The notes under the pieces are model-generated. The model was not told the DNA's origin. It worked only from the letters and a program-made list of their open reading frames with translations, and did no database searches. Of a stretch of DNA of 64,000 bases, positions 1 to 64,000 are shown in pieces. Positions within the stretch are counted from its first letter, which is position 1. Every line of letters starts with the position of its first letter. The position numbers and the translations under genes were made by a program. Source of the stretch: an uncultured Bacteroidales bacterium (GTDB lineage: Bacteria; Bacteroidota; Bacteroidia; Bacteroidales; Bacteroidaceae); NCBI GenBank assembly GCA_902799685.1, contig CADCBO010000023.1, positions 1-64,000 on the forward strand, written 5' to 3'.

Positions 1-22
1 CCGTGTTGGGCTTTGCCCGACC

Positions 23-287
23 CCGCTTTCTTGCGGCGTTCGAATATAAGAGTCAAAAAGTGGGTCGAAGTTAAGTTGAGAAGTTAATTATTTATCCTTC
101 GTTAACATAAACATTAACAAATAGCCAATCTTTAAAACTTGCTTAATAAAAAGAAAATCAGCGATAAACATAACTTATCGCTGATTTGCCTTATTAACTT
201 TAGATTGTCAATTTATGAACTTTATTGGAATGAACGTTTGCCGCTTTCAAAACCATCGGAGTGCTCTTTTTGCGGCGTTCATAAATA
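23..287. repeat. Imperfect direct repeat in gene-free left edge
   Basis: The first 336 bases contain no credible gene. The string TTGCGGCGTTC followed by an A/T-rich AATA stretch occurs at 31-48 and again at 270-287. Each copy is preceded by CCGCTTTC (23-30 and 241-248), with about 21 extra bases inside the second copy. The purpose is unknown. The repeat may be a duplicated leader or downstream region of a neighbour outside the window. Confidence 0.45.
144..187 (-). terminator. Rho-independent terminator downstream of ccsA
   Basis: A perfect 13-bp stem (155-167 with 175-187) encloses a 7-base loop. Read on the minus strand it is followed by a T-rich run (complement of 144-154). It is about 150 bp beyond the ccsA stop and probably ends the porin-imelysin-DUF1111-ccsA transcript. 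Confidence 0.7.
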
Positions 288-336
288 ATAGTGATATAAT
301 AAGGTAAAGTTAAAGCTGATGTGATAGTTTTTGCCG

Positions 337-1734
337 TCAGGCGTAGGAGTGCATTCCGCCAAGCAGGAGGTTTACCCCAAAGTAGGTAATCAGGACAGTA
401 AGGATTGCCAGGATGGCGTATGTGTGGAAGAATCTTGGGCGGTTGAACCTGGACATCACGCTACTGTGCAGCATGGCTGAATAGACCAGCATGGTTATGA
501 GCGCCCAGGTCTCCTTGGGGTCCCATGACCAGTAGCTGCCCCATGAGATGTTTGCCCAGACGGCTCCTATGAAAGTGCCAATGGTGAGTATGAATACCGC
601 AGGATACAGTATGGTCAGGCTTACGTCACGCAGCATGGTCTGAGCATTACTGTCACGTTTGATCAATCCCACAACTCCAATCAGTGCTGTCAGTCCCAAC
701 AAGGTGTAGGAAACCATCATGCAAAGCACATGCACACCAAGCAACGGAGAACGGAGCACCGGAACCAGATTGCCCTCCGGACCTGTGTGTGAGATTGATG
801 CCACCAGGATTGAGAATCCGGCCAGAACAAAGCCTAAGGGCTGTATGACAGGCATACGCCTGCGCAACAGGATCATTGCTACTGTCACCAGCCAGGCCAT
901 AAGCATCATTACGGAATATGTGCCTACAAACGGACCATGCCCGGACCTGTACCAGTTGCGGCCTATCACATAGGTCAGGTAACACAGCAGCATTATATTC
1001 AGGACCAGCATTACTATTCTTACCGGCTTGGAGAATCCCTGTCCGCGGGCCTTCAGCGCGGTACGGAAACCGGAGTTCTTCTGGAAGAAAAATCCAGCCA
1101 GAGATATCAGCAGAAGAATATAACCTGTATATGTTACTCCAACTCCCCAAGGATCATGGCTTACTGCCAGAACGCTGCCACGCAGGTCATCGTCATAGCT
1201 GGACTGATAGAACCTATATCCGTCATACTTGAGTATGTTGTTCATGGATATGGTGCACTCGGTCTCTGTATCATTACGGCTGTCTTTCAATACGACCTTG
1301 CTAATGTAATCGGACGGGTCATGCGATTCCGGGTAATACTCTATGTTGAACTCCTTCAACTGTAATGAGAAAGGCAGGTTCTGCCTGAAACCCTTCTCCG
1401 ATGACCACTGGGTGGTAACAAGACCGCGACGCAGTTCCATCATGCCGCTCTTACCTGTGAGCATTGTTATGAGCGCGCCCGCCAGAATAAGCACAAATGA
1501 TATGTGAAGAAAGAATGTGGCGGGTTTACGGATAGTTCCGTGCCGTATCAGTAGCCATACTCCCGATATTGCAGCAACCGCCCATAGAACAATAAATATG
1601 GGACTGTGATAGACGATGCTTAAGGCTGTGTCTGTACCGTACAGCCTTTCAATAACGGTAGCGGCGGCCATCATAAGAATGACGGCTGCCGCACTACCAA
1701 TAACAGTGTATTTTAGAATCTTGTCTGTTTTCAC
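337..1734 (-). CDS. ccsA: ResB/CcsA fusion, cytochrome c maturation (System II) protein
   Basis: This 465-residue polytopic membrane protein matches the fused CcsBA-type heme handler that exports heme and attaches it to CXXCH motifs of apocytochromes c outside the cytoplasmic membrane. The N-terminal ~220 residues are ResB-like: membrane segments near 10-30, 45-63 and 72-92, a periplasmic stretch, then another segment at 200-217. The C-terminal half is CcsA-like, with the tryptophan-rich WWD heme-binding signature at 398-410 ([13 protein letters not shown]) and conserved histidines at 335 and 423. It is the last gene of a minus-strand operon, directly after a di-heme lipoprotein (9-bp gap), which is a likely substrate. 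This gene is short for a full CcsBA because the ResB part is reduced. Confidence 0.93.
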
Positions 1735-1743
1735 ACGGCTAAG

Positions 1744-3456
1744 TTAGATAGAATTGATGAATTCCACAACTGCATCACGATCCTCTTTGGAAAGGTTGTA
1801 GAATTGCTCGGTGCTCCAGTATGCATCGCTCTCCTTGCTGTAGCCATGCCACATTATGGCTTCTATAACGTTACGGGCGCGGTTGTCGTGCAGACGGTCC
1901 TCGGCTCCGGTATTGGTGCGTGATAGTCCGCGTCCCCAAAGCGGAGTGGTGCGGCACCAGCTTCCGTGTATGCCGTTAATCATGTAAAGCCGATGCTGTA
2001 TCATATCGGTATATGGCCAGATGGTCTGCTCCTTGTATTGCGGCAGTTCCTTGTCGGCATAGACTGCCGGTTTCCAGTAATTGTCCTCCTTGGTTTTCCA
2101 TGAAGGACGGTGGCATGTGGCGCAACCTATGCGGTTGAATACCTCCTTGCCCTTCTGTACCTCTTCACGGTTAAGGTTACGTGCACGAGGAATTGAGAGG
2201 CCGCGGTGCCATACCATAAAGTTGTAGTACTGGTCATCACTCATCTCAGGGGTAAAGTTGTGCCACTCATTGTCAAACTGGTTGGTGTTAGGGTCAAGCA
2301 GATGAAGCACAGCATCCTTTATACCCTCATCGGTGCCGTCGGCATAATAGGGCGATGCGGGGTCGGCTTTTATTGCTGCTATTACCTGAGCGTTCTCGGA
2401 CATGGCCTTGGCCCATGCCGCTGTGGTATAGAGCTTGGGACGGTCGCTGCGGCTAACGTTGGTTATGTTCCAGATGGCGTTTGCTCCGGCTCCGTCCTGC
2501 AACGATGCGCGTGTCATAGCGTATGTGAAGCGCTTGAGCAGCTTGGTGCCTGCGGGAGCGGGAGTTCCATCGGCAAACTGTCCGTCGGCCAGAGTGTACC
2601 ATGCCGTGGGTGCAAAGTCGTTTGCAGCCTTGTCCCAGAAAGCGGGATTGAGTTCGGCGTATGCCGCCTCCTTGCGGTACTGCTCACGGATGCTGTCCTG
2701 CGGTATGGCATCCAGAAGTCCCGAACCTATAATACCTATTGTGGATTCCAGGCGGAATGCCACAGCTCCGGTCTGATATGGAGTGGGGTTGGTGTTGAAT
2801 GCGCTTTCAGGAATGGTCAGCTCGGGGTATATGAGGCTATACTCTTCGCCGTCGGGGAATTTCATGGGAAGTCCGCTCTCCATGGCGGTCACGGGGAGCC
2901 ATTGGATATCTATCTGCTCCTCATCGATAGAGGGCAGGAACGGATATGTAGCCTTGGTCTGCGGCATACCCGTCACTTCCGATACGTACGGACCGTCATC
3001 GCTGTTCTGGCCATCTACGGGATGATAGATTACCAGCAGATAACCGTTACCGAACTCTGCACGGTACTGTGACTGGCGCTTGCCATGACCATAGCCGGGA
3101 TGGCAGTCCAGGCATGATGAACGCACGTATGCCGGCCCCAGTCCTTTAAAGGGGGCCGTAGCAGTTGTGTGCTTGCGCTCAAAAGCAGCTTCACCCAGAT
3201 TGAATGCGGTCATGAGACCTTGACGTTGTACTGAAGGAGTCTCATCCTCATAGCAACCTGCGGTTACATTATCTGTTGTACCCAGTTCGCCTCCGGGATA
3301 CCACTCGCTTGCACTGAAATTACCTACAGCCTGGCCAACGTATTTGGCGTCGGGCTCACGGGTATTGACGTTCTCATTAATACCGCTATTGCCGTCGGTA
3401 CATCCGACGGCAACGGTCAACCCTAACAATAGGGTGCTGAATCCTTTTATGTTCAT
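1744..3456 (-). CDS. DUF1111 di-heme oxidoreductase, putative peroxidase lipoprotein
   Basis: This is a c-type cytochrome of the DHOR/DUF1111 family, predicted to be a periplasmic lipoprotein. Two CXXCH heme sites are visible (about residues 115-119, CLDCH, and 445-449, CATCH). A lipobox ends at the Cys of AVGC about 19 residues in. I chose the ATG at 3456 because it starts a proper lipoprotein signal (MNIKGFSTLLLG) just after the upstream gene's stop at 3462. The longer reading from 3480 would overlap that gene and put charged residues before the signal. It lies between an imelysin and ccsA, which fits heme attachment by the adjacent gene. The family is annotated as a putative peroxidase or thiol oxidoreductase; substrate unknown. 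Confidence 0.9.
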   Translation of the reverse strand: MNIKGFSTLLLGLTVAVGCTDGNSGINENVNTREPDAKYVGQAVGNFSASEWYPGGELGTTDNVTAGCYEDETPSVQRQGLMTAFNLGEAAFERKHTTATAPFKGLGPAYVRSSCLDCHPGYGHGKRQSQYRAEFGNGYLLVIYHPVDGQNSDDGPYVSEVTGMPQTKATYPFLPSIDEEQIDIQWLPVTAMESGLPMKFPDGEEYSLIYPELTIPESAFNTNPTPYQTGAVAFRLESTIGIIGSGLLDAIPQDSIREQYRKEAAYAELNPAFWDKAANDFAPTAWYTLADGQFADGTPAPAGTKLLKRFTYAMTRASLQDGAGANAIWNITNVSRSDRPKLYTTAAWAKAMSENAQVIAAIKADPASPYYADGTDEGIKDAVLHLLDPNTNQFDNEWHNFTPEMSDDQYYNFMVWHRGLSIPRARNLNREEVQKGKEVFNRIGCATCHRPSWKTKEDNYWKPAVYADKELPQYKEQTIWPYTDMIQHRLYMINGIHGSWCRTTPLWGRGLSRTNTGAEDRLHDNRARNVIEAIMWHGYSKESDAYWSTEQFYNLSKEDRDAVVEFINSI

Positions 3457-3461
3457 ATCAT

Positions 3462-4682
3462 TTATTGTTTTACTATCCACTCGGCGGCTTTGTTAAGTTC
3501 TTCATCGAGTTCGTTGATTACATCCATTGCAGCCTGAACCAGGTTGTCTGTGTAGATATCCACAAATGCTCCCTTGGCCTGACATGCCTTGAGTGCGTCA
3601 ATTGATGCGGTCAACTTGTTCTGAAGGATATCAGCTCTGTCATATTTGTGGTTCTTGAGCACATTGATTATTGAATTGCTCTCAGCGGCATTGACATTTG
3701 CCTTACCGTAAAGCGAGTACTGAATACTGAGTATGTTGTCAATGAAATCCTGGAATGATTTCTTGCTGTAAGGTGACTCAATGTAGTTGACATCCTCGCC
3801 GCTGTGAGCGTTACCCATCTTCACGTTGGCAACCTCATTGCAGATGTTTGAGCATCCGGCTTTGAGTATTGACGACAGAGTCTCCTGCCATGTGGTGTAT
3901 GTGCTTCCGGCCTTTGCAGCCCCAAGCATATTCTCACCGTAAGTCTTGTCCGATCCTGTCATTGAAACCGGAACTTCCAGCTCCTCGCAACGCTCCTGAT
4001 AAGCCTTTGGGGCATCGGGGTTCCAGGATACGATAAGACGATAGCAGTTGTCACGCAGGTCACCGGCCACTGCAGTGGCATAAATAAGCTCCTGGGCACC
4101 TGTTACGGTCTTGCCACTGAATGCTTCATCATCCTCATTGCCGCGCAGGGCATCTACGGTACGGTTCTGACCGTCACGGAACAGGATGAACTCAATTCCA
4201 TGGAATCCCAGCAGCTCGGCACCCAGTTTGGCCGATGCATATCCGATGCCATCCTCTCCCTCAAGATTGGATACCTGCTCTGCATTGCTCAATGCTGTAG
4301 CAAGAGCCTCAACATCCAGAGGCCATGTGTCAATATGCGGATCAATACCGAAATCGGTTGCTGCACCATACAGGAATGCCTCTGACTCCTCCCAAGACTG
4401 GCGAGCCTGCAGGAACTTTGCACAGATGGCGTTGATTTCAGCCTGAGAGAGTGCATTCACGCCTTTTTCTGCAGCATCTGCAAGCAGATTATACAGTTCC
4501 TCCGACTCCTTGGCCAGGTCACTGTAAGTGGTATAAATCACGTTTGGAACATACTGCTCAACTGCAGCTTTGGCATCATTCTCAAATGCAGAGAGGCCAT
4601 CGTTTTTGTTGTCATCAGACTTGTTGCATGCAGTGAGCGCCATTGCGGCTACTGCCACTCCTAAAATGATTTTGTTCTTCAT
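3462..4682 (-). CDS. Imelysin (peptidase M75-like) family lipoprotein
   Basis: This 406-residue protein has a lipoprotein signal ending at Cys19 (ALTAC) and matches the imelysin/IrpA family. The family GxHxxE motif is at 159-164 (GFHGIE). Imelysins are iron-regulated proteins implicated in iron uptake or periplasmic iron handling, and despite the M75 name a protease activity is doubtful. Two helical-bundle halves are typical, and the length agrees. The gene is second in a four-gene operon (porin, imelysin, DUF1111 cytochrome, ccsA) and ends 6 bp before the next start codon. The context suggests a surface or periplasmic iron-related role; the substrate is not evident from sequence. Confidence 0.9.
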   Translation of the reverse strand: MKNKIILGVAVAAMALTACNKSDDNKNDGLSAFENDAKAAVEQYVPNVIYTTYSDLAKESEELYNLLADAAEKGVNALSQAEINAICAKFLQARQSWEESEAFLYGAATDFGIDPHIDTWPLDVEALATALSNAEQVSNLEGEDGIGYASAKLGAELLGFHGIEFILFRDGQNRTVDALRGNEDDEAFSGKTVTGAQELIYATAVAGDLRDNCYRLIVSWNPDAPKAYQERCEELEVPVSMTGSDKTYGENMLGAAKAGSTYTTWQETLSSILKAGCSNICNEVANVKMGNAHSGEDVNYIESPYSKKSFQDFIDNILSIQYSLYGKANVNAAESNSIINVLKNHKYDRADILQNKLTASIDALKACQAKGAFVDIYTDNLVQAAMDVINELDEELNKAAEWIVKQ

Positions 4683-4701
4683 ACTTTTTTATGTTTGTTT
4701 G

Positions 4702-5949
4702 TCATTTGAAAAATCCCATGTATGCTATGCCTATCGATACTGACGGCTCATTATTGTAACGCTCCGTGCGGAAACGCTCCGAGAACTCGGCCTTTACTGC
4801 TATCTGCGGTATGGGTAGCCAGTTTATGCCTGCAGCAATCCTATGAACATCGGTAAATGTATAGTCCTGCTGGTCCGATGCCGGAATATACGGGTCATAG
4901 TATTCATATCGGCCAAACAGGTATAACTTGTCCTGAATCCTCTCGTTAAGCCCTAAGATGTCATAACCGGCCTCTGCGCCGTAAGTTATTGCAGACTGAC
5001 CTACCGGAGTCTTCTTGTAAGGCGCGTTGTTTGATGTCATGTTACGCTTTATGGTACTGATTGTTACGGCATCATCCACATGACCGTAACCGGTATTGCC
5101 GCGAACTATCAGATTCTTTCCCTTGTAGCAGAAATCAAAGCTGGCGATCCAGGTGCTGCCTTTGATGTCCTGGTATCGGGTATCCTTGAGGTCGTTGGGG
5201 AATGAGTTGTGCATGCTGTTGCCGTAATAGCCGCTCACGCTAAGGCGTAAGTTCTTAATGGAACGGTTATCTATACGGGCGGCAAAACCGTAATTGTTGG
5301 CCACCTTGAATTCGTATGGCGATGCTGAACCGTACTTTATGAAGTTGTCACGGTTGAACATGAATGCGTCCAGTCCGGCTATAACCTGTAGCTCATAGCT
5401 CCAGCTTCCGGCATCGCCCCAGAGGCTGATGCCTGTGTCATGCCATGTGGAGGGCAGGATGGTGGACTCTCCCTCGGGGCGATAGACCGTAAAGAAGTTG
5501 AGCGGCTCATGGGCGTTGTTCAGAGCTCCTACAGGTACCACAAAATGGCCTATGCGCAGATTGAGCCAAGGCTTGAAGGATTTCTGAAGCCAGAACTGTT
5601 CCAGTGCCACCTCACCGCCTTTTTCTATCTCCTGTTCCCACTCGCCGGCCTCGGTGAACTCTTTCTCCACAGCGCTGCCGGTACCGGTATGCTCGAACTC
5701 TATCTCGGTCTGCATGCTCCATCCTTGCCCGAAATCATAGTTCAGATATATTACTGCGTGGGGAATGTCAAAACGTCCGTGACTGGGGTCATCCTTGTAT
5801 TTTGCGGGGTTGGAATAGCGATACACGTTATCGCTGTAGAAGTTGCGGCTCATGGCTACCTCGCCGTAGCCGCCTATGCTTAAACTATGTGCAGCTATTA
5901 TTGAAAAAGGTGCAATCGCTACAAACAGTGTTGTCAGAATCGTTCTCAT
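4702..5949 (-). CDS. Outer-membrane porin-like beta-barrel protein
   Basis: This 415-residue protein has a Sec signal peptide (cleavage near residue 19-20) and alternating aromatic/polar strands throughout, ending with a C-terminal aromatic (MGFFK), as in outer-membrane barrels. It resembles Bacteroidetes phosphate-selective porin O/P-type proteins: the segments around GWSMQTEIEFEHTG and LRIGHFVVPVGALN are typical strand-turn-strand signatures. It is the first gene of the operon with imelysin, di-heme oxidoreductase and ccsA (19-bp gap to the imelysin), so it probably supplies passage through the outer membrane for whatever the two lipoproteins act on. A weak promoter (TTG, 20 bp, GACCTTTG) lies just upstream near 5973-6000. 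Confidence 0.85.
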   Translation of the reverse strand: MRTILTTLFVAIAPFSIIAAHSLSIGGYGEVAMSRNFYSDNVYRYSNPAKYKDDPSHGRFDIPHAVIYLNYDFGQGWSMQTEIEFEHTGTGSAVEKEFTEAGEWEQEIEKGGEVALEQFWLQKSFKPWLNLRIGHFVVPVGALNNAHEPLNFFTVYRPEGESTILPSTWHDTGISLWGDAGSWSYELQVIAGLDAFMFNRDNFIKYGSASPYEFKVANNYGFAARIDNRSIKNLRLSVSGYYGNSMHNSFPNDLKDTRYQDIKGSTWIASFDFCYKGKNLIVRGNTGYGHVDDAVTISTIKRNMTSNNAPYKKTPVGQSAITYGAEAGYDILGLNERIQDKLYLFGRYEYYDPYIPASDQQDYTFTDVHRIAAGINWLPIPQIAVKAEFSERFRTERYNNEPSVSIGIAYMGFFK

Positions 5950-6017
5950 TAGTGTTTCCGTTAAAGACGATGCAAAGGTCCGGATTTGTCATTGCTGTCA
6001 CAATACCAACTTATGGT

Positions 6018-6058
6018 GAAAAAGACACCTCCGTAAGGCTGTGGCCCCGCAGAGGTGT
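6018..6058 (-). terminator. Terminator between RIC-LuxR regulator and porin operon
   Basis: Inverted arms at 6025-6031 and 6052-6058 (ACACCTC/GAGGTGT) are followed on the minus strand by a T run (complement of 6018-6024). The position, just after the regulator's stop, suggests the regulator and the porin operon are separate transcripts. Confidence 0.6.
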
Positions 6059-6090
6059 ATTGTCAGAAATATATATTCCAGATATAAAAG

Positions 6091-7032
6091 TCACTGGAGT
6101 TTTATGTCCGATATATCCACCAGATTGTTCATGATGGCGTATATGGTAAGTCCTGCAGGAGAATGGATCTGTAGTTTAGCGGTGATGTTGCGGCGGTGTG
6201 TGGTAACGGTGTGGATGGAAAGGAACAGTTTGTCGGCAATCTCCTTGTTTGACATTCCGCGGGCAACGCACCTGATTATGTCTTTCTCCCGGTCACTCAG
6301 TATTGCCATAGTTCCGGCGCTGTATTCAGGAGTATTACTCTGTACGGATTCGGTTCCTGATGTCACAGCTTTCTCAAGTTTCATTACAGCCGGAACAAAC
6401 AGACGTTCCTCTATCTCGCTGTGCGAAATAAGGTCGTTCTCGCAGTTTATTATATCGTATAGGGCCGAGTTGAGCTGGTCGTTGTTGGGCTGGCGGTAAT
6501 GGCGTATCACTATATCCTTCAGTTCCTTAAGCTTTTGCGATCCGTTATCGTGAGCAACAGAATACCTGGCTATATTGAAACGCCCGGTAGGTTGTCCGTG
6601 CAGTAACTTCTCGACGTATGTAAAAATCACGTCATTCTCATGTTTCATGTGTTTCTCAACTTCAACGGTGTAGTCATCATAGAATTTGAGTATCAGGAAC
6701 GCCACATCATTCACGTCATTGCAGTTTAGCGCCTCAATCAGCTTGCGGCGAATGCCCGGCAGTATGAAATCGCTGAAATACGTATGGGCCCGTTTAAGGT
6801 AATCCATCAATGCTGGCAGTGATACATTGTATTCCGTAAAGTTCTTGCCTGCTATCAGATTGGCTACGGCAAGAAACGTGGGACAATCCACATTGTTCTC
6901 GCGGCAAACATCACCGATAGTGCTGTCGCCAAACCCAAAGTGAATCCCGAAACGGCTAAGTACCAGAAGGATCAGGTTGTTGTCATCAATAAGGTCCCTC
7001 ATCTTGTCCTGCAGGGTATATTCAGTTTTCAT
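6091..7032 (-). CDS. RIC/YtfE-like di-iron domain fused to LuxR-type HTH regulator
   Basis: Residues ~1-60 resemble the ScdA_N/DUF542 domain and ~75-220 a hemerythrin-like domain of the RIC (repair of iron centres) family. The six ligand positions known from E. coli YtfE (H84, H129, E133, H160, H204, E208) have counterparts H83, H128, E132, H161, H204 and E208. The Cys pair usual in the ScdA_N domain is replaced (FGIHFGFG). Residues ~246-302 are a LuxR-type helix-turn-helix (LSDREKDIIRCVARGMSNKEIA). I infer a transcription factor that senses oxygen, nitric oxide or iron state through its di-iron site. It lies 141 bp upstream of the porin-imelysin-cytochrome operon on the same strand, a likely target. 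Confidence 0.85.
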   Translation of the reverse strand: MKTEYTLQDKMRDLIDDNNLILLVLSRFGIHFGFGDSTIGDVCRENNVDCPTFLAVANLIAGKNFTEYNVSLPALMDYLKRAHTYFSDFILPGIRRKLIEALNCNDVNDVAFLILKFYDDYTVEVEKHMKHENDVIFTYVEKLLHGQPTGRFNIARYSVAHDNGSQKLKELKDIVIRHYRQPNNDQLNSALYDIINCENDLISHSEIEERLFVPAVMKLEKAVTSGTESVQSNTPEYSAGTMAILSDREKDIIRCVARGMSNKEIADKLFLSIHTVTTHRRNITAKLQIHSPAGLTIYAIMNNLVDISDIKLQ

Positions 7033-7146
7033 CCGTCACTATTACTTAGTATTCTGATTGCAAAAATATAAGTTTTAGTTACAACAAGTGATACTTAAAA
7101 GTAAGTAATCATGAAGCGTTTCGGGATAAAAAACAGGTAAACATGC

Positions 7147-7177
7147 TTTGTATTTATCTCGACTTGCACTATATTCG
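7147..7177 (+). promoter_or_regulatory. Bacteroidetes-type promoter for the histidine phosphatase
   Basis: TTTG at 7147-7150 is followed after 19 bp by TATATTCG at 7170-7177, one base from the TAnnTTTG consensus. It gives a leader of about 30 nt before the ATG at 7216. Confidence 0.5.
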
Positions 7178-7215
7178 CATTACTGATTAGATCTATATTA
7201 TAAACCAAGTGCTAT

Positions 7216-8493
7216 ATGAGAATCAAGAGACTAACCTTATTATCTGCATTTCTTATCTGTGCTACGGCAGCATTTGCGCAGGCACACCAGTCAGAAGCCG
7301 CCGTACGTGCTCTCAAGGAGGATCCCACCAGAGCCGGTAACAACACCAATTCCTATGAGTTCAAGGAGATTCATGATACCAAACCTCCTAAAGGGTACAA
7401 ACCGTTCTATATCAGCCATTACGGGCGTCACGGTTCCCGTTCAAACTGGGGTGGCAGTTCATATGAGAACCTTATTGCCGCATTGGATACGGCTAAGCAG
7501 CTGGGCATACTCACTCCCGGCGGTGACTCCCTGCTTGTGGCAGCCCGCAAGGTTCTGGAATCCTATAACGGAATGGATGGCCGTCTTACCCAGAAGGGAG
7601 TACGTGAGCATACTGCCATAGCCGAGCGTATGTACAAGCGTTATCCGGCTGTCTTTAAAGGTAAGAAGCAGGTTCGTGCTTTCGGAAGCACGGTACAGCG
7701 CTGCCTTATAAGCATGAACGCATTTACCACATCGCTTGTACGTCAGAACCCGAATCTTTATTTCTATCTTGATACCGGCGAGAAGTTCATGGACTATCTG
7801 GACAATGAACGCGGCTGGCAGCAGAAGTCATCGGTAGCATCAAGGGCTGCAAGAGAAGCCCTTCAGGGTCTTCCCGATGATACATTAGGCGTTTTTCCCC
7901 GTCTTTTTACCGATGTGCCTAGAGCACGCACGTTCATAAGGAGCGCCCGTAGCTTTACCGAGAACGTATGGAACACAGCCATCATTGCCGAGGACTTTGA
8001 TGTAGAGGACAACCTGTTCCGATTCTTGCCTTTCGACGCCATTTACAAGCGTTGGGCGCAGAGTAATGTGTCGCTCTATACCGGACACTGCAATTCTGTG
8101 GAATCGGGCGATGACCGCGTTCCTATGGCCAAATCCTGCGTGGAGGATATAGTGGCCAAGGCCGATGAGTGCATAGCTACCGGAAAGTATGCTGCAGACC
8201 TCCGTTTTGGCCATGATTACCCCCTCATGGCTCTGGTAAGCTATCTGGGCATTGAAGGAGTGGGCGAGCGCATCCCGGCCGACCAGATTTGTGACCGTTG
8301 GCTGGGATTCTGGAACATACCTATGGGCAGCAACCTGCAGATTATATTCTACCGCAACAAGAGTAATGATGTGATAGTAAAGTTCCTCTATCAGGAGCAG
8401 GAAACACGTCTGATAGGACTGGAGCCTTTTGAAGGTCCCTATTACAAATGGGAGACCGTCAAGGCAAATCTGGAGGGTTACAAACGAAACTGA
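7216..8493 (+). CDS. Secreted histidine acid phosphatase (clade 2, MINPP/phytase-like)
   Basis: The 425-residue protein has a Sec signal peptide (to about residue 22) and the histidine phosphatase signature RHGxR at 71-75 (GRHGSRS). The distal HD proton-donor pair is at about 333-334 (RFGHDYP). These place it in the branch-2 histidine phosphatases, which remove phosphate from inositol polyphosphates and other phosphomonoesters through a phosphohistidine. A periplasmic or surface location follows from the signal. The family's MINPP enzymes in gut Bacteroides degrade phytate, but the substrate here cannot be read from sequence. It is monocistronic and convergent with the esterase at 8522-9505. 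Confidence 0.88.
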   Translation: MRIKRLTLLSAFLICATAAFAQAHQSEAAVRALKEDPTRAGNNTNSYEFKEIHDTKPPKGYKPFYISHYGRHGSRSNWGGSSYENLIAALDTAKQLGILTPGGDSLLVAARKVLESYNGMDGRLTQKGVREHTAIAERMYKRYPAVFKGKKQVRAFGSTVQRCLISMNAFTTSLVRQNPNLYFYLDTGEKFMDYLDNERGWQQKSSVASRAAREALQGLPDDTLGVFPRLFTDVPRARTFIRSARSFTENVWNTAIIAEDFDVEDNLFRFLPFDAIYKRWAQSNVSLYTGHCNSVESGDDRVPMAKSCVEDIVAKADECIATGKYAADLRFGHDYPLMALVSYLGIEGVGERIPADQICDRWLGFWNIPMGSNLQIIFYRNKSNDVIVKFLYQEQETRLIGLEPFEGPYYKWETVKANLEGYKRN

Positions 8494-8521
8494 CAGGCCG
8501 GTTTTTAAGCATTGATCCGGG

Positions 8522-9505
8522 TCATCTACGCCTGCGTCCACCGGCATACATCTCCAGCATGGACATGTTGGTCCAGCGTGACGGTTTCAGGTTGGAGTCT
8601 GTCATAGTGGCATCGAGCGTGGTAATTCGGCCCTGTAGCGTAAGGTCTGCAAACGTGCAGAACAGGTCTATAGAGCCTGACAGCCAGTTGGCCACTTCAT
8701 GCCCTATGCCGTCAAACCTTATGATCCAGTGGGGTATATCCTGACGGTTCATGGCCTTATCCACCTTTCCGGCTCCGAATATCCTGTCAGATAACGGCAT
8801 TCCGAAACTCTTGTAGTTGACAATCCTGTCTTTTTTGCCGTGCATAAGCATTGTGGGCGCAGGGTCTGAAGCGTATTTCAGCTCACGCTTATGGCACATG
8901 ATTCCGCCGGAGTAGGGTATCACGGCTGCAGGTTTCCAGCCTGGCGGCAAGTCCGATGCCTCTTTCATACAGTTGGCCCGGCACCAATCCAGCTGCAGCA
9001 CGGTGATGGCTCCTGCAGAGCTGCCTGTCAGTATGAGTCTGGAGGGGTCTATGTCCAGCATCCCGGAATTGGCGCACACCCATGCCACAGCTGCGGCGCA
9101 ATCCTGGACTGCTATGTCTATGCAATACTTGAAAAGTCCCGTAGCCTTGAAGAGTGTGGCGTTCCGGGCCACCATAGCGCTGTCCTTAAGCCCCAGTCTG
9201 TAGTCTATGGAAATAACCGTGAATCCGCGCTCCAGCAGTGCTTGTGCGGTTTGTCTCTGCTGGCGGTTGTTGCGCTCTCCCTTAAAGAATCCACCGCCGA
9301 ACAGAGTCATCACCGCGGCTTTGTCCTGACGCGGTTTCTCAGGTCTGTAAACGTCCAGATAAAGCGCCGTGTCACGCTGCACGAACATGTAGGTGTCACA
9401 TTCCGGTAGTCCTGGCCACTGGGCAGCGGCATGGGCGGGCAGCAGAAGGAACAGAATAATGTACGTGAAAGTTTTCTTTATATGGTAAAATACTGTTTTC
9501 ATCAA
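8522..9505 (-). CDS. Secreted alpha/beta-hydrolase (carboxylesterase-like)
   Basis: This 327-residue hydrolase carries an N-terminal signal (about residues 1-28). It has an oxyanion-hole glycine run at 69-72 (FGGGFF), the nucleophile elbow GSSAG with Ser163, a candidate acid in GKKDRIVN, and the catalytic His in GIGHEVANW. It fits the esterase/lipase branch of alpha/beta-hydrolases often found with polysaccharide or peptide degradation in Bacteroidetes. No carbohydrate-utilisation genes are adjacent, so a substrate cannot be inferred. It diverges from the S46 peptidase gene with only about 70 bp between them. The start could also be the second Met, one codon in. Confidence 0.82.
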   Translation of the reverse strand: MMKTVFYHIKKTFTYIILFLLLPAHAAAQWPGLPECDTYMFVQRDTALYLDVYRPEKPRQDKAAVMTLFGGGFFKGERNNRQQRQTAQALLERGFTVISIDYRLGLKDSAMVARNATLFKATGLFKYCIDIAVQDCAAAVAWVCANSGMLDIDPSRLILTGSSAGAITVLQLDWCRANCMKEASDLPPGWKPAAVIPYSGGIMCHKRELKYASDPAPTMLMHGKKDRIVNYKSFGMPLSDRIFGAGKVDKAMNRQDIPHWIIRFDGIGHEVANWLSGSIDLFCTFADLTLQGRITTLDATMTDSNLKPSRWTNMSMLEMYAGGRRRR

Positions 9506-9545
9506 ATAGAATCCGCTTAGCAGACGTAAAGATACGGGAAAATGC

Positions 9546-9553
9546 TATTTTTG
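9546..9553 (+). promoter_or_regulatory. -7 box of the S46 peptidase / sirtuin transcript
   Basis: TATTTTTG matches TAnnTTTG and lies 23 bp before the ATG at 9577. No clear upstream TTTG is present. The position would place the transcription start between 9559 and the ATG, so the longer TTG-initiated reading from 9559 is disfavoured. Confidence 0.45.
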
Positions 9554-9576
9554 CATCATTGAAAACCATAAAATAT

Positions 9577-11559
9577 ATGAAGAAGGTAATTATGATGCTG
9601 GCGGTGGCGCTGGCGGTGACATCGGTCCGGGCCGATGAGGGTATGTGGATGCTTCCGACGCTCAAGAAGATGAACCAGGCCGATATGAAGAAACTGGGCC
9701 TGAAGATAAAGGCTGCGGATATCTACAATGAGAAGAAAGCCTCAATAAAGGATGCAGTGGTGCATTTCGGAGGCGGTTGCACGGCCGAGATAATTTCGGA
9801 GCGCGGCCTGCTGGTTACCAACCACCATTGCGGATACTCCAGCATCCAGGGGCTGTCAACTCCTGAGCACAACTATCTGGAAGACGGTTATTGGGCTATG
9901 AGTCTGGAGGAGGAGATCCCTGTTCCCGGTCTTACGGTTACGTTCCTGCAGAGTATGACGGATATAACCGGTATGAAAAAGGATAAAGCCGATGCATTGC
10001 TTGAACAGATACGTAAGGACAATCCCGGCTGTCAGGTGCAGGTGACAGGTTTCTATAATGACAACCAGCGCTATATAATCGTAAATAAGGTGTATCGTGA
10101 CGTAAGGTTTGTCGGTGCGCCTCCTGCATCGGCAGGTAAATTCGGCGGTGAGACCGACAACTGGATGTGGCCGCGCCATACCTGTGATTTCTCCATGTTC
10201 CGTGTTTATACCGACCGCGAAGGCAATCCGGCTGATTACAGCGCTGACAACGTGCCGCTGCGCCCCAAGCGTTTCCTGAGCATATCGCTCAAGGGTATTG
10301 ACGAGGGCGATTTTGCCATGATTATGGGGTATCCCGGTCGCACGCAGCGTTTCCAGACTGCCGCCCAGCTGGAGCAGCTGATGGAGGTGCAGGATGTACG
10401 CATAGCAGCCCGTACCGTACGTCAGGATGTGATGTGGAAGGGTATGCGCTCCAATGACACCATAGGTCTGCAGTATGCCAACAAGTACGCATCGTCGGCC
10501 AACGGCTGGAAGAAATGGCAGGGTATGCGTGAGTGTTTTGCCAGTCTTGACGTGATAGGCCGTCAGCGTCAGAAGGAGGCCGATTTCATGGACTGGGTCA
10601 ATGCCAAACCCAAGCGTCAGGCCAAGTACGGCAATGTGATAGACGTGATAGAGGAAAACGTAAAAAAGAACACTGAATACAACCTGCGTAACGCAGTGTT
10701 CAGCGAGAGTCTGGGTAACATAGAGTTGCTGCGCATAGCACAGATGAACAGTCTGGACCGCGAGGCATTCTACCGCAACTACAGCTCTTCATTGGATAAG
10801 GAGATAACAAAGGCTATGGTCAGTTTCTATATGCAGAATGCCAGCCCCAAGGATTCACTGGACCTGTCAAAACTGAATGTGGATAACCTGTTCATATACA
10901 GCGCGTACACCAGTCCCTCAAGACTGGAATCATTCAGTGGCCAGAATCTCTCGATGGATTCCACAACAGATATCAATGCGCAGTTAAGCAAGGCCCGCAG
11001 CCGCATAAACGCATCGTATTCATACGAAGCTGCAGCACTGCGTGATTCTGCCTCTACCGTATTTACTGCCGGACTCATGGAGTGGACCAAGGGTGCCAAA
11101 TCATATCCCGATGCAAACTCCACCTGCCGTCTCACGTATGGTACTGTACAGGGCTACACCACAAAGGAGGGTAAGCATTATGATTTCTACACAAATATGA
11201 AAGGTGTCATGGACAAGGAGGATCCCACCAACTATGAGTTCCGTGTGCCGGCACGTCAGAAAGAATTGTATCAGAAGCGTGACTTTGGCCAGTATGCAGG
11301 TCCTGACGGTGAGGTGCCCACCTGTTTCATAACCAATCTGGATATAACCGGAGGAAACTCCGGCAGCCCCGTAATGGATGCGGAGGGTAACCTGATAGGC
11401 CTTGCATTTGACGGTAACTGGGAGGCCATGAGCGGCGACGTGATATTTGAGCCTGAGTTACAGCGTTGTATCTGCGTGGATATACGCTACGTGCTCTGGA
11501 TGATGGACAAGTTTGGAGGTGCAGGTTACCTGCTTGATGAGATGAATATCGTAAAATGA
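9577..11559 (+). CDS. dpp7: S46 family dipeptidyl-peptidase, DPP7-like
   Basis: This 660-residue exopeptidase has a signal peptide and the chymotrypsin-like fold of family S46, which removes dipeptides from N-termini in the periplasm. The catalytic His is in NHHCGY (about residue 83-84) and the nucleophile Ser in GGNSGSP (about 595). Eighteen residues after that Ser is Gly (FDGNWE). In Porphyromonas DPP7 the equivalent position is Gly, giving preference for hydrophobic P1; in DPP11 it is Arg, selecting acidic P1. The present protein is therefore DPP7-like. I chose ATG 9577 (MKKVIMML...) over the upstream TTG. Its stop overlaps the sirtuin start (ATGA), so the two are translationally coupled. 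Confidence 0.92.
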   Translation: MKKVIMMLAVALAVTSVRADEGMWMLPTLKKMNQADMKKLGLKIKAADIYNEKKASIKDAVVHFGGGCTAEIISERGLLVTNHHCGYSSIQGLSTPEHNYLEDGYWAMSLEEEIPVPGLTVTFLQSMTDITGMKKDKADALLEQIRKDNPGCQVQVTGFYNDNQRYIIVNKVYRDVRFVGAPPASAGKFGGETDNWMWPRHTCDFSMFRVYTDREGNPADYSADNVPLRPKRFLSISLKGIDEGDFAMIMGYPGRTQRFQTAAQLEQLMEVQDVRIAARTVRQDVMWKGMRSNDTIGLQYANKYASSANGWKKWQGMRECFASLDVIGRQRQKEADFMDWVNAKPKRQAKYGNVIDVIEENVKKNTEYNLRNAVFSESLGNIELLRIAQMNSLDREAFYRNYSSSLDKEITKAMVSFYMQNASPKDSLDLSKLNVDNLFIYSAYTSPSRLESFSGQNLSMDSTTDINAQLSKARSRINASYSYEAAALRDSASTVFTAGLMEWTKGAKSYPDANSTCRLTYGTVQGYTTKEGKHYDFYTNMKGVMDKEDPTNYEFRVPARQKELYQKRDFGQYAGPDGEVPTCFITNLDITGGNSGSPVMDAEGNLIGLAFDGNWEAMSGDVIFEPELQRCICVDIRYVLWMMDKFGGAGYLLDEMNIVK

Positions 11560-12266
11560 AAAAACTTGTAGTATTGAGTGGCTCCGGTATCAGTGCCGAG
11601 AGCGGTATAGCAACATTCCGCGGCGGAAACGGACTGTGGGACAATGAGCCTGTAGAGGCTGTGGCCACCATCGACGGTTGGTATCGTGACCCTGCACGTG
11701 TGCTGCGTTTCTATAATGAGCGCCGAGCCCAACTGGCAACCGTTGAGCCTAATGAGGCACACACGATTCTGGCTGAACTTGAAAAGGTGTATGATGTTTG
11801 CGTCGTCACTCAGAATGTGGACAATCTGCATGAGCGGGCTGGTAGCAGCAATATTATCCATCTGCATGGTGAATTGACCAAGGTGCGCCCTGAGGATACA
11901 TACACAGATATGGACTATTGGAGTGAGCGTTATGTGCAGGATATAGGCTACAGGGCAATCAATATGGGCGATAAGGGCGGTCCGCACAACACTCAGTTGC
12001 GTCCCCATATAGTGTGGTTCGGTGAACAGGTTCCAAATTTGCAGAAAGCTGCCGAGGAAGTCAGTAAGGCCGATATATTGCTTATTGTGGGAACATCAAT
12101 GCAGGTCTATCCTGCAGCCGGTCTTTATCAGTATGCTCCATCAGAATGCAAGATCTATATGATTGACCCGGACCCGTCGGCAGCCGCACATGTAAGCGGG
12201 GTGGTACATATTAAGGATGTTGCCACCGCCGGAATGCGGAAATTCAGAGAACTAATTGAGAATTGA
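11556..12266 (+). CDS. Sir2 family NAD-dependent protein deacylase (zinc-cysteine-less)
   Basis: The Rossmann NAD-binding motif GSGISAESGIATFRG begins near residue 9. The catalytic region is TQNVDNLHERAG followed by His in IIHLHGEL, typical of sirtuins. A YxxR pair (FYNERR, as in CobB and SIRT5) points to desuccinylase/demalonylase-type activity. The two CXXC pairs that bind structural zinc are absent: no Cys lies between HLHGEL and RPHIVWFGE. The start codon overlaps the stop of the S46 peptidase gene. The last codons and stop (12254-12266) lie inside a heptanucleotide repeat, so the final residues (IEN) are encoded by repeat sequence. Confidence 0.9.
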   Translation: MKKLVVLSGSGISAESGIATFRGGNGLWDNEPVEAVATIDGWYRDPARVLRFYNERRAQLATVEPNEAHTILAELEKVYDVCVVTQNVDNLHERAGSSNIIHLHGELTKVRPEDTYTDMDYWSERYVQDIGYRAINMGDKGGPHNTQLRPHIVWFGEQVPNLQKAAEEVSKADILLIVGTSMQVYPAAGLYQYAPSECKIYMIDPDPSAAAHVSGVVHIKDVATAGMRKFRELIEN

Positions 12267-12285
12267 AAATTGAGAATTGAGAATT
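12254..12285 (+). repeat. AATTGAG heptanucleotide tandem repeat (left arm)
   Basis: About 4.6 copies of AATTGAG (second copy AATTGAA). It supplies the sirtuin's last three codons and stop. Bases 12261-12285 are perfectly inverted at 12356-12380, forming 25-bp arms around the intervening terminator. Confidence 0.9.
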
Positions 12286-12316
12286 ACACGCACCTGCGTA
12301 ATAAGCCCGCGACATT

Positions 12317-12346
12317 AAAAAGCCTTCGGATTTCCGAAGGCTTTTT
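12317..12346. terminator. Bidirectional terminator between sirtuin and PurF-like genes
   Basis: A perfect 14-bp stem (12317-12330 with 12333-12346) has a 2-base loop. A runs on its left and T runs on its right make it work in both directions for the two convergent genes. Confidence 0.9.
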
Positions 12347-12348
12347 AC

Positions 12349-12380
12349 AATTCTCAATTCTCAATTCTCAATTTTCAATT
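12349..12380 (-). repeat. AATTGAG heptanucleotide tandem repeat (right arm, inverted)
   Basis: This is the inverted counterpart of 12254-12285. It contains the stop codon of the PurF-like gene (12375-12377). Equivalent three-copy repeats lie at 23743-23763 and 31083-31103, also exactly at gene 3' ends. Confidence 0.9.
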
Positions 12381-13808
12381 GTTCTGTTCTTCCAGTGTGT
12401 AGAACGAGCTGCCGTCAAAGCAGTGGGTGCAGATGCGCTCCTTAGGCAGGCCGATAGCTTTAACCAATGCTTCTAACGAGCTGAACTTAAGTGTTGTAAG
12501 CTGTAAGCGCTTGGCTATTTCCTGAACCATTCTGTTATATTCAGGAGTACCTGTAGTAGAGTATTTCTTAAGTATTTCCTGGCTGGGATTCTCACCCTCA
12601 AAGTCCTGAATGACACGGCGTGTTATCAACTCCAAATCATTCTTGCTGGCTGAATAGTTTACAAACGGGCAGCTGTAAGTAAGAGGTGGGCAGGATATAC
12701 GCATGTGAGCAGCTTTAACGCCTGATTCATAGAAATCATGTGAGTTATCCTTGAGCTGTGTGCCACGGACAATGCTGTCATCGCAGAATACCAGACGCTT
12801 GCCGTTAAGGATATCCTTGTTGGAGATAAGCTTCATCTTGGCTACAAGATTACGTCTGTCCTGATCGGTAGGCATGAATGAACGGGGCCACGTGGGAGTG
12901 TATTTTGCCACGGCCCTGACGTATGGGCACTTATGGCCTTCGGCGTAACCTACGGCCATACCTAAACCGCTGTCAGGAATGCCGCAAGCGCCATCAACTT
13001 CAACATCGTCCTCACGGCCCATTACGCGACCCAGCTCGTTGCGCACGTCCTCGGCATTGCGACCCTCGTAGCAACTGGTGGGGAATCCGTAATATACCCA
13101 CAGGAAAGAGCAAATCTGCATTTTCTTGTTGGGCTTGCGTAACTCCTCATACCCGTTTTCAGTAATCCTTATTATCTGACCTGGTCCGATGTACAGTTTG
13201 GTATCATATCCAAGGTTTGGAAACGCTGTGGTTTCAGTCGTGACGGCTATAGCTCCATCCTTGCAACCAAGCGCGATAGGGGTACGTCCCCATGAATCGC
13301 GGGCGGCTATTATGCCGTTTTCCGTAAGCAGAAGCATGGAGCATGAGCCCTTTATCGTATTGAAGACATTCTCAATACCCTCAACATAGTTCTTGCCCTT
13401 GATAATGAGCAAGGCTACCAGTTCTGTGGGATTTATCTTACCGCTGCTGAACTCACTCAAGTGCATGTTCTCATCCAGCAGATGGTCACATATCTCTTCC
13501 TTGTTGTTGATTTTGGCCACTGTAACCAGGGCGAAGCGTCCCAGGTGGCTGTTCATGAGCATTGGTTGGGCATCGGTATCACTGATGACTCCTATACCGC
13601 TGTTGCCGCAGAATCTGCCCAGTTCACATTCAAACTTGCTTCTGAAATAGTCGTTTTCAAGGTTGTGTATGCTGCGTTTGAAACCCAGTTCAGGGTGATA
13701 GGTTACCATACCTGCGCGGCTTGTTCCAAGATGTGACTGATAATCAGTTCCGTAAAAAAGATCATTGATGCATCTCTCCTTAGAGACGACTCCAAAAAAT
13801 CCGCCCAT
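12375..13808 (-). CDS. PurF-like amidophosphoribosyltransferase homolog lacking the N-terminal Cys
   Basis: This 477-residue protein has the glutaminase (Ntn) domain followed by the phosphoribosyltransferase domain of PurF. The PRPP-binding motif is intact (VFCDDSIVRGTQL). Normal PurF begins MCG..., with Cys1 as the nucleophile; this one begins MGGFFG, with no Cys near the N-terminus. An in-frame TAG lies two codons upstream, so no longer start is possible. Glutamine-dependent activity through the usual nucleophile is therefore not expected. It might use ammonia, act on another substrate, or be regulatory. To my knowledge, MGGFFG-type homologs recur in Bacteroidetes beside a standard PurF. 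It is convergent with the sirtuin gene; a -7 box lies at 13844-13851. Confidence 0.85.
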   Translation of the reverse strand: MGGFFGVVSKERCINDLFYGTDYQSHLGTSRAGMVTYHPELGFKRSIHNLENDYFRSKFECELGRFCGNSGIGVISDTDAQPMLMNSHLGRFALVTVAKINNKEEICDHLLDENMHLSEFSSGKINPTELVALLIIKGKNYVEGIENVFNTIKGSCSMLLLTENGIIAARDSWGRTPIALGCKDGAIAVTTETTAFPNLGYDTKLYIGPGQIIRITENGYEELRKPNKKMQICSFLWVYYGFPTSCYEGRNAEDVRNELGRVMGREDDVEVDGACGIPDSGLGMAVGYAEGHKCPYVRAVAKYTPTWPRSFMPTDQDRRNLVAKMKLISNKDILNGKRLVFCDDSIVRGTQLKDNSHDFYESGVKAAHMRISCPPLTYSCPFVNYSASKNDLELITRRVIQDFEGENPSQEILKKYSTTGTPEYNRMVQEIAKRLQLTTLKFSSLEALVKAIGLPKERICTHCFDGSSFYTLEEQNN

Positions 13809-13843
13809 TTGCTATCGAGTAAATGTGTTTAGTATTCTGGCTG

Positions 13844-13851
13844 CAAAATTA
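13844..13851 (-). promoter_or_regulatory. -7 box of the PurF-like gene
   Basis: On the minus strand the sequence reads TAATTTTG, 35 bp upstream of the ATG at 13808. A correctly spaced upstream TTTG is not obvious. Confidence 0.45.
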
Positions 13852-14045
13852 CAACAACTCTCCGAAATTTGTTGCAACCCGAAACGTCCTCTTATCAACA
13901 ACTTTAGTTAAGAAAATACAAAGCCCATTACGCAGGTGCAATAGTATTGGAGCGAGCGAATGCTTGGAGCGAGACCGCGGTCCCGGAGGGCCGCCAAGCG
14001 AACGGAGTGAGCGCGTTTACGGAGTAAACTAAAAGGAGGTTTACC

Positions 14046-14108
14046 GAATCCCACTCTTTACGCAAAAAGCCAGGCGAAAACCTGGCTTTTGCGGAAAGAG
14101 TGGGATTC
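14046..14108. repeat. Near-perfect inverted repeat spanning tRNA-Ser 3' end and its terminator
   Basis: The left arm (14046-14074) and the right arm (14081-14108) are 28-29 bases and differ only by one substitution and one extra A. The right arm includes the last ~17 bases of tRNA-Ser, so the left arm is an inverted copy of that tRNA end downstream of its terminator. The stretch 13900-14045 has no gene; it is G/C-rich and rich in GAGCGA-like strings. Confidence 0.8.
14065..14090 (-). terminator. Terminator of tRNA-Ser
   Basis: A 10-bp stem (14065-14074 with 14081-14090) and a 6-base loop immediately follow the tRNA 3' end on the minus strand. This hairpin is the core of the larger inverted repeat 14046-14108. 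Confidence 0.8.
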
Positions 14109-14179
14109 AAACCCACGGTACGGCTAGGCCGTACGCCGGATTTCGAGTCCGGTCCATTCGATCACTCTGGCATCTTTCC
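14092..14179 (-). tRNA. tRNA-Ser (anticodon CGA)
   Basis: Read on the minus strand this 88-nt sequence folds as a type II tRNA. The acceptor stem is GGAAAGA/TCTTTCC with discriminator G. The anticodon stem CCGGA/TCCGG holds the loop CTCGAAA (anticodon CGA). The long variable arm is TACGGCC/GGCCGTA-like, and the T arm is GTGGG-TTTGAAT-CCCAC. CCA is not encoded. It reads UCG serine codons. Confidence 0.93.
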
Positions 14180-14236
14180 TTTATTCGGGTGCAAAGGTAT
14201 AGAAAAATCGGCTATCTCAAGCGCCCGAAAGATTTT

Positions 14237-14635
14237 TTATAACTCGGCAATTATCTGGTTTGCCAGTTCGGTGTTATCGGGGCGTATGATTACGCGTGAG
14301 AACTCTGATGACGAGTCTGCGAATGCGTACATGTACTCAACAGAGATACCGGCGGCCGACAACTTCTCCATAGCCTCGGCCATAGCTCCAGGTTTATGTG
14401 CACACTCCAGATACACTACATGAGTCATAGTTACGGCGTAAGAGTTGGCCTTGATCAGGTTGAATGCGCGCTCTATCTGGTCACGCTCCACTATGATGCG
14501 GGCTATACCGAAATCCTGGGTTTCGGATACGGTGAATGCCTTCATGTTTATGCCGTTGTTGCCTAGCAGCCTTGCTATTTCGGCAAACTTGCCCTTTTCA
14601 TTCTCAAGGAACACTGAAATCTGTCTGATAAGCAT
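14237..14635 (-). CDS. Tandem ACT-domain protein
   Basis: The 132-residue protein consists of two ACT-like units (about 1-68 and 70-132), the small fold that binds amino acids in regulatory proteins. The N-terminus (IRQISVFLENEKGKFAEIARLL) and the repeat half (THVVYLECAHKPGAMAEAMEKL) are recognisable. No catalytic domain is attached. It sits 20 bp downstream of paaK on the same strand, a pairing common in Bacteroidetes aromatic acid/indolepyruvate gene clusters. It probably senses an aromatic amino acid, though this is inferred from the neighbour only. Confidence 0.88.
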   Translation of the reverse strand: MLIRQISVFLENEKGKFAEIARLLGNNGINMKAFTVSETQDFGIARIIVERDQIERAFNLIKANSYAVTMTHVVYLECAHKPGAMAEAMEKLSAAGISVEYMYAFADSSSEFSRVIIRPDNTELANQIIAEL

Positions 14636-14655
14636 ATAGGTATATATTAAGGTTA

Positions 14656-15957
14656 TTATTCGAATTTGCGATGGTCAATGGCACGTTTGGCCTTGCCGGT
14701 AGAGCGCTCAATGGTTCCGGGCTGAACGATCTTGATGTTAGGCTGGATGCCGATAACGCTCTGGATGCGTGCGGTAAGACGCTGGCGCAGACGTACCAGT
14801 TCATTGATCCGGTCGGTGTAGAACTCCGGCTTTACCTCAACCTGGATATCGAACGTATCGGTGTTGTTCACGCGGTCAACCTCAATAAGGAAGTATGGCT
14901 CGTACTCGGGGAACTCAAGCAGTATTGATTCAACCTGTGACGGGAATACGTTGACGCCGCGAATGATCATCATGTCATCGCTGCGGCCCAGGATCTTGCC
15001 CATGCGTACTGCGGTACGGCCGCACTCACACTTATCATAATTAAGGTAGGTGAGGTCACGTGTGCGGTAACGTATCATAGGCATTCCCCACTTGTCGAGA
15101 GTGGTGAATACAAGTTCTCCCTTCTGGCCCGGTTCAACAGGCTGCAGTGTAACAGGGTCGATGATCTCGGGGTAATAGAGGTCCTCCCACAGGTGGGTGC
15201 CGTTCTGGCACTCGCACTCACCGCCTACGCCGGGACCGCTTATCTCGGTCAACCCGTAGATGTCGAATGCGCGGATCTGCAGCTTGTCCTCAAGCTCCTT
15301 ACGCATAGCCTCTGTCCAAGGCTCGGCTCCGAAAATTCCTACCTTAAGTTTGAAGTTCTTTATGTCAAGGCCTTGCTTGCGTATCTCCTCGGCCATATAA
15401 AGTGCGTACGATGGGGTGCAGGCTACTGCGGTGGCTCCGAAATCCTGCATGAGCTGCAACTGTTTCTGGGTGTTGCCGCTGCTGGTGGGGATAACTGTTC
15501 CTCCTATCTTGGTTACTCCGTCATGGGCGCCCAGACCTCCGGTGAAAAGGCCGTATCCGTATGCGATCTGCACCATGTCATTGCTTCCCAGTCCGTAGGC
15601 TGAAAGGCAGCGGGCTACAGCGTCGGCCCAGTTGTCAAGATCCTTTGCGGTGTAACCGACAACTATCGGTTTGCCTGTGGTGCCTGATGATGCGTGCAGT
15701 CTGAGTATATCTGTCATAGGGACGCACATCATCCCGAACGGGTAGTTGTCACGCAGGTCCTGCTTGACGGTGAAAGGTAGTTTGACAATGTCATCAATGC
15801 TCTTGATGTCATCAGGATGAACACCGTGTTCATCAAATCTTTTCTTGTAAAAAGGCGAGTTGTTGTAGGCGTGTGCTACGATTTTCCTGAGTTTCTCACT
15901 TTGCAGTTCGCGCATCTGGTCACGCGACATACATTCCAGTTTAGGGTTCCAAATCAT
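14656..15957 (-). CDS. paaK: Phenylacetate-CoA ligase
   Basis: This 433-residue AMP-forming enzyme activates phenylacetate (or a similar aryl acid) with CoA in the cytoplasm. The nucleotide-binding motif ASSGTTGKPIVVGYT is at about residue 90, and a YGLTE-like A5 motif (IYGLTEISGPG) lies at about 235. The C-terminal small domain (GRSDDMMIIRGVNVFPS) is that of the PaaK family. Length and domain order are complete. Phenylacetate-CoA ligases in anaerobic Bacteroidetes commonly accompany indolepyruvate oxidoreductase, but iorAB is not in this window. It forms a two-gene unit with the ACT protein. Confidence 0.92.
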   Translation of the reverse strand: MIWNPKLECMSRDQMRELQSEKLRKIVAHAYNNSPFYKKRFDEHGVHPDDIKSIDDIVKLPFTVKQDLRDNYPFGMMCVPMTDILRLHASSGTTGKPIVVGYTAKDLDNWADAVARCLSAYGLGSNDMVQIAYGYGLFTGGLGAHDGVTKIGGTVIPTSSGNTQKQLQLMQDFGATAVACTPSYALYMAEEIRKQGLDIKNFKLKVGIFGAEPWTEAMRKELEDKLQIRAFDIYGLTEISGPGVGGECECQNGTHLWEDLYYPEIIDPVTLQPVEPGQKGELVFTTLDKWGMPMIRYRTRDLTYLNYDKCECGRTAVRMGKILGRSDDMMIIRGVNVFPSQVESILLEFPEYEPYFLIEVDRVNNTDTFDIQVEVKPEFYTDRINELVRLRQRLTARIQSVIGIQPNIKIVQPGTIERSTGKAKRAIDHRKFE

Positions 15958-16010
15958 GAGGTATATAACGTTAGTATCTTAACAGGTGCAAAATAAGAGA
16001 ATATTTGTGG

Positions 16011-16018
16011 TAACTTTG
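16011..16018 (+). promoter_or_regulatory. -7 box upstream of tsaD
   Basis: TAACTTTG matches TAnnTTTG and lies 26 bp before the tsaD ATG. No correctly spaced upstream TTTG is visible. Confidence 0.45.
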
Positions 16019-16044
16019 CAGGCCGAAAGCAAAAAAATGGGCTG

Positions 16045-17073
16045 ATGAATAATAATAACGTTTATATACTGGGAATTGAATCATCTTGCGATGATACGTC
16101 GGCTGCAGTGATACATAACGGTGAATTGCTGTCAAACGTCGTGGCCAGCCAGAAGGTGCATGAGGAGTACGGTGGGGTGGTGCCGGAACTGGCATCCCGT
16201 GCTCACCAGCAGAACATTGTCCCGGTGGTGGATACCGCGTTGAAAAGGGCCGGAATTGATGCCGGACAGCTTAGTGCCGTAGCATTTACGCGCGGTCCGG
16301 GTCTTATGGGCTCACTCCTGGTAGGTGTCTCTTTTGCCAAGGGATTTGCACGCTCTTTGGGTATTCCCATGATTGAAGTCAACCATTTGCAGGGACACAT
16401 TCTGGCTCATTTCATCAAACAGCCGGATGAGGAACTTGAGACTCCGCAGTTCCCGTTTCTGTGTTTGCTGGTTTCGGGCGGTAACTCACAGATTGTCAAG
16501 GTGGAATCATACAACAAAATGGAGATTCTGGGCCAGACGATAGATGATGCCGCCGGCGAGGCTATGGACAAGTGTTCAAAGGTGATGGGATTCGGATACC
16601 CGGGCGGTCCTATAATTGACCGCTTGGCGCGTCAGGGGAACCCTAAGGCATATACGTTCAGCAAACCCAATATCCCCGGTTACAACTACAGTTTCAGCGG
16701 TCTTAAGACATCGTTCCTGTACAATCTGCGTGACTGGGTTAAGGAAGACCCCGATTTCATCGAACATCACAAGGAGGATCTGTGCGCATCTTTGGAGCGG
16801 ACGATAGTGGAAATCCTGATGAAGAAACTGCGTCAGGCAGCAAAAGATACCGGCATAACGCAGATTGCCGTGGCGGGTGGGGTATCGGCCAATACGGGAT
16901 TGCGTGAAGCCTTCCAGGACCATGCACGCCGCTACCGCTGGAAAGTGTTCATACCACGTTTTTCATACACCACCGATAACGCTGCCATGATAGCCTGCAC
17001 AGGCTATTTTAAGTACTTGGACGGCGATTTCTGTTCAATCGATGTGCCAATCTATTCCAACACGCGTCTATAA
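16045..17073 (+). CDS. tsaD: tRNA N6-adenosine threonylcarbamoyltransferase
   Basis: TsaD transfers the threonylcarbamoyl group to A37 of ANN-decoding tRNAs, working with TsaB, TsaE and TsaC. The protein (342 residues) begins with the ASKHA-fold signature GIESSCDDTSAAV. It has the metal-binding motif HLQGH (NHLQGHILAHF) and the glycine-rich SGGNSQIVKV and AGGVSANTGL segments. Length is normal. It starts at ATG 16045, after a -7 box at 16011. It diverges from paaK and is followed by the ribosomal protein gene cluster, which has its own promoter. Confidence 0.97.
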   Translation: MNNNNVYILGIESSCDDTSAAVIHNGELLSNVVASQKVHEEYGGVVPELASRAHQQNIVPVVDTALKRAGIDAGQLSAVAFTRGPGLMGSLLVGVSFAKGFARSLGIPMIEVNHLQGHILAHFIKQPDEELETPQFPFLCLLVSGGNSQIVKVESYNKMEILGQTIDDAAGEAMDKCSKVMGFGYPGGPIIDRLARQGNPKAYTFSKPNIPGYNYSFSGLKTSFLYNLRDWVKEDPDFIEHHKEDLCASLERTIVEILMKKLRQAAKDTGITQIAVAGGVSANTGLREAFQDHARRYRWKVFIPRFSYTTDNAAMIACTGYFKYLDGDFCSIDVPIYSNTRL

Positions 17074-17093
17074 AAGAAAAAAAGGTGGTTTTG

Positions 17094-17125
17094 TTTGGAA
17101 GAATAAAATAAATCATCTAAATTTG
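17094..17125 (+). promoter_or_regulatory. Promoter of the rpmB-rpmG-DUF4295 operon
   Basis: TTTG at 17094-17097, a 20-bp spacer, and TAAATTTG at 17118-17125 form a textbook Bacteroidetes promoter. The leader would be about 40 nt before rpmB. Confidence 0.8.
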
Positions 17126-17172
17126 CACCCTGTTTTGAGAACAGTGCTAAAAACGAATAAAAACAGATAGAT

Positions 17173-17433
17173 ATGTCAAGAATTTGTCAGATCACCGGAA
17201 AGAAGGCAATGGTTGGCAACAATGTCTCTCACTCAAAGCGCAGAACCAAGAGGACATTTGACGTTAACCTGTTCACCAAGAAGTTCTTCTATGTAGAGGA
17301 GAATTGCTGGATCAGCCTCAAACTCAGTGCTGCCGGCCTGAGAATCATAAACAAGAAAGGTCTTGATGCCGCCCTTAAGGAGGCAGTTGCCAACGGCTAT
17401 TGCGACTGGAAGGACATCAGAATCATTGCGTAA
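17173..17433 (+). CDS. rpmB: 50S ribosomal protein L28
   Basis: This 86-residue basic protein matches bacterial L28: the N-terminus [20 protein letters not shown] is diagnostic, followed by the [13 protein letters not shown] segment. It is a component of the large ribosomal subunit. It is followed 21 bp later by rpmG and then a DUF4295 gene, the usual order in Bacteroidetes. A consensus promoter lies 48 bp upstream. Confidence 0.97.
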
Positions 17434-17454
17434 CACAGTTAAGGAGTTCATACT

Positions 17455-17634
17455 ATGGCAAAGAAAGTAAAAGGCAACAGGGTTCAGGTTATCCTGGAAT
17501 GCACTGAGCACAAGGACAGCGGTATGCCGGGCACTTCCCGTTACATTACCACCAAGAACAGGAAGAACACTCCTGAGAGACTGGAACTTAAGAAGTATAA
17601 CCCCATTCTCAAGAGGATGACAGAGATCAAGTAA
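17455..17634 (+). CDS. rpmG: 50S ribosomal protein L33
   Basis: This 59-residue basic protein starts at ATG 17455 and ends with TAA at 17634. The segment [20 protein letters not shown] and the later [20 protein letters not shown] are characteristic of L33. Only one Cys is seen, so it is the zinc-free (C-minus) form. It lies between rpmB and the DUF4295 gene with short gaps and shares their promoter. Confidence 0.95.
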
Positions 17635-17646
17635 TACGTATTAACC

Positions 17647-17793
17647 ATGGCAAAGAAAGTAGTTGCTACCCTGCGTCAGGGTAAGGTCTCAATGGCCAAG
17701 GTCATTAAGATGGTCAAGTCACCCAAGACCGGTGCTTACATGTTCACAGAGCAGATCGTTACCGACGAGCAGCTTAAGGACGCTATCAAGTAA
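17647..17793 (+). CDS. DUF4295 small basic protein
   Basis: This 48-residue basic protein (MAKKVVATLRQGKVSMAKVI...) follows rpmG by 12 bp. A DUF4295 gene in this position between rpmG and ftsY is typical of Bacteroidetes. The size, charge and constant location suggest a ribosome-associated protein, but no activity is known to me. A rho-independent terminator begins 27 bp after its stop. Confidence 0.88.
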   Translation: MAKKVVATLRQGKVSMAKVIKMVKSPKTGAYMFTEQIVTDEQLKDAIK

Positions 17794-17819
17794 ATAGGTT
17801 TTACCGTCAGAATATAGGA

Positions 17820-17848
17820 GAGCGATCATAACGGTCGCTCTTCTTTTT
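17820..17848 (+). terminator. Terminator of the ribosomal protein operon
   Basis: An 8-bp stem (17820-17827 with 17833-17840) with loop ATAAC is followed by a T-rich run (17841-17849). Confidence 0.85.
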
Positions 17849-17857
17849 GTTTGTAGT

Positions 17858-17889
17858 TTTGCATTTGTCACCTTATTTATTTAATTTTG
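17858..17889 (+). promoter_or_regulatory. Promoter of the ftsY-rimO-HU transcript
   Basis: TTTG at 17858-17861, a 20-bp spacer and TAATTTTG at 17882-17889. The transcript would begin roughly 10-12 nt before the ftsY ATG at 17908, so the leader is very short. Confidence 0.75.
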
Positions 17890-17907
17890 CCGTATTCACC
17901 GAATAAT

Positions 17908-18867
17908 ATGGGACTGTTTTCATTTTTTTCCAAAGATAAGAAAGAGGTACTGGACAAAGGCCTGGAAAAGACCAAGACCAGCGTCTTCTCCAAAATAGCC
18001 CGCGCTGTGGCCGGAAAGACCACTGTAGATGACGAGGTGCTTGACAATCTGGAGGAGGTGCTCATAACATCGGACGTAGGTGTGGAGACTACACTTAAGA
18101 TAATCAAGCGTATCCAGGAGCGTGTGGCACGTGACAAATACATGGGAACTGCCGAATTGAACGGCATTCTGCGTGAGGAGATCTCGGCACTGCTTGTGGA
18201 AAACAATCCTGACGATGAAATGGAGCCTTTCTGCATTCCAGCCGGGCGTAAACCATATGTGGTGCTTGTGGTGGGAGTGAACGGAGTAGGCAAGACCACT
18301 ACCATAGGCAAACTGGCATACCAGTTCAAGAAACGCGGACTGAAGGTGATGCTGGGTGCCGCCGATACGTTCCGTGCCGCTGCCATAGAGCAGCTCCAGG
18401 AGTGGGGACGTAGGGTGGATGTTCCGGTGATAAGGCAGGAAATGGGATCGGACCCTGCATCCGTGGCGTATGATACTCTGAGTTCCGCCGTGGCTAATGA
18501 TGTGGATGTGGTACTGATAGATACCGCCGGACGTCTTCACAACAAGGTGGGACTGATGAACGAACTTACCAAGATACGCAACGTGATGAACAAGGTTGTG
18601 GAGGGCGCTCCCGATGATGTTCTGTTGGTATTGGACGGATCCACCGGTCAAAACGCATTTGAGCAGGCACGTCAGTTCACATTGGCCACCAAGGTTACCC
18701 AACTGGCCATCACCAAACTGGACGGAACGGCCAAGGGTGGTGTAGTGATTGGCATATCGGACCAGTTCAAAGTTCCTGTAAAATATGTAGGCCTGGGCGA
18801 AGGCATGGATAATCTGCAGGTGTTCAACAAGACTGAATTTGTGGATTCACTGTTCAAGATGGATTGA
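17908..18867 (+). CDS. ftsY: Signal recognition particle receptor
   Basis: FtsY docks SRP-ribosome complexes at the inner membrane. The 319-residue protein begins MGLFSFFSKDKKEV, a short amphipathic membrane-binding start. It has the NG domain with P-loop GVNGVGKTTTIGKLA, DTAGRLHNK and TKLDGTAKGG. I chose ATG 17908; the in-frame TTG at 17887 lies inside the -7 promoter box and cannot be used from this promoter. The acidic A domain of E. coli FtsY is absent, as in many bacteria. rimO follows after 3 bp. Confidence 0.96.
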   Translation: MGLFSFFSKDKKEVLDKGLEKTKTSVFSKIARAVAGKTTVDDEVLDNLEEVLITSDVGVETTLKIIKRIQERVARDKYMGTAELNGILREEISALLVENNPDDEMEPFCIPAGRKPYVVLVVGVNGVGKTTTIGKLAYQFKKRGLKVMLGAADTFRAAAIEQLQEWGRRVDVPVIRQEMGSDPASVAYDTLSSAVANDVDVVLIDTAGRLHNKVGLMNELTKIRNVMNKVVEGAPDDVLLVLDGSTGQNAFEQARQFTLATKVTQLAITKLDGTAKGGVVIGISDQFKVPVKYVGLGEGMDNLQVFNKTEFVDSLFKMD

Positions 18868-18870
18868 ATC

Positions 18871-20169
18871 ATGAGACACGGCACAGTGGATATAATTACA
18901 TTAGGCTGTTCTAAGAATCTTGTTGATTCTGAGAAACTTATGGCTCAATTTAGAGCCAATGGGCTTAGGGTTAGACATGATCCGGAAAAAGTCAGTGCCG
19001 AAACTGTGATAATAAACACATGCGGTTTTATAGGCGATGCACAGGAAGAATCAATCAATATGATCCTGGAGTGCGGAGCACTGAAAAAGGCCGGTAAGAT
19101 TGGCCGATTGTATGTGATGGGATGCCTGTCGCAGAAATTCCATAAGGAGCTTATGGCCGAGATTCCTGAAGCAGATGGCTGGTACGGCAAGTTCGACTGG
19201 AGCGGGATCCTTAAGGAGATGGGACGTGAATGGCATGGCGAGATAGAGAATGACCGTATCATAACCACTCCGTCTCATTATGCCTATCTCAAGATTGCCG
19301 AGGGATGCAACCGCGGTTGCGCCTATTGTGCAATTCCGCTCATGACAGGAAAGTACCGGTCACGCAGCCAGGACGATATATTGGACGAAGCACGCAGACT
19401 GGTTTCAAAAGGCGTTAAGGAGATACAACTGATAGCCCAGGACCTTACATATTACGGTAAGGACATGGCAGGTAAACCTGTTATTGCTGAACTTGTACAG
19501 CGTCTGTCAGATATTCCGGGTGTAGAGTGGTTGCGTCTTCATTATGGCTATCCTAATGATTTCCCGATGGACCTGTTGCCTGTGATGCGTGAGCGTGACA
19601 ATGTATGCAAGTATATGGATATAGCTCTGCAGCATATAAGTGATCCGGTATTGAAGCGCATGCGCCGCAACATCACCGCTCAGGAGACCCGTGAACTGCT
19701 TAACCATATCCGCCAGGAGGTGCCGGGCATACACCTGCGCACCACTTTGATGGTCGGATTCCCGGGTGAAACCGATGATGATTTCAACCGCTTGCTGGAT
19801 TTTGTAAAGGAACAGCGGTTTGAACGCATGGGTGCTTTTGCATACTCCGAGGTGGAGGGCACGTATTCTGCCATTCACTACAAAGATGACATATCAGATG
19901 ATGTAAAGCAGGCTCGCCTGTCACGGCTCATGCGTGTACAGCAGGAAATAGCCGAATCCATAAGTGAGGCTAAGGTGGGCAAGACCTACAAGACCATTAT
20001 TGACCGTTTGGAAGGGGATTATTATGTGGGACGCACAGAGTTTGATTCACCCGAAGTGGATCCGGAGGTGCTCATCAAAGCCGATTGCAGGCTTGCAACG
20101 GGTAAATTCCATAACGTGAGGGTTACCCGGGCTGATGCATTTGACTTATACGGTATCATAGACAAATAA
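18871..20169 (+). CDS. rimO: Ribosomal protein S12 methylthiotransferase
   Basis: RimO is a radical-SAM enzyme with two [4Fe-4S] clusters that adds a methylthio group to an Asp of ribosomal protein S12. The N-terminal MTTase domain has TLGCSKNLVDSE and CGFIGDA cysteines plus VMGCLSQK. The radical-SAM motif is EGCNRGCAYCAIP (CxxxCxxC), and a C-terminal TRAM-like domain follows. It is 432 residues, full length. It is packed 3 bp after ftsY and 14 bp before the HU gene, in one transcription unit. Confidence 0.96.
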   Translation: MRHGTVDIITLGCSKNLVDSEKLMAQFRANGLRVRHDPEKVSAETVIINTCGFIGDAQEESINMILECGALKKAGKIGRLYVMGCLSQKFHKELMAEIPEADGWYGKFDWSGILKEMGREWHGEIENDRIITTPSHYAYLKIAEGCNRGCAYCAIPLMTGKYRSRSQDDILDEARRLVSKGVKEIQLIAQDLTYYGKDMAGKPVIAELVQRLSDIPGVEWLRLHYGYPNDFPMDLLPVMRERDNVCKYMDIALQHISDPVLKRMRRNITAQETRELLNHIRQEVPGIHLRTTLMVGFPGETDDDFNRLLDFVKEQRFERMGAFAYSEVEGTYSAIHYKDDISDDVKQARLSRLMRVQQEIAESISEAKVGKTYKTIIDRLEGDYYVGRTEFDSPEVDPEVLIKADCRLATGKFHNVRVTRADAFDLYGIIDK

Positions 20170-20183
20170 TTAAACTAACCTAT

Positions 20184-20456
20184 ATGAACAACAAGCAGTT
20201 TTTGACAGAATTGTCCGACAGATGCCAGATGTCAGCTGAACAGGCTGCCCGGCAGGCACAGAACCTGATTGGGGTAATGGAGAACCTGTGGCAGAACGGT
20301 GATTCCGTGAGTCTTTCCGGATTCGGAGTCCTTGAAGTCAAGAAGAAGAATGAGCGTGTGTCAGTCAATCCGACTACCGGCGTGCGTATGCTGGTACCTC
20401 CCAAACTTGTCCTTACATACAAGCCCAGTTCATTACTTAAGGAAAAACTCAAATAA
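20184..20456 (+). CDS. HU/IHF family DNA-binding protein
   Basis: This 90-residue protein has the HU fold: an N-terminal helical dimerisation part and the beta-arm region SLSGFGVLEVKKKNERVSVNPTTG. HU-type dimers bend and compact DNA in the nucleoid. It lies 9 bp upstream of a second HU-domain gene that carries a membrane anchor and LysM domain, so the two could form a heterodimer. It has only moderate similarity to the canonical HU sequence (GFG instead of GFGTF). Confidence 0.88.
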   Translation: MNNKQFLTELSDRCQMSAEQAARQAQNLIGVMENLWQNGDSVSLSGFGVLEVKKKNERVSVNPTTGVRMLVPPKLVLTYKPSSLLKEKLK

Positions 20457-20465
20457 GGCAGAGCT

Positions 20466-21695
20466 ATGGATAAGAAGATAAACCTGACACAGCTTGCCGA
20501 CCTTCTGTCACAAGCGGGCGGAATGTCAAAATCGGCATCAGAGCAGTTCGTAAAGAACTTTTTTGAAATAATTTCCCAGAGTGTCCTTTCTGATGGTCTT
20601 GTCAAGGTCAAGGGCTTGGGCACTTTCAAACTGTTGCAGATGGAAGACCGCGAGAGCGTGAACGTGAACACAGGCGAGCGTTTCACCATCGAGGGACATC
20701 AGAAAATCTCCTTTACTCCCGACGCTGACCTTAAGGAGGTTATCAACAAACCTTTTGCAGCCTTTGAGACTGTAGAAATCACTTCTGAACAGGCTGATAC
20801 CCTGGCAAGTATGAATACTGTCAGCCAATTGGAAGAGGAGTCGGATGAATCAACTGATGATGTTGCCAAAGAGGATAAACCTGTACAAGATAAAGAGAAA
20901 GCTACGATTGCTGTTGAGGATGTTCCGCTTGAATCGGGTAATGGCAATGATAACGATAATGACGTGAAAGTAGAGCCTACAGTAAAGGAAGTGACGCAGA
21001 AGAGAGGTGTCCGTTTCCTTATCAAGTTGCTTATATGGATCCTGGCTATCCTTCTTATTGTTCCGCTTGCGCTATATCTTTTCTGGCCGTTGATAGGTAA
21101 CAGTGTACTTGAGTATGTGGAACGTGACATTAAAAACAGGAACAAGACGGAATATGTGGCAGATTCGACCGGAAACGTGTCCAAACCTGTCAAAGAAACA
21201 GTTCCCGTCAACCCGCAGCCGTCCAAGCCGGTAGATCAACCTCAGGAGAAGCCTTCCCAGGCTACTCCGGCAGAACAACCTGCCCAACCTGAGCCGTCTG
21301 TAACTGTACCTGCACAACAGCAGACTCAGGTCCAGACCACTCCTGCACAGCAGCCTTCAAAGCCTGAGCCTGCTGCAACAACTCCTGCCAAACCCGCAGC
21401 AAGTAGCGTTACAACCGGACAGGGTACTTCCGGTTATCCCGCAGTGAAGCTCAACAGCGCTGATTCAGCCAAGGACCTTAAGGACTTTACAGAGGCTGAT
21501 ACTGTGAACTTCATTATGGATGGCGATCTGACAGTCCATACGCTTAAGAGCGATGAGACTATTACAAAGCTTGCTCTCAAGTACTACGGAACCAAGAAAC
21601 TCTGGCCGTACATAGTAAAATACAATAACGTCAAGGATGCCTCCAAACTTCATGAGGGCGCCAAGATAAGGATACCTGTACTTAAGGCAAAATGA
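20466..21695 (+). CDS. Membrane-spanning protein: HU-like DNA-binding domain, TM segment, LysM domain
   Basis: Three parts are visible in 409 residues. Residues ~1-95 are an HU-like domain (VKVKGLGTFKLLQMEDRESV). An acidic linker follows, then one hydrophobic segment at ~183-210 preceded by KRGVRFLIK. A Pro/Gln-rich stretch (~240-320) leads to a LysM domain (~355-405, TVHTLKSDETITKLALKYYG). The positive charges before the membrane segment predict an N-in orientation, with HU in the cytoplasm and LysM in the periplasm against peptidoglycan. That would make it a tether from nucleoid to cell wall; this is inference from architecture. It is co-transcribed with the HU gene, rimO and ftsY. Confidence 0.85.
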   Translation: MDKKINLTQLADLLSQAGGMSKSASEQFVKNFFEIISQSVLSDGLVKVKGLGTFKLLQMEDRESVNVNTGERFTIEGHQKISFTPDADLKEVINKPFAAFETVEITSEQADTLASMNTVSQLEEESDESTDDVAKEDKPVQDKEKATIAVEDVPLESGNGNDNDNDVKVEPTVKEVTQKRGVRFLIKLLIWILAILLIVPLALYLFWPLIGNSVLEYVERDIKNRNKTEYVADSTGNVSKPVKETVPVNPQPSKPVDQPQEKPSQATPAEQPAQPEPSVTVPAQQQTQVQTTPAQQPSKPEPAATTPAKPAASSVTTGQGTSGYPAVKLNSADSAKDLKDFTEADTVNFIMDGDLTVHTLKSDETITKLALKYYGTKKLWPYIVKYNNVKDASKLHEGAKIRIPVLKAK

Positions 21696-21788
21696 CGTTT
21701 TGGTATAAAAAGTGTAAAAACATTAAAAAACTAACTGAAAGCAATACTATTTAAACCTTTTTAGTCCATAACAGCGTGCAAATAGTGA

Positions 21789-21796
21789 TATATTTG
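21789..21796 (+). promoter_or_regulatory. -7 box upstream of moxR/bat operon
   Basis: TATATTTG matches TAnnTTTG and lies 60 bp before the moxR ATG. A TTTT run near 21758 is the only candidate upstream element and is badly spaced. Confidence 0.45.
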
Positions 21797-21856
21797 GGCC
21801 GTGTCTGAGCAAAAAAGGCTCATGGCACATTTGGACTAACTGTAATTATAGATCTT

Positions 21857-22852
21857 ATGAGTGAAAACGTTGACATTAAGGAGCTGAATGAGCGCATAGA
21901 ACAACAGAGTGCGTTCGTTACCAACCTGATGGCCGGTATGGATCAGGTTATTGTGGGACAGAAACATCTTGTGGAGTCATTGCTTATAGGACTTCTGTCC
22001 GACGGCCATATTTTGCTGGAAGGTGTGCCTGGCCTGGCCAAGACGCTTGCCATCAAGACCCTCGCGTCATTGATAGACGCAAGTTTCAACCGCATACAGT
22101 TTACCCCTGACCTTCTGCCAGCCGATGTGGTTGGTACGATGATATACAGTCAGAAAGATGAGACCTTCATACCCAAGAAAGGCCCCGTGTTCGCAAACTT
22201 CATCCTTGCCGATGAGATAAACCGTGCTCCTGCCAAGGTACAAAGCGCATTGCTTGAGGCTATGCAGGAGCGTCAGGTTACATTGGGCGGCGATACATTC
22301 AAGTTGCCGCGTCCTTTCCTGGTAATGGCCACACAGAACCCGATAGAGCAGGAGGGTACATATCCTCTGCCCGAGGCTCAGGTGGACCGTTTCATGCTAA
22401 AGGCAGTGATTGACTACCCCAGGATTGAGGAAGAGAAGAAGATCATACATCAGCAGATTCATCACGAGACAGGTACAGTAAAGCCTGTTATGAACACAGA
22501 TGACATAATCGAGGCTCGCAAGGTGGTGGATATGGTCTATCTGGATGAGAAGATAGAGCAATATATTGCTGATATCGTGTTTGCCACACGTTATCCCGAT
22601 AAATATGGTTTGAAGGAGATAAAGGAGCTCATATCATTCGGCGGTTCTCCGCGTGCATCCATAAATTTGGCTCTTGCAGCCCGCTCATACGCATTCATAA
22701 AGCGCAGAGGTTATGTCGTGCCTGAGGATGTCCGCGCCATAGCACATGATGTACTGCGTCATCGTATCGGACTCACATATGAGGCCGAGGCTACCAACGT
22801 GACTCAGGACGAGCTTGTAAGCCGCATCTTGAACAAGGTTGAAGTACCTTGA
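21857..22852 (+). CDS. MoxR family AAA+ ATPase
   Basis: This 331-residue ATPase has Walker A GVPGLAKT, Walker B region ILADEINRAPAKVQSALLEAMQE and the arginine-containing sensor segments of MoxR proteins. MoxR ATPases act as chaperone-like partners of von Willebrand factor A (VWA) proteins encoded beside them. Here it leads a cluster with a DUF58 protein, a membrane protein and batA-batE, the Bacteroidetes aerotolerance operon. Length is standard. Confidence 0.94.
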   Translation: MSENVDIKELNERIEQQSAFVTNLMAGMDQVIVGQKHLVESLLIGLLSDGHILLEGVPGLAKTLAIKTLASLIDASFNRIQFTPDLLPADVVGTMIYSQKDETFIPKKGPVFANFILADEINRAPAKVQSALLEAMQERQVTLGGDTFKLPRPFLVMATQNPIEQEGTYPLPEAQVDRFMLKAVIDYPRIEEEKKIIHQQIHHETGTVKPVMNTDDIIEARKVVDMVYLDEKIEQYIADIVFATRYPDKYGLKEIKELISFGGSPRASINLALAARSYAFIKRRGYVVPEDVRAIAHDVLRHRIGLTYEAEATNVTQDELVSRILNKVEVP

Positions 22853-22878
22853 TTTAACCTTCTATAGATCAGTTTAGT

Positions 22879-23748
22879 ATGGAGACAAGTGAACTGATAG
22901 CGAAGGTCCGGAAAATTGAGATCAAGACCCGTGGTCTGTCCAGTAACATTTTTGCCGGTCAGTACCATACTGCGTTCAAGGGACGCGGTATGGCATTCAG
23001 CGAGGTGCGTGAGTACCAGTATGGTGACGAGCCGCGCGATATAGACTGGAATGTTACCGCCCGCATGAACAAGCCTTATTCAAAGGTGTTTGAAGAGGAG
23101 CGGGAACTTACCGTGATGCTCATGGTTGATGTATCGGACAGCCTTAATTTCGGCACCAAGGTCATGATGAAGCGTGAGATGGTGACCGAGATTGCCGCCA
23201 CGCTGGCATTTGCAGCCATTGAAAACAATGATAAGGTGGGACTGGTGTTCTTCAGTGACAGGATAGAGAAGTTCATACCGCCCAAGAAAGGACGCAGACA
23301 TATTCTCTACCTGATACGTGAACTGCTTGACTTCCAACCGGAAAGCAATGCCACGGACATTACGGTTCCTCTTGAATTCCTTACGGGAGCGGTCAAGAAG
23401 CGTTGCACGGCTTTTCTGCTGAGTGATTTCATTGACCCGCATGATTTCCGCAACGCATTGAGTATTGCAAACCGCAAGCATGATGTCGTGGCAATACGTG
23501 TTTACGACCGACGTATGGAGGATCTTCCGGATGTAGGTCTGATGAAACTGCTTGACGCAGAGAGCGGAAAGGAGATGTATATAGACACCTCATCGATGAA
23601 AGTCCGTTCGGCGCACAGGAAATGGTTTGATGACAATACGGCCCGTATCCAGGATTATCTGACACGCAGCAGCGTTGACATGGTTTCTGTCAGGACTGAC
23701 CAGGATTATGTCAAGGCGCTGATGGGGCTGTTTGCAAAAAGGAATTGA
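22879..23748 (+). CDS. DUF58 domain protein of the bat operon
   Basis: The 289-residue cytoplasmic protein has the DUF58 signature (GRGMAFSEVREYQYGDEPRDIDWN) and a VWA-like core with DVSDSLNFG, a degenerate MIDAS motif. DUF58 proteins accompany MoxR ATPases and membrane VWA proteins. It is the second gene of the operon. The last codon and stop (AAT-TGA at 23743-23748) fall in a three-copy heptanucleotide repeat at the 3' end. Confidence 0.92.
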   Translation: METSELIAKVRKIEIKTRGLSSNIFAGQYHTAFKGRGMAFSEVREYQYGDEPRDIDWNVTARMNKPYSKVFEEERELTVMLMVDVSDSLNFGTKVMMKREMVTEIAATLAFAAIENNDKVGLVFFSDRIEKFIPPKKGRRHILYLIRELLDFQPESNATDITVPLEFLTGAVKKRCTAFLLSDFIDPHDFRNALSIANRKHDVVAIRVYDRRMEDLPDVGLMKLLDAESGKEMYIDTSSMKVRSAHRKWFDDNTARIQDYLTRSSVDMVSVRTDQDYVKALMGLFAKRN

Positions 23749-23763
23749 GAATTGAGAATTGAG
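23743..23763 (+). repeat. Three-copy AATTGAG repeat at the DUF58 gene stop
   Basis: Three exact copies of AATTGAG. The TGA stop of the DUF58 gene is inside the first copy and the next gene's ATG (23770) follows by 6 bp. Confidence 0.9.
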
Positions 23764-23769
23764 TTTTTA

Positions 23770-24849
23770 ATGAGAAGATTCGTCATATTTCTGTTCTGGT
23801 TGAGTCTGTATCCGTTGTCAAAGATATCGGCTCAGAATGTAGTTGTCACCGCTCAAGTGGATTCCATGATGATGTGGGTGGGTCAGCAGACAGGATTGCG
23901 TCTGTCTGTCACCTGTGACGCCGGCAATAAGGTGGTCTTCCCTTCATACCGCGATACGATAGTCAGGGGGCTGGAGATAATACCGCCGGTTACTACCGAT
24001 ACCCAGTATGTAAACAACGGCCAGCGTATGACACTGACACGTAATTATGTAGTTACATGCTTTGATTCGGCGCTGATATACATTCCTTACATGCCGGTTC
24101 AGGTGGATGGTACTGAATATCAGTCCAACCGTCTGGCGTTGGCATTCATGACATACGATATCCCCGAGGGGCAGGAGACTCAGATATTCGGTCCAAAGGA
24201 AAACATGAAAACACCTGTCAGGCTGTATGAGGCCAAGGGACTTCTGTTTTACTGGTTCCTGGCCATTATGGCCATAGGTCTGGGCGTTTATCTGTTCATA
24301 AGGTTCAAGGATGACAAACCTATTATCAGGAGAATCAAGATTGAGCCTAAGGTTCCGGCTCATCTCAAGGCATTATCGGAGATTGAGGAGTTAAGGCAGT
24401 CTGGAGGACCTCACAGTGAGGATGCCAAGGGCTATTACACACGGCTTACCGACATTCTGCGTGAGTATATTAATGAACGGTTCGGTTTTAACGCAACCGA
24501 GATGACGTCTTACGAGATTCTGGAGCATCTGGAGGAGAACCGAGACAAGGAGTCTCTTGCCCAGCTGCGCGACCTTCTCTCCACTTCCGATATGGTCAAG
24601 TTCGCCAAGTTCAAGCCCATGCTTAACGAGAATGACCGCAACCTGATGAGCGCCATGGAGTTTGTTAACGACACCAGGATTGAGGTGTCGGAAGAGGACT
24701 TTAAACCCAAAGAGGAAGAGACCATAGTAGAGGTGAAACGGAGCAAAGGGGCGCGCATCATGCTGCTGGTGGCCGGAGTGGTTTTATCTGCGCTAGGCGC
24801 GTTGTTCCTTGTGCTTACGGTATTGAAGTTGTATTATCTGTTCTTCTAA
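23770..24849 (+). CDS. Bat operon membrane protein of unknown function
   Basis: This protein has a signal peptide (about residues 1-22), a beta-rich extracytoplasmic part, a membrane segment near 161-180, a charged cytoplasmic domain and a second membrane segment near the C-terminus. Its layout resembles the DUF4381-like or BatD-like proteins usual between moxR/DUF58 and batA in Bacteroidales. I chose ATG 23770; the upstream TTG reading overlaps the heptanucleotide repeat. I do not recognise a catalytic motif. The location implies a role in the aerotolerance assembly. Confidence 0.8.
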   Translation: MRRFVIFLFWLSLYPLSKISAQNVVVTAQVDSMMMWVGQQTGLRLSVTCDAGNKVVFPSYRDTIVRGLEIIPPVTTDTQYVNNGQRMTLTRNYVVTCFDSALIYIPYMPVQVDGTEYQSNRLALAFMTYDIPEGQETQIFGPKENMKTPVRLYEAKGLLFYWFLAIMAIGLGVYLFIRFKDDKPIIRRIKIEPKVPAHLKALSEIEELRQSGGPHSEDAKGYYTRLTDILREYINERFGFNATEMTSYEILEHLEENRDKESLAQLRDLLSTSDMVKFAKFKPMLNENDRNLMSAMEFVNDTRIEVSEEDFKPKEEETIVEVKRSKGARIMLLVAGVVLSALGALFLVLTVLKLYYLFF

Positions 24850-24861
24850 AATTAACTGGCC

Positions 24862-25860
24862 ATGACATTTGCAAACAGCGCATATCTTCTGTTGATGCTA
24901 CTCATCATACCATGCGTTATATGGTATGTGCTCAGGGCTAACAAGAGGCGTGCCAGCATGTCGGTACCTACCACTTCCATGTACGGCGGTATGGGCAAGA
25001 GCTGGAAATATTATCTGATTCATTTACCTTTTATTCTTGAGATGGCAGCCCTGGTACTGCTGTCGCTCATACTGGCGCGTCCGCAGACCACTGACCGCTG
25101 GCAGGATACCGAGATTGAGGGCATTGACATAATGCTTTGCGTAGATGTATCCACCAGTATGCTGGCCGAGGACCTCAAGCCCAACCGCATAGAGGCCGCC
25201 AAGCAGGTTGCTGCGGAGTTCATCAATGGCCGTCCTAACGACAATATAGGCCTTACGATATTTGCCGGAGAGGCATTCACGCAGTGTCCGATGACCGTTG
25301 ACCATGCGGTGTTGCTAAACATGTTCCAGAATGTGAGCAGCGACATTGCCGCCAAGGGCATAATTGAGGACGGAACTGCAATAGGAATGGGACTGGCCAA
25401 TGCCATAAGCCGTCTTAAGGACAGCCAGGCCAAGTCAAAGGTCATAATACTGCTTACTGACGGTTCCAACAACCGTGGTGAGGTATCGCCACTGACTGCT
25501 GCCGAGATGGCCAAGAGCTTCGGAATCAGGGTTTATACCATAGGCATTGGAACGAACGGTACAGCACCGTATCCGGTTCAGGGTGCGTTCGGCAAGCAGT
25601 ATATCAACGTAGCCGTTGAGATTGATGAGAATGTTCTCCGTCAGATTGCACAGACTGCCAGTGGACAATATTACCGCGCCACCAGCAACAGCAAGCTTAA
25701 GGAGGTATATGAAGAGATTGACAAACTGGAGCGGACCAAGCTGCAGGTCAAGGAGTTCAGCAAGAACCAGGAGGAGTACCAGCCGTATGCGCTGGCGCTG
25801 CTGCTGTGTCTGTTGCTGTCCATTCTGCTCAAGCAGACTGTTCTGCGTACAATACCATAA
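24862..25860 (+). CDS. batA: BatA, membrane von Willebrand A protein
   Basis: This 332-residue protein has N-terminal membrane segments (~5-22, ~55-75), a VWA domain with MIDAS motif DVSTSM (about residue 93), and a C-terminal membrane segment with a basic end (LLLCLLLSILLKQTVLR). BatA and its partner BatB are periplasm-facing metal-binding VWA proteins needed for oxygen tolerance in Bacteroides. It is the fourth gene of the moxR operon, directly before batB. Confidence 0.95.
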   Translation: MTFANSAYLLLMLLIIPCVIWYVLRANKRRASMSVPTTSMYGGMGKSWKYYLIHLPFILEMAALVLLSLILARPQTTDRWQDTEIEGIDIMLCVDVSTSMLAEDLKPNRIEAAKQVAAEFINGRPNDNIGLTIFAGEAFTQCPMTVDHAVLLNMFQNVSSDIAAKGIIEDGTAIGMGLANAISRLKDSQAKSKVIILLTDGSNNRGEVSPLTAAEMAKSFGIRVYTIGIGTNGTAPYPVQGAFGKQYINVAVEIDENVLRQIAQTASGQYYRATSNSKLKEVYEEIDKLERTKLQVKEFSKNQEEYQPYALALLLCLLLSILLKQTVLRTIP

Positions 25861-25875
25861 ACAAGGAGTTACACT

Positions 25876-26916
25876 ATGTTCAAGTTCGCAAATCCCGAAT
25901 ATCTGTATCTGCTGGCACTGGTACCGGTTCTGGTGGTACTCCATGTGTTCTCCAACATTCGCCGCAAGAGAAAACTGGCAGAATATGGCGATGAGGACCT
26001 GTTATCACAGCTCATGCCTGATGCATCGGTGAGCAGGCCCAATATTAAGTTCTGGTTGCTCTTTGCAGCATATACGCTCTGCTGCTTCCTGCTGGCAAGA
26101 CCGCAGTTCGGCTCCAGGCAGGAGACTGTGACCCGTAAGGGTATAGAGACTGTCATAGCATTGGACATTTCAAACTCCATGCTGGCCGATGATGTGGCTC
26201 CCAGCCGTCTGGAGAAGTCAAAACGTATCATTTCAAACCTGGTTGACCAGTTCAAGGATGACAAGATAGGCCTTATTGTCTTTGCCGGCGATGCTTTTGT
26301 GCAGCTGCCTATAACGAGTGATTTCATATCGGCCAAGGTGTTCCTTAACACCATCAGTCCGGCACTGATTACACGCCAGGGAACCGATATCAAGACAGCC
26401 ATTGAACTTGCTACCCGCAGTTTTACACCGAATGAAGGTGTAGGAAAGGCCATAATAGTGATTACGGACGGTGAGAACCATGAGGGTGGGGCCGAGGAGG
26501 CTGCAAAGGCTGCGGCAGAGAAAGGTTATATGGTATATGTGCTTGGAGTCGGTCTGCCGTCAGGTTCACCGATACCGGGTGAGCGCAGCGGAGAGTTCCG
26601 TAAGGACCGTGAAGGCAATGTGGTGGTGACACGCCTGGATGAGGATATGTGCCGCAGGATTGCCGCAGCAGGCAATGGCGTATATTTCTATGTGGATAAC
26701 TCAAATGCCGCCGAGAAAGCTTTGCAGAAGGAGATTGACAAACTGGCCAAGGCCGATGTGGAGAGCACAATTTATACAGAATATGATGAACAGTTCCAGA
26801 TAATTGCCTGGATGATCCTGGTTGTGCTGCTGATTGAGCTTTTCATTTGTGAGAGCCGCAACCCGAAACTCCGTAATTTCAGTCTGTTCAAAACCGATGA
26901 GGAGAAAGTAAAATGA
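25876..26916 (+). CDS. batB: BatB, membrane von Willebrand A protein
   Basis: The architecture matches BatA: two N-terminal membrane segments, a VWA domain with DISNSM (MIDAS), a TDGENHEGG segment, and a membrane helix near the C-terminus (IIAWMILVVLLIELF). It is 346 residues. The gene start is 16 bp after batA, and its stop overlaps the batC start by 4 bp (ATGA), so they are translationally coupled. Confidence 0.95.
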   Translation: MFKFANPEYLYLLALVPVLVVLHVFSNIRRKRKLAEYGDEDLLSQLMPDASVSRPNIKFWLLFAAYTLCCFLLARPQFGSRQETVTRKGIETVIALDISNSMLADDVAPSRLEKSKRIISNLVDQFKDDKIGLIVFAGDAFVQLPITSDFISAKVFLNTISPALITRQGTDIKTAIELATRSFTPNEGVGKAIIVITDGENHEGGAEEAAKAAAEKGYMVYVLGVGLPSGSPIPGERSGEFRKDREGNVVVTRLDEDMCRRIAAAGNGVYFYVDNSNAAEKALQKEIDKLAKADVESTIYTEYDEQFQIIAWMILVVLLIELFICESRNPKLRNFSLFKTDEEKVK

Positions 26917-27671
26917 AAAAGATATTGTTGTTTTGCCTTTTGATTGCGTCTGTGGCGGGTGCTTACGCACAACGCTCAGACCGTTCATTTGTGCGTAAGG
27001 GCAACCGGATGTTCCAGGACAGCCTGTTCATCAAGGCCGAGGAGAATTACCTCAAGGCTATTGACATGAACCCTGCACTGTATGAAGGAAACTTTAACCT
27101 GGGTAACGCCTATACCGCTCAGCAGAAACCCAATGAAGCTGTTGAACAGTATCGCAAAACCGCGAATGCATTGGAGTCGCGCAAGAAAGAGCTGATGGAG
27201 AATCCGGCATCCAATCCTAAGGAACTGGAAAACTGCAAGCAGAATCTTGCCAAGACATATCATAATACAGGCGTGGTATATCACATGTGTGAGCAGTATG
27301 ATAAGGCTGTTGAGGCTTACAAACAGGCACTACGCAACAATCCGCAGGATGACGAGACACGCTACAACATGATTCTTGCACAGCGTATGCTGGATCAGCA
27401 GCAGAATCAGCAGCAGAATCAGCAGCAGAATCAGCAGGACCAGCAGCAAGACCAGCAGCAAGAACAGCAGCAAGAACAGCAGCAGGACCAGCAACAGGAT
27501 CAGCAGGAACAACAGCAAGACCAGCAGGATCAGCAGGAGCAGGAGATGTCGCAGGAGAATGCCGAACAGATACTGGAGGCTGCCATGCAGGATGAGAAAG
27601 ACGTTCAGGAACGCGTTCAGGAACAGCTCCTGAAGGTTCAACCCAAGAAACCTTTAGAAAAAGATTGGTAA
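26913..27671 (+). CDS. batC: BatC, TPR protein with a long Gln-rich tract
   Basis: A signal peptide (~1-20) precedes TPR units (~30-65 and ~100-150, including YNMILAQRMLD). A highly glutamine-rich region follows (QQNQQQNQQQNQQD and similar, about 160-210). BatC works with the other Bat proteins in the periplasm. The Gln tract is encoded by near-perfect CAG-based repeats at 27396-27545 and may vary in length. The gene overlaps batB by 4 bp. Confidence 0.93.
   Translation: MKKILLFCLLIASVAGAYAQRSDRSFVRKGNRMFQDSLFIKAEENYLKAIDMNPALYEGNFNLGNAYTAQQKPNEAVEQYRKTANALESRKKELMENPASNPKELENCKQNLAKTYHNTGVVYHMCEQYDKAVEAYKQALRNNPQDDETRYNMILAQRMLDQQQNQQQNQQQNQQDQQQDQQQEQQQEQQQDQQQDQQEQQQDQQDQQEQEMSQENAEQILEAAMQDEKDVQERVQEQLLKVQPKKPLEKDW
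27396..27545 (+). repeat. CAG-rich microsatellite in batC
   Basis: About 150 bases of CAG/CAR triplets with AAT, GAC, GAT and GAA interruptions encode the poly-Gln tract. The triplet unit means changes in copy number would keep the reading frame. Confidence 0.85.
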
Positions 27672-27672
27672 T

Positions 27673-29541
27673 ATGATTATAACACACAAGACAAAAAGAT
27701 TACTGTTCTCGGTTATGCTTGTGATGCTGGCCACGGTAAGAGTCCTTGCCGATGATGTCAGTTTTACCGCACAAGCCCCTCAGGCCGTAGTGCAGGGTGA
27801 ACGTTTCAGAATCACATACAAGGTCAATACCAACAATGTCAAGGAGTTCCGTGCCCCTGACATGAAGAATATCAACATACTGTCCGGTCCCACTACGTCA
27901 ACGTCATCAAGCATGTCGGTGGTAAATGGCAAAGTAACAAGCTCATATACACTGACATATACTTATATTGCAGTAGCTACGGAGGAGGGTAATGTGGAAC
28001 TTGACGGTGCCACCATCAAGGCTGACGGCAAGCAGATTACTTCAAACAAACTGACCATCAAGGTACTGCCTCCCGATCAGACTGCACAGCAGCAAACCAC
28101 ACAAGGGCAGGGGAGCGCCCAGTCCGGACGGCAAAGGCCTACAGGGCAGAGTGCAGCGGCTGCCTCAGGTGAAGACTTGTTCATGCTGGCCACTGTGGAT
28201 AAGACCACTGTATATGAACAGGAGGCACTGTTGCTAACATTCAAGATATACAAGTTGCCGGCTGTTGACCTCAGGACCATGAGCAACAAGATGCCTGACC
28301 TCAAGAACTGTCATGTCCAGGAGGTGGAGCTTCCGCAGCAGAAGGAATTCAACCTGGAACATTACAACGGCCGCAACTATCAGACAATGGTCTGGAGCCA
28401 GTACCTGCTGTTCCCGCAGCATTCCGGTGAGCTGGAGATTCCGGCAACACCGTTTGAAGGCGTGGTGACACAACGCGTTGAGAACAGGAGCGATGACATC
28501 TTTGACATGTTCTTCAATTCCTCCCGTTACGTTGAGGTCAAGAAAGACCTTACCACGCGAAGCATAAAGATCAATGTAAAGCCGCTGCCACAGGGTAAGA
28601 CAGGTGCTTTCTATGGTGGAGTGGGTGATTTCAGCATCAGTTCAACCATCAGTTCAACCGATGTCACGGCTAATGATGCCGTGACTCTCAGGGTAATCCT
28701 GTCAGGTACAGGAAACCTGAAACTTGTCAAGACACCGGAGATAAAGTTCCCTCAGGACTTTGATATATATGACCCTAAGGTTGAGAACAAATACACTATC
28801 AAGGGTGGCCGTCAGACCGGAAACAAGGTATATGAGTATCTGGTCATTCCGCGTCATGCAGGCAAATATACCATTCCATCACTCGATTTCCAGTTCTTTG
28901 ACCCCAAAAGCGGCACTTATAAGACTGTAAGCACTGAGGAATATACCCTTAATGTAGCCAAAGGGCAGGGCGGGGGCGAGTCACAGACATCGGTATCGTA
29001 CGTGAGCAAGGAGGATCTCAAGTTCGTGGGACAGGATGTACGGTTCCATGCCACACCTGCTACGCTCAAGTCCGATAACTCACAGTTCTTCGGGTCATTG
29101 CTGTTCTGGCTATGCCTGATTCTGCCACTGCTTATTCTTATAGTTGTAGCAGCCATCTCCAGAAAACGTATTGCAGACAGTGCTAACGTGGCCAAGGTTC
29201 GTGTCAAGAAGGCCAGTTCAGTAGCCACCAAACGCCTTAAGGTGGCCCATAAGCTGATGAAGGAAAACCGTAAGAACGAGTTCTATGATGAGATGATGCG
29301 TGCCCTCCTGGGTTATTTCGGTGACAAGCTCTCAATTCCCAACGCAGAGCTTTCCAAGGACAGGATAGGTGAGACTCTAGGCAGCCGTAACGTATCGGAA
29401 GAGTCGGTAAGACAGGTGATAGGCTTGCTTGATGACTGTGAATATGCCCGTTATGCTCCGGGCGATGACACGGGCCGTATGGACCGTCTGTATGATCAGG
29501 CCGTCGGTGTAATAGGGCAGATTGAAAACTCAATCAAGTAA
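27673..29541 (+). CDS. batD: BatD, oxygen tolerance protein
   Basis: This 622-residue protein has a signal peptide (~1-25) and long beta-rich Ig-like regions (e.g. SFTAQAPQAVVQGERFRITY at the N-terminus, then VDKTTVYEQEALLLTFKIYK). A membrane segment is near 465-490 (FWLCLILPLLILIVVAAI), followed by a cytoplasmic C-terminal part. This is the standard BatD layout. It begins 2 bp after batC. The C-terminal domain includes a YARYAPG motif seen in family members. Confidence 0.94.
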   Translation: MIITHKTKRLLFSVMLVMLATVRVLADDVSFTAQAPQAVVQGERFRITYKVNTNNVKEFRAPDMKNINILSGPTTSTSSSMSVVNGKVTSSYTLTYTYIAVATEEGNVELDGATIKADGKQITSNKLTIKVLPPDQTAQQQTTQGQGSAQSGRQRPTGQSAAAASGEDLFMLATVDKTTVYEQEALLLTFKIYKLPAVDLRTMSNKMPDLKNCHVQEVELPQQKEFNLEHYNGRNYQTMVWSQYLLFPQHSGELEIPATPFEGVVTQRVENRSDDIFDMFFNSSRYVEVKKDLTTRSIKINVKPLPQGKTGAFYGGVGDFSISSTISSTDVTANDAVTLRVILSGTGNLKLVKTPEIKFPQDFDIYDPKVENKYTIKGGRQTGNKVYEYLVIPRHAGKYTIPSLDFQFFDPKSGTYKTVSTEEYTLNVAKGQGGGESQTSVSYVSKEDLKFVGQDVRFHATPATLKSDNSQFFGSLLFWLCLILPLLILIVVAAISRKRIADSANVAKVRVKKASSVATKRLKVAHKLMKENRKNEFYDEMMRALLGYFGDKLSIPNAELSKDRIGETLGSRNVSEESVRQVIGLLDDCEYARYAPGDDTGRMDRLYDQAVGVIGQIENSIK

Positions 29542-29560
29542 TTTAAAATTGAAAAGATTT

Positions 29561-30361
29561 ATGAAAAAGATATTTGCTCTCATAATGGCATTGATCCCGG
29601 TTCTGGCTATTGCACAGGACGATAATGGAATGACTCGTCTGGTTGCCGATTCCACAAATACAGCCGCAGTTCCCACTCTTGCCCAGGCTGACAGCGCTTA
29701 TATTCAAGGTGATTATCTCACCGCTATAAGTATGTATGAGTGGATTGCTGATAATCAAGGAGTTAACGCAACGCTCTATATGAATCTGGGTAACTGTTGG
29801 CTCAAGCGTGACGAGGTTGCCAAAGCCATTCTTTACTATGAGCGTGCATACCTTATGGATCCGTCCGATCCGGATATCAGATTCAATCTGGAACTGGCTC
29901 GTACCAAGACAGTAGATAAGGTAAATACAGTGAACCAGCTCTTTATAGTAGTATGGTTCAAGAAGCTCCTGGCTGTGCTTGACGTGAACGGTTGGGCAGT
30001 CCTTACGGTGATTATGTTTGCCGTTACCATACTTCTTGCCGGAGTGTTGCTGTTCTCCAAGAAAACAGGCTTAAGAAAATTATCTTTCTCTTTTAGCGTG
30101 TTTTTCTTGCTTTTATCCATTTTATCATTTATCTTCGCTACAACGCAGATGAGGAATATCCGTGAGCGTGATACGGCCATAATAATGTCACCGAGCGTCA
30201 CAGTCAAGAGTACTCCTACAAGCGCAGGCACAGACCTGTTCATCATTCATGAAGGTCATAAGGTCAGGATACTGGACTCATCCATGAAAGAGTGGGTGGA
30301 GATAAGGCTTGAAGACGGTAATACAGGTTGGGTGCCGGTTAACGTAATGGAAATAATTTAA
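29561..30361 (+). CDS. batE: BatE, TPR and SH3 domain membrane protein
   Basis: I chose the ATG at 29561 because it gives a proper signal peptide (MKKIFALIMALIPVLAIAQ); the TTG at 29522 would overlap batD. After the signal come two TPRs (~40-110), then two membrane segments near 145-165 and 180-200. A bacterial SH3-like domain closes the protein (about 215-266: VKSTPTSAGTDLFIIHEGHK). This is the order seen in BatE. Confidence 0.92.
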   Translation: MKKIFALIMALIPVLAIAQDDNGMTRLVADSTNTAAVPTLAQADSAYIQGDYLTAISMYEWIADNQGVNATLYMNLGNCWLKRDEVAKAILYYERAYLMDPSDPDIRFNLELARTKTVDKVNTVNQLFIVVWFKKLLAVLDVNGWAVLTVIMFAVTILLAGVLLFSKKTGLRKLSFSFSVFFLLLSILSFIFATTQMRNIRERDTAIIMSPSVTVKSTPTSAGTDLFIIHEGHKVRILDSSMKEWVEIRLEDGNTGWVPVNVMEII

Positions 30362-30372
30362 CGCATTATGGA

Positions 30373-31083
30373 ATGACTGAATTACAGGGTCTCATAGAGA
30401 CAGACAGATTGGCCACGCTGTCAGTTAACGGCAGCGACTCCCTTTTTTGGGACGGTGTGGCCAACCTATATACTTCAGTCATAATCTGGATTCCTCTTGC
30501 TGTAACCGCTATTTTCCTGATAATAAGGAATATAGAGTCAAAAAAACTGCTGCTGGTGTTACTCATGGCTGCTCTTGTCATTTTGGCTTGCGACCAACTT
30601 TCATCATCTGTGTTCAAGCCGCTTTTCCATAGACTCAGACCTACAAGGGATCCATTCATTCTGGATATGGTAGATACCGTAAACGGCTATCGCGGAGGAC
30701 TTTACGGTTTCTTTTCAGGTCATGCAGCCAACTCGTTCGGTCTGGCTGTGTTGTTCATGTGGCTTGTAAAGGACAAACTCTTCAGTATTTCGGTTATCAT
30801 TTGGGCTTTGATAAACTCATTGATAAGAACATATTTAGGAGTACATTTTGTGGGTGACATACTTGCAGGTGCCGTTGCAGGATGTCTTATAGGCAGTCTT
30901 ATGTATTGGATATACAGCCTTTTAACAAAGAATGACAGAATACACAGGAATCAGCGTGTTTCAAGCCTGCTTTATACCAGGTCAGGATTCATGCGTAATG
31001 ATGTTTTCGCGTTCATGTGCGTGCTGTTCGGTACATATTCAGTGATAATGATTGGGGCGTGTATAACACAGGGACTTGCTTAA
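30373..31083 (+). CDS. PAP2 family membrane phosphatase
   Basis: This 236-residue polytopic protein has the three PAP2 signatures: KPLFHRLRP, FFSGHAANS and RTYLGVHFVGD. PAP2 enzymes dephosphorylate lipid phosphates such as undecaprenyl diphosphate or phosphatidic acid, with the active site facing the periplasm. Which lipid is used cannot be told. It follows batE by 11 bp and may be in the same transcript. Its TAA stop at 31081-31083 abuts, by one base, another heptanucleotide repeat. Confidence 0.9.
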   Translation: MTELQGLIETDRLATLSVNGSDSLFWDGVANLYTSVIIWIPLAVTAIFLIIRNIESKKLLLVLLMAALVILACDQLSSSVFKPLFHRLRPTRDPFILDMVDTVNGYRGGLYGFFSGHAANSFGLAVLFMWLVKDKLFSISVIIWALINSLIRTYLGVHFVGDILAGAVAGCLIGSLMYWIYSLLTKNDRIHRNQRVSSLLYTRSGFMRNDVFAFMCVLFGTYSVIMIGACITQGLA

Positions 31084-31103
31084 ATTGAGAATTGAGAATT
31101 GAG
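31083..31103 (+). repeat. Three-copy AATTGAG repeat at the PAP2 gene stop
   Basis: Three exact copies of AATTGAG starting on the last base of the PAP2 stop codon. It is the fourth such array in the window. Confidence 0.9.
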
Positions 31104-31131
31104 AACTAATAAAGATAACTATCAAATTTTA

Positions 31132-31392
31132 ATGCTTATGACCAGATTAATCACATTCAATGAACTGCGTCAGATCAAGGCGCAACTTCCGGAGGGCAGT
31201 ATGCACAGAATTGCCGATGAGCTGAATCTTGATGTTGAGACCGTAAGGAATTTCTTTGGCGGTACAGATTACAAGAAAGGTTCAGCTGTAGGTTTTCATA
31301 TTGAGCCAGGTCCCAATGGCGGTTGTGTATTTCTGGATGATACGACAGTTCTTGACAGAGCGCTGGAAATTCTTGCAGAAAGCAAAAAGTAA
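31132..31392 (+). CDS. Small DNA-binding (HTH) protein
   Basis: This 86-residue protein (84 if the second ATG at 31138 is used) starts MLMTRLITFNELRQIKAQLP. A helix-turn-helix-like segment is visible (MHRIADELNLDVETVRNFFGG). I do not recognise a named family with certainty; similar small proteins are annotated as DNA-binding proteins in Bacteroidales. The TTG at 31099 would read through a heptanucleotide repeat, so I prefer the ATG. A terminator follows at 31409. Confidence 0.7.
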   Translation: MLMTRLITFNELRQIKAQLPEGSMHRIADELNLDVETVRNFFGGTDYKKGSAVGFHIEPGPNGGCVFLDDTTVLDRALEILAESKK

Positions 31393-31408
31393 AGTAAAAT
31401 CAAATTAG

Positions 31409-31437
31409 GGGCGTTAAAATTAACGCCCTTGATTTTT
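31409..31437 (+). terminator. Terminator after the small HTH gene
   Basis: A 9-bp stem GGGCGTTAA (31409-31417) with TTAACGCCC (31420-31428) is followed by a T-rich tail. Confidence 0.85.
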
Positions 31438-31550
31438 GTCGTAACTATACGATATTCAAGTAAATAATGTCTTTGTTCTTCTTGTTTCAAAATTTGCATA
31501 ATAACTATTATGTTAAATAGCGAAAATGAAAACCAATACACCCCACTATA

Positions 31551-31588
31551 AAAAAAGAATCCCTGCGGTTGGCGGGGATTCCTTTTAT
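31551..31588 (-). terminator. Terminator of the TPR protein gene
   Basis: A 7-bp stem GAATCCC/GGGATTC (31557-31563 with 31575-31581) is followed on the minus strand by a T run (complement of 31551-31556). Confidence 0.8.
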
Positions 31589-31611
31589 CAGATATATGTT
31601 TGTTAGTGAAA

Positions 31612-32922
31612 TCAGAATTCCATTCCTGCTTCTTTCATTCTTGCCTCAACTTCAGCCAGTTCCTTTGACATGTTCAGCTGATTATATATCTGCTGCAGCG
31701 GAGCTCCCCATCTTCTGGCTGCTGACGGCTCAAGCTCTCTGTACTTGAGGAAATACGGAAGGATCTTCCTGTAGCTGTCTTTCTGCTCCTGAAGTGCATT
31801 TCTGAAAGCTGCGCTACGTGAATCAATGAATCTTCCGTTCTTGTCAATGGTCTTGGAATCATAAACGGCATCTGCCTGGAATATCATGCTAAGGCCAAGA
31901 TTGAAATATGCATCTGAGAGAGATGGATCCCTATCAATGGCTTTCTGATACTGGTCGATAGCCTTTGCATAATCCTTGTTGTTATATGCGATAACGCCCA
32001 GTACATAATAGTTGTTAGCCTTATCAGGATCCAACTTTACCATATCCTCTATGAAAGCCTCCAAAGCGGCCATATCGCCCTTCAGGTTGTAATAGTTCAG
32101 GAGATTGCTGTAGAAGTAATCCTCTGTAGGATATTTGGTCAGACCGTCCTTAAGGTTCTTGATCCAGTTTACGGTATCACCCATAATCTTATATGCATCG
32201 CACATCAGCTCCAAAGCCGGTTCGCCGAATTTCTCATCGGCAGTGGCTATGGTGGCATATTTCAAGGTGTTATTCCAATCCTCGAGCCTGCTGGCTGCCA
32301 GGGCTGCAAAGTATGAGTAATAAGGCTTGTTTTCATAATAGAATGAATCATCTTCAACCAGATGCCTCAGCATTGGATGCTCTGCAGTGTTGAAATATGA
32401 TTCAAACATCTCAAACGCCTTCTTGTAATCAGAGCGGTCATTGAAATAGAATATTCCGGCAAACACAAAATTACCCATCTGCTGATGTATGGCAGCTGCG
32501 TGATTGTCGCGTACTTCACGTGTGGTCTTGCCCTTCTCATTCGGGATCTGCTCAAGTGAATCGGCAATCATGTCATACTGAATCCATTGTGAAAGGTAGT
32601 TGTAGCAACGGACAGTGTCAAACTTCTGACTGGGATCATTGGACTTTATGTATTCGTCCAAAAAGAAACGGTAATAAACCTCGGCAGCCTCATACCATGT
32701 CAGGTACCAATCTTTGACATATTGATTCTTAATGGCCTGGTCTATCAGTCTTTTGGCATTGCTCTTGTCAACGACATCATCTCTTTCCATCTCTTTCTTG
32801 GCATCCTTTACAAGTGCCTGTGCGGCTTTGGTTGCCTTCTTGATTTCTTTTTCAGACATCTGGGCGTATGACGAGCATGAAATTCCCAGAGCTGCAATCA
32901 AAACAAATACAAGCTTCTTCAT
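31612..32922 (-). CDS. Secreted TPR-repeat protein
   Basis: This 436-residue protein has a signal peptide (to about residue 20) and a helical, TPR-rich body. The clearest TPR pair is ~280-345 (AIDQYQKAIDRDPSLSDAYFNLGLS). No enzymatic motif is visible. It lies downstream of gyrA on the same strand with a 60-bp gap, an arrangement seen in other Bacteroidales genomes. TPR proteins of this kind are usually scaffolds; its partner is unknown. Confidence 0.85.
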   Translation of the reverse strand: MKKLVFVLIAALGISCSSYAQMSEKEIKKATKAAQALVKDAKKEMERDDVVDKSNAKRLIDQAIKNQYVKDWYLTWYEAAEVYYRFFLDEYIKSNDPSQKFDTVRCYNYLSQWIQYDMIADSLEQIPNEKGKTTREVRDNHAAAIHQQMGNFVFAGIFYFNDRSDYKKAFEMFESYFNTAEHPMLRHLVEDDSFYYENKPYYSYFAALAASRLEDWNNTLKYATIATADEKFGEPALELMCDAYKIMGDTVNWIKNLKDGLTKYPTEDYFYSNLLNYYNLKGDMAALEAFIEDMVKLDPDKANNYYVLGVIAYNNKDYAKAIDQYQKAIDRDPSLSDAYFNLGLSMIFQADAVYDSKTIDKNGRFIDSRSAAFRNALQEQKDSYRKILPYFLKYRELEPSAARRWGAPLQQIYNQLNMSKELAEVEARMKEAGMEF

Positions 32923-32982
32923 TTTGAATAAGTTTTATAGGTTTTACGTTATTAATATATCATTCTTTATCTGTTGTTAAAA

Positions 32983-35505
32983 TCACTCGTTTGCAGGTGC
33001 TTCCTGAGAGGTTTCTGCTGCGGGATCACCACCACCCTCCACAGGAGTCTCATCAACAGGTTCACTATCCACCTTGCAGATGGACCCTATCTGGTCATTA
33101 CGTTTCTCCAGGTTGATGAGCCTTACACCCTGTGTGGCACGTCCCATAACGCGGAAATCAGACACTCTTACGCGCAGTGTGATGCCTGATTTGTTGATTA
33201 TTACCAGGTCGTTATCGTCCTTAACTGCTTGAATTGAAACCAGTTTGCCGGTTTTGTCGGTTATGTTCAGGGTCTTTACGCCCTTACCGCCACGGTTGGT
33301 CTTACGATAGTCCTCTATCTCGGAACGCTTGCCATAGCCCTGTTCGGATACCACCATAATGGTCTCTTCAGGTTCTTCATCCACGGCTATCATTCCTACA
33401 ACCTGATCTTCACCGTCATCATCCAAGGTCATGGCGCGTACGCCGGTCGATACACGGCCCATGCCGCGAACGGTGCTCTCATTGAAGCGTATTGCACGGC
33501 CGTTGCGGTTGGCAATGATGATCTCCTTGTTGCCGTCTGTAAGAAGTACGTTGATCACCTTGTCACCCTCATTCAGGTTGATGGCGTTGATGCCGTTCTG
33601 GCGCGGACGTGAGTAATCCTGAAGGATTGTCTTCTTGATTACGCCGTTCTGTGTGCAGAATACCAGGTAGTGATTTGAAGTAAACTCAACATCACCAAGG
33701 TTCTTAATTGCAATATAGGCGTTTACGGCATCGCCAGGCTCTATGTTGAGCATATTCTGGATGGCACGGCCCTTTGAGGTCTTGCCGCCTTCAGGAATGT
33801 CATATACCTTAAGCCAGTAGCAGCGTCCCTTCTGGGTAAAGAAGAGAATGTAATTATGCGTTGTGGCTGTGAATATGTGCTCTATAAAGTCCTCGTCACG
33901 CTTGTCACTGCCGCGAGATCCTACTCCACCCCTGCCCTGCTGGCGGTACTCCGTAAGAGCGGTACGCTTGATGTAGCCCAGATGTGACATAGTAATGATC
34001 ATAGGCTCATCGGCATAGAAATCTTCCGGATTGAACTCCTCGCTGGCATATACGATCTCGGTCTTGCGTTCGTCACCGTATTTGTCAATGATCTGCTGCA
34101 TCTCATCCTTGATAACCTGCTTGCACTTTTCAGGGTCATCCAGAATGCTCTGCAACTCCTCTATGCGTGCCATAACCTGATTGTACTCATCATGCAGCTG
34201 ATCCTGCATGAGTCCGGTAAGCTGGCGCAGACGCATATCAACAATGGCCTTGGCCTGGATATCGTCCAGTCCGAAACGGTCCATAAGGTTCTGAATGGCA
34301 TCGTTAGGTGTTTTGGCAGCCTTGATGATCTGTATAACCTCATCAATGTTATCCGATGCAATGATCAGACCTTCAAGTATATGAGCGCGTTTCCTGGCTT
34401 CATCAAGGTCAAACTTGGTGCGGCGGATAACTACCTCATGACGGTGCTCAATGAAGCACTTGATAAGGTCGCGCAGGTTAAGGCATTTGGGGCGTCCCTT
34501 TACCAAGGCTATGTTGTTTACGCCGAATGATGTCTGCAGTGCGGTCATCTTGAACAGCTTGTTCAGCACCACGCCGGCATTGGCATCCCTCTTTACATCA
34601 ATGACAATGCGCATTCCCTCGCGGTCAGACTCGTCATTCACGTTGCTTATGCCCTCAATCTTCTTGTCTGTAACAAGTTCTGCAATGAACTTGATAAGCT
34701 CTGCCTTGTTTACTCCGTAAGGAATTTCCGTAACAACTATCTTGTCATGCTGCTCACCTGCCTCAATCTCGGTCTTGGCACGCATGATCACGCGTCCGCG
34801 TCCGGTCTCATAGGCCTCACGTACGCCGCTGATACCATAGATATATGCGCCTGTGGGGAAATCAGGAGCCTTGATGAACTGCATCAGTTCCTCAACCGTG
34901 ATATCCGGATTGTCAACCATGGCCATGCAGCCGTTCAGGACCTCTGTGAGGTTGTGTGGCGGCATGTTGGTGGCCATACCTACGGCGATACCTGATGAAC
35001 CGTTCACCAGAAGGTTAGGTATGGTGGCCGGAAGAACCGTAGGCTCCTCCTCCTTGTTGTCGTAGTTGGGGACAAAGTCAACCGTGTTCTTGTTTATGTC
35101 CTGCATCATCTCCTCGCCTATCTTGCGCAGACGGACCTCGGTATAACGCATGGCAGCGGGGCTGTCACCGTCAATTGAACCAAAGTTTCCCTGTCCGTCA
35201 ACCAGCGGATAACGCATGATCCAGTCCTGTGCCAGACGCACAAGAGCGCCGTATACTGATGAGTCACCATGCGGATGGAAGTGTCCTAACACATCACCTA
35301 CCGTACGCGCCGATTTGCGGTATCCCTTGTCGGATGTGTTGCCGTCACGCATCATGCTGTAGAGTATGCGGCGGTGCACCGGCTTGAGTCCGTCACGGGC
35401 ATCCGGGAGAGCTCTGGCCACAATGACTGACATTGAATAGTCAATGTATGAGGACTTCATCTCCTCCTCAATGTTCACCCTGATAATTCTGTCCTGGTTT
35501 TCCAA
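32983..35505 (-). CDS. gyrA: DNA gyrase subunit A
   Basis: GyrA is the DNA-cleaving subunit of gyrase. The 840-residue protein starts [20 protein letters not shown]. It contains the active-site Tyr region [10 protein letters not shown] and the GyrA-box segment [13 protein letters not shown]. The C-terminal beta-pinwheel repeats ([16 protein letters not shown]) are complete. In the quinolone-resistance region the order is GDSSVYGA: Ser at the position of E. coli Ser83 is kept, and Gly replaces Asp87. I think the Gly is normal for this lineage rather than a resistance mutation, but I could not check it. Confidence 0.97.
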
Positions 35506-35710
35506 TTTGATTGCTTTTTTATTTCTGTTACGAATCTTATACTGCTCCTATTTCATAAAGCCCTCAAAGATACTCCAAAAATAGTTCACGCGCAACTTTA
35601 CGCGCGTATTTTTAATAAGGTGTTGATAAGTTTCCGGTAAGTTTTTCGGACTTTATGGCATAACTTTTTGAATGGCATGTGATTTGTTAATATCTTGTAG
35701 CATAAAATGA

Positions 35711-35741
35711 TTTGAACCGGGCAGGAAACCGCTTATATTTG
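35711..35741 (+). promoter_or_regulatory. Promoter of clpC
   Basis: TTTG at 35711-35714, a 19-bp spacer and TATATTTG at 35734-35741 match the Bacteroidetes consensus. The leader would be about 40 nt before the ATG at 35790. Confidence 0.75.
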
Positions 35742-35789
35742 CATTTGAAAGCATATCGGATATATTGCCTTGATGTGTTTTGAAAAAGG

Positions 35790-38309
35790 ATGGAATACAG
35801 GATATCAGACAAACTCAACTCTATACTGTCACTCTCCAAGGAGGAGGCGGAACGTCTCACCCATTCAGAGGTGACTGCAGAGCATCTGCTTTTGGGCATG
35901 CTCAGAGACGGACAGAACAAAGCTGTGGAACTGCTTGTAAGGATGGGTGTTGACCTGTCGGAACTGCGTATGCGTCTGGAATCGGCGCAGATTGCCTCCG
36001 AGACCAATGCCGACAAGGTTCCGATAGAGAAGATTGCCCTGTCAGTAGCAGTGACCAGGCTCATCAAGATAAGCATGCTTGAAGCCAGGCTCCAGAAAAA
36101 GGATGAGGTTGAAGCAGAGCATCTTCTGCTGGCCATAGCCCGTGACCGCTCAAGTATGACCGCCAATATACTTTCATCATATAATGTTGACTACCGCACC
36201 CTTCTTGCCCAATTGAACGGCACTGGCAGTGAGATACAGATGGGTATGGGAATGACTGACAGCGATGAAGAGGATGACGACGAACCGTCACCTCAATCCG
36301 ATGCGGGAAAACAGAGACCGGCCAGGACTGCCACCGCCAAATCAGGCAGCGACACGCCTGTCCTGGACAGTTTCAGCACCGATATGACTCAGGCGGCCCA
36401 GGATGGCAAGCTGGACCCGGTAGTGGGACGTGAAAAGGAGATTGAGCGTCTGGCTCAGATACTTACCCGTCGCAAGAAAAACAATCCTATACTGATTGGC
36501 GAACCTGGTGTGGGCAAGTCTGCCATTGTGGAAGGCCTGTCACAGCGTATAGTCCAGCGCAAGGTGTCACGCATGCTGTTCGGAAAACGTGTGCTGGCAC
36601 TTGATATGGCGGCTGTCGTGGCCGGCACAAAATATCGCGGCCAGTTTGAGGAGAGACTCCGTTCCATAATTCAGGAATTAAAGAAAAATCCTGACATCAT
36701 CCTGTTCATTGACGAGATACATACCATAATAGGTGCAGGTTCCGCTCCCGGATCAATGGATGCCGCCAACATGCTTAAACCGGCTCTTTCGCGCGGCGAA
36801 GTCCAATGTATAGGCGCAACTACTGTCGATGAATACCGCAAATCCATAGAGAAAGACGGTGCCTTGGAACGCCGTTTCCAGAAAATACTGGTGGAACCCA
36901 CTACAGCCGATGAGACATTGCAAATCCTGCAGAACATCAAGGACCGTTATGAGGAGCATCACAACGTCACATATACGGAAGATGCGATAAAGGCATGCGT
37001 CAGTCTTGCCCAGCGGTACATAACAGACCGTTCTTTCCCGGACAAAGCCATTGACGTAATGGATGAAGCCGGTTCGCGCACACATCTGTCAAATCTCTCC
37101 GTTCCCAAGGAAATTGAGGACAAGGAACAGCAGATAGACTTTACCCGTGAGGCCAAGAATGATGCTGTAAACCGTCAGGACTTTGAGTTGGCAGCCAGGT
37201 TCCGTGACCGGGAAAAAGAGTTGGAAACGGAACTGGACGGTATGAGGAAGGATTGGGAGAAGTCTCTTAAAAGCCATCGCGAAACGGTTGATGAAGAGAG
37301 CATTGCCACCGTGGTTTCCATGATGAGCGGTGTTCCGGTCCAGAAAATAGCGCGGGAGGAAGGCGAACGCCTTAAAGGCCTGGCCCCTGCCCTCAAGTCA
37401 AAGGTTATAGCGCAGGATTCAGCAATAGACCTGCTGGCAAGAGCCATACGCCGCAGTCGTGTTGGTCTGAAAAATCCCAACAAGCCAATAGGCTCGTTCC
37501 TGTTTCTTGGTCCCACCGGTGTAGGCAAGACCCTGCTTGCCAAAGAACTGGCTGAGCAGATGTTCGGAACGTCAGATGCGCTTATCCGGGTTGACATGAG
37601 CGAGTTCATGGAAAAGTTCGCCGTGTCACGTCTGGTTGGAGCTCCTCCCGGATACGTGGGTTATGAGGATGGCGGCCAGCTTACCGAGAAGGTACGCCGC
37701 AAGCCCTACTCCATCATTCTGCTTGACGAGATTGAGAAAGCTCATCAGGATGTATTCAACATACTGCTGCAGGTCATGGATGAGGGACGTCTTACTGACA
37801 GCGAGAGCCGTACGGTGGATTTCCGCAACACCATTATAATAATGACCTCCAACATCGGTTCGCGTCAGATCCAGGAATATGGCCGGGGAATTGGTTTCGG
37901 CACATCCGAGGCCGGCACAGATATGGCCCGTCAGGATATTATACGTAAGGCCTTGAACAAGTCATTTGCTCCGGAGTTCATAAACCGTATTGATGAGATC
38001 ATCACATTCAACCAGCTTGACCGCGAGGCCGTAGGCCGCATTGTGGAGATCGAGCTTGCACAGCTATCAAAGCGTATGGAAGGTATGGGATACACCCTTA
38101 CGGTAACTGATAACGCCAAGTCATTCCTGGCCGACAAGGGCTATAGCCGTGAGTATGGAGCCCGTCCGCTAAAACGCGCCATCCAGACCTACGTAGAGGA
38201 CAAACTGGCCGAAGTCATGATTGACGGAGAGTGCCCCTTAGGCTCAAAACTGCTGATAGAGGCAAACGCAGACAAGACAGACCTTACAGCTACTGTAGAA
38301 GCCAATTGA
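35790..38309 (+). CDS. clpC: ClpC-type ATP-dependent protease ATPase subunit
   Basis: The 839-residue Hsp100 ATPase unfolds substrates for ClpP. It has an N-terminal Clp repeat domain (residues ~5-145), then AAA1 with Walker [10 protein letters not shown], a middle UVR-like segment, and AAA2 with [10 protein letters not shown] and [22 protein letters not shown] loop is present. Two AAA domains with this N-domain identify ClpC. It is a single gene with its own promoter and a terminator at 38346. Confidence 0.94.
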
Positions 38310-38345
38310 TTTGACATAGAGTCATAACAGAACTCTTGTTCAGCC

Positions 38346-38378
38346 AAAATGTCAGACGTACCACCGTCTGGCATTTTT
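38346..38378 (+). terminator. Terminator of clpC
   Basis: A 13-bp stem (38346-38358 with 38365-38377) and 6-base loop are followed by T residues. Confidence 0.88.
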
Positions 38379-38432
38379 GTTGTACCTTAGCATATACGAC
38401 AAACAAGGCAGATAATCAAAAACAATATAATT

Positions 38433-40481
38433 ATGCAGAAAGGTAAAATCGGGGTAACGACAGAGAATATATTCCCCATTATCAAACAGTTCCTGTACAG
38501 TGACCGTGAGATATTCCTGCGTGAGATAGTATCAAACGCCGTCGATGCAACCCAAAAACTCAGGACATTGGCCTCCAAAGGCGATTTCAAGGGTGAGATG
38601 GGTGACCTTACGGTACATGTAACAGTCAACAAGGACAATATCACCGTAAGCGACCGCGGTATAGGTATGACCGCAGCCGAGATTGACAAGTATATCAATC
38701 AGATAGCATTTTCCGGTGCCAATGATTTTCTTGAAAAATACAAGAATGACGCAAATGCCATCATCGGCCATTTCGGACTTGGATTCTACTCGGCATTCAT
38801 GGTTTCAAAGAAGGTCGAGATAATTACCAAATCCTATCAGGAGGGTGCTCAGGCAGCTAAATGGAGCTGTGACGGATCACCCGAATTCCAACTGACTGAC
38901 GCAGACAAGGCTGACCGCGGAACCGATATCATACTCTATCTGGACGATGACAGCAAGGAATACCTGCAGGAGACCACGATTCAGGGCCTCCTCAAGAAAT
39001 ACTGCCGTTTCCTGCCCGTGCAGATTGCCTGCGGCAAGAAAAAGGAGTGGAAAGACGGAAAGGAAGTTGAAACGGATCAGGATAACATCATAAATAACGT
39101 GGAACCGCTCTGGACCAAGACCCCGAGCGAACTCAAGGATGAAGATTATAAGGGATTCTACCGCGAACTCTATCCTATGCAGGACGAACCCCTGTTCTGG
39201 ATACATCTGAACGTTGATTTTCCGTTCCACCTGACCGGAATCCTCTATTTCCCCAAAATCAAGACCAATCTGGATTTACAGAAGAACCGCATACAACTCT
39301 ATTGCAACCAGGTGTTCGTGACAGATTCTGTAGAGGGAATAGTTCCTGATTTCCTTACGCTTCTGCATGGTGTGATAGATTCACCTGACATACCTCTGAA
39401 TGTATCACGTTCATATCTGCAGAGTGATTCAAACGTCAAGAAGATATCCGGTTACATCACCAAGAAGGTTGCCGACCGTCTGACATCGATTTTCAAGAAC
39501 GACCGTAAGGAGTTTGAGCAGAAATGGGATGACGTGAAACTGTTCATAAACTATGGTATGCTCACTGAGGAGGATTTCTATGGCAAGATGGAGAAGGTTG
39601 CCCTCTTAAAGGATACTGACGGCAAGTACTTTACATTTGAAGAGTACAAGAAACTGATAGAGAGTAACCAGACCGATAAGAACAAGAGCCTGATATATCT
39701 CTATGCTACAAACAGGGAGGAGCAATACGGATACATTGAGGCCGCAAAGAACAAGGGTTACAGTGTACTGCTCATGGATAACCAGCTGGATATTCCCATG
39801 ATAGGCATGCTGGAGCAGAAGTTCGGTAACAGCAGCCGTTTCCAGAGGGTTGACAGTGACTCAATAGACAATCTCATAGCCAAGGATGACAATAAGGCTG
39901 TAGATCTGCCTGCAGGTCAGTTGCGCATGCTCACCAAGGTATTCAGCAGCCAGATGCCCAAGATTGAAAAGGCTGATTTCCACGTTGACGCCCAGAGCTT
40001 AGGCGAGTCTGCCCTACCCGTCATGGTTACCTGCAGCGAGTATATGCGCCGAATGAAGGATATGGCCGCCATACAGCCTGGAATGAGTTTCTACGGCGAT
40101 ATGCCCGATATGTACACCGTAATCCTTAACAAGGACCATAAGCTGATCAAGAAGGTTCTTGATGATGCTTCTGCCGCATGTGACGCCAAGGTTAAGCCTG
40201 AAGATGACAAGCTGAACACTCTCAAGGAGCGTCAGGCCGAACTGCGCAAGGCACGTGAGGGAAAGAAAGATGAGGATGTGCCACAGACAGAGAAGGATGA
40301 GATGAAGGATATTGACGGCAAGATTTCAGAGTCTGAGAACAATATTTCAGGCATCTATGCAGAGTATGCCGCAGGCAATAAGATAGTACATGAACTCATT
40401 GACCTGGCCCTGCTGCAGAATGGAATGCTTAAAGGTGAGTCATTGGCAGCATTCATACGCCGCAGCGTCGAGTTGATCTGA
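38433..40481 (+). CDS. htpG: Molecular chaperone HtpG (Hsp90)
   Basis: This 682-residue Hsp90 has the GHKL ATP-binding motifs REIVSNAVDATQKLR, DRGIGM (GIGMTAAEIDKYI) and IGHFGLGFYSAFMVS. The middle and C-terminal dimerisation domains follow. It aids folding of client proteins in the cytoplasm. It lies between two terminators, so it is expressed alone; no consensus promoter box is obvious in the 120-bp upstream gap. Confidence 0.97.
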   Translation: MQKGKIGVTTENIFPIIKQFLYSDREIFLREIVSNAVDATQKLRTLASKGDFKGEMGDLTVHVTVNKDNITVSDRGIGMTAAEIDKYINQIAFSGANDFLEKYKNDANAIIGHFGLGFYSAFMVSKKVEIITKSYQEGAQAAKWSCDGSPEFQLTDADKADRGTDIILYLDDDSKEYLQETTIQGLLKKYCRFLPVQIACGKKKEWKDGKEVETDQDNIINNVEPLWTKTPSELKDEDYKGFYRELYPMQDEPLFWIHLNVDFPFHLTGILYFPKIKTNLDLQKNRIQLYCNQVFVTDSVEGIVPDFLTLLHGVIDSPDIPLNVSRSYLQSDSNVKKISGYITKKVADRLTSIFKNDRKEFEQKWDDVKLFINYGMLTEEDFYGKMEKVALLKDTDGKYFTFEEYKKLIESNQTDKNKSLIYLYATNREEQYGYIEAAKNKGYSVLLMDNQLDIPMIGMLEQKFGNSSRFQRVDSDSIDNLIAKDDNKAVDLPAGQLRMLTKVFSSQMPKIEKADFHVDAQSLGESALPVMVTCSEYMRRMKDMAAIQPGMSFYGDMPDMYTVILNKDHKLIKKVLDDASAACDAKVKPEDDKLNTLKERQAELRKAREGKKDEDVPQTEKDEMKDIDGKISESENNISGIYAEYAAGNKIVHELIDLALLQNGMLKGESLAAFIRRSVELI

Positions 40482-40504
40482 AAAGAAGCTTTTTTATATG
40501 AATT

Positions 40505-40538
40505 AGGGCACTGAGAGTTCATCGGTGCCCTTTTTTTA
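40505..40538 (+). terminator. Terminator of htpG
   Basis: A 10-bp stem (40505-40514 with 40522-40531) is followed by seven T residues. Confidence 0.88.
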
Positions 40539-40540
40539 TA

Positions 40541-40548
40541 TACATTTG
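40541..40548 (+). promoter_or_regulatory. -7 box upstream of the patatin/barrel gene
   Basis: TACATTTG matches TAnnTTTG and lies only 5 bp before the ATG at 40554. If used, the mRNA would be nearly leaderless. Confidence 0.4.
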
Positions 40549-40553
40549 TAGGT

Positions 40554-42869
40554 ATGTTCAAAAGGGTATATATAACACTGATTTCCTTACTGCTCCTGTT
40601 ATCGGCATCTGTCAGCGCAGAACAGCAGAAGGTGGGTCTGGTACTTAGTGGCGGCGGAGCCAAGGGTATGGCCCATATCGGCGTGATACGTGCCCTTGAG
40701 GAGAATGGCATCCCAATAGACTACATTGCCGGAACGTCTATGGGCGCAGTGATAGGATCACTGTACGCAATGGGCTATTCTCCCGATGAGATGGAAGAGC
40801 TTATACGCTCCGATGATTTCAAGAACTGGTATATGGGCTCCAAGGACATGAATTACCAGTTCTATTTCAAGCAGAACCCTCCTACTCCGGCTTTCATATC
40901 CGCACAGATAGCCATCAGGGACTCCATGACCGTATTAAGGCCCATGGTGAACAGCGTGATAGACCCCCTCCAGATGAATCTTGCCTTTGTTGACATATTT
41001 GCCGGTGCATCTGCTGTATGCCACAATGACTTTGACAGCCTGATGGTACCTTTCAGGGCGGTAGCGTCGGATGTGTTCAACAAGAGTTCCATCGTACTCT
41101 CCAGGGGTGACCTGGGCGATGCGGTCCGTGCATCAATGTCCTTCCCGTTCGTGTTCCGCCCCATAATGATAGACACCATAATAGCATATGACGGAGGAAT
41201 TTATGACAATTTCCCGGTAGATGTAATGGTGCGTGAGTTCCATCCGGATTTTGTGATAGGAAGCGTTGTGGCGGTAAGTCCGGGTACTCCCGAAATAGAG
41301 ATACCAGATGAGTATGACATCATGGGCCAGGTGCGTAGCATGATTGTCCAGAAGAGTGACTACAGTCTGGATCCCAGGCTTGGCATAAAGGTTGAGTTTG
41401 ACCTGAGCAATGTGGGCCTTCTGGATTTCCAGAAGATAGATGAACTGTCCGACCTGGGTTACAAAACCACCATGCTCCTCATGGACTCCATCAAGTCCAG
41501 GACCCGGTCCCGTATAGACACGATAGCAGTCAAACAGATGCGCCAGTCATTCAAGCGGCAGATACCGGACCTTACATTCGGCGATGTGAATGTTAGCGGC
41601 GTAAACCAGGCACAAAGCCGTTACGTAAGGAAAGAGCTCAATGCCACCGACGGCAGGTTCGGATTCCAGGATTTCAAGTCCGGTTATTTCAAACTTTTGT
41701 CAGATGATGCCATAAGTGAGATAATCCCCTCTACCAGTTATTCCAGACAGGATTCGGCATTCAGGCTCAATCTAAATGTCAAGCTTGATGACCATCCAAC
41801 CTTCAGCCTTGGCGGCGGCCTGTCAACATCGGTCTCCAGCCAGTTGTACGGAGCCGTATCATACAGCCATATCGGCGAGGCTTCCGAATCATATCTTTTG
41901 GAGGGACAGGTGGGGCGCTCCTATAGCAACGTACAGCTGCTTACCCGTATAGATATGGCCGCAAAGATACCATTGTCCATATCCGTGCAGCTGGCATACA
42001 ATAACATGAACTATTTCAGGTCCGAGTTTGTCCTTACGTCCGACAAGTACCTGCCTGCCCTGAACAAATCAGAGGAGTTCTTTGCCAAGATCAAGTTCTC
42101 GCGTCCCTTCATGAACAACTACAAGGCTGTGTTCTCCATTGGAGCCGCACATCATAAGGACTTCTATTCACAGTCCAGCAATGTTGACCTGCGCACTTTC
42201 AAGTATGACTGCAACCGTCATAACATACTGGGCGGCTCGGTCACGTTTACGGGCAATACCCTCAATAATTTCCAGTATCCCACCAGCGGACGCTCAGAAA
42301 CCATACGTGCCTTTATAGGTACAGAGAATGACCTGTTCCGGCCACAGAATGTGGACTCGCCCCAATATCATTCCGAGGACCGTTCGTGGCTGCAGATATC
42401 GGCCAATCTGGAGCATTACATCAAGTTCTCGTCACATCTGGTATTGGGTACGTTACTGGAGGGCTATTATTCAACCAGAAACTTCTCAAGCAACTATCAG
42501 GCGTCAGTCATGCAGGCCGGCAGGTTCCAGCCTACCGTGAACAGCAAATTTTTCTATGACCCGGATTTTTCGGCCAACGCATATTTTGCCGCCGGAATCA
42601 AGCCAATATGGATAATCAACAGCGTATTCCACCTGCGTTCAGAGTTATATGCATTCCAGCCTACCCGCCCCATATATGACGATAACGGAAAGGCTGCGTA
42701 TGGAAAATCCCTGACCGGGTTCCAGCTTATGGGCGAGTTTTCTTTTGTAGCGCAATATCAGAGAATCATGTTCAATGCATTCCTGGATTTCTCCACATCA
42801 AGCTTCAACCCCACCATGTTCGGTGTCACATTCGGTATTCTTATGCCTAATGAATGGTTCCTGGAATGA
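40554..42869 (+). CDS. Patatin-like phospholipase with C-terminal outer-membrane barrel
   Basis: A signal peptide (~1-22) precedes a patatin domain with oxyanion motif GGGAKG (~33-38), nucleophile GTSMG (Ser62) and the Asp of DGG near 213. A POTRA-like segment (~330-400) and a C-terminal BamA-like barrel (to residue 771) follow. The order matches the secreted patatin/PlpD family, in which the barrel exports the lipase domain. The usual substrate is phospholipid; the exact lipid is unknown. It is a lone gene between htpG and an acyl-CoA synthetase. Confidence 0.9.
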   Translation: MFKRVYITLISLLLLLSASVSAEQQKVGLVLSGGGAKGMAHIGVIRALEENGIPIDYIAGTSMGAVIGSLYAMGYSPDEMEELIRSDDFKNWYMGSKDMNYQFYFKQNPPTPAFISAQIAIRDSMTVLRPMVNSVIDPLQMNLAFVDIFAGASAVCHNDFDSLMVPFRAVASDVFNKSSIVLSRGDLGDAVRASMSFPFVFRPIMIDTIIAYDGGIYDNFPVDVMVREFHPDFVIGSVVAVSPGTPEIEIPDEYDIMGQVRSMIVQKSDYSLDPRLGIKVEFDLSNVGLLDFQKIDELSDLGYKTTMLLMDSIKSRTRSRIDTIAVKQMRQSFKRQIPDLTFGDVNVSGVNQAQSRYVRKELNATDGRFGFQDFKSGYFKLLSDDAISEIIPSTSYSRQDSAFRLNLNVKLDDHPTFSLGGGLSTSVSSQLYGAVSYSHIGEASESYLLEGQVGRSYSNVQLLTRIDMAAKIPLSISVQLAYNNMNYFRSEFVLTSDKYLPALNKSEEFFAKIKFSRPFMNNYKAVFSIGAAHHKDFYSQSSNVDLRTFKYDCNRHNILGGSVTFTGNTLNNFQYPTSGRSETIRAFIGTENDLFRPQNVDSPQYHSEDRSWLQISANLEHYIKFSSHLVLGTLLEGYYSTRNFSSNYQASVMQAGRFQPTVNSKFFYDPDFSANAYFAAGIKPIWIINSVFHLRSELYAFQPTRPIYDDNGKAAYGKSLTGFQLMGEFSFVAQYQRIMFNAFLDFSTSSFNPTMFGVTFGILMPNEWFLE

Positions 42870-42905
42870 TTATGAAACTGAATTCAACAAAACAAAATAT
42901 AATAT

Positions 42906-44552
42906 ATGGAGAAATATCCTCATTATCTTGAAAGGCTTCAGGCTGCCACACGTAAGTACTGGGACAAACCCGCGCTTAACAACATCGGAGGAGAGACATT
43001 CACATACGCCCAGATGGCGCGTTCCATAGCCAGGTTCCACATAGTATTTGAATATGCAGGAATTAAGAAGGGAGACCATATTGCCCTGTGTGCACAGAAC
43101 GGTGCCCGCTGGGGATTTGCCTATCTTGCGGTAAACACATATGAGACGGTCATTGTTCCTATCCTGGCCGATTTCAAACCTGACAGTGTCATGGGGCTTG
43201 TGAACCACTCTGAGAGCATAGTGCTGTTTACCGATGCAGGCCGCTGGTCAAAGATGGACAGCACCAGGATGCCTAATGTGCGTGCCGTGTTTGATGTCAA
43301 TGCACTCAAGCTGCTTTACTGCAATGATGATAAGATACAGTATGCGTTTGATCACCTTGATGAACTTTTTGACAAGAAATACCCCAACGGCTTTGGTCCT
43401 GAAGATGTGGTGTTCCCCACCGACAACTGGGATGACCTTTCCACTATCAACTATACATCCGGCTCAACAGGTGATCCCAAAGGAGTGATGCTGACTTACC
43501 GTAATTTCTCATCCATAGTAGATTACAGCCAGCGCCATGTACCCGCAGGTGACAAGATGGTATCCATGCTGCCTATGGCTCATATGTACGGACTTGTGAT
43601 AGAGTTCCTGTATCCGCTCAGTAACGGCACATCAATCTACTGGCTTGGCGCAGCCCCTACTCCTGCCGCCCTGATGAAAGCCTTTGCCGATGTCAAGCCC
43701 TATCTGCTCATAACCGTTCCGCTGGTAATGGAAAAGATCTACAAGTCAAAGATCAAGCCCATGATTGATAAGCCAGCAATTAAGATAGCACTTAAGGTAC
43801 CTGGGCTTAACTCAATCATCTACAAGAAGATAAAAGACGGATTGATAACAGCGTTCGGTGGAAACTGCCAGGAGTTCATAATGGGCGGTGCGGCTCTTAA
43901 TCCGGAGGTGGAGCGTATATTCAAGAAAATCAAGTTCCCATATCTGGTGGGTTACGGAATGACCGAGGCCTGTCCGCTTCTGGCATACGAGCATTGGACC
44001 AAATACGTGCCCGGTTCTTGCGGCAAACCCGTAGATGTGGCAGAGGTACGCATTGACTCGGAAGATCCGCAGAATGTGGTTGGCGAAATCCAAGCGCGCG
44101 GTGAGAACATAACCATAGGTTACTACAACAATCCGGAGGCTACCGCCAATGCATTTACCGATGACGGCTGGCTCAAGACCGGCGACCTGGGTATTATGGA
44201 TGCCGATGGCAACATATTCATACGCGGACGCTCCAAGAACATGATTCTGGGACCATCGGGCCAGAACATATACCCCGAGGAGATTGAGGCTGTGGTCAAC
44301 AACCAGGTTTTTGTAGTGGAATCCGTAGTAGTGGATCGTGGCGGAAAGCTGGTGGCTCTGGTGTATCTTGATGAGCAGGCTATAGCCAAAGCTCTTCTGG
44401 ATGCCGAGGCCAAGGATGCCATACCTGAGAACATACGCCTTACCTCCAACCGCGTTCTGCCAGTCTACAGCCAGATAGCAAAAGTGGAGATTCAGGACGC
44501 TCCGTTTGAGAAGACTCCCAAGATGTCTATCCGCCGCTTCCTCTACAAATAA
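42906..44552 (+). CDS. Long-chain fatty acid-CoA ligase (AMP-binding)
   Basis: This 548-residue adenylate-forming enzyme has the P-loop INYTSGSTGDPKGVML, the motif VGYGMTEACPLLAYEHW, and the C-terminal GRSKNMILGPSGQNIYPEEIE segment. It activates fatty acids with ATP and CoA in the cytoplasm. Starting 36 bp after a patatin-type phospholipase, it could take up fatty acids that the phospholipase releases, though the pairing is inference. It is the last gene before the element-boundary region. Confidence 0.9.
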   Translation: MEKYPHYLERLQAATRKYWDKPALNNIGGETFTYAQMARSIARFHIVFEYAGIKKGDHIALCAQNGARWGFAYLAVNTYETVIVPILADFKPDSVMGLVNHSESIVLFTDAGRWSKMDSTRMPNVRAVFDVNALKLLYCNDDKIQYAFDHLDELFDKKYPNGFGPEDVVFPTDNWDDLSTINYTSGSTGDPKGVMLTYRNFSSIVDYSQRHVPAGDKMVSMLPMAHMYGLVIEFLYPLSNGTSIYWLGAAPTPAALMKAFADVKPYLLITVPLVMEKIYKSKIKPMIDKPAIKIALKVPGLNSIIYKKIKDGLITAFGGNCQEFIMGGAALNPEVERIFKKIKFPYLVGYGMTEACPLLAYEHWTKYVPGSCGKPVDVAEVRIDSEDPQNVVGEIQARGENITIGYYNNPEATANAFTDDGWLKTGDLGIMDADGNIFIRGRSKNMILGPSGQNIYPEEIEAVVNNQVFVVESVVVDRGGKLVALVYLDEQAIAKALLDAEAKDAIPENIRLTSNRVLPVYSQIAKVEIQDAPFEKTPKMSIRRFLYK

Positions 44553-44584
44553 TGACGCAAAGGGGTCGTTTAATAATGCGTCAC
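44551..44584 (+). repeat. Direct repeat copy 1 (around small ORF)
   Basis: The core string CAAAGGGGTCGTTT is shared with 44740-44790. This copy also has perfect 7-bp inverted ends, TGACGCA (44553-44559) and TGCGTCA (44577-44583). Confidence 0.75.
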
Positions 44585-44627
44585 ATCACTAGTATTTTTC
44601 AATTAGTAATTAACACTTATACGCCAA

Positions 44628-44741
44628 ATGGAAAAGGTGACTAAAAACAAATACTTCACGCCGGAAACCAAAGTCGTGGAGTTGCAAACTGAGGGGGTAA
44701 TATGTGCCCTTAGCGATTACTGGAGCGAGCCTTTGGACTAA
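44628..44741 (+). CDS. Short peptide of unknown function (37 aa)
   Basis: An ATG at 44628 opens MEKVTKNKYFTPETKVVELQ and the frame ends at TAA 44739-44741. It is basic at the N-terminus, contains a conserved-looking core (TPETKVVELQTEGVICALS) and ends acidic (EPLD). Short open frames with a similar KYxxPExxVVE start are familiar from Bacteroidales intergenic regions, but I know of no function. It is flanked by two direct repeats at 44551-44584 and 44740-44790 whose core brackets the gene. A ribosome-binding site is not evident. Confidence 0.5.
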   Translation: MEKVTKNKYFTPETKVVELQTEGVICALSDYWSEPLD

Positions 44742-44790
44742 TGACCAAAGGGGTCGTTTTGGGGTGCACCTCATTTAAGAATGCGTCACG
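44740..44790 (+). repeat. Direct repeat copy 2 (around small ORF)
   Basis: It repeats CAAAGGGGTCGTTT and the AATGCGTCAC end of copy 1, with about 20 extra bases between them. The two copies flank the 37-codon gene. Confidence 0.75.
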
Positions 44791-44818
44791 ACAGTACTGA
44801 ATTATAGATTTGCAAATG

Positions 44819-44861
44819 GTCTGGAGTTTTCTCACCCGGGAGAGCTCCAGACTTCTTTTTG
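44819..44861 (+). terminator. Rho-independent terminator, plus strand
   Basis: An 8-bp stem GTCTGGAG/CTCCAGAC (44819-44826 with 44845-44852), with an inner TCTC/GAGA pairing, is followed by a T-rich run. It would end the transcript of the acyl-CoA ligase and the small peptide. Confidence 0.8.
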
Positions 44862-44937
44862 TTGGGCCAACAAATTTCATTGGGTATCAAAAATGTTGGA
44901 ACAATGTTGGAACAAAATGTTAAAATGCAAAAATCAA

Positions 44938-44969
44938 ACGGCCCCACAAGTATCTGTGGAGCCGTTTTC
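44938..44969 (-). terminator. tRNA terminator left at the element junction
   Basis: Read on the minus strand, a roughly 13-bp stem with loop GATACT is followed by a T-rich tail (GATTTTTGC). It directly follows a 19-bp tRNA 3'-end fragment, the same order as the intact tRNA-Ser and its terminator at 14065-14179. I infer it once ended a tRNA transcript. Confidence 0.7.
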
Positions 44970-44988
44970 TGGTGATTCCGCCGGGATT
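44970..44988 (-). other. tRNA 3'-end fragment: probable attachment site of the integrative element
   Basis: The minus strand reads AATCCCGGCGGAATCACCA: the 3' side of a T arm, a 7-base acceptor strand, discriminator A and an encoded CCA. No tRNA body follows. With the leftover terminator on its left and an integrase gene starting 170 bp to the right, this looks like one end of an element inserted in a tRNA gene. The acceptor strand would pair with a tRNA starting GATTCCG. Confidence 0.6.
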
Positions 44989-45098
44989 AGGTTTTTTGAT
45001 ATTTATTGAATTTCTATTTGACTTAAAATGCTTATTTATTGCGGTTTATGAGTTTTGATGGTTAAATAGAGTTTAATGGATTATAAAAGTGGTGGTAC

Positions 45099-45132
45099 TT
45101 TGGTGGTACCTTTGATATTATTGTTATCTTTG
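45099..45132 (+). promoter_or_regulatory. Promoter of the integrase
   Basis: TATCTTTG (45125-45132) fits TAnnTTTG and a TTTG lies 22 bp before it (45099-45102), slightly long spacing. The ATG follows 26 bp after the box. Confidence 0.5.
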
Positions 45133-45158
45133 TAGTGCAATTCTTAAATATCACTACA

Positions 45159-46601
45159 ATGGCTACTACATTTTTCTTCAAGGAAGACGGCGCTGTACTT
45201 ATGCGTGTGCGCATTTCTAAAAGGATCGACGGAGTACATCGCGAGATTTTTAGCGCTAAAAAAATCATTACAGGATTATTTATCTCACAGAAGGATTGGG
45301 ATTATTATCATTCTCTGCAGACGGTTAATGCCCGGGAGAGGTATCTGGAGAGAAATGAGAAGTTTGGTGACAGTATTGGAAGACTGCAGGAGATCCGAAA
45401 GAGGATTGATGCTTGCGGGACCGATATGAATCCGGAGAAGATGGATGATATTATTAATGCGGTGGTGAATGCGGACCAGATTGAGCGGGAGAAGCAGAGA
45501 CTTAAGGAGGAGGAAGAGAACAGGCTGGCTAAGGAGGCGGCGGCTAAGCTTAAGAAGCAGATGACTCTGAGCAAGTTCATTGATCTTTACGTTAAGGAGA
45601 TTAAGGAGGAGAAGCGCACTACCCTACAGCATGGACGGACTTATGCCAGAGGTTCCAAGTTTAATACGGCTAATGCGCTGGGTCACTTTAAGGAGTTCAT
45701 GAAGGATACCGGCATTACATACGACTTTAAGGATGTGGATCTGGATTGTTACTCCAGGTACAAGAACTGGCTGATGAGCCGGGATATAAGCAAGGTTAAG
45801 TTTAAGGATACTGAGCGGGACTACAAGAAGTCACGGCCTCTTGCCAAGGGTGAGAAGATGCACTACTCTGACAATACGATTGGGCGCTTTATCAAGCAGC
45901 TGAAGGCGGTGCTGAGGGCGGCGGAGAGCCGCGGGTATCCGGTTAATCCGGCTTACAAGAGTGCTGAGTTTAAGGGGAAGGTTGAGGATATTGATTCCAT
46001 CTACCTGACCAGGGCTGAGCTGGAGAAGATGGAACAGGTGGACCTTACTAATGTTGAGGATAAGAAGAACTATGAGCTGGCCAGGGACATCTTTATGGTT
46101 GGTGTGTGGCTGGCTCAGCGTGTGTCTGATTACAATAACCTGCGTCCGGAGAATATCAAGGTGGATAATGATTTCGGTACTCCCATAAAGTATATCTCTA
46201 TTCATCAGCAGAAGACCGGCCGTCTGGTGGAGATTCCTTGCAATGCCAAGGTTTGTGACATTCTGGAGAAATATCCCAAGGGACTACCCCACCTTAGCGA
46301 GCAGAAGATAAACCTCTATATCAAGGAGATTGGCAAGATGGCGGGGATTGATGAGAAGGTTGAGGTTAATGAGTCACGCGGCGGCAAGGTGGAGACCAAG
46401 TACTTTAAGAAATACGAGCTTATAGGGACGCATACAGCGCGTAGGACGGGCGCAACGCTGATGTACCTGGCAGGCATCCCTATTTATGACATTATGCGCG
46501 TGACGGGACACAGAAGCATCAATACGCTTGAGAAGTATATCCGTGCTGATAAGCTTGAGGTGGCCCAGAAACTGCGTCACAACTACGATTACTTTAAGTA
46601 G
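45159..46601 (+). CDS. Tyrosine recombinase (integrase)
   Basis: This 480-residue integrase starts MATTFFFKEDGAVLMRVRIS, like the N-terminal arm-binding domain of Bacteroidetes conjugative and mobilisable element integrases. The catalytic core shows the first Arg in VGVWLAQRVSDYNNL, the HTARR box (HxxR) and GHRSINTLEKYIR with the nucleophilic Tyr. I chose the ATG at 45159 over the GTG at 45135, which lies immediately downstream of the -7 box. It is predicted to catalyse integration at the tRNA site 170 bp to its left. Confidence 0.93.
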   Translation: MATTFFFKEDGAVLMRVRISKRIDGVHREIFSAKKIITGLFISQKDWDYYHSLQTVNARERYLERNEKFGDSIGRLQEIRKRIDACGTDMNPEKMDDIINAVVNADQIEREKQRLKEEEENRLAKEAAAKLKKQMTLSKFIDLYVKEIKEEKRTTLQHGRTYARGSKFNTANALGHFKEFMKDTGITYDFKDVDLDCYSRYKNWLMSRDISKVKFKDTERDYKKSRPLAKGEKMHYSDNTIGRFIKQLKAVLRAAESRGYPVNPAYKSAEFKGKVEDIDSIYLTRAELEKMEQVDLTNVEDKKNYELARDIFMVGVWLAQRVSDYNNLRPENIKVDNDFGTPIKYISIHQQKTGRLVEIPCNAKVCDILEKYPKGLPHLSEQKINLYIKEIGKMAGIDEKVEVNESRGGKVETKYFKKYELIGTHTARRTGATLMYLAGIPIYDIMRVTGHRSINTLEKYIRADKLEVAQKLRHNYDYFK

Positions 46602-46768
46602 AGGGGCGAAATGTTACGCCGTGTTACGTTTTTGTCCATAGTTATGGGGTGAAATGCCATATTATTCTTTTATTCATAGGAAGGCGTTTTTTGTAAGTAA
46701 TTCATTCAGATTTGTTCAAATTGGGCATATTTGGGGTTAATTGCGATAACGATTTTGTTTAGTTGACA

Positions 46769-46776
46769 TATATTTG
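46769..46776 (+). promoter_or_regulatory. -7 box of candidate small RNA
   Basis: TATATTTG matches TAnnTTTG. The best upstream TTTG (46754-46757) has an 11-bp gap, shorter than usual. Confidence 0.45.
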
Positions 46777-46782
46777 CAGCCG

Positions 46783-46904
46783 ACTTGTGGTACGGCGGGC
46801 GAAGGCCGGCCATGAGGCGATGAATTAACCCACCCGAATCTGCTTCCATGAATTTGATGTTTATAGAGAGGGCCTGAATCATTTGTTTGGTTCGGGCCTT
46901 ATCT
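46783..46904 (+). ncRNA. Candidate small structured RNA
   Basis: Between the integrase and the next gene there is no open frame of note. A -7 box is followed by G/C-rich hairpin-forming sequence (near GGCGGGCGAAGGCCGG). At the end is a 12-bp hairpin with two to four G-U pairs (46869-46880 with 46889-46900), like a terminator but with a weak T tract. The rest of this gap, 46602-46768, holds nothing I recognise. Confidence 0.4.
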
Positions 46905-46997
46905 ATTGACAGGCATGTTCATATGGTTCGTAAGGGTGATTTGTTTAACCAGTAAATGTTCGACACGTGAGAATTATTATGTTTTACAAATTACCAG

Positions 46998-47657
46998 ATG
47001 GACATGGATACCTTTCCTTGTTTTCCTTCTCTCCGGACGGTGGTGGCTAGAATCAACAACCATGATGTAGTCGAGATTTGGACTCTTGACTGGAGAGAGA
47101 TTACTGACGATTTTAGAATTGACCTTTTGAAAAGCTTAGTGTTTAATATTAATGATAGCATGGTGCGTATAGCGGTGGTAGAATCTGTGATGTCTCACCA
47201 TCACCTGTACATGCTGGAAAAGAATTATCCGCCTAACAGCAAACTGAACCGGACGGGACAGTCTTTCCAGAAGTTCTGTGAGACTCTGCTTGAGGACTTG
47301 AAGCAGTGCGAGAAGTTCAACCCATGGAAGAAGAGACGCATTAAGAAGGCTGAGATATGTATGGGGCAGGCTGCCGTACTGGAGAGCAGGAAGTACCTGA
47401 AGCTGATGAAGCGGCTGGATCCTGTTTATTACCATGCCGGCAAATGGATAAAGAATGTTCCGAAGACTTTCAAATGCCAGATTGCTCACGTTCTGAGCGG
47501 GCTGCTGGGTATTCCTGACAACAGAAAATGGACCTATTTTGAGCGTGCCTGGAATGAGACGGGGCTGGCAAAGGCTAACTGGAACAGAAACGGCAAGCCT
47601 TTGGACCCCCAGGTGAGGCGGCTTTACCCTGAATACAACGAAAATATGCAGCATTAA
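46998..47657 (+). CDS. Hypothetical protein of the integrative element
   Basis: This 219-residue basic protein has no signal peptide or membrane segment and no family that I recognise. Features visible are an aromatic/acidic N-terminus (MDMDTFPCFPSLRTVVARIN) and a basic middle (FNPWKKRRIKKAE). It is the first gene after the integrase and lies just upstream of the iteron-like repeats. The position suggests an element-maintenance or regulatory role. That is inference only. Confidence 0.65.
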   Translation: MDMDTFPCFPSLRTVVARINNHDVVEIWTLDWREITDDFRIDLLKSLVFNINDSMVRIAVVESVMSHHHLYMLEKNYPPNSKLNRTGQSFQKFCETLLEDLKQCEKFNPWKKRRIKKAEICMGQAAVLESRKYLKLMKRLDPVYYHAGKWIKNVPKTFKCQIAHVLSGLLGIPDNRKWTYFERAWNETGLAKANWNRNGKPLDPQVRRLYPEYNENMQH

Positions 47658-47669
47658 TGACGTGATTGG

Positions 47670-47774
47670 GGATAGACGGTTTTACTATCCGTTTAGTATC
47701 CGCCTACTATCCCGGTACTATTCTATCTATCCGCTCATGGCCATAGACCTATCAGAAATGGGTTTTTGGCCATG
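47670..47774. repeat. 11-bp iteron array and inverted repeat upstream of replication genes
   Basis: An (A)CTATCC-type unit repeats at exactly 11-bp steps from 47684, 47695, 47706 and 47717, with another TATCC copy near 47728. An inverted copy (GGATAG) is at 47670-47675. Just to the right is an 8-bp inverted repeat, CATGGCCA (47736-47743) and TGGCCATG (47767-47774). Helically phased repeats before primase genes are typical of replication origins or a regulator's binding sites. Confidence 0.6.
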
Positions 47775-47911
47775 AACGTTTTATTATCCTGCCTGTATGC
47801 CGTGGAGAGTCCCAAACTATACCGTAATGAGCTGAAACTTGTTGTACAACTTTGTGCCGTGACAACGAACTGAGGCCTTGGAGTTGTTTGCGAGTGATAA
47901 AATGAAGTTTA

Positions 47912-48244
47912 ATGTATTCCAGTTTGATTATGGAGATAGAGAATGACAGAATTGTTGCCTCACTTACGGTAGGCGAATATAAGGAGGTGCTGAACGCGGT
48001 ACTTAAGGACCATGTTAAGGAGAAGGAAGGACCGCATGAGTACGGGTTTGGACTGAAGTGTATTGAGGAGCACTTTGGCGTATCTAAAGGCACAGCACAG
48101 ACCTATAAGGACACATTCCTGAAGCCGGCCATACGGCAGCACGGCAGGAAGATAAAGGTGGACCTGACGCTGGCCGACGAGCTTTACGACAACAGACATA
48201 ACTACGAAAGAGGTTCTTATTATGGAGACGGGGCGTTCAAATGA
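47912..48244 (+). CDS. DUF3853-like DNA-binding protein
   Basis: This 110-residue protein has a helix-turn-helix (GLKCIEEHFGVSKGTAQTYKD) followed by KPAIRQHGRKIKVDLTLADEL, which matches the DUF3853 family of Bacteroidetes mobile elements. These usually lie directly before VirE-like primase genes, as here. Role likely in element replication control or excision. It could start at the ATG at 47912 or at 47930, with the latter giving MEIENDR. The last 23 bases overlap the next gene. Confidence 0.75.
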   Translation: MYSSLIMEIENDRIVASLTVGEYKEVLNAVLKDHVKEKEGPHEYGFGLKCIEEHFGVSKGTAQTYKDTFLKPAIRQHGRKIKVDLTLADELYDNRHNYERGSYYGDGAFK

Positions 48245-48797
48245 GAAGAGAGAGTTCTGGAAGCCGGAGCCAAGGACGTTCTCTGTGTTTGAGAAGGGTA
48301 TTTGGGCTAAGGAGCCTAAAGGTGTGATGGACCCCTACTCTGTCTATGTGTATATAAGGGACGGAGTGGCCCGCGAGCAGACTGAACGGCTGAGGACGAT
48401 TATGGATGCACAGGGCATGCGGCTCTACAAGTGCACGGAGTTTGAGAGCGCGGTGTTTAGCGGCGTTTACAAGAGCCTGGAGGATGAGTCCCCTACACGG
48501 CCTACAGGTTATGTCTGTTTTGACTTTAACTATGTGTCTGTACAAGATACCAAGGACATCCTGATGGGTGTTGAGGAGTATGAGACGGTGCTGCTCTTTG
48601 CCAGCCCGACGGGGCACGGCGTGAAGTGGGTGGTGAACAACAACACCGTGTTCAACCATGAGCAGTTCTACAAGGTGGTGCATGACTATCTGTGGAAGAC
48701 GTACGGGCTTGAGGCAAGCATGGAGGCCGGTGATATACGGCACCGTTGTTTCCTGCCTTGGGACCCTGAGGTTTATATCAATCCTAATTATATGTGA
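48222..48797 (+). CDS. VirE N-terminal / BT4734-like protein (primase-associated)
   Basis: The 191-residue protein matches the BT4734/VirE N-terminal family of Bacteroidetes elements. The SPTGHGVKWVV segment and the RHRCFLPWDPEVYIN segment are characteristic of the PrimPol-like fold. It overlaps the upstream DUF3853-like gene by 23 bp and the downstream DUF3987 gene by 4 bp (ATGA), so all three are tightly coupled. Predicted to help start DNA replication of the element. Confidence 0.75.
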   Translation: METGRSNEKREFWKPEPRTFSVFEKGIWAKEPKGVMDPYSVYVYIRDGVAREQTERLRTIMDAQGMRLYKCTEFESAVFSGVYKSLEDESPTRPTGYVCFDFNYVSVQDTKDILMGVEEYETVLLFASPTGHGVKWVVNNNTVFNHEQFYKVVHDYLWKTYGLEASMEAGDIRHRCFLPWDPEVYINPNYM

Positions 48798-50602
48798 TGA
48801 ATAAGTTTGATCTTGGACGATGGATGAAAACGGACCGTGGCGGTAAGGATGTGCCACGGTCCGGCGAGGCCGAGGGATGGACCTGGGATTACTATATGTA
48901 CGAGTACACGGAGACGGTTGTGAGCGGTATTGAGGCCGGGCTGATTGATCTGACAAAGGATTACAAGGTTTGGCTGAACATTGGGTATGCGCTTGCGGAG
49001 GGTCTGAGCGAAAACGGACGGATATACTTCCATAGGATAAGCCAGTTTAACCCCCTGTACACTTTTGACAAGGCTGAGGCTATGTATGAGAAGTGTATGA
49101 AGGCCAAGCGTGAAGGGATATCGATGAGCTATTTCTTTGACCTGGCAGCCAAAGCCGGTGTGAGCCTGGAACTGCCCAAGGATGACAAACCGACAAAACC
49201 GACAAAACCGACAGGTGTCGTGGACGGGGATGATGCAGGATACGACCCGGTGTCGGAAATGTCGGTTTTGTCGGAAAACGGACCGCTGGAGACGTTTTCT
49301 AACCTGATTGAGGATAACCTGCCGCCGCTGCTGAAGATCATTGCAGGAAACGGAGAGACGTATCAGGAGAAGGATTTGCTGATACTGGGAAGCATTGTGA
49401 CGATGTCTGCCTGCCTGCCGAATGTGTATGGGCGGTATGCGGGTATGGAGGTCTATCCTAACCTGTTTTTCTTTCTGACGGCAAGGGCCAGTAGCGGTAA
49501 GGGGCGGTTGAACCTGTGCCGCCTGCTGGTGCAGCCTATCCATGAGCGGCTGTTTGAGCAGTACAAGAAAGAGAGGAAGGAGTATCTGAAGCTGAAGGCC
49601 GAGTATGAGGCGCGGAAATCCAGGGGCATGCAGAAGCCTGACGCGCCGGCCAAGCGGATGCTGTTTATACCGGCCAACAGCAGTGCTACATCGGTTTATC
49701 AGATCCTGAGCGAGAGCGATGAGCGTGGGCTAATATTTGAGACTGAGGGCGATACCCTGGCCTACTCTTTTGCCAGCGATTTTGGCAACTTCAGCGACGG
49801 GTTCAGGAAGGCATTCCATCATGAGCCGATAAGTTACCACAGACGCAAGGATGACGAGCATGTGGACATTATGCACCCGCAGCTGAGTACGGTGTTGAGC
49901 GGCACTCCTGAGCAGCTGAGGAGCCTGATAAAGGATACTGAGAATGGATTGTTCAGTAGGTTCATATTTTACCGACTCAACTCTGGGTTGGACTGGATGG
50001 ATGTGTTTGCGGACCCGCTGGGTAAGAGTCTGGATGATGAATTCATGGAGTATGGGCGGATATTCACTGCTTTCTATGACCGGCTGAGCAAGACACGCAG
50101 GCTTTACTTTCAGCTGAAAGAGAGCCAGACGGAGCGGTTTAACAGGTATTTCAGCGCGCTGCAGGTGGCCCTGTATGCCAGGTTCGGTGAGGATATGATA
50201 CCCAGCGTGAGACGCATGGGGCTTATATTTTACCGCATAGCGATGATACTGACCACGCTGAGGATAATGACACATGGGGATTATCTGTCTGACATGTTGT
50301 GTATGGATATGGACTTTGAGACGGCACTGAAGATGGTGAATGTGATAATGCAGCATACCGTGGCCGTGTATAAGGATCTGTGCATGATGAAGGGCCAGGC
50401 TATTGAGGAGAGAGTGAGCATGAGGGCGCAGTTCCTGAATGACATGCCGGATGAGTTTACCTGGAATATGGTGTTTGAGAAGGCACTGCAGATGAAGTTG
50501 TGCAGCAGAACGGCAGAACGCTATGTGGCCCACTACCTGAAGAACGGAATGCTGGAGAAACAGGGCTCGGGAACCTACAGGAAAGTGAAGAAAGAAACCT
50601 AA
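48794..50602 (+). CDS. DUF3987 primase/helicase-like protein
   Basis: This 602-residue protein has a central DUF3987 domain with a P-loop-like ARASSGKGRL segment (about residue 230) and flanking helical regions. DUF3987 proteins follow VirE-N proteins in Bacteroidetes mobile elements and are presumed replication helicases. The linker contains an in-frame tandem repeat of KPT units (KPTKPTKPTG, from repeated ACCGACAAA) near residue 135. A winged-helix-like C-terminus closes it. Confidence 0.78.
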   Translation: MMNKFDLGRWMKTDRGGKDVPRSGEAEGWTWDYYMYEYTETVVSGIEAGLIDLTKDYKVWLNIGYALAEGLSENGRIYFHRISQFNPLYTFDKAEAMYEKCMKAKREGISMSYFFDLAAKAGVSLELPKDDKPTKPTKPTGVVDGDDAGYDPVSEMSVLSENGPLETFSNLIEDNLPPLLKIIAGNGETYQEKDLLILGSIVTMSACLPNVYGRYAGMEVYPNLFFFLTARASSGKGRLNLCRLLVQPIHERLFEQYKKERKEYLKLKAEYEARKSRGMQKPDAPAKRMLFIPANSSATSVYQILSESDERGLIFETEGDTLAYSFASDFGNFSDGFRKAFHHEPISYHRRKDDEHVDIMHPQLSTVLSGTPEQLRSLIKDTENGLFSRFIFYRLNSGLDWMDVFADPLGKSLDDEFMEYGRIFTAFYDRLSKTRRLYFQLKESQTERFNRYFSALQVALYARFGEDMIPSVRRMGLIFYRIAMILTTLRIMTHGDYLSDMLCMDMDFETALKMVNVIMQHTVAVYKDLCMMKGQAIEERVSMRAQFLNDMPDEFTWNMVFEKALQMKLCSRTAERYVAHYLKNGMLEKQGSGTYRKVKKET

Positions 50603-50813
50603 CAGATGGACAACAAAGCGACTACAATTACTGTTTACTTGGCTCACACTATTGGAATAAAAACGTATCTTTGTGCTGCTCTAGGGCCAGCGGGCTCAAA
50701 ATGGAGCTTTTACATAGTATTCTGCTTGAGTTTCGCTAGAACCGGGAAAGTCTCGACAACTATCATTGCTTCAAAACCGGAACAAGAGCCGAATGCCAGT
50801 GCAAGGTGTATGC

Positions 50814-51050
50814 ATGACCCAAAAAGGGTTTTTCATATTCCCTTCCGCACGGCATCCGTCTTTTGGGGTAGTTGAAGTAAGGCATGTCGAGCGCCGACTG
50901 GTTCTCTATTCCACTGGATAGGTGCCGTGCGGTTTCTTTGCGCCGGTTGGTGGATGGCAGAATGTCACAGGTTACCCGGTTGGCAGATGCCGGTTATCAA
51001 GAAAAAACTGCAAGCCCCCTACTCTTAATATATTTCAAGTAACCCGCTAA
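50814..51050 (+). pseudogene. Short broken gene with in-frame amber stop
   Basis: In one frame there is a start ATG (MTQKGFFIFPSARHPSFGVV...), an internal TAG at 50919-50921, and then 42 more codons (VPCGFFAPVGGWQNVTGYPV...) to TAA at 51048-51050. A similar short peptide seems familiar to me as a recurrent Bacteroidetes sequence, so a C-to-T change of a CAG codon may have broken it. It might equally be non-coding. The remaining parts of the gap 50603-51296 contain no gene I can support. Confidence 0.35.
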
Positions 51051-51224
51051 GATGAAATGCTGCATCTGATCTGTTTGGTTGGATGACGGTTGGTTGATTG
51101 TGGATGACAACGCCCATGAGTGAGGTGACCAGCAGCTGGTGAGCCCACTCCTAAATGGATGATTTGGTGTGATGGGAACGGTGTGTCTTGGGGCGATGGC
51201 GGGTATGCCGTCCAGGACAAAAAG

Positions 51225-51254
51225 AGAAGAGGCACAATCACTTGTACCTCTTCT
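51225..51254 (-). terminator. Terminator of the DUF3244-like gene
   Basis: A near-perfect 13-bp stem (51225-51237 with 51242-51254, one mismatch) is followed on the minus strand by a T run (complement of 51219-51223). It lies 43 bp past the stop. Confidence 0.8.
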
Positions 51255-51296
51255 GACATCTAATACCTATTACAAATCTTTTAATCTATATGCAGC

Positions 51297-51767
51297 CTAC
51301 TCTATGATGTACTTGCCTTGGTAGGACTGGCCATCTGAGAGGGTTAGTTTGAGGTAATACTCTCCGGAGTCTGACGATGCGGCGATACTGAGGGTATTAC
51401 CACTGGCGGTACCTGTCCAGACCAGATTGTCATAGCTGCGGATGACGTAGGCGTTGATGTAGGTGATGCTGGAGTCGGCATCGATGGACACTACCCCATC
51501 CTGATAGTAGCAGTGCGGTGCCTGCGATGTGCTGCGGGGGCCGGGATTGGGGAATGGATTGGGCGCCGGTGTGATGGGGATGGGAATGGGCTCGTCGGGG
51601 ATGAAGCGTGGACCGGGATTTGTAGGTGTCGGTACCTGTTTGACAGGGATGACTTCAGGATCCGGGTCTGAAGGGCCGCCTCCGGGTGACTGGGCCATTA
51701 CGCTGATTGATAAACTGGGCATGAGAGCCAATGCGATCACTAAGAGTTTTTTCATGTTTGTTTTCAT
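51297..51767 (-). CDS. Secreted Pro-rich protein with DUF3244-like domain
   Basis: This 156-residue protein starts MKTNMKKLLVIALALMPSLS, a signal peptide. Residues ~25-85 are Pro-rich (PGGGPSDPDPEVIPVKQVPT). The C-terminal ~75 residues are a small beta domain (YVIRSYDNLVWTGTASGNTL ... SGEYYLKLTLSDG) like the DUF3244 family. I chose the ATG at 51767; 51755 is also possible. It is a secreted or surface protein of unknown role. An upstream inverted repeat (51841-51896) lies in its leader. Confidence 0.65.
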   Translation of the reverse strand: MKTNMKKLLVIALALMPSLSISVMAQSPGGGPSDPDPEVIPVKQVPTPTNPGPRFIPDEPIPIPITPAPNPFPNPGPRSTSQAPHCYYQDGVVSIDADSSITYINAYVIRSYDNLVWTGTASGNTLSIAASSDSGEYYLKLTLSDGQSYQGKYIIE

Positions 51768-51840
51768 GATAGTGTTGATATTAAGATTCCGAAAAATTTT
51801 GGTTTTGTAAAAACATATGCATATGTTTGCAGTGTCTAGT

Positions 51841-51896
51841 ACCAAAAGGGGTATTCCATCGAAGCCAGAGGTGCTAGATAGGATGCCCCTTTTGGT
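51841..51896 (-). terminator. Hairpin in the leader of the DUF3244-like gene
   Basis: Perfect 11-bp arms ACCAAAAGGGG (51841-51851) and CCCCTTTTGGT (51886-51896) surround 34 bases. It may be a terminator for either direction or an attenuator of the minus-strand gene. Confidence 0.5.
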
Positions 51897-51962
51897 TTTA
51901 TATGGTAACAAGAAACAACGTGTTTATGGTATAAAGTTTTTCATGGTATTAGATTTGGAGCC

Positions 51963-52069
51963 GGGAAGCCCCACATGAGCGAATAAATAAAGCAAACAAG
52001 GAGTCAAAAAGGCCCTTATGTGGAACCCGGCGGGTCTAGCCTGCGCGTGATGCGTGGGCTTTTCTTTTA
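51963..52069 (+). ncRNA. Candidate small RNA ahead of the restriction operon
   Basis: A TAGATTTG -7 box (51950-51957) is followed by two nested stems: GCCGGG/CCCGGC (51960-51965, 52026-52031) and CCACAT/ATGTGG (51971-51976, 52018-52023). A terminator follows at 52038-52060 (9-bp stem with loop GTGAT), then TTTTCTTTTA. There is no open frame. The layout resembles the candidate at 46783-46904. Transcription would end about 120 bp before the restriction gene. Confidence 0.55.
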
Positions 52070-52186
52070 TATCCAATATAGATAGAGGTAAGTTTTGGTT
52101 CAAAATACCTTTTACCCTTCATTGATTCCTAAAGTTGTTTTTATATTTTTGCATCTATACTAACTGATTATATATATACATCTCTT

Positions 52187-55100
52187 ATGGAGAAGAGCCC
52201 TATACTTAATAACCCATATGATGAGCCCCAATTGCATTACGATGTCACATTGGATGGAAATCTAGATTATAGTAAGATTGTAAAAGGACGCAGGCCTTAT
52301 ACTTCCAATCTAAACATCACGCCAGGTGGACGAGTTGACCCACAATTATACAGTGCTGAGGACTTTGAAGACAATGATCCTAATGCTAAGTTTATTAATA
52401 AGATACGTAAAGTTGTAGGAGATTGGAGAAATAGTTCGTATGCTGGTGCTACACGTATAACACGAGAACTTCTTAATTACTGGTTTAACAACCCTGAAAG
52501 AGCAGATAGATTCAAATTGTTCTTCTGTCAGAGAGAAGCCGTAGAAACTGCGGTATATCTGAATGAGATTGCAGATAGAGATCCGAATATTGGCCGCAGT
52601 ATACTATTTGAGCTTGATGAAAGACGCAATACTGTTTCTGATGACACAAACGATGTGCTACCAAGAACAGCATTCAAGATGGCTACAGGTACAGGAAAGA
52701 CTGTTGTGATGGCCATGTTCATCTTATACAATTACCTAAACAAAAAAGAATACCCCACTGATACTAGATTTGCAGACCATTTTCTGCTTGTCGCCCCTGG
52801 CATTACTATACGTGACCGTTTAGGCGTTCTTTTTATCGATGATAGTTCCAAATGGGTTAATGACAAAGAGGACTATTATCATGTACGCCAATTAATACCC
52901 CCGGCTTATGAGCACCAGCTTGGCGGTCTAAACGCAGCTATTACAATTACAAATTACCATCAGTTTGAACCAAAAGTCTATTCTGGAAAAAAGGCCAGTC
53001 CTTTGGACGGAAAGCTGGTTTTTAAGGATGGATCCATGACCAAACAAACGGATAAAGAAGATTTCTCAGTAGTTCTATCCCGTGTGGTTGGTAGAAATAT
53101 GAAGGGAAAACGAATATTGGTCATCAACGATGAAGCACACCATTGTTATCTACCCAAACCGACTACAGGCCGAACTTCTAATGATGATGAAACTTTAGAA
53201 GGAACTGAAGAAAACGAAAAGGCTATGGTTTGGTATGAGGGATTACGCCAAATGAAGCTTTTGGGATACCGAATTCAACATGTTTACGACCTCTCAGCTA
53301 CTCCATATTATCTTAAGGGTTCAGGTTATGTTGAATACTCTCTCTTTCCATGGGTGGTTTCAGATTTTGGCCTTGTTGATGCTATTGAAAGTGGATTAGT
53401 GAAGATTCCTTTCCTGCCAACATTTGATGACACCCAGGATCTTGATGAGCCAAAACTGAGAAACATTTATGAGCATATTCGTGGAGAACTGCCAAAGAAA
53501 GGTATAAGAGGTGCCAAAAAAGCGGCAAAAGAGGAAGCTGAACGCACTGGCAAGGCGGCTGTTGTTACAGGTGAACAAGCCCCTAATTTACCGACTCTTT
53601 TAAATAGCGCACTTGCACAGTTTGTAAAGGACTATGAAAGCTACAACAAGGGAATGCGGCAAGACGGTGAAGAGTTAATGAATGTCTTCTCTACGCCGCC
53701 GGTATTTATTGTTGTTTGCAATAACACTACCGTATCCAAAGAGGTCTACAAGTATATTGCAGGATATGAGAGTGTTGATGCTAACGGCAATAAGATTTTT
53801 GTTGATGGCCATTTTCCAATATTCTCTAACTATCAGAATAACCTTCCGCTTAAGAAACAACCTACTCTACTAATTGATAGCACCGCTATAGATGAGGCAG
53901 GTGAAACCATTAGTGATGAGTTTAAGGCGGTGTTCAGGGATGAAATAGAACAGTTTAAACTTGAATATGCACAAATACATGGAGCTGGTAGTGCTGATAA
54001 CCTTACAGATGGAGACATTCTTAGAGAAGTAGTTAATAGTGTTGGTAAGCCAGGTACACTCGGTGCTCATGTGCGATGTGTTGTATCTGTATCTATGTTG
54101 ACAGAAGGTTGGGATGCTAACACCGTAACTCATGTGTGTGGTGTACGTGCTTTTGGATCACAACTACTTTGTGAACAGGTTGCTGGGCGAGCATTAAGAC
54201 GCCGTAACTATGAATTGTTAGCGTATGATTCCCGTACTGGAGAAGAGATTGACTCAAAAGATTTATACAGGTATAATAAAGATAATGTTACATATAAGTT
54301 CCCACCAGAGTATGCTCACATTATTGGTGTGCCGTTCAAGACATTCAAAGGAGGTACTGCTACCCCACCCAGACCGCCAAAGCCACAAACTGTAATAAAA
54401 GCATTACCTGAAAGAAAAGAATTTGAGATACGCTTTCCAAATATAACCGGTTACCGTGTTGAGTTGAAGGACGGTATGATTAATGTTGATTATACCGGAT
54501 TGCCTAAGTTCCGATTAGACCTCACACAAATACCTACCAGAACCATCATGATGACCGCTGTTACAGACCAGCAGATTGAGATGGAAATAGACTATAGGGA
54601 TGTGCGAGACTCTCAGATTATTTATAACCTAACGCAGAAGCTTATTTCACTCAAATACAACGATCCCAAGAATGGGCGTATGTTCCAGCTTTTCCCACAA
54701 TTGAGGACCATTGTATCTAATTGGTATGAGACCCAAATTGAAATAATAGGAGGTGATGGTAGTCCTGAACAGAGACGACTGATACTTAATTGGGATCTCA
54801 ACAAGGTTATTGCGAATATTTATGAGGGTATTAGAATGGCAGGAACATCATCAGAAAGAATTTCTGCAATCCTTAATTACTATAACCCAGAGGGAAGCAC
54901 TGATCACGTGCGGGGTATAACCACCAAACCTGTTTTTGAAACAAACAAGAGTCACGTAAACTATGTTGTTGCTGACACATCCAGTTGGGAACAAATAGCT
55001 GCTAAAGCACTTGAAGAACTACCCCAAGTCAAATATTATGTCAAAAATCACTTCCTTGATTTTAAGATACCTTACTCTGACGGAAGTGTTGAACATGATT

Positions 55101-55342
55101 ATATTCCTGATTTTATTGCTGTATGCGAAACAGGTACTGGCAAAATTGTAAATCTCATAATTGAGATATCCGGTTTTAGCAATGACCGCTCCGGCAGTAA
55201 AGACATAAAACGTCATTATACAATTGACTATTGGATTCCTGCCGCTAACAACTTAGAGAAATACGGACAATGGGATTTTATTGAGATTGATGACATACAG
55301 AATATCAAGGCTACTTTAATTAGAAAAATCAACGAATTATGA
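52187..55342 (+). CDS. Type III-like restriction enzyme subunit (DEAD/DEAH helicase-nuclease)
   Basis: This 1051-residue protein has Walker A MATGTGKT (165-172), DEAH Walker B at 315-318 (INDEAHHCYLP) and a helicase motif VI region (GSQLLCEQVAGRALRR). Its C-terminal ~180 residues carry a likely nuclease with PDFIAVCE and LIIEISG. It resembles the Res subunit of type III restriction systems (BPTD_3080-like restriction endonuclease). Unlike classic type III operons the res gene precedes mod; the mod ATG overlaps the stop (ATGA). It is AT-rich, unlike flanking replication genes. Confidence 0.85.
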   Translation: MEKSPILNNPYDEPQLHYDVTLDGNLDYSKIVKGRRPYTSNLNITPGGRVDPQLYSAEDFEDNDPNAKFINKIRKVVGDWRNSSYAGATRITRELLNYWFNNPERADRFKLFFCQREAVETAVYLNEIADRDPNIGRSILFELDERRNTVSDDTNDVLPRTAFKMATGTGKTVVMAMFILYNYLNKKEYPTDTRFADHFLLVAPGITIRDRLGVLFIDDSSKWVNDKEDYYHVRQLIPPAYEHQLGGLNAAITITNYHQFEPKVYSGKKASPLDGKLVFKDGSMTKQTDKEDFSVVLSRVVGRNMKGKRILVINDEAHHCYLPKPTTGRTSNDDETLEGTEENEKAMVWYEGLRQMKLLGYRIQHVYDLSATPYYLKGSGYVEYSLFPWVVSDFGLVDAIESGLVKIPFLPTFDDTQDLDEPKLRNIYEHIRGELPKKGIRGAKKAAKEEAERTGKAAVVTGEQAPNLPTLLNSALAQFVKDYESYNKGMRQDGEELMNVFSTPPVFIVVCNNTTVSKEVYKYIAGYESVDANGNKIFVDGHFPIFSNYQNNLPLKKQPTLLIDSTAIDEAGETISDEFKAVFRDEIEQFKLEYAQIHGAGSADNLTDGDILREVVNSVGKPGTLGAHVRCVVSVSMLTEGWDANTVTHVCGVRAFGSQLLCEQVAGRALRRRNYELLAYDSRTGEEIDSKDLYRYNKDNVTYKFPPEYAHIIGVPFKTFKGGTATPPRPPKPQTVIKALPERKEFEIRFPNITGYRVELKDGMINVDYTGLPKFRLDLTQIPTRTIMMTAVTDQQIEMEIDYRDVRDSQIIYNLTQKLISLKYNDPKNGRMFQLFPQLRTIVSNWYETQIEIIGGDGSPEQRRLILNWDLNKVIANIYEGIRMAGTSSERISAILNYYNPEGSTDHVRGITTKPVFETNKSHVNYVVADTSSWEQIAAKALEELPQVKYYVKNHFLDFKIPYSDGSVEHDYIPDFIAVCETGTGKIVNLIIEISGFSNDRSGSKDIKRHYTIDYWIPAANNLEKYGQWDFIEIDDIQNIKATLIRKINEL

Positions 55343-57936
55343 GTATAATAGACAAACCAGTAGATGCTATTAAACATCCTAGTGAGAAGAGAGCGACACT
55401 ACCCACGACAGAATTGGCCGGTGAGGAAACTGAGATCATTTCTAATGAGCCCAAAGTAGCTGCATACCAAGCTTTCAAGCATGATTTTGTACGCGGACGT
55501 GACCCGGAATTATACTGGCTGCGCAAATACGATAATGACAGTGAGGAGACACAGGCCCCTGATTTGAAAGTTGATATACGCAGTCTTTATGTTCACGAAG
55601 ATATTAGACCTGAAATGCTCATTAAAGGTCTGTATCGTATTAAGGAAGACGCCAATCCCATGGAGCCTACCCTGTTCGGTGCAGAAATTCCCAATACCAT
55701 CATTGAGGATGAACTGGAAAGAGTAACTGAATATTATAAGCATAATGCTGATTGGAAGAATCGCCTTATCCAGGGCGATAGTTTGCTCGTGATGAATTCT
55801 TTGCTCAAACGTGAGAGTATGGCTGGAAAAGTCCAATGTATCTATATTGATCCGCCGTATGGCATCAAATATGGAAGCAACTGGCAGATGAAACTGAATA
55901 GTAGAGATGTGAAGGATAATGATGATAGCGTTTCTGGAGAACCTGAAATGATTAAAGCCTTTCGTGACACATGGGAATTAGGTATCCATTCATATCTATC
56001 CTACCTCAGGGATAGATTAGTTTTAGCACGCGAACTGCTTTCACAAAGTGGATCTTGTTTTATCCAAATATCTGACGAAAATGTTCATCTTGTAAGAAAT
56101 ATTATGGATGAAGTATTTGGTAGTGAAAACTTCATTAGCCAAATTATTTACACAAAAACTTCCGGATTCTCTTCTGACACTATTGGCAATGTAGCTGATT
56201 TTATTATTTGGTATGCCAAGGATGTAGAAACAGTGAAGGTCCGAAAACTATTTGTGGAACACGATGTTTCCACTGACACACATTATTCTTCTATAGAATT
56301 AAAAGACGGGAGAAGAATGGCTATTGGTGAATGGGAGCGGGAAACAGGCCAAAAGCTTGATTATAAAAACACCCCGGAAGGAAGCCGTATTTTTATGGCT
56401 GGTAGTATCCAATCCCAAGGACGTGCGAGTCAACCCCAACCTTATGAATACAATGGAAAAATTTATTATCCCGCATCTGACCGACACTGGTCTGCCAATT
56501 ATCCTACTGGAATGGATAAGCTAAAGGATTTAGGTAGAATATATTCTACGGGGAATACACTTCGATACATTCGATATATAGAAGATTTTCCACTACAGGG
56601 TTTGTCTAATGTATGGGATGATATTATGGGCATTCAAAGTAGTGCTGATCCTAAAGTTTATGTTGTACAAACGGCGACAAAAGCAATACAACGCTGCATT
56701 TTGATGACTACCGACCCAGGTGATTTGGTTCTAGACCCAACTTGTGGCAGTGGTACTACTGCTTACGTTGCAGAGCAATGGGGACGCCGTTGGATTACTA
56801 TCGATACAAGTAGGATAGCTCTAAATCTTGCTAAGAAAAGATTAACGACAGCAATCTATCCTTATTATGAACTTCATGGAGATGATATCCGCCAAGGATT
56901 TAAATATAAAAGAGTACCACATATTACTTTAAAGTCATTGGCTAATGACGAACAACCAGAAGAGGAGGTTATTTATGATCAGCCAGTTGAAAATAAAAAG
57001 AAAATTCGTGTAAGTGGTCCCTTTACTGTTGAAACTCTACAAAGTTTTAACGTAACTAACCCAGATGATATTAATCATAGTAATGATGAAGCATCAGAAA
57101 ACCTTTTATTTCAAGAGCGTATTTTCAGTCATTTGCAAACCAGTGGAATCCGTAATGGAGATAAGACCCAGCAGGCTGTTTTCCATGGCGTAGAAGTGGT
57201 ATCAGATCCCTTCTTGAACGCGAAAGGTTATTATAATGATGCTGATGGACGTGAACGTTTAGTTTACTTTCATATTGGACCAAAATTTGGTTCAGTTTCT
57301 AAGCGTGCAGTAAACGAGGCAGTACGAACTTTCCGAGACACACGACTACAAGAGGGTGCATCATGGCTTGTTTTGTTAGGATTCTCTTTCCAAGATAGTA
57401 TTGAGGATAAGGATTATAATTTAGGACAGTTCACTGTTTCCAAGGTTAGAATGCATGATGATCTGATGCAAGATGGTCTACTTAAGAAAGACAAGGGTGC
57501 TGGTTCATTTATCACTATTGGAGAACCCGATATAGCTCTTGTTAAAGATAGTGCCAACGAATGTCACGTGGAAATACGTGGTTTGGATATTTACGATCCA
57601 ATTAAGGATGATGTAAAAGCCAGAAGTGTAGAAGATATAGCATACTGGGAAATTGATGACAATTATGACGGCCGACAGTTCATAGTTAAGAGTTTGCATT
57701 TCTGCGGTGGAGACAAGAAAGAGTTTGAAGCTTGGAAAAAAGGTCTTAATTCTGTTTCTAAACTTAAAACCAAGAAAAAAGCAGAATACACACTACGATT
57801 GGAATTAGAAGATGAAATGTGGGATACCCTCTATGGCTTTGAATCTGAAAGAATACCATATGTTTCTGGACGCAAAATTGCGGTTCGAGTTATTTCACAG
57901 TTTGGTGAAGAGTCTAGTAAGGTGATTACTATGTAA
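55339..57936 (+). CDS. DNA N6-adenine/N4-cytosine methyltransferase (Mod)
   Basis: The methyltransferase has catalytic motif DPPY at 171-174 and the SAM-binding DPTCGSGTT at 466-474. Motif IV preceding motif I marks a beta-class enzyme, as in type III Mod proteins. DPPY enzymes methylate the exocyclic amino group of adenine or cytosine. The protein (865 residues) is longer than a bare methyltransferase; the C-terminal ~390 residues may include the DNA-recognition and Res-contact parts. It is coupled to the res gene by an ATGA overlap. Confidence 0.88.
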   Translation: MSIIDKPVDAIKHPSEKRATLPTTELAGEETEIISNEPKVAAYQAFKHDFVRGRDPELYWLRKYDNDSEETQAPDLKVDIRSLYVHEDIRPEMLIKGLYRIKEDANPMEPTLFGAEIPNTIIEDELERVTEYYKHNADWKNRLIQGDSLLVMNSLLKRESMAGKVQCIYIDPPYGIKYGSNWQMKLNSRDVKDNDDSVSGEPEMIKAFRDTWELGIHSYLSYLRDRLVLARELLSQSGSCFIQISDENVHLVRNIMDEVFGSENFISQIIYTKTSGFSSDTIGNVADFIIWYAKDVETVKVRKLFVEHDVSTDTHYSSIELKDGRRMAIGEWERETGQKLDYKNTPEGSRIFMAGSIQSQGRASQPQPYEYNGKIYYPASDRHWSANYPTGMDKLKDLGRIYSTGNTLRYIRYIEDFPLQGLSNVWDDIMGIQSSADPKVYVVQTATKAIQRCILMTTDPGDLVLDPTCGSGTTAYVAEQWGRRWITIDTSRIALNLAKKRLTTAIYPYYELHGDDIRQGFKYKRVPHITLKSLANDEQPEEEVIYDQPVENKKKIRVSGPFTVETLQSFNVTNPDDINHSNDEASENLLFQERIFSHLQTSGIRNGDKTQQAVFHGVEVVSDPFLNAKGYYNDADGRERLVYFHIGPKFGSVSKRAVNEAVRTFRDTRLQEGASWLVLLGFSFQDSIEDKDYNLGQFTVSKVRMHDDLMQDGLLKKDKGAGSFITIGEPDIALVKDSANECHVEIRGLDIYDPIKDDVKARSVEDIAYWEIDDNYDGRQFIVKSLHFCGGDKKEFEAWKKGLNSVSKLKTKKKAEYTLRLELEDEMWDTLYGFESERIPYVSGRKIAVRVISQFGEESSKVITM

Positions 57937-57985
57937 AAAAAGGATAGTATTTGATTCCAAAAAGAATAACAATAGGAGATAGGCA

Positions 57986-59212
57986 ATGGAACTAAAGCCA
58001 TTAATAGGGGCATATATCAAACACTGGGAATCTTTCATAAGAGACCGAGAGGAATACAAATGGAGCGCCTTTAGACATTTTGATGAATTCTTCTACGACG
58101 AAGAAATGCCTTTTAGCACACGTGTGAACCATTCATTTAAGATGGCTGGAAATCTTTTAGTTTCACCGAACTATTTCCCGTATGGCATGTTGAAGGAATT
58201 CTCCGAACAAAGACCAGACACTATGGAGAACTTGATGGTTAATGTCCTCTTCAACGAAGAGCTACCGCTTAGAGAAAGAATCAACGCCTATATGGAGGAA
58301 ACTGAAGCAATTATGTGGGAAATGGCTGATTCTGGATACGAAAAATGGAAAGGAAGAACAAACTTACATACATACCAAGATGTACATGCCATATCTGTAT
58401 ATCTTGCTATGAGATATCCTGCAAAGTATTATATCTATAAGACATCAGTATTCAAAGTGTTTTCAGATGTCGCAGGTTATACTATACAAAGCAAGAATCA
58501 TATTGATAAGTACCTTGAATTCCTAAGGTTGTGCGACACCGTTAAGGATGAGTTGCTCAAAGAGACACTATTCTTATCAGTTTATGATGAGTGGCTTAAA
58601 GCTAAGGGGTATGAGGATTTCTATTACTGTTTATTGACCCAGGATTTTATTTATGCTGTTAGCCGGTACTTAACCATCCATATTGACAGTAGTGATAAAA
58701 GCAAAAAGAAGGATATTACAAAAGATTCAGTGATAACTGCCGATATAAAAGACTATAAGAAGATAGTTACCGAAAAGGCAAAAACTCATAAAGGGAGCAA
58801 AATTGACTATGAGACTAAAGACAAACTCAAGAGAGAATTGGGACTTGAAGGAGAATTGTGGGTGGTAAAATATGAGATGGAGCGGTTGTCAAAACTTGGG
58901 CTCCAGGATAAAGTCAAACATGTTTCCATAACTGAAGGTGATGGAATTGGATATGACATCTTATCTGTTGAAGATGACGGAGTTACACCGAAATACATAG
59001 AGGTAAAAACCACTACAGGTAATTGCAATTTACCGCTTTACTATAGCGCAAATGAACTTGAGGTAAGCCAAAAATACCAAGACCATTACTACTTATACCG
59101 GGTGTATGATTTTAGGACGATAAAGGAAGCACCCCGTTTGATAATCTTTAAAGGTGGACTGGATAAACTTGAAGGAACGCCTACTAGTTTCAAAGCTTGT
59201 ATTGACATTTAA
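57986..59212 (+). CDS. DUF3883 domain protein, putative nuclease of the restriction operon
   Basis: This 408-residue protein has a helical N-terminus with AYIKHWESFIRDREEYKW and a C-terminal DUF3883 domain (from about 295). In it GIGYDILSVEDDG and the following KYIEVKTTTG give the D...ExK pattern of PD-(D/E)xK nucleases. DUF3883 domains are common in defence genes. It follows mod by 49 bp, so I infer a third restriction or effector component. Its role in cleavage versus regulation is unknown. Confidence 0.72.
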   Translation: MELKPLIGAYIKHWESFIRDREEYKWSAFRHFDEFFYDEEMPFSTRVNHSFKMAGNLLVSPNYFPYGMLKEFSEQRPDTMENLMVNVLFNEELPLRERINAYMEETEAIMWEMADSGYEKWKGRTNLHTYQDVHAISVYLAMRYPAKYYIYKTSVFKVFSDVAGYTIQSKNHIDKYLEFLRLCDTVKDELLKETLFLSVYDEWLKAKGYEDFYYCLLTQDFIYAVSRYLTIHIDSSDKSKKKDITKDSVITADIKDYKKIVTEKAKTHKGSKIDYETKDKLKRELGLEGELWVVKYEMERLSKLGLQDKVKHVSITEGDGIGYDILSVEDDGVTPKYIEVKTTTGNCNLPLYYSANELEVSQKYQDHYYLYRVYDFRTIKEAPRLIIFKGGLDKLEGTPTSFKACIDI

Positions 59213-59257
59213 AACCCACCACCAAGAGCAGCCGGTAGTGGGAATTGGTTTATTGAT

Positions 59258-59515
59258 TCAGTCTATCAGGATGAGGCGGTTTCCGGTCTCATCCAGACGA
59301 ACATGATGATTGAAATCTGTACTACGGCTGTCATTCACAGCCGATATGTCAATGCCCCTGTTCCGGAACTCATCGATGAGCGCTGCAACAAAGCTGGCAC
59401 GCATTGAGGTCCAGCCGGTAACACCGACCTCCTTATTAAACGACTCTACTAAACTCTGATTGGTTGCTGCAGCGAAGCGTGCAGCGTACTCTTGATAGAA
59501 CTTGTTTTTGCTCAT
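59258..59515 (-). CDS. Small protein of unknown function (85 aa)
   Basis: The ATG at 59515 gives MSKNKFYQEYAARFAAATNQ, followed by a largely helical sequence and a C-terminal hydrophobic end (GNRLILID). The longer frame from 59569 adds a non-protein-like start. No family is recognised. It points toward the restriction operon. Upstream of it, 59550-59640 is a G/C-rich, hairpin-capable stretch without a gene. Confidence 0.6.
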   Translation of the reverse strand: MSKNKFYQEYAARFAAATNQSLVESFNKEVGVTGWTSMRASFVAALIDEFRNRGIDISAVNDSRSTDFNHHVRLDETGNRLILID

Positions 59516-59651
59516 AATTAGGATCATTTTGAAGTTAATAATTAAACTACCACATCGTACCTTGACCACCGTGGCATCCTAAGTTGCTCGGTTGGTGCGG
59601 TGGGCCCCAAGGGGCTCCTGCTCTTGATGCTGGGACAAAGATATACAGATT

Positions 59652-59683
59652 ATTGGGATATACGTGTTTTTTTTATACGTTTG
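59652..59683 (+). promoter_or_regulatory. Promoter of the small charged gene cluster
   Basis: TTG at 59653-59655, a 20-bp spacer and TACGTTTG at 59676-59683 match the consensus. Confidence 0.55.
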
Positions 59684-59706
59684 TGTTTAAAGAAATAAGG
59701 ACTACT

Positions 59707-59817
59707 ATGTTAGATTGGGATGATTTTCAGGATTTTGACTTCCAAGAGTTTAATGAGGAAGAGGACCGAATTAGACAGGAACGACAACAGCGAGATAAAG
59801 AACAAAGACGTATTTAA
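59707..59817 (+). CDS. Very small highly charged protein (36 aa)
   Basis: The gene opens with ATG 59707 (MLDWDDFQDFDFQEFNEEED) and ends at 59817. The N-terminal half is acidic and aromatic; the C-terminal half is basic and Gln/Arg-rich (RIRQERQQRDKEQRRI). It is preceded by AGGA-like bases and a good promoter. The next gene begins 17 bp later, so it may be the first gene of a small operon ending with an ADP-ribosylglycohydrolase. Such two-faced short proteins are often inhibitors or antitoxins, but that is a guess. Confidence 0.55.
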   Translation: MLDWDDFQDFDFQEFNEEEDRIRQERQQRDKEQRRI

Positions 59818-59834
59818 GCAGATTGGGTATTACA

Positions 59835-60227
59835 ATGAGACCACTTAGTTCTGAAATCAATGATATAAGACCGTTAACTTCCATAGCTTCAATTAATAAG
59901 TTGATAGCTCTATTAGAGCGAAGGAAGACTGTGCTAACACCAGCTCTTGACTTTACCATCTGTTGCATGATCAACAATGTTTCATTGGAACTGTATTATC
60001 ATGAGCAGCTGGTTGAATCTATTGGAAGGCCTAAATCTAAAATTCAAGTGAGTCAAGGTACTTTAAATTCTATCTTAGATTCTATTGATAAAAATAAAAA
60101 AGCGGGGTTGCTTTCCCCGGGCAATCATGATGATCCCATTAATGTAGCAATCAAGCTGAATAAACGGGAATCATCAAATAGGAGCAAAGTTGACGAAGAT
60201 TTTGAATACGGATTGTCAGATTGGTAA
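59835..60227 (+). CDS. Hypothetical protein (130 aa)
   Basis: I chose the ATG at 59835 (MRPLSSEINDIRPLTSIASI); a TTG at 59823 is an alternative start. The protein is helical with mixed charge and ends with acidic EDFEYGLSDW. I recognise no domain. It sits between the 36-codon gene and an ADP-ribosylglycohydrolase in a compact plus-strand cluster and may be functionally linked to one of them. Confidence 0.6.
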   Translation: MRPLSSEINDIRPLTSIASINKLIALLERRKTVLTPALDFTICCMINNVSLELYYHEQLVESIGRPKSKIQVSQGTLNSILDSIDKNKKAGLLSPGNHDDPINVAIKLNKRESSNRSKVDEDFEYGLSDW

Positions 60228-60270
60228 TTATGACAATTCCCTTTTGATGTGACTATACAATAGTGGATTT

Positions 60271-61464
60271 ATGAGTGATCGTTCCGAACAATCAGATAAA
60301 CTGAAAGACCGTGTATTAGGCTGCATGGTGGGCGGTGCTGTAGGCGACGCCCTGGGCTACCCTGTGGAGTTCCGGAATTGGAACGACATATTGAACGAAT
60401 ACGGTGAAAGAGGCATTACCAGATACAAACTGGCCAGGAATGGAAAGGCTCTTATATCTGATGACACCCAGATGACGCTGTTTACTGCTGCAGGACTTCT
60501 GCTGGGAATGACTCGCGGTTATATGCGCGGAATTATGGGCAGGCCTGATACGTATTGCGAATGTACGTATATAGACTGGCTGATGACTCAGACGCTTACG
60601 GAACGGCCTAAAGGTGATGAGATGTCTGATAGATGCCACACTTGGCTGATGGATGTTCCGGAACTATACTCAAGACGTGCGCCCGGCAATACTTGCATCA
60701 TGGCCATTGAAGCCCTGAAAAACCATGATGGGGTGAAGAATGACAGCTGTGGATGCGGCGGAGTGATGAGAACCGCTCCTATTGCCCTACTCTGCTCTAT
60801 CCACCAGTATGCCGACGGAGACAAGCAGTATATTGACATGATGGCTGCCGAGGCGTCCAGATTAACGCATAAGCATCCGCTGGGATTCTTGCCATCGGCC
60901 GTGCTGAACCATCTGATTATGGACATTATGGACGGTGAGGTTGTGGGCTGTGACAGACTGGCCCACGCTGCCAAACAGGCCATAGATGTTCTACCTGAGA
61001 TTGATTCTGAACCAGACAATCATAAGACTTACGGCGAGTTGTGGCCAAAGCATGTAAAACGGATGCAGGACATAGTGATGCAGGCCATTGATTTGGCCCA
61101 CACCGACACTGTGGATGTGAAGGCCATTGCCCAAATTGGCGAGGGTTGGACCGGCCATGAGGCATTAGCCATAGCGGTATACAGTGCCATTAAGCACGCT
61201 GACAGCTTTGAGGATGCTGTAGTCAGCGCTGTGAACCATAGTGGTGACAGCGACTCTACAGGTGCCATATGCGGCAATATTATGGGTTGCCTGCTGGGAC
61301 GCAGCAGGATTCCGGATTTCTATACCGATAAGCTGGAGATTATGGATGTTATTGAGGAGATGGCCACGGATATTTACACCGGCTGTATTATCAGTGAGTA
61401 TGATCCACGCGATACACCTGAGAAGATGAAGTGGTATAAGAAATACGTCCTTATGAGGCGGTAA
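60271..61464 (+). CDS. ADP-ribosylglycohydrolase (DraG-like) family protein
   Basis: This 397-residue protein has the family N-terminus DRVLGCMVGGAVGDALGYPV and the metal-binding SDDTQMTLFT motif. The second metal motif NHSGDSDSTGAICGNIMG is at the C-terminal side. Members remove ADP-ribose from proteins or nucleic acids. It is intact and 3' of a small charged gene and a hypothetical gene. In a mobile element it could reverse ADP-ribosylation as part of a defence or toxin-antitoxin pair; the sequence gives no target. Confidence 0.85.
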   Translation: MSDRSEQSDKLKDRVLGCMVGGAVGDALGYPVEFRNWNDILNEYGERGITRYKLARNGKALISDDTQMTLFTAAGLLLGMTRGYMRGIMGRPDTYCECTYIDWLMTQTLTERPKGDEMSDRCHTWLMDVPELYSRRAPGNTCIMAIEALKNHDGVKNDSCGCGGVMRTAPIALLCSIHQYADGDKQYIDMMAAEASRLTHKHPLGFLPSAVLNHLIMDIMDGEVVGCDRLAHAAKQAIDVLPEIDSEPDNHKTYGELWPKHVKRMQDIVMQAIDLAHTDTVDVKAIAQIGEGWTGHEALAIAVYSAIKHADSFEDAVVSAVNHSGDSDSTGAICGNIMGCLLGRSRIPDFYTDKLEIMDVIEEMATDIYTGCIISEYDPRDTPEKMKWYKKYVLMRR

Positions 61465-61475
61465 CGAGTATTACT

Positions 61476-62114
61476 TTATTTGAGCTTGAAGTAATATGTT
61501 ATTGTACCGGTTTGGTTTTCTTTACCACTTATTGCATTGAACTTCGTTTTACGTGCAGCCTCTTCTGCAGCACTACGGAGTTGTTTACTAGTTGTATTGG
61601 TACGGTTATTTATGTGAGTCTCTACAACTTCTCCCTTGGGGTTAACTGTAATGGTAACTACCACACGACCTTCGTCCTGAATACCTTTATATGATGGTCT
61701 TGGCATTTCACCTACCATATCACGGCCGCCCAAATCCCAGGTACCATAACCACCCTGAGAGGCAGTGTTACGACCAAAGGCATCAGCTAGAAGTCCATTT
61801 GCCTGTTCGGCTTCCTGTCTTTCTTGTTCGACATAGCTGCTTCCAAGAAATGGTAGTTCTAATGAAGTGAATTGTTTATCGCTTACCACATATTGGTGAC
61901 ACTTGCTATCCGGATACATGAAATAGCAGGAATAGTATAGGCTATCGCTTACCTTGAAAACTGCAATGCCTCCACCCCAGGTCGTTTCTTCACTTACCGG
62001 TTTGCCAAGTTCCTTGGTTAGTTCATCTAAGGTCTTGTGCAGGATCTTATCTTGCGCAACCGCTGTACTTAAACAGAATACTGCGATGAGTAGGGATATT
62101 ATATACTTTCTCAT
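61476..62114 (-). CDS. Secreted protein with TonB C-terminal domain
   Basis: A signal peptide (MRKYIISLLIAVFCLSTAVAQ) begins at ATG 62114, chosen over the longer reading from 62153. The C-terminal ~75 residues (GRVVVTITVNPKGEVVETHI to the end) fit the TonB_C fold. The protein has no TonB transmembrane or ExbB-binding part. It is likely a periplasmic or lipid-attached protein of unknown partner. It is convergent with the ADP-ribosylglycohydrolase gene and lies 48 bp downstream of another signal-peptide gene. Confidence 0.75.
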   Translation of the reverse strand: MRKYIISLLIAVFCLSTAVAQDKILHKTLDELTKELGKPVSEETTWGGGIAVFKVSDSLYYSCYFMYPDSKCHQYVVSDKQFTSLELPFLGSSYVEQERQEAEQANGLLADAFGRNTASQGGYGTWDLGGRDMVGEMPRPSYKGIQDEGRVVVTITVNPKGEVVETHINNRTNTTSKQLRSAAEEAARKTKFNAISGKENQTGTITYYFKLK

Positions 62115-62161
62115 TTTTTTCTTTTGTATGGTTCCTGGTAACAATGTTGTCAATGCATATC

Positions 62162-62689
62162 TTAACGACCTATATATTCGCTATCAGCCCATCCCTGTAC
62201 TAAGATTTTTGTATCATTATAAAGGATAAAGAAGGAGTACCTAAAATGAATTGGTACTGGTTGCTTGGTCTTTTTATATTGTTTCTTTATTGCCTTTGCG
62301 TCATAGCCTTTGCTAGCTGGACTAGTTCTTAATAACTGAGCATCTGAATCATTCTTATATATTATTCGTAATGGATCCTTCCGAATTGATTCATCAGTCG
62401 GCACAAGATATGTTTGTTGTCCATTTACATAATAAAAAAACGAAGACCAATCTACTTTGAATACAAAGTCATCACTGTTATAAATAGACACATAGGTCTC
62501 ATCTGTACCTGCGAAAAAATGAATCCAGATTTTCTCAAAACCCGCCAAGAGGGTTGAATCTTTTGATCCTACATCAACCCTCAACGTTTTACTAAAATCG
62601 CAACTATATAATTCTCTTAAGCTTACTTGTGAGAAGACTGACACCGGTATTGATGCGATCAAAGCAAGCACTAATAGATACTTTCTCAT
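62162..62689 (-). CDS. Secreted hypothetical protein (175 aa)
   Basis: The start at 62689 gives a signal peptide (MRKYLLVLALIASIPVSVFS), very similar to the one of the downstream TonB_C protein. The rest is beta-rich with acidic and aromatic residues (VDWSSFFYYVNGQQTYLV) and contains no known domain. It is a periplasmic or surface protein. The two genes are on the same strand and probably form a pair. Confidence 0.65.
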   Translation of the reverse strand: MRKYLLVLALIASIPVSVFSQVSLRELYSCDFSKTLRVDVGSKDSTLLAGFEKIWIHFFAGTDETYVSIYNSDDFVFKVDWSSFFYYVNGQQTYLVPTDESIRKDPLRIIYKNDSDAQLLRTSPASKGYDAKAIKKQYKKTKQPVPIHFRYSFFILYNDTKILVQGWADSEYIGR

Positions 62690-62841
62690 AAGGTCCTTTT
62701 TTTTTACAAAGATATTACTTTCCTTTCCTAAAGTAGCCAAATATCTCGCCACAAATCCATATAATGGCGCCTATGACAATTAGAACAGACATTGTGTATG
62801 ATTGTTTGTGTTTTCAAATATAGGTATTTTTTGATAATCTG

Positions 62842-63246
62842 TTATTTGCGGAGGAGGACTTTGAGGAAGGATTCGGGCAGATAGACGTTGGGGAGGTCTT
62901 TGGCATCGGCAAAGAAGGGGGCGATTTCATCGGCCGTGTAGCCGGCTATGCCGCAGCCTATGGGGGTTACGAGGAAGGTGTATTCTTGGTGCTGACGGGC
63001 GAAGGCGATGAAGCGGTCTACGGCGGCGCGGGTGCTGGGGAGACCTTCCATGGTGGGGATGGCGTAGCTTTGGCCTTGGAGGCCTTCACCGTTACCCCAC
63101 TCTGCTCCGAAATGATCCAGGGCGAAACGGGCGGCACCACCTGCATGATGTCCAAAATGGTTGGAGCCGAAGACGAAGATCTGGCCGGATTGGAGGGAAC
63201 TGATGCGTTCGGGGGTGATTCGGTATGCGGAGTCCATAAATTTCAA
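62842..63246 (-). CDS. A1S_2505-like phage/macro-type protein
   Basis: This 134-residue protein matches the A1S_2505 family seen in phages and mobile elements: FVFGSNHFGHHAGGAARFAL, QGQSYAIPTM and TPIGCGIAGYTADEIAPFF. The pattern (FGSN.xGxHxxGxA, GCGIAG) recalls macro-domain proteins that bind ADP-ribose. That would fit the nearby ADP-ribosylglycohydrolase, though binding is not shown. The gene may start at 63246 or three codons later at 63237. Confidence 0.78.
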   Translation of the reverse strand: MKFMDSAYRITPERISSLQSGQIFVFGSNHFGHHAGGAARFALDHFGAEWGNGEGLQGQSYAIPTMEGLPSTRAAVDRFIAFARQHQEYTFLVTPIGCGIAGYTADEIAPFFADAKDLPNVYLPESFLKVLLRK

Positions 63247-63362
63247 TCAAATATCAGAGTGCAAATTTACGATGTGTATGGACCAATAAAAACTAATTAA
63301 AGACCAATAGGGAATAAAGTTGCACAAGTGGCGGTTTTGTGTGTAAAAAAGGGCTCTGAATA

Positions 63363-63394
63363 GTTGCAAAAGGCATTTTTAGTGTATATTTTTG
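63363..63394 (+). promoter_or_regulatory. Promoter of the right-edge gene
   Basis: A TTG (63364-63366), a 20-bp spacer and TATTTTTG (63387-63394) match the consensus. The ATG at 63432 follows 37 bp later. Confidence 0.55.
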
Positions 63395-63431
63395 TATTGG
63401 TCATTTTTGATACTAGATACATTCTGATACC

Positions 63432-64000
63432 ATGAAAACACTCTCTTCTGTTCCGTTTGGGGCGATGTCCGGTAGCGCGGGTGCGGTCACAGCCCGCAGC
63501 ACTAGATTCGGAACTATTCTTTCCGGACATTGCCACCAATCGGGACGTGTTACTCCCAATCAGAAGAACAGTCGCGCTCTGTTTGCCCGTGTGGGCAGAA
63601 GTTATACCCGGTTAACTGTGGAGCAGGCTGAGGCGTGGGCTGCGTTTGCTGCAGCCTATGCCTTTGGGAGCGGCATGCGGACTAAGAGTGCTGCGGTTAA
63701 TGCCTACGTTACTCTGAACTGTAACAGGGCGCTGCTGGGTCTGGAGATGTTGACGATGCCCCCTACTCTGATTCCGGTGATTCCTGATGTGGATTACGGG
63801 AATTTGATTGTTACTCCTGGATTGATTCAGTTCTCACGTTTGGTGAATCCGGGTGCGGGTTTTAGGCTGGCGGTGCGGATGAGTGCGGCGGCCAGTGCCG
63901 GTAAGACTTACGGCGGCGGGCTGCCGGTGCTGGTGGATGCGGGGTTTATTCCGGAGCGGAACTTTGCGGATGTTACCAAGGTCTATACTGATAGGCTTAC
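63432..64000 (+). CDS. Partial gene, phage-like or element protein (runs off the window)
   Basis: The open frame from ATG 63432 continues to the last base without a stop (at least 189 codons). The start is MKTLSSVPFGAMSGSAGAVT. The protein is Gly/Ala-rich, with an RNSRALFARVGRSYTR-like basic part and VEQAEAWAAFAAAYAFG. I recognise no domain; the composition resembles structural or tail-like proteins of elements. It has a good promoter. The complete length is unknown. Confidence 0.65.
   Translation, partial: MKTLSSVPFGAMSGSAGAVTARSTRFGTILSGHCHQSGRVTPNQKNSRALFARVGRSYTRLTVEQAEAWAAFAAAYAFGSGMRTKSAAVNAYVTLNCNRALLGLEMLTMPPTLIPVIPDVDYGNLIVTPGLIQFSRLVNPGAGFRLAVRMSAAASAGKTYGGGLPVLVDAGFIPERNFADVTKVYTDRL

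Follow-up and report, generated by a model that had tools for sequence, protein, structure and literature searches.

A membrane-anchored HU-LysM protein and its companion HU as a candidate two-gene strap between chromosome and cell wall in Bacteroidota

The attachment of the bacterial nucleoid to the envelope is a long-standing question; few proteins are known to touch both DNA and the wall. The window analyzed here, a stretch of 64,000 nucleotides from an uncultured Bacteroidales bacterium, contains a gene encoding an HU domain, one transmembrane (TM) helix and a LysM domain in a single polypeptide, hereafter called the tether, next to a second HU gene, the companion (Table 1). Does such a chain connect DNA with peptidoglycan, as a preliminary description of this locus proposed, and does it do so alone?

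Table 1. Features of the tether locus in the window, and of the single-gene fusions in genus g14 (positions within their own loci).
Feature	Position	Strand	Description
Upstream neighbours, FtsY (17887-18867) and RimO (18871-20169)	17887..20169	+	Putative names, from the sequences
Companion HU gene	20184..20456	+	90 aa; Pfam HU, E 1.1e-20, 74 bits; pI 9.7; NPTTG arm tip
Tether gene	20466..21695	+	409 aa; HU, acidic linker, single TM helix, Pro/Gln-rich linker, LysM
Tether HU domain, residues 7-94	20484..20747	+	Pfam PF00216, E 3.5e-18
Tether HU arm tip, residues 66-70	20661..20675	+	NVNTG; Val at the Pro position of HU/IHF
Acidic, mostly disordered linker, predicted cytoplasmic, residues 97-179	20754..21002	+	Charge and AlphaFold
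Single TM helix, residues 188-206	21027..21083	+	KD 2.91; modelled helix 180-205
Predicted periplasmic segment ahead of LysM, residues 207-348	21084..21509	+	Helix 207-227, then Pro/Gln/Ala/Thr-rich disorder
LysM domain, residues 358-404	21537..21677	+	Pfam E 0.0063, sub-threshold; alignment profile 6.7e-12; fold
MoxR-type ATPase gene, downstream	21857..22852	+	Putative name; 161-nt gap
g14 single-gene fusions	L160 1476-2561; L204 1504-2688; L206 1159-2316; L213 892-2148		Companion HU, armless tether HU, TM, LysM

The layout given in the preliminary description (HU domain, membrane helix, Pro/Gln linker, LysM) was borne out by Pfam, hydrophobicity, AlphaFold and profile comparisons. The N-terminal domain scored 66.1 bits against PF00216 (cut-off 22.4), a family matched at E 0.01 by 46/46 diverse tethers, and its profile matched IHF and HU chains in the PDB. 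The AlphaFold model, for which 22 sequences were aligned, that of the window among them, gave the HU fold, with two helices, strands bearing a long arm and a helix at the C-terminal end, followed by disordered linkers and a well-modelled C-terminus (overall pLDDT 63.1, pTM 0.29; block pLDDT 84-92 from residue 331). Residues 97-187 carry a net charge of -13, and pLDDT falls below 50 across residues 121-175. This one-chain model appears compatible with HU dimerisation and DNA bending. In HU and IHF, a proline at the arm tip intercalates into DNA, a residue that is replaced in the tether and retained in the companion. The arm proline is not universal in the superfamily, since TF1 also deviates. 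The tether HU domain is moreover near neutral (pI 5.8, net charge -1), whereas the companion is basic (net charge +5).

The C-terminal domain is less standard. As a single sequence it reached 16.9 bits against Pfam LysM, below the cut-off of 20.9, and just 9 of the 46 diverse tethers matched this family at E 0.01. A profile of 18 homologous C-termini nevertheless matched LysM chains of the PDB, best the potassium-binding protein Kbp and also the glycan- or wall-associated chains 4b8v and SafA 7r1l. The modelled C-terminus shows the beta-alpha-alpha-beta LysM fold and superposes on solved LysM chains, 4uz3 included among the 50 matches listed. Since the single sequence stays under the cut-off and the alignment profile matches known structures, the domain looks like a divergent rather than a standard LysM. 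Binding of this domain to the wall is likely.

This organization is conserved. Among 122 distinct tether sequences (the broken gene of genome G268, described below, lies outside the set), 120 matched a LysM profile that was built partly from these same sequences; the exceptions were L060, cut by the end of its locus, and L058, which is diverged. The order HU, TM, LysM was kept in all 120, with exactly one TM segment in 117, two in 2 and none over threshold in 1, and the spacer between TM and LysM had a median length of 84.5 residues (range 48-178). The flank on the N-terminal side of the TM segment was more positive in 88 of the 120, equal in 13 and less positive in 19. Because the N-side flank is the more positive in most homologues, the N-in topology suggested earlier fits these charges and is likely, which would place the LysM domain in the periplasm.

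The companion gene ends 9 bases upstream of the tether gene, and its profile also matches IHF in the PDB. Both lie downstream of two genes that we take to be FtsY (17887-18867) and RimO (18871-20169), with spacings of 3 nt between these two and 14 nt between RimO and the companion. A relative of the window's RimO was present in 30/30 loci (L004-L033), the window's own plus those of its genus or family, as was a relative of the downstream gene, presumably encoding a MoxR-type ATPase, which also occurs in many loci of the order. The gap ahead of this last gene suggests that it is perhaps a separate unit. A promoter-like TANNTTTG site lies at 21789-21796, about 60 bases ahead of the MoxR gene, and two more promoter-like TANNTTTG sites lie near the start of FtsY (17854 and 17882). 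Their positions would fit an FtsY-RimO-HU-tether transcription unit. Enrichment of TANNTTTG in the window was not clear, with 46 occurrences versus 38.5 +/- 6.4 in shuffles, 12 of which reached 46.

How widespread the architecture is, a question left by the preliminary description, could be answered in part. The search profile (A3) was built from 44 tether HU domains, hand-picked from 84 distinct loci (A5 took 46), and tethers were distinguished from ordinary HUs by profile score together with ORF length: tethers gave E values up to 2.1e-23 and open frames of 313-726 aa, save one broken case, versus about 95 aa for ordinary HUs. A cut at E 1e-20 missed diverged, armless and fused tethers, which later profile searches and reading of loci recovered. 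By profile, a tether was found in at least 45/295 Bacteroidales genomes, across 16 family labels, and three more were recognized by reading loci (G305, G331, G049), giving at least 48/295. In a draw from the whole phylum, at least 45/392 genomes carried a tether. Five of these were Bacteroidales, and the other 40 came from family f135, a family of another class for which 47 genomes were listed.

The pairing of the two genes was observed directly. The companion profile matched 44/295 genomes, 42 of which are also on the tether list; in these 42 pairs both profile matches lie on the same strand, separated by -2 to 17 bases. The partner was thus adjacent in 42/45 tether loci by profile, and in the remaining 3 by reading the locus. 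Outside the 42 shared pairs, the loci that were read had the companion beside the tether in G105, G193, G268, G305 and G331, and both in one ORF in G049. Altogether, a second HU gene adjoins 47/47 unfused tether loci found among the 295 Bacteroidales genomes, the 48th being fused, and 83 of the 84 distinct loci have a short HU gene immediately ahead of the tether. In G268 (L164 690-1720, minus strand), the tether gene is broken into two overlapping frames, one encoding HU and the second TM-LysM, reflecting either decay or an assembly error.

Comparison of 83 pairs showed that the companion is the more positive partner in 29/30 pairs of the genus or family and 27/29 of the order, versus 11/24 in f135. 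The arm tip, compared over 96 rows with some near-repeats, reads NV in most Bacteroidales tethers against a proline tip in the companion, with proline kept in 27/27 aligned Bacteroidales companions. In f135, NP is retained by the tether, and the arm of the companion is of an unusual NPHY type. General rules did not hold: a basic companion fails in f135, and a change from Pro to Val in tethers is contradicted by f135 and by some Bacteroidales tethers that keep the proline. In the window's pair, the companion has both the canonical tip of the arm and the larger share of positive charge, and the role of the tether HU is therefore probably mainly that of coupling.

Natural variants in genus g14, that of G049, bear on how the two chains cooperate. 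Matches were found in 28/30 genomes of this genus, the two without a match being 54% and 65% complete; companion and tether were both present in all 28, in four of them as a single ORF (G049, G753, G754, G760). Counting the arm as deleted when at least 8 of its 22 columns are gone, 11/28 tethers had lost it versus 0/28 companions (Fisher p 3e-4, a guide only as the genomes are related), and all four fusions belong to these 11 armless tethers. In G331, outside g14, the tether is likewise armless, and the companion retains an arm without NP. Gene fusion and one-sided decay are what would be expected if the two chains form one unit. The arm-tip proline was missing in 6/28 g14 companions (in 5 cases next to a tether without an arm) and kept in 22/28, so that companions do not always keep it; this weakens a simple division of labour and makes it less certain that the companion-tether unit has a strong hold on DNA in every case.

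When 84 HU domains were placed in a tree (98 columns only), the 33 tethers formed one group (100/96), the 33 companions another (100/99) and 16/18 ordinary HUs a third (81/91). The two divergent HUs left over grouped with each other and joined the tether side (99/83). One is L191 (G000:C18:12139-12805), the sole further HU that turned up in the genome of the window, which reads RDILKNTT in place of the usual RNPxTG arm tip. The companions of two Bacteroidales pairs, L163 and L165, grouped with f135 companions (95/90), and their tethers meet f135 tethers at an open fork; horizontal transfer or old paralogy may possibly account for this placement.

A parallel architecture is already known. HU-CCDC81_bac-TM-SPOR proteins of Bacteroidales were reportedly proposed as chromosome-to-wall tethers by Burroughs et al. 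in Cell Cycle in 2017. These proteins (PF18174 and PF18175) share with the present module an HU-type pair, one TM segment and a C-terminal peptidoglycan-type domain, and a Pfam scan found both CCDC81 HU domains and SPOR in two members, L195 and L197; TM segments were present in the members read. They hold both HU domains, of CCDC81 type, in one chain ending in SPOR, whereas the present module differs in its LysM end, its ordinary HU type and an HU pair split between two genes. The window's tether scored 13.2 bits against PF18175 (cut-off 35), PF18174 was not among its listed matches, and SPOR was absent from its Pfam matches at E 1, the C-terminus being LysM-like. PF18174 was found at E 1e-3 in 67/77 genomes searched, 65 of the 67 over the Pfam cut-off: in 30/38 genomes with a LysM tether and in 37/39 without one found, 2 of the 39 being counted tether-free on one search only. 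Since 30 of the 38 tether genomes carry PF18174, the two kinds of protein coexist. The genome of the window, which is 86% complete, is one of the 8 tether genomes without a match and has nothing above the PF18174 cut-off; G088, G190, G271 and G332 (family f29), unlike most genomes searched, also have a LysM tether yet no PF18174 match at E 1e-3.

Other systems offer partial likenesses. As in the IHF alpha/beta heterodimer, two diverged HU-fold chains are proposed here to form one DNA-binding body; unlike in IHF, one of the chains also includes a membrane helix and LysM and has no proline at its arm tip or, in some relatives, no arm at all. RocS of Streptococcus pneumoniae comes from a different phylum, is anchored to the membrane and is not known to have HU or LysM. 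It is a chromosome partitioning protein (PMC11500499). HubP/FimV of Vibrio has a single TM and a periplasmic LysM required for polar localisation, and its cytosolic part, which is large and acidic, contains repeats and ends in a C-terminal TPR, positions the origin of chromosome 1 via ParA1 (PMC8789113). HubP is an established example of a chromosome anchor that uses LysM, but it acts via ParA1, without an HU domain, and its domain order is reversed relative to the tether, which reads HU-TM-LysM and has no TPR among its Pfam matches. A literature search of open-licence papers found no description of HU-TM-LysM, which is weak evidence of novelty; the gene table of one paper names HU and LysM proteins separately.

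We infer the following arrangement. The upstream gene would supply a small soluble HU, with which the N-terminal HU of the tether would pair into an IHF-like heterodimer and so hold DNA on the cytoplasmic side of the inner membrane. From there, the acidic flexible linker would lead to the single N-in membrane helix and a mostly disordered spacer reaching outward, at whose end LysM would hold peptidoglycan, the whole serving to hold, space or segregate the nucleoid. The near-neutral tether HU, its valine tip, arm loss and the fusions make a heterodimer the most likely DNA-binding unit, and we regard its formation as distinctly likely. The link between nucleoid and peptidoglycan first proposed is hence still the best reading, but the HU domain of the tether is probably only half of the DNA-binding unit, the other being the upstream HU, which the preliminary description mentioned just as a co-transcribed gene; residues 1-95, earlier taken as the DNA binder, are probably incomplete. 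That the two HU genes are merely neighbours forming homodimers, their pairing an operon accident, is very improbable: both parts do have the HU fold and HU homodimers are common, but the four fused genes, the loss of arms on one side only and an adjacency that hardly varies speak against it.

The HU pair could instead be a protein-binding scaffold positioning proteins at the envelope, a role of the kind that was reportedly proposed for CCDC81-type HU domains. This is unlikely given that companions kept the arm in 28/28 cases in g14, mostly retain its proline there and in all aligned Bacteroidales cases, and are basic in most Bacteroidales pairs. A ToxR/CadC-like membrane regulator, whose LysM would sense wall glycans or muropeptides and whose HU half would alter DNA architecture at particular promoters, finds support in a chain that combines a DNA-binding-type domain with a single TM and, beyond the cytoplasm, a domain of ligand-binding type, and in the conserved position of the tether upstream of the MoxR-type gene. 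We consider it unlikely; HU generally bends DNA with little specificity and does not act as a promoter-specific factor, the long disordered spacers better suit a leash than a signal relay, and reading of f135 stretches revealed no relative of MoxR. It is also improbable that LysM lies elsewhere than outside, or binds K+ or another glycan rather than peptidoglycan, the protein merely fixing the HU pair to the membrane. Its best PDB relative is indeed Kbp, but the glycan- or wall-associated chains 4b8v, SafA 7r1l and 4uz3 match too, and the long Pro/Gln-rich spacer and the positive N-side flanks argue against this.

The two-gene chromosome-to-cell-wall strap is therefore, as a whole, the reading that we somewhat favour. 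A fuller version is more tentative, a little short of an even chance: in parts of Bacteroidota, a dedicated trans-envelope strap would consist of an IHF-like heterodimer, half soluble and half membrane-anchored, with broad DNA binding and fixation to peptidoglycan through LysM, often beside a CCDC81-HU-TM-SPOR strap, the DNA grip having moved to the companion or the anchored half by lineage and the genes being sometimes fused. Fusions and arm losses that occur in nature already point to the parts worth testing. If true, parts of Bacteroidota would possess a simple two-protein link between DNA and wall, in which HU/IHF proteins, usually soluble, would be divided between cytoplasm and membrane.
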